Under the pieces are notes generated by a model, which did no database searches, had not been told where the DNA came from, and worked only from the letters and a program-made list of their open reading frames with translations. Source: a virus. Taken from it: a stretch of 26,378 nt of DNA. The position numbers were made by a program, and so were the translations under genes. Below are positions 1-26,378 of this stretch, in pieces. How positions within the stretch are numbered: position 1 is the first letter of the stretch; every line of letters starts with the position of its first letter. The stretch is from positions 1-26,378 of the IMG/VR virus record IMGVR_UViG_3300042691_008769; one strand, 5' to 3'.

Positions 1-11
1 GAGGCGCAACC

Positions 12-1682
12 TTGGTCGCCTCGTTAACGGACTACACGCGGTATCGGGATTACAGCCAGTTCCAGTCGGACAACCCCGACACGGACTTGAACGGCGCTGA
101 CCTGGATACCGATTTCGACCGGATCAAGACATCGATCGACACGGCGAATGACGCGATTGCGGAGATTCGTCGGTCTGACGGCGAGTTGGCGAACGCCAGC
201 GTCGGCCCTGACCAGTTGACGACGGCGTTGACGGCGATGCTGGGGGATTGGACCCCCAGGGGCGATTGGGTGACGGCGACGAGCTACGCCGTCAAGGATC
301 TGGTCCGCGAGAGCAACAAGGTCTACGTCGGCGTGACGGCGCATACGTCGGGTGTGTTTGCGACGGACCTGTCTGCCGGCAAGTGGATGCTGATCGGGCC
401 GGCGACCAATGCCTCGAGCGTGGCGAACACGCCGGCGGGGTCGATCGCGGCGACGACGGTGCAGGCGGCGATTGACGAGCTGGACGCCGAGAAGCAGCCG
501 CTGGACGCGGAGCTGACGGCGATCGCCGGGCTCACATCGGTGGCCGATCGGCTGCCATACTTTACGGGGTCTGGGACGGCTGCGCTGGCGACGTTCACGG
601 CTGCTGGCCGGGCTATTCTGGACGACGCCAATGCCGCTGCCCAGCTGGTAACGCTGGGTGCGTTGCCGCTGGCCGGCGGGACGATGACGGGCGCGATCGT
701 GCTGCCTGGCAATCCGGCGTCTGCCTTGCAGGCCGCTCCCAAGCAATACGTGGATGCGGTGGCGGGCTCGGCGTCGGCGGGTCGTGCGGGTGGGCGGTTG
801 ACGCTCGAGAGCGGCGTGTCTGTCTCGACATCCGATCAGACGGCCAAGACGACGCTGTACTACGCCTTCCACGAGAGCAACCTGGTGCCGATCTACGACG
901 GCTCGACGTGGACATCCAACGTGTTCACGGAGCTGTCGCTGGCGCTGGACAACGATTCCGGCCACACGGGTTACCAGCAGAGCGGCTTCAACTTCGATGT
1001 TTTTGTCTACAGCGCATCGGGGACGTTGCGGCTGGCGACGGGTCCGGCGTGGACGAACGACACGACGCGCTCGGCGGCGATTTCGCGGGTGTCTGGCCGG
1101 TACGTGAACACGGCGTCGATCACGCTGCGGTATGGCTCGGGGTCTGGCGACACGGCGACGGTGGCGGCGAATTTGGCGACGTATGTCGGAACAATCCGCG
1201 CGTCAGCGAACGGCCAGACGGAAGACAGCCTGGCGAAGCGGTTTGTGTGGAACGCCTACAACCGCGTGCCGCGGGCGATGCAGGTGCATGAAGCAACCAA
1301 CTCGTGGGCGTATTCGACGGGGGCGTGGCAGCAGGCGAACGCTTCGACAGCCAACCAACTGGCGATGGTGCGCGGGCTGAATGAAGACGTGGCGTCGGCC
1401 GATGTGCTGGCGATCTGTTCCAGCAGCACATCGACTGGACGACAGGTTGTTGTCGGCATCGGTGTGTCGTCGGTTTCCACGCCATCTGGTGTGCGTGGTA
1501 TCAATACGGTCAACAGTGATGGCAATCGATCTGTAGCGGCGAGCTACGTTGGTTGTCCTGGGCTGGGCTACCAGTACCTTGCGTGGATCGAGTACGGCGC
1601 TGGTACCGACACGCAAACGTGGCTGGGTGATAACAACGGGGCGGTTGTCCAGAGTGGAATCACAGGAAGGGTCTTGACGTGA
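12..1682 (+). CDS. Phage tail fibre protein
   Basis: This is a virion protein of 556 aa, probably a tail fibre that contacts the host surface. The N-terminal 110 residues are rich in Asp and polar residues and contain a short helical stretch (about residues 35-60), as in virion-anchoring ends of podoviral fibres. Residues 145-165 (AATTVQAAIDELDAEKQ) and 215-245 (PLAGGTMTGAI followed by a KQYVDA motif) are repeats typical of phage fibre shafts. Residues 260-556 are Ser/Thr/Gly-rich and probably a beta-structured receptor-binding part that I cannot assign. The TTG start at 12 has GAGG seven bases upstream. The frame is open to the window edge, so a start further upstream cannot be excluded. The stop overlaps the next start by 4 nt. 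Confidence 0.75.
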   Translation: MVASLTDYTRYRDYSQFQSDNPDTDLNGADLDTDFDRIKTSIDTANDAIAEIRRSDGELANASVGPDQLTTALTAMLGDWTPRGDWVTATSYAVKDLVRESNKVYVGVTAHTSGVFATDLSAGKWMLIGPATNASSVANTPAGSIAATTVQAAIDELDAEKQPLDAELTAIAGLTSVADRLPYFTGSGTAALATFTAAGRAILDDANAAAQLVTLGALPLAGGTMTGAIVLPGNPASALQAAPKQYVDAVAGSASAGRAGGRLTLESGVSVSTSDQTAKTTLYYAFHESNLVPIYDGSTWTSNVFTELSLALDNDSGHTGYQQSGFNFDVFVYSASGTLRLATGPAWTNDTTRSAAISRVSGRYVNTASITLRYGSGSGDTATVAANLATYVGTIRASANGQTEDSLAKRFVWNAYNRVPRAMQVHEATNSWAYSTGAWQQANASTANQLAMVRGLNEDVASADVLAICSSSTSTGRQVVVGIGVSSVSTPSGVRGINTVNSDGNRSVAASYVGCPGLGYQYLAWIEYGAGTDTQTWLGDNNGAVVQSGITGRVLT

Positions 1683-2737
1683 GCGAATTTGCTCTCCTTG
1701 ACCTGCCTGGGGTGGCATTAACCGGCACGTATGCCAACGCGGCGTCGGAGCGGCGATCCTACGACCCGTGGGCCGATCACTTGAGCGGCGGTGTTTTGCC
1801 GTTGGGCTACGCGCGGCTTCCCGACGAGTTCACGATTTCCGAGATTCTTTTGTCGCTTCAGGCGCCGTGGGTGACGCCGGCCGATTTCTATGGGCGCGTG
1901 GCGTTTGCCATTGATCCTGACGGATATTTCAGTCGGGAAATGGATTGGACGCTTGATTCGGCGAGGCTGTCGATGCCGCTCGATCAAGCCTTGGCTGTTA
2001 TTGAAGATGGCTGGCCGCGTCAGCTTCGGCCGCTTGGCGTCGTTGAGGTGTGGCCGGGTGCGGTTTCTGGTCGCGACGTGCCATTTATCGCCGTCAAGCC
2101 GTCGCTTGTGGGGCCGGTTACAATCCGTCGCAGCGAGGGGGCGCGCATCCTTGTTTGCCCCGAGCCAAACGGCGTTGATATTTCAGCCTCGGCGTTTGGC
2201 GGATTTTGCGTGTTTGGTGCTCCGCTGATCCCGATGCCGCTTGGCCGGTTTCCGCTCGACGTGGGTGTGATTCACGCCATGCCGTTGAACGGATCGGTGC
2301 CGGCCGGTGCGCCGCCGTGCTACCGCAGCGTAATTCCCAACACGGCGACGGGCGGCCGGATTGAGATACATTTCTCGGCCGGAATCCACGGTCTGTCGCT
2401 GGCGCACGCTTCGGTCGGTGTACAGGCATCGCCCGGATCGCCGCACATGGCCGCCACGCCGGTTCAACTGTCATTCAGCGGGGCCGCCGGCCTCAACCTT
2501 GCGCCCAATCAACACGCATGGGGCACGGCAGATGTGGCGGTCGACGGCAGGCCGATCATCGTAGATATGAATTTCGGTGGCGGTCCTTACGGCTGGGCCT
2601 ACAAGAACCGCGCCGCACCGCCCATCGTGACCTACTACAGCGGATCGGCGAGCTATAGCGGCGCGACCATGGGACCGACTGCCGGAGTGCAGCACGGCCG
2701 GATCCACGGCTTCGACTGCGTGAAGGTGCTGCCGTGA
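1679..2737 (+). CDS. Unrecognised phage protein, probably tail or fibre associated
   Basis: This 352 aa protein matches no family I recognise. It starts with GTG in a GTGA overlap with the tail fibre stop, so it is translationally coupled to that gene. It has no signal peptide or membrane segment. The N-terminal 120 residues are mixed alpha/beta with several Trp and Tyr residues. From about residue 125 onward it is rich in Gly, Pro, Ala and aromatic residues in short beta-like stretches. Its position next to the fibre gene suggests a fibre partner, chaperone or capsule-interacting protein, but this rests on neighbourhood only. Base composition matches the neighbours. Confidence 0.6.
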   Translation: MSEFALLDLPGVALTGTYANAASERRSYDPWADHLSGGVLPLGYARLPDEFTISEILLSLQAPWVTPADFYGRVAFAIDPDGYFSREMDWTLDSARLSMPLDQALAVIEDGWPRQLRPLGVVEVWPGAVSGRDVPFIAVKPSLVGPVTIRRSEGARILVCPEPNGVDISASAFGGFCVFGAPLIPMPLGRFPLDVGVIHAMPLNGSVPAGAPPCYRSVIPNTATGGRIEIHFSAGIHGLSLAHASVGVQASPGSPHMAATPVQLSFSGAAGLNLAPNQHAWGTADVAVDGRPIIVDMNFGGGPYGWAYKNRAAPPIVTYYSGSASYSGATMGPTAGVQHGRIHGFDCVKVLP

Positions 2738-2842
2738 TTTTGGCCTGCTGATGGCCGCCCCGAAGAACGGCGTCCGCGCGAAATATAGTTCAGTCCTTCC
2801 GTGGTCGAGGCACGTTAATATGCAAATGATGGTGGTGGCCTG

Positions 2843-3217
2843 ATGTGTGGCGGTGGCGGTGGCGGTGGTGGCGGTGATGGTGCCGACGCCAACGGAAATG
2901 GGGTGGGCGTGGACGCGGGTGCGCCGGCTGGTGGCGATCCCAATGGCAGCCCCGGCGCGGTAGCCGGTCCCGCCGAGGGCGGTGGCGGCTATTACCATGC
3001 CAATCCGGTGTTCATTCCGCCGGCGATGAGCGCGGTTTCGCAGACGCCTGACATGACAGGGCAGGCGACTTCGGCGCCATCGGGGCCGCGGCGACTGATC
3101 CAGGCGCGGCCGGGGCCTGATCTGTTTTCAGACGACCAGGAATACATCAGGAGTCAGGCGCCGACGATGGTGGGATCTTCTCCCGTGGCGCGGGCTGTTT
3201 CGTCGGCTTGGGGCTAG
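2843..3217 (+). CDS. Small Gly-rich protein with Met-Cys N-terminus
   Basis: This is a 124 aa low-complexity protein. Met-Cys is followed by nine consecutive Gly codons built on GGT/GGC repeats (2849-2875), then a Gly/Ala/Pro-rich stretch to about residue 50. The C-terminal half (VFIPPAMSAVS, RRLIQARPGPDLFSDDQEY) is less repetitive and more protein-like. It ends 3 nt before the terminase start, where a small terminase subunit often sits, but it has no helix-turn-helix and is not convincing as one. The Met-Cys-Gly start resembles the gp14-like protein at 13353 and the protein at 12754. A virion-associated role is possible. The upstream gap (2738-2842) is somewhat AT-rich but shows no clear promoter. 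Confidence 0.5.
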   Translation: MCGGGGGGGGGDGADANGNGVGVDAGAPAGGDPNGSPGAVAGPAEGGGGYYHANPVFIPPAMSAVSQTPDMTGQATSAPSGPRRLIQARPGPDLFSDDQEYIRSQAPTMVGSSPVARAVSSAWG

Positions 3218-3220
3218 GCG

Positions 3221-4783
3221 TTGGCCGCCGCCAAGAAGCGAATCGAGCGCGACGAGCACGAACGGCTCGGCCTGACGCTGAATCGGGCGATCGCGGCGAA
3301 GCGGGCGGCCGATTCGCTGATCGATTTCACGCGATTCATGATGCCGGACCCGGCCGACATGGAAAACCCGGAGATGTCGCGGTACCTGCCGGCGGCGCAT
3401 CATCGGTTGATCGCGGAAAACCTCGAAAAAGTCGATAAAGGCGAGATTCTGAGGCTGATTATCACGATGCCGCCGCGCCATGGGAAGTCGCAGCTGGCGT
3501 CGGCGATGTTTCCGGCGTGGTTTGCCGGCCGGGATCCGTATCGCGAGGTGATTTTCGCCACCTATAACCAGGACTTCGCCGAGGACTTCGGCCGCAAGGT
3601 GCGCGACGTGGTGATGTCGGACCAGTTCACCGACGTTTTCCCGAATGTGTACCTGAAACGCGATTCCAAGGCGGCTGATCGGCTTCAGACGACGGATGGC
3701 GGCTCGCTTTTCTTCGCCGGCGTCGGTGGTGCGATCACGGGTCGCGGCGCGGACCTGTTCGTCATCGACGATCCCTTCAAGAACCGTGAAGACGCCGAGT
3801 CGGCGACCAACCGCAACAACGTGTGGAACTGGTTTACGTCGACCGCCTACACCCGGTTGCTGCCGGGCGGCCGGATCGTGATCATTCTGACGCGCTGGCA
3901 TGAGGATGACCTGGTCGGGCGTATTTTCAACCCCGACTACGTCGATCCCGAAGAAGCCAAGACGTGGAAGGTGTTGTCGCTGCCAGCCATCAAGGATGGC
4001 CAGGCGTTGTGGCCTGAGCGGTACCCGATCGAAACGCTCAATTCGATCCGCCGGACGATCGGTTCGCGCGACTGGTCGGCGCTCTACATGCAGACGCCGA
4101 CGCCGGATGACGGCCAGTACTTCTTGAGATCGTATTTCAAGCCCTACCAGCCAGGCGAGCTGCCGCGGTTGAGCGAGATGAACATTTACGCCGCGTCGGA
4201 CCACGCTGTCGGCACCCAGCAGCAGAACGACGCTTCGGTGCTGGGGTGCGTGGGCGTGGATGCCCAGGGCGACGTGTGGATCCTGCCTGACGTGGCGTGG
4301 GGGCGGTTCGCGGCCGATCAGCAGGTTGAGGCGTTCCTGGATCAGCTCGAGCGCAACAAGCCGATCTTCTGGTGGGCTGAGAAAGGCCATATCAGCCAGT
4401 CGATTGGTCCGTTTCTGCGCGAGAGGATGCGTGAGGAGCAGATTTACGGCGTGATCGACGAGCGGACGCCGGCGAAAGACAAGCTGACGCGCGCCCGGTC
4501 GATCATGGCGCGTGCAGCGATGCGACCGATCCGGGTGCCGACCTTCGTTGGCTGGTGGCCGGACGCGCTCGAGCAGCTTTTGAAGTTTCCCAACGCCAAG
4601 CATGACGATTTCGTCGACTGGCTGGCGTGGATCGGTATCGGGCTCGACAGCGTGGCGCGCGCGACGCCGAAAAAGACTGTTTCGACCAGGGAATATCGCG
4701 TCGGCAGCGCGCCATGGGTGATCGCCCAGGGCCGGCGCGACCATAACGTCATTCAGATGCGAAAGAGGACCGCCGGATGGTAG
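3221..4783 (+). CDS. terL: Terminase large subunit (DNA-packaging ATPase/nuclease)
   Basis: This 520 aa motor protein pumps DNA into the prohead and cuts the concatemer. The N-terminal ATPase shows a Walker A-like MPPRHGKSQ at residues 83-91 (Lys89), Walker B LFVIDDPF with Asp183/Asp184, and a coupling motif ILTRWHEDD around 222-230. The C-terminal RNase H-like nuclease shows an acidic residue at Asp327 (YAASDHAVG), Glu387 (WWAEKGH) and the HDDFVDW motif with Asp462/Asp463. All expected acidic positions are present, so it looks intact and of usual length. The TTG start at 3221 sits 3 nt after the previous stop and has only a weak ribosome site, which suggests coupled translation. The portal start lies inside its 3' end (7 nt overlap). 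Confidence 0.95.
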   Translation: MAAAKKRIERDEHERLGLTLNRAIAAKRAADSLIDFTRFMMPDPADMENPEMSRYLPAAHHRLIAENLEKVDKGEILRLIITMPPRHGKSQLASAMFPAWFAGRDPYREVIFATYNQDFAEDFGRKVRDVVMSDQFTDVFPNVYLKRDSKAADRLQTTDGGSLFFAGVGGAITGRGADLFVIDDPFKNREDAESATNRNNVWNWFTSTAYTRLLPGGRIVIILTRWHEDDLVGRIFNPDYVDPEEAKTWKVLSLPAIKDGQALWPERYPIETLNSIRRTIGSRDWSALYMQTPTPDDGQYFLRSYFKPYQPGELPRLSEMNIYAASDHAVGTQQQNDASVLGCVGVDAQGDVWILPDVAWGRFAADQQVEAFLDQLERNKPIFWWAEKGHISQSIGPFLRERMREEQIYGVIDERTPAKDKLTRARSIMARAAMRPIRVPTFVGWWPDALEQLLKFPNAKHDDFVDWLAWIGIGLDSVARATPKKTVSTREYRVGSAPWVIAQGRRDHNVIQMRKRTAGW

Positions 4784-7068
4784 GCGAGACGGAAATGGCT
4801 TCCCCCGAGGGCGAGCCCAAGCCATTCGTCACCCAGGACGACGCGAAGGCGCAGGCGGACCACCGTCGTGAGATGGTCGGCAAGATCATCAAGGACGTGA
4901 AGCGCTGGAAGGCGCATCACGAAGCCGCCTTCAAGCGCATGAAGCGCGACGTGGCGTTCGTCAAGAACAAGGACGGCGCACAGTGGAAGGGTGTCGACGG
5001 TGTGTCGGGCGACCGGGATGCCTACGTCGCCAACATCACCCTGAGGGCGATCAAGCACAAGGTTGACAGCCTGTACGCGCGCAATCCCAAGGTCCGCGCC
5101 AAGCGCCGGCCGATGGTCGACTACGTGCTGTGGGATGGCCGCCCGGAAACCCTGATGACGGCGCAGAACACCGTTATGATGGGGATGCAGGCCATGCAGG
5201 CGATGGCCGGGTCCGCGGTGACGGGGCTGCCGATGCCGCCGATGGGTGCGCCGCCGGGGCCGCCTGGTGCGCCTCCAATGGGGCATAATGGCGGGCCGCC
5301 GATGCCGATGGGTCCGATGATGGACCCGATGACGGCCATGTCGATCGTCCAGGAAGCCGTCCAGGTCCGCCAGCGGCGCGACACGATCGACCGGATCGGC
5401 AAGACGGCCGAGATCATGTTCCAGTACTACCTCGACACGTCGCAGCCGCGCTTCAAGACGCGGATGAAGCAGGCCGTGCGCCGCGCCGCGACGGCGAAGG
5501 TGGCGTGGATCAAGATGGATTTCGAGCGTGCCTACGATGGTTTCCGACCGGAAACCACGGGGCGGATCGCCGATCTACAGACGCGCGTGAAGGAAGCGCA
5601 GCGGATGTTGGGCGACGTTGAGGCCGGCAATACGCAGGCCGGCAGCGCCGAGATCGAAATGCTGATGCAGCAATTGAACCAGCTGCAATCCGAGCCGGAC
5701 GCGCTGGTGCGCGAGGGGTTGGTTTTCGACTTCCCCGACGCATGGGATGTCATCCCCGATGACGAGTGCAAGAACCTGGTCGGCCTGGTGGGCTGCCAGC
5801 GGTTGGCGCACGAGTTCGAGTCGACGGTGTCCGGCATCAAACGGGACTTCGGCATCGACCTGGGCAAGAATTACACGGCCTACGAGTCGGCGACGCCCGG
5901 CCGCAGTTCGTCACTGTCCGGCGAGCCCGACGACGGCACCGATTGCAAGGTCAAGTATTGGGAGGTCTACGACAGCGTCGCCGGCATGGTCTACTTCGTG
6001 TGCGACGGCTACCCGGACTTCCTGCGGGAGCCGGGGCCGCCGCGGGTGGAGGTGCAGCGCTTCTTCCCCTACTACGCGATCGTGCTGAACGAGGTCGAGA
6101 ACGACGGCGACCTGTATCCGCCCTCGGATGTCGAGCTGATCGAGCACCAGCAGCGCGAGTTGAACCGTTCGCGCGAGGCGCTGCGCCAGCACCGTATCGC
6201 CGCCCAGCCGGGCCATGTGACCGGCAAGGACAAGTTCAGCGAGGATGACATCAACCGGCTGCGGAACCGCGCGGCGCACGATGTCGTCCAGTTGCAAGCG
6301 ATGATGGCGACGCAGAAGGCGTCCGACCTGATCCAGCCGATTCCGACCAGCCCGATCGACCCGAACCTGTACCAGGATGCGCCGATCATGCAGGATTTCC
6401 TGCGTGTGACTGGCGCTCAGGACGCGAACTTGGGGCCGACAAGCAACAGCACGGCGACCGAGGCCGGCATCGCCGAGAGTTCGCGCTCGCAGTCCGTCTC
6501 GAGCAACATCGACGACATCGACTCGGTGTTGAGCGACCTGGCGCGCGACGGGACTGCGGTGATGCTGAAAGAGGTGTCGCCCGAGATGGCGAAGCGCATC
6601 GCCGGCGTTGGGGCCATCTGGCCGCAGGGCGACGGCGCCGACATCGCCATGGAAATGGTGCTCGAGGTGGTGGCCGGTTCGTCCGGCAAGCCCAACCGCG
6701 CTCAGGAGACGGCGGCTTTCGAGCGGGTGGCGCCGATCGCCATGCAGATCCCCGGCATCAACCCGGAATGGTGGGCGCGCAAGTCGGTGCAGTTGATCGA
6801 CGAGGCGGCCGATCTCGACGACGCCTTGCTGGACAAGGTGCCGTCGATCATCGCGCTCAACACGATGTTCAAGGGGCCGGCTGGCGGTGGCGTGACCGGC
6901 AATGCCGGGGCGCAGCCGACCGGCGATCCGCGCAGCGATCCGATGGCCCAGGGCGGCGCCGGCGGCATGAACATGCCGATGGGCATGGGTGTGCCGGGCG
7001 GTCCCCAGGCCGGGATGCCGGCGCCGGGTGACGGCACGGGCCTGCCGGCGGGGTCTTTTGGCGCCTAG
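4777..7068 (+). CDS. Portal protein
   Basis: This 763 aa protein should form the dodecameric portal through which DNA enters and leaves the head. It follows the terminase directly, overlapping by 7 nt, and precedes scaffold and capsid genes. The middle contains features typical of large podoviral portals: an acidic/polar segment around residues 330-440, an EHQQRELNRSREALRQHR helix around 450-470, and a Ser/Thr-rich TATEAGIAESSRSQS segment near 565. Two low-complexity insertions are unusual. Residues 134-190 are rich in Met, Pro and Gly, and the last 60 residues are Gly/Met/Pro-rich. A second in-frame ATG at 4795 is an alternative start. The identification rests on position, size and general resemblance. 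Confidence 0.85.
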   Translation: MVGETEMASPEGEPKPFVTQDDAKAQADHRREMVGKIIKDVKRWKAHHEAAFKRMKRDVAFVKNKDGAQWKGVDGVSGDRDAYVANITLRAIKHKVDSLYARNPKVRAKRRPMVDYVLWDGRPETLMTAQNTVMMGMQAMQAMAGSAVTGLPMPPMGAPPGPPGAPPMGHNGGPPMPMGPMMDPMTAMSIVQEAVQVRQRRDTIDRIGKTAEIMFQYYLDTSQPRFKTRMKQAVRRAATAKVAWIKMDFERAYDGFRPETTGRIADLQTRVKEAQRMLGDVEAGNTQAGSAEIEMLMQQLNQLQSEPDALVREGLVFDFPDAWDVIPDDECKNLVGLVGCQRLAHEFESTVSGIKRDFGIDLGKNYTAYESATPGRSSSLSGEPDDGTDCKVKYWEVYDSVAGMVYFVCDGYPDFLREPGPPRVEVQRFFPYYAIVLNEVENDGDLYPPSDVELIEHQQRELNRSREALRQHRIAAQPGHVTGKDKFSEDDINRLRNRAAHDVVQLQAMMATQKASDLIQPIPTSPIDPNLYQDAPIMQDFLRVTGAQDANLGPTSNSTATEAGIAESSRSQSVSSNIDDIDSVLSDLARDGTAVMLKEVSPEMAKRIAGVGAIWPQGDGADIAMEMVLEVVAGSSGKPNRAQETAAFERVAPIAMQIPGINPEWWARKSVQLIDEAADLDDALLDKVPSIIALNTMFKGPAGGGVTGNAGAQPTGDPRSDPMAQGGAGGMNMPMGMGVPGGPQAGMPAPGDGTGLPAGSFGA

Positions 7069-7072
7069 AGTG

Positions 7073-7127
7073 TTGACAGTGTAGTTCACCAGCCCGTTGC
7101 GAATGTAGATAATGCGATCAGTGTCAA
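7073..7127 (+). promoter_or_regulatory. Candidate promoter with flanking inverted TTGACA/TGTCAA before scaffold gene
   Basis: TTCACC (7085-7090) and GATAAT (7108-7113) are separated by 17 bp and match the sigma-70 consensus at 4/6 and 5/6. The pair is bracketed by TTGACA (7073-7078) and its inverse TGTCAA (7122-7127), which could be operator half-sites. The left half includes GACAGTGTAGT, also present at 18515-18525. It would drive scaffold and capsid expression. Start-site mapping is lacking, so this is inference. Confidence 0.45.
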
Positions 7128-7147
7128 GAGGGATTGGAGGACGCTAA

Positions 7148-8230
7148 ATGACGGTGGAGTCGTCTCCCGCCGAAACCACGAGCGACGTGGTCGAGCAACC
7201 CGGAGTCAACGCCGGCGAGCCCGAGGTCGCAAGAACGGACGTACAGACCGAAGCGTCGTCCACTTCGGAAGATTCAGGCGCTAAGACGCCGGCGACGCCC
7301 CTGGACGCGGTGAAAGCCGCGTTGAAGACGGACACGTCGGCCGCGGAATCGCCGCCCGCGAAAAACGGTGACGGTCAGGCGAAAGCCGAAGCCAAGCCGG
7401 GCGACAAGCCCGTCGAGGCGGCGGAAGACACCGACAAGAACCTGCCTTTCCACAATCATCCGCGCTGGAAGGAAGTCACTTCCGCCAAGAAGGCCCTCGA
7501 GGGCCAACTGGCTGAACTGTCTCCCAAGGCCAAGCGCATGGATGTGCTCGACGGGATGTTCCGGGAAACCGGGCTGTCCCCCGACGATGTTGGACCGCTT
7601 TTCGATGGCGGCGCGCTCCTGAAACGGGCGGGCGTTACGGGTATGGAAGTCGCTGACCTGATGAAGGTCGGTGCGGCTCTCAAGCTCGGCGACCGCGAGC
7701 TGGCGAAGCAGATCGCCGGCCCCCGCTTCGAGGCTCTTGGGTTGCAGATCGTGGAAACGCTGCCGCCCGAGATTCAGAAGATGGTCGATGAGGGCGCGGT
7801 GTCGGCGGAAGCCGCCCATCGTCTGGCGTCTACCGAGTTTCGCGCGCAGACCGAAAGGGCCAAGCGCGAGCGACTCGAAACGACGATCGAGACGCAGACC
7901 GAATCCGACAGAGCAGCGGCCTTCCAGGGCCGTGTCGTTCAGACGGCGGCGGCGTGGGAAGACCGGATGTCGAAGTCGGACGCTGACTGGAGCCGGAAGG
8001 CGCCACACGTCGCGGAAGCGATCAGGGTTGCCGTGCAACGCCGTCCTCCGACTTCCGAAAGAGAAGTCACCGAGATTTGCGACGCCGCGCTTACGCAGGT
8101 CAATCGCATCCTCGATATGGCGGCACCACGGAAGCCGGCTGTGACCCCCGCGGTGGGTGGCTCGTCCACAACCGTCAGGCCCGTTCCGAAATCTCCGCTG
8201 GAAGCGGTGAGGCTCGGGCTCAGCGCCTAG
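7148..8230 (+). CDS. Probable capsid scaffold (head assembly) protein
   Basis: This 360 aa hydrophilic, highly charged protein lies between the portal and major capsid genes, the usual place for a scaffold. The first 100 residues are disordered-looking and rich in Ala, Glu, Thr and Pro. Residues 115-260 are predicted helical (for example AKKALEGQLAELSPKAKRM, and the Glu/Arg-rich AKRERLETTIETQTES), consistent with a rod-like scaffold. The C-terminus is basic (PVPKSPLEAVRLGLSA), as expected for a capsid-binding tail. No protease motif was seen. A strong ribosome site GGAGG lies 7 nt before the ATG. Assignment is by position and composition. Confidence 0.75.
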   Translation: MTVESSPAETTSDVVEQPGVNAGEPEVARTDVQTEASSTSEDSGAKTPATPLDAVKAALKTDTSAAESPPAKNGDGQAKAEAKPGDKPVEAAEDTDKNLPFHNHPRWKEVTSAKKALEGQLAELSPKAKRMDVLDGMFRETGLSPDDVGPLFDGGALLKRAGVTGMEVADLMKVGAALKLGDRELAKQIAGPRFEALGLQIVETLPPEIQKMVDEGAVSAEAAHRLASTEFRAQTERAKRERLETTIETQTESDRAAAFQGRVVQTAAAWEDRMSKSDADWSRKAPHVAEAIRVAVQRRPPTSEREVTEICDAALTQVNRILDMAAPRKPAVTPAVGGSSTTVRPVPKSPLEAVRLGLSA

Positions 8231-8250
8231 TGCGCGGGAGTCTATAGATC

Positions 8251-9285
8251 ATGGGTGAGTTTACCGCTGCCGAGCTGGCGAACGCCGCCAACTCGCTGTT
8301 GGATTTCCACATCAAGGGCAAGGCGATCGACCAGATCCGCCAGGCCCGGCCGATGTACGATCGGTTCGTCAAGATGCAGAAGCAGTTTCCGGGCGGCAAG
8401 GAGTTCCTGACCGGCCCGGTGCGTGGCGAGTACCAGACCACGCTGATGGGCTTCAGCCACGACGACGAGGTCGAGTACGGCAATCCGACCACGACCAAGC
8501 GCTGGTCCTACAACTGGTTCGAGCTGCACAGCGGCATCAAGGTCACGATGACCGAGCTGAAGCACGCCGGCATCTCCGTCACGGACGGCAAGACCAGCAA
8601 CCACTCGGGCCAGGACGAGATCCAGCTGACCAATCTGCTGGACGAGAAGATCTACGACATGATGGAAGGGTCTGTCGTCGACTTCGTGAACATCCTCGGC
8701 CAGGACGGTTCGCAGGACGCCGCGGTGTTCCCCGGCGTGCCGAACTTCCTGTCGACCACGCCGACGACCGGCGTGACCGGCGGCCTGGATCGCGCGCTGA
8801 ACTCGTGGTGGCGCAACCGCGCGAGCATGAGCCTGTCGACGACCACGCCGTCCGACATGGCGATCTCGCGCAAGATGCAGCAGGACGTTCGTCAGCTGAA
8901 GCGCAAGGCGCCGAACGCCAAGCTCTACGGCTACATGGGTTCCGACTTCCTGGATGCATGGGAGCAGGAGTTCCGCGCCAAGGGCTACATCACGCAGACC
9001 GGCTGGTCGAAGGGCGGCAACATCGATCCGTCTGTCGGCGATGTCGACTTCAAGGGCGTGCAGGGCTTCGTCTACGAGCCTGTGCTCGACGACCTGGGCT
9101 TGGAAGACGAGCTGTGGCTGATCGACCACGACGCCATCCGTCTCATGGTGATGGAAGGCGAGGAGTGGAAGCAGCACACCCCGGACCGCCCGGCCGAGAA
9201 GTACGTGCTCTACAAGGCGCAGACCTGGACGGGTGGCCTGATCGCCAACCGGCTGAACAGTTCGGGCCGCTACGGTCTGGCGTAG
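8251..9285 (+). CDS. Major capsid protein
   Basis: This 344 aa protein should form the head shell, probably with an HK97-type fold. It follows the scaffold gene and ends at a strong terminator, the common arrangement for the most expressed virion gene. The N-terminal helix (ANAANSLLDFHIKGKAIDQI), the central YNWFELHSGIKVTMTEL stretch and the segment GSDFLDAWEQEFRAKGY fit the alternating helix/strand pattern of podoviral capsid proteins. There is no N-terminal delta domain, so a separate scaffold is expected, as found. Codon use is strongly biased toward GC-ending codons, fitting high expression. A GGGAG site lies 10 nt before the ATG. Confidence 0.85.
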   Translation: MGEFTAAELANAANSLLDFHIKGKAIDQIRQARPMYDRFVKMQKQFPGGKEFLTGPVRGEYQTTLMGFSHDDEVEYGNPTTTKRWSYNWFELHSGIKVTMTELKHAGISVTDGKTSNHSGQDEIQLTNLLDEKIYDMMEGSVVDFVNILGQDGSQDAAVFPGVPNFLSTTPTTGVTGGLDRALNSWWRNRASMSLSTTTPSDMAISRKMQQDVRQLKRKAPNAKLYGYMGSDFLDAWEQEFRAKGYITQTGWSKGGNIDPSVGDVDFKGVQGFVYEPVLDDLGLEDELWLIDHDAIRLMVMEGEEWKQHTPDRPAEKYVLYKAQTWTGGLIANRLNSSGRYGLA

Positions 9286-9294
9286 GTGATGTGA

Positions 9295-9318
9295 TCCGGG
9301 CGGCTTCGGCCGCCCGGA
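9295..9318 (+). terminator. Intrinsic terminator after the capsid gene
   Basis: A perfect 10-bp stem, TCCGGGCGGC paired with GCCGCCCGGA, is closed by a TTCG tetraloop and followed by CATTCTTT. The T tract is short, so it may be partly leaky and set the ratio of capsid to downstream tail genes. Confidence 0.85.
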
Positions 9319-9340
9319 CATTCTTTGACGGAGGTGAGGG

Positions 9341-9793
9341 ATGAAGCTGTATCGAGGCATTATCGACATCGGCCGATCGCCGGTGCGGAACGAAGTCCTG
9401 CGGGGCTTCGTGCCGATGGAGTTCAACGCCAAGGGCCATCAGGTCCAGGTGAAGGGCGCCAAGCCGCGCGACCCGCTGACGGCGCCCGAGGTGCTGGTTC
9501 TGCGCAAGATGTTCGGTCACGACGCGGTTCGCGAACTGGCCGAGATCGGCGAGGCCAAGGAGTTGGCGACGCAGGTCCGCAACCGGCTCGAGACGAAGTA
9601 CGGCACGAAGGTCGTCGAGTCGGTGTTTGGCATCCGTGGCGCGATGGCGCTGCCCAAGGCGCTGGACCTGTCGGCCGAGGAAGACAACGAGCCGGCTGAC
9701 GATCCGGGTGATCCGGTGGACGAGGAAGTTGTCGCCGAGGCGCCGGCCAAGCGGCCCACGCTGAAGCTGAACCGCGAGGCGGCGTCGGCGTAG
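9341..9793 (+). CDS. Unrecognised head/connector-region protein
   Basis: This 150 aa protein is encoded between the major capsid protein and the tail tubular protein A gene, so it is probably a head or connector component. The first 55 residues contain short beta-like stretches (LYRGIIDIG, GFVPMEFNAKGHQVQVKG). Residues 50-95 look helical. The C-terminal 40 residues are acidic then basic and look disordered (Asp/Glu/Pro/Ala-rich, ending in a Lys/Arg patch). I do not recognise a family. A strong ribosome site GGAGGTGA precedes the ATG. The stop lies 1 nt before the next start. Confidence 0.7.
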   Translation: MKLYRGIIDIGRSPVRNEVLRGFVPMEFNAKGHQVQVKGAKPRDPLTAPEVLVLRKMFGHDAVRELAEIGEAKELATQVRNRLETKYGTKVVESVFGIRGAMALPKALDLSAEEDNEPADDPGDPVDEEVVAEAPAKRPTLKLNREAASA

Positions 9794-9794
9794 C

Positions 9795-10478
9795 ATGGCC
9801 CGCAACCGCACGCTCCAAGAGCTACTGTTCGACCTTCGCGCCGAGCTGGGGATGGCGACCGACTCCACGGTCGGCCAGTCCGAGAACCCGGCGCTGAAGG
9901 TCTTGCTGCGCCGGACGCGCGAGATCCTGTATGACGACTACGACTGGCCGCATCTGACGGGGCAGTGGTTTGACACCACCCTGTCGGCGGGCCAGCGCTA
10001 CTACACCTTCCCCAGCGGGCTCAACTACGAGCGCGCTGTTGAGGCGTGGACGCAATGGGGCAACGAGTGGCTGAAGCTGGAAGCCGGCTTTGGCCCCGAC
10101 ACCTACAACGAGCGTGACAGCGGCGCCGACGAGCGCAACGATCCGCCGCAGCGGTGGCGCGTCTACAGCGGCACGCAATTCGAGGTCTGGCCGCTGCCGG
10201 CTACCAGCGGCAACACGGTGCGCTTCATAGGCACGACGGCGTTGGGGGCTTTCGAGGCCGACAGCGATACGTGCGAGTTGGACGGCACGATGGTTGTGTT
10301 GTTCGCCGCCGCCGAGCGCCTGGCCGGTAAGGACAAGGGCGAAGCGATGGCTGCCGCCGCCGCGCGCCGTCTCGCGCAGGTGAAGGCGCGCAGCAACAAG
10401 ACGGAGCCATCTTTCCGCATGATCGGCCGGGCACCGTCCAACCGGGCACCGGAACGAGTCGTGCGCGTCGCGTCGTAG
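9795..10478 (+). CDS. Tail tubular protein A / head-tail adaptor
   Basis: This 227 aa protein resembles T7 gp11-type adaptors, which join the portal to the tail tube. The N-terminal helix bundle (RNRTLQELLFDLRAELGM, then LRRTREILYDDYDWPHL) is characteristic, especially the DYDWPHL segment followed by beta strands (RYYTFPSGLNYERAVEAW, QRWRVYSGTQFEVWPLP). A C-terminal helix (AAAERLAGKDKGEAMAAAAARRLAQV) completes the pattern seen in this family. The length is close to the T7 protein (196 aa) with a basic extension at the C-terminus. The next gene begins 7 nt downstream and encodes its usual partner, the tail nozzle protein. Confidence 0.85.
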   Translation: MARNRTLQELLFDLRAELGMATDSTVGQSENPALKVLLRRTREILYDDYDWPHLTGQWFDTTLSAGQRYYTFPSGLNYERAVEAWTQWGNEWLKLEAGFGPDTYNERDSGADERNDPPQRWRVYSGTQFEVWPLPATSGNTVRFIGTTALGAFEADSDTCELDGTMVVLFAAAERLAGKDKGEAMAAAAARRLAQVKARSNKTEPSFRMIGRAPSNRAPERVVRVAS

Positions 10479-10485
10479 GCGCGAT

Positions 10486-12288
10486 ATGAGTTACATCGTA
10501 GTTTCGGATTTTCGAGTTGGCGTAGACCGCCGCCGCCGGCGCATCGCGGGCTCGCCGGGATCGATGTGGGAGTGCAAGAACGCCCACGTCACGCGCGGCG
10601 GCGATGTCGAGAAGCGCAAGAAGTTCGTCACGAAATGGTCGCTGCCGGCGGGGACATTCGGCCTGAAGGTGGTCGACGGCACGGGCTACGTGTTCGGCTC
10701 GTTGCCATCGGCCGCCATCACGCCGAGCCTGCCGTCCGGCACCAGCTACCAGCGACTCGCCAGCCCATCCACCGCGGCGACCGCGCCATCCATGTCGCGC
10801 GTCTACAGCGCCGTGCGGTTTGACGGCGACCTGTACGTCATCGCCGGCTACGACGACGACAACATCCATCACTTCCACGCCGGCGAGCACGTCACCGATT
10901 GGGATGACGGCATCGTTCAGACGTGGACTACGGCGCTGTCCGAAATCGCCGCGCAGATTGCGTTGCGGATCAACGAGAACACCGCCGAGAAGGCTACCGC
11001 GACATCCTCGGGCAACGTGATCACGATCACGGCCAAGGTGGTGAACCTGGCGCTGAACGTGACGGCCGAGGCGACCAATGGTGGCTCTGTCACCGATGAA
11101 ACCGTCGCCGTCAGCATCACGACGGCGCATGGCGGCGGCACGGCCGAGGTCTGCACCGTGACCCTGGGCGGCACGCTGGACATCGGTGATCGTTTCGCCG
11201 TGACCCTGTCGCCAACCGGCTTCACCAGCTACGAGTATGGTGCCGGCGGCACGCCGCTGACCAAGGCGACCGTGGTTGTGCCCCACAAAAGCAAGCTCTA
11301 CGCGCTGGGCAGCGCGCAGGATTTTGGATCGTCGATCGTGCGCTTCTGTTCGTTGGACGATGCCACGTCATGGCGTGAAGGCGTTGATGGCGCCGGCTTT
11401 CTCAACGTGGCGACCAGCGAGGAAGGCAACCTCGATCTTCACGGCGCGGCGCAGTACCAGCAGGGTATGGCCTTCTTCGCCGAGGACGCCATCCAGACAT
11501 GGTCGCTCGACGCGGACCCAGCCAACAACGCCGTTCAGGAGTCGATGCCCAACACGGGCGCGCTGGCGGGTGGTGCGGTGGTCACATATGGAAACAACGA
11601 CACATTTTACCTGTCGCGTTCGGGCATCCGCTCGCTGCGCGCTCGAGACTCGTCCAACGCCCCCTTTGTCAGCGACGTGGGCAATCCGATCGATCCGCTG
11701 ATCATCGCCCGGCGTAAAAGCCTGGGGACGACCGTCACGGCCGCGTCGCTGGCATGGATCGAGCCGGAAGACGGCCGGCTGTGCGTGGCGATGGGCGATC
11801 GCATCTACGTGCTGTCGCATTTCCCCGGCAGCAAGATCAGCGCGTGGTCATGGTACGAGCCGGGGTTTTCGATCGACGCCGTGTCGGTCGACAGCGGCAA
11901 GGTCTACGTGCGCTCGGGCGACACGGTGTACCTGTACGGTGGCGACGACGGAGACACCTACGATACCGACGCCAACGATATGTACGAGGTGGTTGTCGGC
12001 CTGCCCTTCATCGCCGGCAAGCGCATCGCGCACGACAAGACGGTGAACGCCTACGACGCGGCGATCGTCAACGAGTGGCTGGTTGAGGCCCTGGTCGATC
12101 CGCGCAACGAGAACCGCAAGGTGGTGTTGGGGACGATCGACGAGGATACCTACCCCGACCAGATCATGCCGGCCAGCCTGACGGGAACGACGTTCGCCCT
12201 GCAATACACTTGCAGCACGGCCGGCGCTGCCAGCATCACGAACATGGCGCTTCATGTGGTGGAGGCCGAGCCACCGACCAGCGCATGA
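10486..12288 (+). CDS. Tail tubular protein B / tail nozzle protein
   Basis: This 600 aa protein is probably the lower tail tube, as in T7 gp12 and P22 gp10-like proteins. The N-terminus describes a protein that begins with a virion-like DFRVGVDRRRRRIAGSPG and a WECKNAHVTRGGDVEKRKKFV segment found in this family. Repeated blade-like stretches follow, for example VYSAVRFDGDLYVIAGYDDD, HKSKLYALGSAQDFGSSIV and DRIYVLSHFPGSKISAWSWY, consistent with a beta-propeller-like architecture. An inserted Thr/Val/Ala-rich beta domain spans about residues 145-245. It is shorter than T7 gp12 (794 aa). The next gene starts inside its stop codon (ATGA overlap). Confidence 0.85.
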   Translation: MSYIVVSDFRVGVDRRRRRIAGSPGSMWECKNAHVTRGGDVEKRKKFVTKWSLPAGTFGLKVVDGTGYVFGSLPSAAITPSLPSGTSYQRLASPSTAATAPSMSRVYSAVRFDGDLYVIAGYDDDNIHHFHAGEHVTDWDDGIVQTWTTALSEIAAQIALRINENTAEKATATSSGNVITITAKVVNLALNVTAEATNGGSVTDETVAVSITTAHGGGTAEVCTVTLGGTLDIGDRFAVTLSPTGFTSYEYGAGGTPLTKATVVVPHKSKLYALGSAQDFGSSIVRFCSLDDATSWREGVDGAGFLNVATSEEGNLDLHGAAQYQQGMAFFAEDAIQTWSLDADPANNAVQESMPNTGALAGGAVVTYGNNDTFYLSRSGIRSLRARDSSNAPFVSDVGNPIDPLIIARRKSLGTTVTAASLAWIEPEDGRLCVAMGDRIYVLSHFPGSKISAWSWYEPGFSIDAVSVDSGKVYVRSGDTVYLYGGDDGDTYDTDANDMYEVVVGLPFIAGKRIAHDKTVNAYDAAIVNEWLVEALVDPRNENRKVVLGTIDEDTYPDQIMPASLTGTTFALQYTCSTAGAASITNMALHVVEAEPPTSA

Positions 12289-12773
12289 TCCAGATTACCG
12301 GATGCCCGCCCGAGGCCGTGATGAGCGTCGCGACCAACATGCGGGAGAAGGACAAGGAAGAAATCTACGCCACCCGCTGGACGGATAGTCCGATCGACCT
12401 GGCCGAGAGCGTCATGCGCTCGCATGGCCCGAAATGGGCCGTCTGGACGGAGGCAGGGCCGGTCGCGGTGGCCGGGGCGGCGTTGATGTGGCCGGGGGTG
12501 TGGTCGGTCTATGCGTTCGGGACGGACGATTTCAGGCGGGTCGCACCGTACTTAACCCGGCATATACGGCGTGTTATGATGCCAGGACTGGTGCTGGCGG
12601 GCGCGCACCGGGCCGAATGTCGCAGCCTTGGTACGCATACCGAGGCGCATGAGTGGTTGGAAAAGCTGAACGCGACGCGGGAGGCCGATCTGCCGAGATA
12701 CGGACGAAATGGGGAGGATTTCGTCTTGTTCAGTTGGACAAAGGAGTCGCAACTTGTGTTTCGGCGGCGGTGA
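12285..12773 (+). CDS. gp13-like internal virion protein with GNAT-type fold
   Basis: This 162 aa protein resembles the T7 gp13 group, which shows the fold of GNAT acetyltransferases but has an uncertain function in the virion. Recognisable segments are MREKDKEEIYATRW near the N-terminus, the central strand pair WAVWTEAGPVAVAGAALMWPGVWSVYAFGT, HIRRVMMPGLVLAGAHRAECRSL, and the C-terminal GRNGEDFVLFSW. The start at 12285 is chosen because it overlaps the tail nozzle stop as ATGA, and because upstream in-frame codons lie inside that gene and look unlike protein. No clear acetyl-CoA pyrophosphate loop is seen, so enzymatic activity is doubtful. Confidence 0.75.
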   Translation: MIQITGCPPEAVMSVATNMREKDKEEIYATRWTDSPIDLAESVMRSHGPKWAVWTEAGPVAVAGAALMWPGVWSVYAFGTDDFRRVAPYLTRHIRRVMMPGLVLAGAHRAECRSLGTHTEAHEWLEKLNATREADLPRYGRNGEDFVLFSWTKESQLVFRRR

Positions 12774-13353
12774 TTCTGCAAGCGGCGACAGCCGTGCCCT
12801 CGAGGAGGAGCGCAAGGCCCGAATCAATCAGGGCATGTCTCGCATTGACGAGACGTTCGCTCCGTTCAACGCGGGCTATTACAGCGACTACGAGGGCAAG
12901 TATCGCGACATGGCGATGCCCGACATCAATCAGCAGTACCGCGATGCGCTGCAAAAGACCCGCTACGGTCTGGCGCGCACGGGCAATCTCAATTCGACCG
13001 GCGCCACGACCGCCTATCGCGACCTGAACACTCGCAACGACCAGGCCCGCCTCAAGGTGAGCGACGATGCCCGTGCGGCGTCGGCCAACCAGCGCCAGGC
13101 CGTCGAAGGTTCGCGCCAGAATTTGACCAGCCAGTTGTCGGCGACGGAGAACCCGTCCGCCGTGGCGCAATCCGCGGTCAACCAGGCGGCGCTTCTCAGC
13201 CGGCCGCCGACCTACAGCCCGATCACGGACGCCTTCGCCGGGCTGACTTCGGCGTTCGCCCTGAATGAACAGGCGCGGCAGAACGGCCGACCGGGCTTTG
13301 GCTTCAGCCTCAACCCGTTCGGTAGTCCTAGCTCCGTCAGGACGGTGAGCTGA
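12754..13353 (+). CDS. Small internal virion protein, Met-Cys N-terminus
   Basis: This 199 aa protein is placed between the gp13-like and gp14-like genes, so it is probably an internal (ejected) protein. I start it at TTG 12754, which is preceded by AGGAG at seven bases. It gives MCFGGGDSASGDSRALEEER. The earlier ATG at 12709 lies inside the preceding gene and has no ribosome site. It overlaps the gp13-like gene by 20 nt. The body is Ala/Gln/Asn/Arg-rich and helical, from the RIDETFAPFNAGYYSDYEGKY segment through QQYRDALQKTRYGLARTG to a long Gln/Ala/Asn stretch. The C-terminal 40 residues are Pro/Gly/Phe-rich. The family is not recognised. Confidence 0.7.
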   Translation: MCFGGGDSASGDSRALEEERKARINQGMSRIDETFAPFNAGYYSDYEGKYRDMAMPDINQQYRDALQKTRYGLARTGNLNSTGATTAYRDLNTRNDQARLKVSDDARAASANQRQAVEGSRQNLTSQLSATENPSAVAQSAVNQAALLSRPPTYSPITDAFAGLTSAFALNEQARQNGRPGFGFSLNPFGSPSSVRTVS

Positions 13354-14015
13354 TGTGCGGTCCAGCAGCGGCGGTGATGGCGGCGGGTGCCGCCATGAGC
13401 ATGGCGTCGGTGGCGATGAACGCCAAGGCGGCGGCCGATCAGAAGTCGGCGCGCGCCGGCGTGATCAAGGACGAGAACAATCGCCAGCGCGCCATTCTTC
13501 AGCGTTCGCGTGACGTGTTTGACCAGACGTTGCCACAGGCAGGCGCGACGGCGCAGGCGGCCGACCGCAACACGGCTGGCGCGGCGCGGCTGGGCACCGA
13601 CATGGGTATCCTGAGTGATGGCGCTACGGCTGGCCCCACGGTGGCTGGCAACGCGCCGCTGGAGGTCCAGGGATCGGTTGCGCGGTCGATGCGGAACGCG
13701 CTCGCCGCCGGCCAGGATCGTGCCCGGCGCAACGCGGCGTTCGGTGCCTACACCGACGCCAACAACGATTTGGGCGTTCGTCTTGGGCGTGCGGGCCAGT
13801 GGCAGTCGATCTTCGGCAATGAGGCGCAGCGCTCGGCCGGTATCACGCCGCTCGAGTTGGAAGATGCCAACAGCGCCGGCAGCGGCTTCCGGCTGGGCGG
13901 TGGCATCCTTGGCGGGCTCGGGCAGGCGGCCATGAGCTACGGGATGAACGGCTTCGGCGGTGGCGCGGGATCGGTCGGTCGGGTTGATCCCACCGCTGCC
14001 GGTCCTTGGCGATAG
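13353..14015 (+). CDS. gp14-like internal virion protein B
   Basis: This 220 aa protein resembles T7 gp14, an internal core protein ejected into the cell envelope during infection. It begins Met-Cys-Gly, then a hydrophobic Ala/Met helix (AAAVMAAGAAMSMASVAMNA, residues 4-23), like the Met-Cys and hydrophobic start of T7 gp14. A long Gln/Arg/Ala helical region follows (KDENNRQRAILQRSRDVFDQ), with a Gly-rich C-terminal third (FRLGGGILGGLGQAAMSYG). T7 gp14 has about the same length. The start codon shares one base with the previous stop (TGATG), indicating coupling. The hydrophobic helix fits a role in membrane channel formation, by analogy with T7. Confidence 0.75.
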   Translation: MCGPAAAVMAAGAAMSMASVAMNAKAAADQKSARAGVIKDENNRQRAILQRSRDVFDQTLPQAGATAQAADRNTAGAARLGTDMGILSDGATAGPTVAGNAPLEVQGSVARSMRNALAAGQDRARRNAAFGAYTDANNDLGVRLGRAGQWQSIFGNEAQRSAGITPLELEDANSAGSGFRLGGGILGGLGQAAMSYGMNGFGGGAGSVGRVDPTAAGPWR

Positions 14016-14024
14016 GAGCGCGCG

Positions 14025-15488
14025 GTGGCGGGCGGTCGGTACGGTAATCCCTTCTACGAAGATCCCGCGATCGCGGCGATCTCGTCCAACATCGCCAAGA
14101 TTTTCGCGCCGCCGGATGCCAACAAGGCAGAGTCGGCGCGGCTGCATCGGTTGCAAGGGGATGAAGTTCAGCGGCGGTTGACTGGCCGCTCGATAATTGG
14201 CGGACGACTTGACGCCGCTGGCGGTGGTCCCATCGATCCGGCGACGCACGCCGGCATCATTGCCGAGGCGATTCGCGCTGGCGTCGATCCGCGCGACATC
14301 GCCGCCGCCAACGTCTACTACCAGTCCAACACGGGCCAGCCGGACAGCATGATCGGCCGGGCACTGGTCGGTTCCGGCAAGACGCTGGGGCCGAACGACG
14401 GCGTGTCGATGGGCGACCGCGATACGATCATTCGTAATCAGGAAGCGCAGCAGAACAGGCGCGCGGCGATCGCCGCTGGCCCTGGGTATGCTTCGGTTGC
14501 GGAGCAGCGCCGCAACAATGATCAGCGGTTGGCGTGGGAGCGTGAGAAGGACAGGACAACGCCATTCCATGTTCCGCCCGGTAACGCGCTCTTTACCGCT
14601 CCCGGCGATCAGCGTGTCCCGCCTGGTTTTCAGACTGGCGGTGTTCCCGTGCCTGCGCGTGAGCCGACAAGCGTTCAGGCGCGCGAAGTCAAGATTCTCG
14701 ACGTATTGCGCCGTAACCCCGGTATGGATCCGGGCGAGGCTGGCAAGATCGTCGATGGCCGCGTGAAGTATCAGGTGCCGCCCGATCAGCCCGGCGTCGT
14801 CATTCGCATCGATATGGAAACCGGGAAGGCTCAGCGCGTCCCTGTCTCAGCCCCGCCGGATGCCGGGCAGGACAGGGTTCCGCCGCCTTCCGGCAGTGCC
14901 GCACCTGCCAGCCCTGCGTCTAGTGCGTTCAATCTGGATCGTGCGACATCGGCCTATGACTCGGCCGCTGGCCTGGCGCCGTCCGCGTCGCGTGCTGTTG
15001 CCGCGAGCCCCATCGGCGTTATCCCGCAGTTGTTCGGTGGATCGATCGCGCCGGAAACCCGTGCCGCGACGACGCAGGCCATATTGCTAAACAACACGCT
15101 GGTTCGCGGCCTGATGGTCGGCCGCGCCGAGCGTGAGCGTCGTGACGTGATGGCCGATCTGCCGACGTTCGGCCCCATGTCCAACCCGCGCGATCAGGCT
15201 ATCAAGCTGGATGTCATCCACCGTCGTCTCACGGCGGCGCTGGAGGAAGACAAGCAGAGGCTTCTTCAGCCGATGCAGCCTGCGGTTCGTCGCCAGATCG
15301 AGGAAGGTATCCGGTACAGGGAGGATGCCATCCGAGAGATTGAATCCTTCGTGTCGCGCGGTGATGCGCCGCCAGCGGCTCCGGGGGCGGTTGCGCCTGG
15401 TCCGGCCAGATCAGGGCCGGCAACACCACCGGCTGCCGGCGCCCCGCGCGAGTACAACTGGAACCCCAAGACCCGCCGGATCGAATAA
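14025..15488 (+). CDS. Ejection (internal virion) protein in the gp15 position
   Basis: This 487 aa protein occupies the T7 gp15 position, after the gp14-like protein and before a very large protein. It is Ala/Arg/Gln/Pro-rich with no signal peptide. A helical first half (residues 20-170), a Pro/Gly-rich linker (around 180-225 and again 265-300), and helical stretches (VQAREVKILDVLRRNPGMD, EEDKQRLLQPMQPAVRRQIEE) can be seen. The C-terminal YNWNPKTRRIE motif is typical of phage ejection proteins. It starts with GTG at 14025 with AGGAG upstream. The stop overlaps the next start by one base. It is much shorter than T7 gp15 (747 aa), so homology is uncertain. Confidence 0.65.
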   Translation: MAGGRYGNPFYEDPAIAAISSNIAKIFAPPDANKAESARLHRLQGDEVQRRLTGRSIIGGRLDAAGGGPIDPATHAGIIAEAIRAGVDPRDIAAANVYYQSNTGQPDSMIGRALVGSGKTLGPNDGVSMGDRDTIIRNQEAQQNRRAAIAAGPGYASVAEQRRNNDQRLAWEREKDRTTPFHVPPGNALFTAPGDQRVPPGFQTGGVPVPAREPTSVQAREVKILDVLRRNPGMDPGEAGKIVDGRVKYQVPPDQPGVVIRIDMETGKAQRVPVSAPPDAGQDRVPPPSGSAAPASPASSAFNLDRATSAYDSAAGLAPSASRAVAASPIGVIPQLFGGSIAPETRAATTQAILLNNTLVRGLMVGRAERERRDVMADLPTFGPMSNPRDQAIKLDVIHRRLTAALEEDKQRLLQPMQPAVRRQIEEGIRYREDAIREIESFVSRGDAPPAAPGAVAPGPARSGPATPPAAGAPREYNWNPKTRRIE

Positions 15489-18214
15489 TGGACCCCATTA
15501 TCGTCAATATGCCTGACGGCAGCCGGGTCAATTTTCCGGCAGGGACGCCGCACGAGGAAATCAACCGAGCGCTACAGGAGCGTTTCGGGCAGGCAAAGCC
15601 CTACACGCCCGGCCCGAGGATGAGCTACGGCAAGGAAGCCGGGCACGTCATCAATCAGTTTGCTGGTGGTGTGAATGAAGGGCTCCTGGATGCGGCCTTG
15701 GGGATCAATCCAATCCGCGCCATGGCCCAGCCGCTTGAAGTCGCCGGGTCACTGGTGTCGCGTGCGTTTGGCGGACCTGATGTCGCGCCGGTTTCTAATT
15801 TCTTTGGCAGCATTGATCGCGCAGGCAGGGATTACGTCAGACGCAACGCCGGCGCTCCCGAGACGGACGCGGGCTATGTCGCCGGTCGCGCCGGAAGCAC
15901 GGTGGGGCAGTCGCTTCCATTGATGGGTGCCGGATTGGTTGCTGCGCCGGCGCACATGGCTCGCCAGGCGCTCATGCCGTCCGTCCCTCCGTCGTCGACT
16001 GGCGCGGCCGTTACCGACACGATGATGCGCTCGATTGCCCAGCACCCCGTGGCGACGGCGATTACCGACACACTCAGCTCCGCTTCGTCTGGTGGTGCCG
16101 GTGGTGTGGCCAATCTGATGAGCCCAACCGGGCAGGCCAACCCCATCACGCGCGCCATTTTCGAGACGGTTGGCGGTATGCTGCCGGCCGTGACGGCGCC
16201 TGCCGTGGCCTTCGATGTGGCACGCGATGTGCGCGCGGCCCGCCGTGGACAGGACTCCACGATCGGCAACATCTTCAACCGTATCCGTGGCGCGTCCAAC
16301 GACGTAGCCGAAAGAAAGGCCGGCGGCTTCGTCGGCGAACAGATCACGGCCAATGCCGACGAGGTCGCCCGCGTCGGACAGGTGGCGGCCGACGTGCCGG
16401 GCTTCCAGCCGACCAAGGCGCAGCAGGCCGGTAGCCAGTCGATCTTGCGGACGCAGGACCGTATCGAGGGCGGTCTGAGTGGCAAGGAACTGGATGCGGC
16501 CACTGGCGTCTACGACAAGAACGTGGCGGCCATTCAGGACAAGATCCGCACGGCATCGCCGGTCGCCCCGGAGAACGCGCCCGAAGCCGTGGCGTCTGCC
16601 ATGGAGCGTCGTGTCGCCGATTTGGAGGCGAGGCTGGCGGCGAGCGAAGCCGCAGCCAAGGCCAAGATCGAAACGACGCAAGGCGCGTTGCCGACCGAAG
16701 CGCCGCGTCCCGGCACGGCTGACAAGCCATACGATCCCAAGGCCGCCGGCGACACGCTGCGAACCGAGCGCAACGTGATCAAGGACAAGCTGGATCGTGA
16801 CACGGCGGCGATGAAGGCCGCCGTCGATCCCGAGGGCAAGCTCAACGTGCCGGCCGAGGAATTGCGCGCCGCCGTACAGGCCGATCTCGAGATGCGTGGC
16901 AACGCGCTGACGGGAGCGCCGGATGAGCCGGCATTGCTGAAGAAGCTGCTGGGGCCAAAGGGCGACACGCCTGAGATGGCGACGTTCACCGACTTGCAGG
17001 ACTATCGGTCGGACGTGCAGCGCCGCATCCGCGAGATGAGTGCGGCGGCCCAGCCCGACTACGCTAAGATCGAGCAGTTGAAGGGCGTCGTCTCGCGCAT
17101 CGACGAGTCGGTGAAGGCCGGCGCGGCGAAGGCGGGCGACCCCGAAATCGTCAAGCGCTACGACCAGTTCCGCGAGTTCTACAAGGATGAAGTCGTGCCG
17201 CGCGTCGGCCAGGATGTCGGCCGCGACATCGGTCGCCGCACGCCGCAAGGTGACTTGAAGGTCAAGAGCGAGGACATCCCCAAGAAGTTCTTTTCTCCCG
17301 GCGGGCAGACCGAAGCGATCCAGTTCCAGAAGCTCTACGGCCACAACGCGCCGGCCGTCGAGACGATGACGGATCATGCGCTGGCGTCATTGCGCGACAG
17401 TATGCCTGACGGCATCACCCAGGCTGGAATCGACGCATGGAAGCGTAAGCACGCCAGCGTCCTGAAGGAAATCCCCGAGGTCCGCGCCGCCGTCGACAAG
17501 ATCAACGTCGCCGACGCCGAGAAGCGCCTCGCCACGGTCGACACTCGCCGGCAGATGGTGTCCGACTCCGATCTGGCGAAGCGCGTGGGCGATCCGGCCA
17601 AGGCCGTCAAGGACGCCATGGGCGATCCCAAGCTGATGCGGACGCTGCGCCGCACGGTGGGCGCCGACAAGGACGGCCAGGCGGCGTTGAAGCGCATGGT
17701 GTGGGAGCACGCCGCCGGCGATGGCAAGGACTTGCCGTCTGCGCTGGGGAAGATCGACAAGATCCTCGGCGATGCGACCAACCGGAAGGTTCTGGAAATC
17801 GCCGGCTTCTCGCGTGACGACCTGAAGAACCTGAAAACGATCCGCGATGCGATCGAAATCCAGGGGCGTGTCGAGCGGCCGGTTGGCAGGGGGCAGGATC
17901 CCAAGGAAACGGGGATCGTCGGCAAGATCAAGGACGCAGTCGGCATCCAGCCGAGTACGGCGGTAGGCGCCTACACGGGTGTCGCGCGCGGTCGCTCGAG
18001 CGAGTTGGTCGAAGGCGCCAACATGCTTACGCGCTTCCTCAAGAACGCCTCGGAGAAGCAGCAGGACGCCTTCCTGAAACGGATGATTTGGGATGGCCGT
18101 CTGGCTTCCGATGTCGCGGAAACCATCAAGACCGGGGCGATGAAGCCGGATGCGTTCAGGCGGCTGAACAGCTACCTGGCGACGATTCCGGGTGAGGACA
18201 AAGAGAAGAAGTAG
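15488..18214 (+). CDS. Large ejection protein in the gp16 position
   Basis: At 908 aa this is the largest protein here and should be the giant internal virion protein that is ejected with the DNA. The N-terminus carries the motif MPDGSRVNFPAGTPHEEINRALQERFG (in two parts: MPDGSRVNFPAGTP then EEINRALQERFG), common in phage internal proteins. Residues 130-260 are Ala/Gly-rich with hydrophobic stretches (SLPLMGAGLVAAPAHMARQA). From about 340 to 870 it is highly charged and helical, with probable coiled coils. I see no lytic transglycosylase signature, unlike T7 gp16. The ATG overlaps the previous stop by one base. It ends 3 bp before a minus-strand tRNA. Confidence 0.65.
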   Translation: MDPIIVNMPDGSRVNFPAGTPHEEINRALQERFGQAKPYTPGPRMSYGKEAGHVINQFAGGVNEGLLDAALGINPIRAMAQPLEVAGSLVSRAFGGPDVAPVSNFFGSIDRAGRDYVRRNAGAPETDAGYVAGRAGSTVGQSLPLMGAGLVAAPAHMARQALMPSVPPSSTGAAVTDTMMRSIAQHPVATAITDTLSSASSGGAGGVANLMSPTGQANPITRAIFETVGGMLPAVTAPAVAFDVARDVRAARRGQDSTIGNIFNRIRGASNDVAERKAGGFVGEQITANADEVARVGQVAADVPGFQPTKAQQAGSQSILRTQDRIEGGLSGKELDAATGVYDKNVAAIQDKIRTASPVAPENAPEAVASAMERRVADLEARLAASEAAAKAKIETTQGALPTEAPRPGTADKPYDPKAAGDTLRTERNVIKDKLDRDTAAMKAAVDPEGKLNVPAEELRAAVQADLEMRGNALTGAPDEPALLKKLLGPKGDTPEMATFTDLQDYRSDVQRRIREMSAAAQPDYAKIEQLKGVVSRIDESVKAGAAKAGDPEIVKRYDQFREFYKDEVVPRVGQDVGRDIGRRTPQGDLKVKSEDIPKKFFSPGGQTEAIQFQKLYGHNAPAVETMTDHALASLRDSMPDGITQAGIDAWKRKHASVLKEIPEVRAAVDKINVADAEKRLATVDTRRQMVSDSDLAKRVGDPAKAVKDAMGDPKLMRTLRRTVGADKDGQAALKRMVWEHAAGDGKDLPSALGKIDKILGDATNRKVLEIAGFSRDDLKNLKTIRDAIEIQGRVERPVGRGQDPKETGIVGKIKDAVGIQPSTAVGAYTGVARGRSSELVEGANMLTRFLKNASEKQQDAFLKRMIWDGRLASDVAETIKTGAMKPDAFRRLNSYLATIPGEDKEKK

Positions 18215-18216
18215 AT

Positions 18217-18290
18217 TGGGGTGGGTGTAGGGATCGAACCTACGTCTACGGCGTCACAAGCCGTCATCCTGCCACTGAACGAAACCCACC
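18217..18290 (-). tRNA. tRNA-His (anticodon GTG)
   Basis: On the minus strand a cloverleaf can be drawn. The acceptor is GGTGGGT with ACCCACC. The D arm is GTTC AGTGGCA GGAT. The anticodon stem ACGGC/GCCGT closes loop TTGTGAC (anticodon GTG, histidine). The T arm is GTAGG TTCGATC CCTAC. A 5' extra G, typical for tRNA-His, seems encoded, and the genome ends the gene in CCCA. The 3' side is one base shorter than in the E. coli tRNA-His, so one acceptor or T-stem position must be unpaired. It is the only clear minus-strand gene here. Confidence 0.85.
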
Positions 18291-18308
18291 ATAAGAAGTA
18301 GACCGCGG

Positions 18309-18500
18309 GTCAGGCTCGGATTACCGCCGGGCTCATATCGGCGTTCCTACGACTAGGGGCCTTCGCTGTCCCCGATGCCCTGACTTCTATCAGCTTCACG
18401 CACCGGCTTGTCATCGCTCGGTGGCCGCAGTCACGGGCTCCTACTTGGCCCCGGTCTGCCAGGGTTCGGACCCGTCGCACTCACCCCGTTTTCGGGGGTT
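18309..18500. ncRNA. Candidate structured RNA next to the tRNA
   Basis: The stretch has no open frame that looks coding but is dense in short complementary segments. Examples are GTCAGG 18309-18314 with CCTGAC 18379-18384, CGCCG 18325-18329 with CGGCG 18339-18343, GGGG 18356-18359 with CCCC 18370-18373, CACCG 18401-18405 with CGGTG 18419-18423, GCAG 18427-18430 with CTGC 18456-18459, GGGT/ACCC 18462-18473 and CCCCG/CGGGG 18484-18497. Nested and sequential stems suggest a folded RNA of about 190 nt; the strand is unknown. I could not match it to tRNA, tmRNA, RNase P, SRP, hammerhead or group I intron cores. Confidence 0.3.
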
Positions 18501-18505
18501 GCGTG

Positions 18506-18537
18506 GACAATGGTGACAGTGTAGTGTCGTTATTGTC
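18506..18537. promoter_or_regulatory. Interrupted dyad, possible operator or promoter element
   Basis: GACAAT (18506-18511) is inverted by ATTGTC (18532-18537), and inside it GACA (18515-18518) is inverted by TGTC (18525-18528). The site shares GACAGTGTAGT followed by TGTCAAG with the region before the scaffold gene. On the minus strand a consensus TTGACA (18539-18534) faces the tRNA; on the plus strand the next gene follows after GAGGAG. Confidence 0.4.
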
Positions 18538-18566
18538 AAGTACTTTGACGCCACCCCGAGGAGTTC

Positions 18567-19838
18567 ATGGCGCACAAGATCGTCGAAACCACGCTCGCCA
18601 CGGCCCTCGCTGCCGCCGGCACGCTCACCCTGTCCTATCCGTCCGGCACCAACGCCGGCAACTTCATTGGTGGTATTCGCCACACACTGGCGACCGGCAC
18701 GAACGACGTGTTCCCGGCGCCCAAGTACTTCACGCTCTCTTTCGGCGCGTCCGATATCACTCTGACTTGGGGCAGCTCCAGCCCGACCCTTCCGGTCGGC
18801 ACGAAGCTCTACGTCCAGCTCGAGATGGTCGGCAGCTCGGCCCAGCGCACCCGTGAGGGCGCCGATCCGGCTCCCAAGCGCACCGCCGGCACCGCCGTCA
18901 AGCTGCTGAACCTCGGCGCACCCGACACGGCCGATGCCAACGGCTACGTCGAGAGCCAGGATCTGACCGCCGCTGGCGTCTTCTCGGTCGACACCACGGC
19001 TGCCGCCGCGATCGCCGCTGCCGCTCTGGATGGCATCGCCGACGTGCCGCGCAACGTGGTTGCTGCGTGGACCGGCACCGCCGTCCTGACCGTCACGGGC
19101 AAGGACGAATACGGCAACACCATGGTCGAGAGTTCCAGCAGCGGAACCTCGTTCACCGGCAAGAAGGCGTTCAAGCAGGTCACTGGCATCTCTGTCAGCG
19201 CCAGCGTCACGGCCCTGACGGTTGGCACGGGCGTCGTGCTCGGCCTGCCGGTGTTCCTTGGCTCGATCAACCAGATCGTTGACGAGCGCATGAACGGTGT
19301 GTCTGTCTCGCCGGCTGGTCGCCACTTCATCCCGTTTGAGTTCACCGGCACGCAGCTTGATACGCCGACGGTGATGGAGTTGGTGTCCCCCGTTAAGGGG
19401 CGCGTCGCTCGAGCGCGAGCGACTGTCGTTACCGCCGGTACGACTGGTGGCGATCTCACTTTTGAGATCGATACGACGGCGGTCGATGGCCTGACGATCA
19501 GCGTCGCCAACGGCGCCGCTGCCGGCACCCGCTACACGGACGTTCCGTCTTCGGCGACGCACGCTTCGACCGCCGTTTCGATCGGTTCTCGCATCGAGGT
19601 CATTCCGGCGGCGGCCTTCAACGCCGCTGGTCCGATCACTGGTGTCATCGAGATCGAAACCGAGAAGGTCATGGGCACCGTCGTTGTCGGCAACGCCAGC
19701 GCGGCGCAGTCGGCGACCACGGGCGATGTCCGCGGCACCTACTCTCCGACCTGGACCCCGGACGGCACGCTGTCCGCCGAACTGCTGGTCGTTCTGCCGG
19801 ATCCCGACTTCTTGGGCTTCCCGCAGTACGCCGGTTAG
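18567..19838 (+). CDS. Phage structural protein, probably decoration or tail-associated
   Basis: This 423 aa protein is Ala/Gly/Ser/Thr/Val-rich with repeated beta-strand patterns and no Cys, as in exposed virion proteins. A small DNA-free fold near the start (residues 1-90), a central segment (DVPRNVVAAWTGTAVLTVTG, KAFKQVTGISVSASVTALTVG) and a C-terminal domain with SRIEVIPAAAFNAAGPITGVIEI can be distinguished. Similar proteins accompany the capsid genes in other phages as unnamed structural proteins; I cannot give a precise role. GAGGAG sits 3 nt before the ATG. The gene is isolated by the RNA island upstream and a terminator downstream, so it may be a separate, strongly expressed unit. Confidence 0.7.
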   Translation: MAHKIVETTLATALAAAGTLTLSYPSGTNAGNFIGGIRHTLATGTNDVFPAPKYFTLSFGASDITLTWGSSSPTLPVGTKLYVQLEMVGSSAQRTREGADPAPKRTAGTAVKLLNLGAPDTADANGYVESQDLTAAGVFSVDTTAAAAIAAAALDGIADVPRNVVAAWTGTAVLTVTGKDEYGNTMVESSSSGTSFTGKKAFKQVTGISVSASVTALTVGTGVVLGLPVFLGSINQIVDERMNGVSVSPAGRHFIPFEFTGTQLDTPTVMELVSPVKGRVARARATVVTAGTTGGDLTFEIDTTAVDGLTISVANGAAAGTRYTDVPSSATHASTAVSIGSRIEVIPAAAFNAAGPITGVIEIETEKVMGTVVVGNASAAQSATTGDVRGTYSPTWTPDGTLSAELLVVLPDPDFLGFPQYAG

Positions 19839-19843
19839 TAGAT

Positions 19844-19907
19844 GCGGCCCTGTCTCGTGGCTCGTTCCTTCCCTCCGAGTCAGCGTCTCCGTTGTCAACA
19901 GGGCCGC
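19844..19907. repeat. Long-loop inverted repeat
   Basis: GCGGCCCTGT (19844-19853) is exactly inverted by ACAGGGCCGC (19898-19907) with 44 bases between. It immediately precedes the terminator hairpin. It could protect the 3' end of the upstream mRNA, or be a protein site or an old rearrangement junction. Confidence 0.6.
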
Positions 19908-19908
19908 T

Positions 19909-19937
19909 GGCGGCCGGGGCTTGAACCCCCGGCCGCC
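19909..19937 (+). terminator. Intrinsic terminator after the structural gene
   Basis: GGCGGCCGGGG is paired over 11 bp with CCCCGGCCGCC around a seven-base loop CTTGAAC and is followed by TCCTTTCTTC. It would end transcription of the 18567 gene before the membrane protein gene at 19949. Confidence 0.85.
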
Positions 19938-19948
19938 TCCTTTCTTCG

Positions 19949-20227
19949 ATGACGGAGTTGTTCTCCCGCGCCGAACTCGAGGGGCTTCTTGAAGAAGCGG
20001 TTGAGCGAGGCGCCAAGCGGGTTCTGCACGACCTGGGCGTGCCGAATAACGAAAAGGACGTGCTCGACTTCCGTCGAGACATTTCCGAGATGCGAAGCCT
20101 GATAGCGGCGTGGAGAGACGCCAAGGGCGTTATCTGGCTCGCGGTTGTGAAGTTACTGACGGTCGCTGTTCTGACGGCCATTGCGGTCGGTTCCGGCTGG
20201 GGGTTGCTGCACGACAAGCTCAAATGA
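19949..20227 (+). CDS. Small membrane protein, DUF6127-like; holin candidate
   Basis: This 92 aa protein has an acidic/basic helical N-terminus (RAELEGLLEEAVERGAKRVLHDLG, in overlapping parts), a polar middle, and a single hydrophobic segment at residues 63-85 (WLAVVKLLTVAVLTAIAVGS) near the C-terminus. The layout of charged helix, then WRDAKG and a terminal membrane helix recalls the DUF6127 proteins of alphaproteobacterial phages and gene transfer agents; this is from memory, not searched. Single-helix phage membrane proteins are often holins or related lysis factors, but no endolysin is next to it. It starts just after a terminator, and the upstream ribosome site is weak. Confidence 0.65.
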   Translation: MTELFSRAELEGLLEEAVERGAKRVLHDLGVPNNEKDVLDFRRDISEMRSLIAAWRDAKGVIWLAVVKLLTVAVLTAIAVGSGWGLLHDKLK

Positions 20228-20245
20228 TTCCAGAAGGGAAGCTGG

Positions 20246-22306
20246 ATGGCATCGAAACCACTCGCAGAAAGTACGCTTAAGGCCGCGGTTGATACCTTGG
20301 CCGAGCAAGGGACGGAGTTGAGGGCCGCAGCGGTCCTCGGCATCCCCCGACCCACGTTCCAGCACCATCTCCGCGAAGCCGCCAGGCGCGGCATCACCGC
20401 CACGGCACCCGTGCCTGACGCTTTCGAGGTGGAGTCGTCGGATTTGGGTGATCGTCTGCTGGCATTATTGCAGCGGGCGCCGTTGACGATGGATGAGATG
20501 ACTCGCCGTTTCGAGAGCAGGCGCGGCCAGATCATCGACGCCATCGACGACGCGCGGGCGAAGGGGCACCGGATCGAGGAGCAGGGCGGCAAGTTCTTTG
20601 TGCCGTCTATGCCCAATCCGGCCTTCATGGCGCACGAAGACGACCTGCCGACGTACACATCGCGACCTGACGGCACCTATCTCTTTGGCGCGTGTGGCGA
20701 CAATCATTTGTGCGTTCCTGGCGGCGCGACGGTGACCACCGATAAAGGGGTGGTGCGAATCCGCGAATTGAAGATTGGTGATCTCGTTCTTACGCATATG
20801 GGGCGCTTTCAGTCGGTACTTGAAATAATGAGATCGCCCGGCAACAGACCAATGGTTCGCCTTCGGTGTCGCGGCGACAAGAGAAATGGGGCCAATGACA
20901 ATATGTCGTTGGTGTGTACGGAGAATCATCCCGTACTCGTTGTTCGCGATGGTGTGGAGGGATTTATCCCCGCCGGCGAAGTGCGCGAGGGAGATTGTCT
21001 GCGCGCCAAACCAAGCGCCTGTAAGATTTGTGGCGCTGATACCCTTCCATGGGCGACGGTTTGTCGTGAGCACGATCCATTTGTTCGCGCTATCCATGAC
21101 GGCGCCAAGAGGCAGCGCTACGAACAGGTGGCTCGCACAGGCGGAAGTCGTCATTGGCGGAGTGACATCCTGCCAGAAATGGCTAGATGGCAAGACGAAG
21201 GTTATCGCTGTATTCCAGTGGAACGTGCGCGCCCTGACTTTATCGCGATCAAAGATGGAGAAGTCGTTGCCGTAGAGGTTGAGGCGCCAAGCAACGGCAT
21301 CCGTCCGCGCCCAATGAAAGACAAGTATGATTGGGTTGATCATCGCAAATATTATGATCGCGTTGAGTGGATTGAGGTAGATCGGCGGTCTCGCAAATCA
21401 AATTTTGGGCACACATGGCTAGATCGCAATGAGGCTGGCTTTATTGGTCTTCCTGTAACGAAGGTCGAGCGGTTCACTGGAGGGCGACAAGCACTCTACA
21501 ATTTACGTGTAGCGGAGGATGAAACCTTTGTCGTGAAGGGTTTTGTCGTCCACAACTGCTCGAAATACGCGCGTCTCGACGTGCTGGAATCGCTCTATGA
21601 CATCTATGCCGCCGAGGGCGTGGACCGGGTGTTCAACACCGGCAACTGGATCGATGGCGAGGCGCGTTTCAACACGCACGATTTGCTGATCCACGGCATG
21701 GACGCGCAGCTGCGCTACCTCGCCAAGAACTACCCCCAGCGTGCCGGCATCCACACCTACGCTGTCGCCGGCGACGACCATGAGGGCTGGTACGCGCAGA
21801 AGATGGGCATCGATATCGGCCGTCGCGCCGAGGCGACGATGCGCGAGCAGGGCCGGATCGACTGGCACAATCTCGGCTACATGGAGGCGCATATCCGCCT
21901 CGTTCACGCTGATAGTGGCAAGTCGGCGATCCTGGCGGTGGTGCATCCCGGCGGTGGCTCGAGCTACGCGCTGTCATACAGCATCCAGAAGATCATCGAG
22001 TCGTTGGACGGTGGTGAGAAGCCGGCTGTCGGACTCTACGGTCACTATCACAAGCTATGGGCCGGCAACATCCGCAACGTGTGGTGCGTCCAGACCGGCA
22101 CGACGGAAGACCAGACTCCGTTCATGCGGAAGAAGAAGCTGGAAGCCCATGTCGGCGGCACACTGATCAAGTTGACGCAGGATCCGCGCACTGGCGCCAT
22201 TACGCGCTGCCAGCCCGAGATGATGCGGTACTTCAACCGCGGCTTCTACAACAACCGCTGGAACCACGGTGACGACGTGACCCACGCCCTGCGGAGCGTG
22301 GCATGA
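20246..22306 (+). CDS. HTH-metallophosphoesterase precursor interrupted by an intein
   Basis: The precursor is 686 aa; after splicing the host protein would be 404 aa. Residues 9-47 form a helix-turn-helix (GTELRAAAVLGIPRPTFQHH) and residues 66-118 a probable winged helix. The phosphoesterase follows: GDNH at 151-154 supplies Asp152 and His154, TGNWIDGE at 465-472, AGDDHE at 508-513, a VVHPGGG segment, and GHYH at 599-602. These match the five metal-binding motifs of calcineurin-like phosphoesterases, so the spliced enzyme looks intact. Substrate is unknown; DNA or a nucleotide is likely given the DNA-binding part. The next gene overlaps its stop as ATGA. Confidence 0.85.
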   Translation: MASKPLAESTLKAAVDTLAEQGTELRAAAVLGIPRPTFQHHLREAARRGITATAPVPDAFEVESSDLGDRLLALLQRAPLTMDEMTRRFESRRGQIIDAIDDARAKGHRIEEQGGKFFVPSMPNPAFMAHEDDLPTYTSRPDGTYLFGACGDNHLCVPGGATVTTDKGVVRIRELKIGDLVLTHMGRFQSVLEIMRSPGNRPMVRLRCRGDKRNGANDNMSLVCTENHPVLVVRDGVEGFIPAGEVREGDCLRAKPSACKICGADTLPWATVCREHDPFVRAIHDGAKRQRYEQVARTGGSRHWRSDILPEMARWQDEGYRCIPVERARPDFIAIKDGEVVAVEVEAPSNGIRPRPMKDKYDWVDHRKYYDRVEWIEVDRRSRKSNFGHTWLDRNEAGFIGLPVTKVERFTGGRQALYNLRVAEDETFVVKGFVVHNCSKYARLDVLESLYDIYAAEGVDRVFNTGNWIDGEARFNTHDLLIHGMDAQLRYLAKNYPQRAGIHTYAVAGDDHEGWYAQKMGIDIGRRAEATMREQGRIDWHNLGYMEAHIRLVHADSGKSAILAVVHPGGGSSYALSYSIQKIIESLDGGEKPAVGLYGHYHKLWAGNIRNVWCVQTGTTEDQTPFMRKKKLEAHVGGTLIKLTQDPRTGAITRCQPEMMRYFNRGFYNNRWNHGDDVTHALRSVA
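20711..21556 (+). mobile_element. Intein with PD-(D/E)xK-like homing endonuclease segment
   Basis: The element covers precursor residues 156-437 (282 aa). It starts at Cys156 (CVPGGATVTT, block A), has block B TENHP with Thr225 and His228, and ends in FVVHN with His436-Asn437 followed by Cys438 as the +1 residue, all expected for a class 1 intein. Between the splicing halves lie CKIC/CREH (Cys259, 262, 273, His276), probably a zinc knuckle, and RPDFIAIKDGEVVAVEVEA with Asp331 and Glu344/Glu346, a PD-(D/E)xK-like core. No LAGLIDADG or HNH was seen. The DNA is visibly more AT-rich than the flanks, suggesting recent arrival. Confidence 0.9.
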
Positions 22307-22563
22307 GCGACACCCCGCCCTTCAAACTGGTGCGTATCCACTGGCTCGACGCCTACAGCGAAGGCCACTGGAAGGACTCGACGGACGAACCGAGAGAGGC
22401 GCCATGCGTCTCGGTCGGCCTGCTGGTCAGCGAAACCAAGAAGTACGTGCGCCTGGCGTCAACGGTTGGCCGCACGGACGAGGGTAAGTGGGAAACCAAT
22501 GCCACCATTTCCATCCCACGCGGGATGGTTGAGCGGATCGAAACCCTTGAGGGAGGGGAATGA
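22303..22563 (+). CDS. Small phage protein of unknown function
   Basis: This 86 aa protein is coupled to the phosphoesterase gene by an ATGA overlap. It looks like a compact beta fold: FKLVRIHWLDAYSEGHW, VSVGLLVSETKKYVRLAS and ATISIPRGMVERIETLE. Many phages carry similar short proteins in which a 'VRIxWxDA...W' stretch is followed by an 'I P.. .V..I..L' end, but the function is not known to me. It has no membrane segment. Composition matches the flanks. Confidence 0.7.
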   Translation: MSDTPPFKLVRIHWLDAYSEGHWKDSTDEPREAPCVSVGLLVSETKKYVRLASTVGRTDEGKWETNATISIPRGMVERIETLEGGE

Positions 22564-22898
22564 TGTACGGACACACGGAAGACTACGGCAGCGTGACGGC
22601 CAGCGGCATCGCGCGTCATGCGGCCAAGGTGGTGTCAGGCGATCGCGCCATGACGCACGGCGAGTCACTCGAGAACCACAGCAACATCGCGGCGCTGTGG
22701 ACCGGCTATCTCGACCTGCCGATCACCCCCAAAGATGTCGCCAACATGATGGTCCTGCTGAAGATCGCGCGGACCAAGGCCGGGCAGCACAACCCCGACG
22801 ATTACCTGGATGCGGTGGGCTACGCGGCGATCGCCGGCGAGCTTGCGGCGCGTGAGATGGCGGACAGGGATCCCGATCCCCAGCCGTCTGTGGACTAG
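22560..22898 (+). CDS. Small helical protein, DUF6378-like
   Basis: This 112 aa protein resembles phage DUF6378 proteins: an ERAMTHGESLENH-like stretch (here DRAMTHGESLENHSNIAALW), then LPITPKDVANMMVLLKIART and DDYLDAVGYAAIAGELAARE. The all-helical pattern with acidic residues near DDYLDAVGYAA recalls MazG-type nucleotide pyrophosphatases, but that is only a resemblance. Two adjacent ATG codons (22560 and 22563) are possible starts; the second is better spaced from GGAGG (six bases). The first overlaps the previous stop by 4 nt. Role: perhaps nucleotide-pool housekeeping. Confidence 0.7.
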   Translation: MMYGHTEDYGSVTASGIARHAAKVVSGDRAMTHGESLENHSNIAALWTGYLDLPITPKDVANMMVLLKIARTKAGQHNPDDYLDAVGYAAIAGELAAREMADRDPDPQPSVD

Positions 22899-22910
22899 AA
22901 AGGACAAGGT

Positions 22911-23240
22911 ATGGCTCGTTTTCAGACTATGGCTGGCGGCAATGACTATCAGGACATCGCCGCGTCACAGAGCAACGTGGTGTTGGCGCGTGCCTCCGCC
23001 AGTGCTGGTGGCGGGGTGGGCGATTACCTGTCGCATGTCCTGGTTATTCCAGAGACGGTGGCTGCCGGCACCATTTCAGTTCAGGACGGCAGCGCGACCG
23101 CCGTCAACATCTTCATCGCGGGCACGCTCCCAAGCCTCGTGCCGTTCGCCATCCCCGTCCAGTCCTACAGCGTCAATGGCGCGTGGAAGATCACGACGGG
23201 TGCGAACGTGCATGTCCGCGCTGTTGGCAATTTCTCGTAG
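22911..23240 (+). CDS. Small beta-rich protein, probable virion component
   Basis: This 109 aa protein is composed of short hydrophobic strands and Gly/Ser/Ala turns (SNVVLARASASAGGGVGDYL, HVLVIPETVAAGTISVQDG, AIPVQSYSVNGAWKITTG) with no Cys and few charged residues, as in decoration or fibre proteins. AAAGGA lies upstream of the ATG. It is the first of a run of small beta-rich genes. Family not recognised. Confidence 0.65.
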   Translation: MARFQTMAGGNDYQDIAASQSNVVLARASASAGGGVGDYLSHVLVIPETVAAGTISVQDGSATAVNIFIAGTLPSLVPFAIPVQSYSVNGAWKITTGANVHVRAVGNFS

Positions 23241-23249
23241 GAGCGCGCC

Positions 23250-23678
23250 ATGTCCATCGGCAATAACACCGAAAACAATATTCTCGACCTGATTTTCCGC
23301 GCGACGGCATGGGCCGATTACGCGGAAAACGACGCCACTTCACCGCACACGAACACGCACGTTGCACTGGCGACGGCCGATCCGACCGACGCCGGCACGA
23401 TGAGTTCGTCGGAGGCGACATACACCATGTACGCCCGTGTCAACGTCGCGCGCTCGACCGGCTGGGCTGCGGCGGCGTCTGGCAGCGTCAGCCCGGCAGC
23501 GGCGATCACCTTCGCTGCCGGTACCGGCGGCTCCGGCACCGTCACGCACTTCAGCGTCGGCAAGACCGGCGGTGGTGCGACCGACATCCTGTGGTCGGGC
23601 ACGGTCACGCCGAACATCGTCACCGGCAACGGCATCACGCCAGAGCTGACGACGGCCACCACCATTACCCTGGATTAA
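23250..23678 (+). CDS. Phage structural protein, tail fibre-associated type
   Basis: This 142 aa protein begins with a helix (NNTENNILDLIFRATAWADY) and then shows HVALATADPTDAGTMSSSEA, a pattern I know from short phage virion proteins of the 'NxLLDxxFR...VALxTADP' kind, followed by Thr/Gly-rich beta strands to the end. Those proteins sit among fibre genes in several phages, so a fibre or receptor-binding role is likely. AGGAG lies seven bases before the ATG. The stop is 4 nt before the next gene. Confidence 0.7.
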   Translation: MSIGNNTENNILDLIFRATAWADYAENDATSPHTNTHVALATADPTDAGTMSSSEATYTMYARVNVARSTGWAAAASGSVSPAAAITFAAGTGGSGTVTHFSVGKTGGGATDILWSGTVTPNIVTGNGITPELTTATTITLD

Positions 23679-23682
23679 CGTC

Positions 23683-24000
23683 ATGTTTGGATGGCTTCTG
23701 CGACTGTTCCGGCGCAAGCCGGAACCAGCGCCCGTCCCCGTGGCTGCCGAGGCGACGATTGTCGTCCGCGCTGCCGGCATGGCTGCTGGCCCACGCCGAC
23801 TGAGCCCGACGCCTGAGCAGATTATGGCGATCGCCGTTGAGGAATCGCACGCGGCCGGCACCACCGACGATGTCGGCGTGAAGAAGGCCATCATGCACGC
23901 TCGAGGCATCTGGAAGCAGGCGCGTGCGGCGGCCAACCATACCGGCAAGGCGGTCGCTATCGAGATCGGCATGAGGAAGGTCATGGTGGAGCCGGATTGA
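23683..24000 (+). CDS. Small basic protein with amphipathic N-terminus
   Basis: This 105 aa protein starts with MFGWLLRLFRRKPEP, a short amphipathic, basic stretch that could bind a membrane, then a Pro/Val/Ala linker. Residues 40-105 are helical (TPEQIMAIAVEESHAAGTTD, KKAIMHARGIWKQARAAAN). No known family. It has one-base overlap with the following gene. It might be a spanin- or lysis-associated peptide or simply a phage accessory protein; nothing decides between these. Confidence 0.6.
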   Translation: MFGWLLRLFRRKPEPAPVPVAAEATIVVRAAGMAAGPRRLSPTPEQIMAIAVEESHAAGTTDDVGVKKAIMHARGIWKQARAAANHTGKAVAIEIGMRKVMVEPD

Positions 24001-24434
24001 TGAACCCGCTTCGTCGAGCGCTGATGGATGGTGATGTGAAGGCTGCGGTGGCTGCCTGGCGCTCAATCGCGCCGCATCTGCCGCCGCCACCGTCAGACGA
24101 AGCGGCGACGGCGTCCATGCACATGGCGCGCACCGCGACGCAGACCATCCCGCCGCGCCTTCGCTACTATTCGCATCGCTGGCTGACGGATCATGGCTAT
24201 CCGTCGCAACTGCCGGACCGCCTTCGTGCACCGGCCGAGCGCATGTATCCCCGCAAGGAAGACGTGGTGGGGATCAGTACCACCACGAAGATCCCGGTGG
24301 TGCGCGAGGCTCTTGTCGGCGCCATGAGCTACGCGGTCGAGGACTGTTACGCCAATGGCGATCGCGATCCGCTGATTGTGAAACCGCAAATGATGGCGGC
24401 CCGAGCGCGCGAGCGGCGCGGCCTGATGCTATGA
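24000..24434 (+). CDS. Unrecognised small phage protein
   Basis: This 144 aa protein is basic and mostly helical, with a Pro-rich patch (PHLPPPPSDEA near residue 30) and a segment PRKEDVVGISTTTKIPVVREAL. I start it at ATG 24000, which shares a base with the previous stop; a TTG one codon upstream is possible. It overlaps the next gene by 4 nt. No function can be assigned. Confidence 0.6.
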   Translation: MNPLRRALMDGDVKAAVAAWRSIAPHLPPPPSDEAATASMHMARTATQTIPPRLRYYSHRWLTDHGYPSQLPDRLRAPAERMYPRKEDVVGISTTTKIPVVREALVGAMSYAVEDCYANGDRDPLIVKPQMMAARARERRGLML

Positions 24435-24772
24435 GCGACCTGATTTATCCTCGGCTGTGGAAGTGTGCGCCGGACGGCCTGCTGTTAGCGCCCGAGGGGT
24501 TACTGGCGCAGATCGCGGCGTTTTACGGAGTCACTATCCAGGGTCCGGCGACAGACGATGATCTGGTGGCCGGGGTGACGTTCTACGCGCCCCAGTGTCA
24601 CATCCGTTATCTGAAGCGTCGCATTGCCGTGGCTATTCGCGACCCTGAATATCGGCGATTGATCCGCGACGCACTCAGCGAGCCCGTCAAGGAACTGGCA
24701 GACCAGACGCGGTGGGCGGCCGAGGCGCTGGCCGACAGCCTGCTACGGATCGAGAACGGGGAGCCGGCCTGA
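24431..24772 (+). CDS. Unrecognised small phage protein
   Basis: This 113 aa protein joins its neighbours through an ATGA overlap at the start and a one-base overlap at the end. The first half holds hydrophobic strand-like stretches (PDGLLLAPEGLLAQIAAFYG, TFYAPQCHIRYLKRRIAVAI). The second half is a long amphipathic helix (EPVKELADQTRWAAEALADS). No membrane segment is convincing. No family recognised. Confidence 0.6.
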   Translation: MSDLIYPRLWKCAPDGLLLAPEGLLAQIAAFYGVTIQGPATDDDLVAGVTFYAPQCHIRYLKRRIAVAIRDPEYRRLIRDALSEPVKELADQTRWAAEALADSLLRIENGEPA

Positions 24773-25443
24773 TGGCGTTCCGCTCCGGTTCTTCGCTGGC
24801 CTACGGTTCGCGCACAACGTCGTCGTTCACGGCGCCGGCTGGCATCGCCAACGACGATATTCTGATGTGTTCGTTGAACTACGGCGGCTTTTCTGTGCCG
24901 GCAGCGCCGACAGCGCCGAGCGGTTGGGCGCTGTGGGATGTGGCGAACGAAGTCACAGGCGGCGGCGGCTGGATTGTGCGCGAGTACTTCTATTGGAAGC
25001 GCGCCAGCGGCGAGAGCGGCACCTACGATTGGACGCACAGCACGGCCAACACCTACGGCTATTTGGCTGCGTACTCTGGCCGGATTCTGACGGGCACGCC
25101 GCTGAGTGCGACATCGCGCAACAGTTCACCGACGGGCACAAGCGGCGTTGGCACCGGCATCACGGCAACCGGATCAAGCTCTGATCTGATCTTCACGTCC
25201 ACCGACCCGACCGGCAGCGCCCGCACTCCACCGACAGGCATGACCGAGCGGTACGACTCGGACGGTTACTGGTCGGACCAGGCGCTCACGGGATCGGGAG
25301 CGACGGGCGACCGCACGCAGACGAACGGCGGCACCGGCTGGATCACGCGCATGGTCGAGGTGCTGGCCCCGGTATGGCCGCCGGACGGATCAGGCGACGC
25401 AGCCACTCGGCTGCGCGTCATCACCACTGGATTGAGATGGTAG
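24772..25443 (+). CDS. Beta-rich virion surface protein
   Basis: This 223 aa protein is Ser/Gly/Thr/Trp/Tyr-rich and has patterns of a jelly-roll or Ig-like adhesin: SSFTAPAGIANDDILMCSLNYG, SGWALWDVANEVTGGGGWIV, YFYWKRASGESGTYDWTHS, and TYGYLAAYSGRILTG. Proteins of this style occur in phage fibres and bacterial surface layers. I take the start at 24772 (overlapping the previous stop by one base) and not the ATG 60 bases earlier, whose leader is Arg-rich and antisense-like. The C-terminal 20 residues are basic. The partial gene at 25895 looks like a relative. Confidence 0.7.
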   Translation: MAFRSGSSLAYGSRTTSSFTAPAGIANDDILMCSLNYGGFSVPAAPTAPSGWALWDVANEVTGGGGWIVREYFYWKRASGESGTYDWTHSTANTYGYLAAYSGRILTGTPLSATSRNSSPTGTSGVGTGITATGSSSDLIFTSTDPTGSARTPPTGMTERYDSDGYWSDQALTGSGATGDRTQTNGGTGWITRMVEVLAPVWPPDGSGDAATRLRVITTGLRW

Positions 25444-25453
25444 GAGGTATGAG

Positions 25454-25888
25454 ATGGCGCGCCATACGGTAGCGGGACGTTCAACGGTGGCCGGCACATC
25501 GCTCCGCGCCATTGCGTCGGTGTTTTCGGTCGCGGCGACGGGTTTCAACCTGCGCGAGGTCGGCGTATTCAACACGACGACGACGGCGGTCGCGGTCAGC
25601 TTGGTGAGGTTCACGAACGCGACCGGCGTCGGTGCCGCGCTGACGGAAGTGGACTTCGACGCGGCCAAGCCTGCGGTGTGTACTGGTTTTGCGGGGCACA
25701 CAGCAGACGGCGCGGTGGGTTCGCCGCTGCGATACGCGAGCCTTGGCGCGGCCATCGGTTCGGGCGTCATCTGGACGTTCGGTGATTCGGGCATCCTGAT
25801 CCCGGTTGGAACGGCCAACGGCATCGGGATTATTTGCCCGACAGGCACGGGCCAGATTCTCGATTATTACTACGAGTGGGACGAATGA
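25454..25888 (+). CDS. Small beta-rich virion protein
   Basis: This 144 aa protein has a basic N-terminus, then regular hydrophobic strands (IASVFSVAATGFNLREVGVF, AVAVSLVRFTNATGVGAALT, VIWTFGDSGILIPVGTANG) and an acidic end (YYYEWDE). The pattern is that of head or fibre decoration proteins. A strong ribosome site, TAGGAGGT, lies five bases before the ATG. A precise family could not be named. Confidence 0.65.
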   Translation: MARHTVAGRSTVAGTSLRAIASVFSVAATGFNLREVGVFNTTTTAVAVSLVRFTNATGVGAALTEVDFDAAKPAVCTGFAGHTADGAVGSPLRYASLGAAIGSGVIWTFGDSGILIPVGTANGIGIICPTGTGQILDYYYEWDE

Positions 25889-25894
25889 GTTCCC

Positions 25895-26378
25895 ATGCCC
25901 GTCGCAATCACCCGCAACGCGACCGACCCGGCCGGCGTATCGTCGGTTAGCAGCGTTACGACATACAGCGCCGTCAGCGTTGGGTCTGCCGCGCCCGCTC
26001 GGCTGGTCGTGGTGGGCATCGGCAAGGAAGTCGCTACGGTTACCGTGTCGAGCGTGACCATAACTGATGACGTTGGCACGCGCTCCATGACATCGATAGG
26101 CGGGACCACATTTGGCAATAACGGCGCGTGGATGTATCGCGGGCCGATCTCCTGGACCGCGACGACGGTTGATATCGCGGTGACGTGGAGCGGTGCGGTC
26201 ACGAACGTACAAAATCACATCTCGGTCTACGTGCTGACTGATGCGATGGGGCCGCCGAGTTCGTCCGGCACCAACACCTCAACCGACATGGACGCGACCG
26301 CGCCGCTCACCACCGGCTCGCGCACCATCAACACGAACGGCGGGATGATTGCCTTCGCGTCGTGCGCGACCGACACGG
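25895..26378 (+). CDS. Beta-rich virion protein, truncated by window end
   Basis: An open frame starts at ATG 25895, 6 bases after the previous stop, and runs off the window after 161 codons without a stop. The protein starts MPVAITRNATDPAGVSS and continues with strands such as RLVVVGIGKEVATVTVSSVT and ISVYVLTDAMG. Its Ser/Thr/Gly-rich composition and a Trp-rich middle recall the 24772 protein. It belongs to the same likely fibre or decoration cluster. No upstream ribosome site is strong, so the start is tentative. Confidence 0.6.
   Translation, partial: MPVAITRNATDPAGVSSVSSVTTYSAVSVGSAAPARLVVVGIGKEVATVTVSSVTITDDVGTRSMTSIGGTTFGNNGAWMYRGPISWTATTVDIAVTWSGAVTNVQNHISVYVLTDAMGPPSSSGTNTSTDMDATAPLTTGSRTINTNGGMIAFASCATDT

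Follow-up and report, generated by a model that had tools for sequence, protein, structure and literature searches.

The locus studied here, in a tailed phage, raises the question of what interrupts a gene for a calcineurin-like metallophosphoesterase within its active site, and what kind of nuclease the interrupting segment carries. The window analysed (26,378 bases) is the entire virus record, assigned to the tailed phages by its head and tail protein matches, and the open frame of the host gene is intact over 686 codons with the insert included (protein residues 156-437). Inteins exemplify how one splicing module has been captured by nucleases unrelated to one another, and those described mostly carry LAGLIDADG and less often HNH nucleases. 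The element described below is in itself an ordinary intein; what is unusual is its nuclease partner, which appears not to have been described before (Table 1).

Table 1. Features of the interrupted phosphoesterase gene, in positions of the window. The boundaries of the Hint halves (intein residues ~1-102 and 249-282) are our placement.
Feature	Position	Strand	Basis or remark
Host gene, calcineurin-like metallophosphoesterase with N-terminal HTH-like region	20246-22306	+	Single 686-aa open frame, intein-interrupted
Intein with nested nuclease domain	20711-21556	+	282 codons; splicing residues, profiles, absence from 35 homologs
N-terminal Hint half, with Cys1	20711-21016	+	Profiles, splicing residues; Pho RadA intein alignment
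Block B TENH, intein residues 70-73	20918-20929	+	Single TxxH
CxxC-x10-CxxH cluster (C104, C107, C118, H121), candidate zinc knuckle/DNA-binding element	21020-21073	+	Sequence pattern
Modelled nuclease region, intein residues 137-246	21119-21448	+	Homology to L275, L058, L066, L059; model, fold matches
Nuclease core	~21149-21376	+	Within modelled region
Catalytic PD, P175 and D176 (RPDF at 174)	21233-21238	+	Invariant in five sequences; aligned with Hjc PD
ExE half-motif E189-V190-E191, strand 3 (VEVE at 188)	21275-21283	+	Glu invariant (n=5); aligned with Hjc E-x-K
K205, in the helix predicted to follow strand 3; candidate for a relocated catalytic Lys	21323-21325	+	Invariant column in alignment A4
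C-terminal Hint half, ending His281-Asn282	21455-21556	+	TIGR01443 above cutoff
Cys+1, first residue of C-extein	21557-21559	+	Sequence; Gly or Cys in homologs

The preliminary description had placed a 282-residue intein at these positions and listed its Cys1, TxxH, terminal His-Asn and Cys+1; indexed directly in the sequence, each was found, so that the class-1 landmarks are complete. The C-terminal half passes the NCBIfam intein_Cterm model (TIGR01443, 20.1 bits against a cutoff of 15.6), the Pho RadA intein aligns over intein residues 64-97, and Pfam Intein_splicing (E 1e-5) and Hint_2 (E 9e-5) match under their gathering scores, with Hint also weak. An element of the bacterial intein-like or hedgehog type, which cleaves itself without splicing, would be compatible with the weak Hint_2 and Hint scores, but is highly improbable here, as every class-1 splicing residue is present, including His-Asn and Cys+1, intein_Cterm scores above its cutoff, and removal of the insert restores a conserved active site. 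With the insert present, Pfam Metallophos_2 matches residues 563-622 only (E 0.21); with the insert removed, the match covers residues 151-340 of the joined protein (E 0.013, still under the Pfam cutoff) and reaches across motif I to the GHxH region. The insertion point lies just 3′ of the Asp-x-His in phosphoesterase motif I (GDNHL). The earlier claim that removing 282 residues restores the phosphoesterase thus stands, but the junction given with it, GDNH directly to SKYARLDVL, needs correction to GDNHL-CSKYARLDVL, in which the Leu is retained and the +1 Cys is an extein residue.

Alignment with intein-free homologs had been set beforehand as a test, and the joined exteins, scanned against viral contigs, had 37 relatives. 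The intein is absent from all 35 homologs that span the site, among them a protein of Halorubrum virus BLv36, and the alignment is continuous through it; at these 35 loci the homologs lack exactly the intein segment, as intein-free homologs of a class-1 intein should. The empty sites mostly read D[N/Q/L/S]H[x][G/C]SK, with Gly at the +1 position in most homologs and Cys in some. A natural +1 Cys is seen in the intein-free phosphoesterases L010, L026-L029, L032, L033, L037 and L038, and the splicing nucleophile therefore need not have arrived with the intein. Together with the landmarks and profiles, these empty sites confirm the element as a class-1 intein, whose splicing is predicted from its sequence. 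Among 41 phage records, related or similar, no second copy turned up; record G038 gave a weak intein match, which was rejected, since it sits in a tape-measure-like protein.

The element is also AT-richer than its surroundings, as had been claimed, with 53.8% GC against a mean of 64.7% elsewhere (s.d. 1.8, minimum 59.8%, 477 windows of 846 bases) and a third-position GC of 0.47-0.57 inside the intein versus 0.70-0.92 in phage genes. This base composition and the patchy distribution support acquisition of the intein from another genome, and the recent arrival suggested in the preliminary description fits both, which give no date.

Pfam returned nothing for the middle domain even at E 10, in line with the reported lack of LAGLIDADG and HNH and extending to GIY-YIG. 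Neither the whole intein nor the middle domain, searched directly against phage records, plasmids, and viral and bacterial/archaeal contigs, yielded a confirmed nuclease relative. Phage inteins matched by the whole intein (Gordonia MuF, Vibrio, Lactobacillus, Tetrasphaera and others) were rejected as nuclease relatives, as they share the common Hint only and their middles are without the PD...ExE core; a weak nuclease match in a related phage (G012) was rejected because it sits in a terminase-like protein. As these searches failed to yield close relatives, viral contigs were scanned with DNA patterns, the first of which, PD...ExE at exact spacing, gave 17 matching stretches, with L058, L059 and L066 being clear relatives beyond the motif, while a further pattern, with the Pro left out, retrieved L275, the closest relative. 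In BLASTP comparisons the core is 43% identical to L275 over 69 residues (E 2e-16) and 41% identical to L058 (E 1e-10). Since the relatives were retrieved by the motif itself, their similarity at motif positions was selected for, but that outside the motif was not. A pattern with the loop one residue shorter, serving as a negative control, returned unrelated proteins only, and a loose version of PD...ExE arose in 2 out of 200,000 shuffled versions of the middle domain; the pattern is no artefact of composition. A scan that allowed ExK returned mostly short phage proteins with PD-x13-E-x-K spacing, including the Hjc of an Acidianus virus (Pfam E 1e-18), and on our reading these proteins are mostly of the VRR_NUC/Hjc type. 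Only one intein with the present core, that described here, was found.

Profile matches to known nucleases are all below curated cutoffs. The intein (E 0.098) and L058 (E 0.006) weakly match the Holliday junction resolvase family phrog_6591, and Pfam Hjc (PF01870) weakly matches relatives at E 0.013-0.12 (L275 at 0.013, L058 at 0.047); with no Hjc match for the intein itself, the relatives under cutoff and the Lys of ExK absent, the domain is not assigned to Hjc proper.

Further indications of its affinity came from an alignment (A4) of the intein core with L275, L058, L066 and L059. As these five sequences include no annotated nuclease, no known fold was fed into the profile or the model derived from them. 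Compared with all PDB sequences, the A4 profile has four Hjc proteins as its top matches (E 0.003-0.006), and the D, E and E of the family are aligned under the Asp, Glu and Lys of Hjc. AlphaFold on A4 returned a model with a pLDDT of 70 overall, 24 residues at 90 or above, a core mostly above 80 and a pTM of 0.63, in the order helix-strand-strand-strand-helix-strand; by prediction, from model and fold matches alike, the domain has the alpha-beta-beta-beta-alpha-beta core of the PD-(D/E)XK superfamily. The top Foldseek match is Hjc 2eo0 (E 3.5e-3, probability 1.00), followed by R2 endonuclease, VRR_NUC, restriction enzymes and I-Ssp6803I, all Foldseek E values being above 0.001. VIA-align gave a Z of 7.9 to Hjc 1gef (82 residues, 2.8 A), and while the tool warns that a Z below 8 may reflect common arrangements and by itself decides nothing, nearly all rows shown have the PD-(D/E)XK fold. 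VRR-NUC proteins lead the matches in a viral fold library. The restriction-type fold put forward in the preliminary description is thus supported by matches of the predicted fold that are almost exclusively to PD-(D/E)XK-fold enzymes, and the outcome named beforehand as counting against it, a predicted middle domain like LAGLIDADG, HNH or no nuclease, did not arise.

The low mean pLDDT obtained without relatives (37 in an uninformative single-sequence AlphaFold run on the entire intein) could be read as pointing to a middle region that lacks structure and serves as a linker, or that derives from a LAGLIDADG or HNH domain by degeneration. Such a reading is barely credible, given the absence of LAGLIDADG and HNH profile matches at E up to 10 and the confident core model, of restriction type, that appears once the four relatives are added; LAGLIDADG, HNH and GIY-YIG were dropped as candidates, having no profile match and no place among the fold matches shown. 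The sequence profile, the spacing of the motif and the fold prediction all point instead to a PD-(D/E)XK fold, and as modelled the middle domain is a member of that superfamily, closest to Hjc by sequence and to Hjc and VRR_NUC by fold.

The motifs CKIC, CREH, RPDF and VEVE, said earlier to lie inside the element, are located at intein residues 104, 118, 174 and 188. Invariant in the five A4 sequences are the P, the D, a KDG turn, both Glu of ExE, and K205, and the strand-2 Asp and strand-3 Glu of the superfamily are represented by the Hjc-aligned D176 and E189. The catalytic Lys of (D/E)XK is replaced by Glu in all five members, so that the ExE noted at first in the intein is conserved throughout the family. 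Some PD-(D/E)XK enzymes have Glu, Gln or Asn instead of Lys, and in COG4636 a Lys in the neighbouring helix gives the variant PD-EXX-K (PMC551604); since accepted members also do without the usual Lys, its absence alone does not exclude a protein from the superfamily. Nuclease activity could persist here through the second Glu or through K205, which lies in the helix at model residues 67-72 and, by the PD-EXX-K precedent, may have taken over the role of the Lys. A separate phage family, common and of ~150 aa (L205, L220, L232, L241, L263 and others), has the motif D[LI][IV]AxKDG...VEVE(VK), another restriction-type variant without Lys at the usual place.

The missing Lys at its usual position and the lack of a second copy among the 41 phage records would also be accounted for by a genuine intein with a decayed nuclease, in which the fold was kept, loss of the Lys abolished cleavage and inheritance is now vertical; decay following fixation is, moreover, part of the accepted homing cycle. 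We regard this as unlikely. The five members, divergent and including NUMOD3 proteins that are not inteins, all keep the Asp, both Glu and K205, and this conservation speaks for ExE as the functional form. Superfamily enzymes with Glu, Gln or Asn for Lys also exist (PMC551604). The frame is intact, and 35 empty sites and a shift in GC are inconsistent with vertical inheritance.

The setting of the core in its relatives bears on its function. In L066, NUMOD3 occurs in three stretches (E 5e-12), alongside matches to PHROG homing endonucleases, and L275 has NUMOD3 at E 0.002; NUMODs are DNA-binding modules found in phage homing endonucleases (PMC3943268). With NUMOD3 joined to it in these two proteins, the same core is present outside inteins, in what is apparently an unnamed nuclease family. 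The Cys/His cluster of the intein, formed by CKIC and CREH, is absent from all four relatives (L275, L058, L066 and L059), and its pattern makes it a candidate for the zinc knuckle proposed in the preliminary description. An exchange of DNA-binding modules is suggested by the different partners of the core, NUMOD3 in other phages and a preceding Cys/His cluster in the intein. The domain might instead be a PD-(D/E)XK protein with another job, such as an Hjc-like structure-specific nuclease or a general DNA-binding module, as could be supposed from its nearest solved sequences being Holliday junction resolvases; we judge this very unlikely, as the position between Hint halves is that of a homing endonuclease, NUMOD3 occurs in two of the four relatives, and the ExE and the lack of the conserved Hjc helix-1 acid separate the domain from Hjc.

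Several observations were made in other phages. In L066 (5393-6037), an element of ~640 bases interrupts the major capsid gene; its open frame, a continuation of the 5′ portion of the capsid frame, codes for the NUMOD3 motifs together with the PD-ExE core, the two ends of the element make up an imperfect inverted repeat of 17 bp (CTTATATC-AATGGTCCT / AGGACCATTCGATATAG), and its RNA folds far better than shuffled sequence (z -9.35, 20 shuffles). No group I or II intron was matched in Rfam at E up to 1, and the element may be an intron, a bypass element or something else. In the related phages L058 and L059, the capsid gene is uninterrupted and the nuclease core follows immediately downstream of it, in a 186-aa ORF (L058, 7344-7904) and in a short, apparently remnant ORF (L059, 2256-2486), respectively. 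Gordonia phage Nordenberg gp9 (L040, 1107-4214), a MuF-like minor capsid protein annotated for head morphogenesis only, has an intein-like insert whose middle region differs from that of the present intein.

We think it likely that the element is mobile, a class-1 intein whose homing relies on a PD-(D/E)XE endonuclease of Hjc/VRR-like type placed between its Hint halves. From the computed intein anatomy, empty sites, nuclease family and fold, we infer splicing, cleavage, homing, zinc binding and a substitute for the Lys along the following lines. The Hint halves would excise the intein by an acyl shift at Cys1, transfer to Cys+1 and cyclization of Asn282, and joining of the exteins, GDNHL to CSKY, would restore the metal site of the phosphoesterase. 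The excised intein would then probably cut intein-free alleles in co-infecting phages, at a site close to the conserved codons of motif I, and repair templated by the copy with the intein would spread the element between phage genes. The CxxC-x10-CxxH segment probably aids target binding, in place of the NUMOD3 repeats of the relatives, and catalysis may proceed via E191, the second Glu, as in Glu-for-Lys enzymes, or via K205, as in PD-EXX-K. The wider proposal, that an unnamed PD-ExE-K homing-endonuclease family moved between NUMOD3 proteins and an intein and that the intein described here is the first one whose homing depends on a restriction-type nuclease, is one we advance tentatively, as falling somewhat short of an even chance.

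An intein with a compact Hjc/VRR-like core of ~80 residues would represent a separate nuclease capture event and would test whether nucleases of other folds can be accommodated at the Hint insertion site. The conserved ExE and the candidate relocated Lys offer a mutational test of how restriction-type enzymes cope without the usual Lys.

No PD-(D/E)XK homing endonuclease in an intein was found in the papers examined. A review of inteins names HNH, His-Cys, GIY-YIG and LAGLIDADG, the last being the commonest in inteins (PMC7765530), and PD-(D/E)xK is listed as one of six families of group I intron homing endonucleases (PMC3943268). In its host gene the element resembles the inteins of mycobacteriophage A1 RDF/metallophosphoesterases (PMC5050341; Applejack and LilBib, PMC12613952), likewise phage inteins in a calcineurin-like phosphoesterase and likewise adjoining a conserved motif of that domain (PMC5050341), but those of Applejack and LilBib carry a LAGLIDADG homing endonuclease (PMC12613952) where the present one carries a PD-(D/E)XE domain. 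The EDxHD (Vsr-like) homing endonucleases of phages, such as I-Bth0305I, combine a restriction-like active site with additional regions for DNA binding (PMC3943268), but the Vsr half-motif is FxH and the middle domain has PD...ExE. I-Ssp6803I (PDB 2ost) provides the likeness of a restriction-type fold in a homing role, and is matched by fold (Z 5.6; Foldseek probability 0.87 over 43 columns), with no sequence match among those of the A4 profile in the PDB; it is, however, encoded by a bacterial group I intron rather than an intein, and the present domain is nearer to Hjc and VRR_NUC. The VRR_NUC phage nucleases are the best viral fold matches and have identical motif spacing, but use ExK, occur outside inteins and were not seen in a NUMOD3 context. 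Archaeal Hjc (PF01870) is the best match by both sequence and fold and shares the PD-x13-E-x-[KE] spacing; it is a stand-alone ExK enzyme that cuts four-way junctions, whereas the nuclease described here has ExE and lies within an intein.
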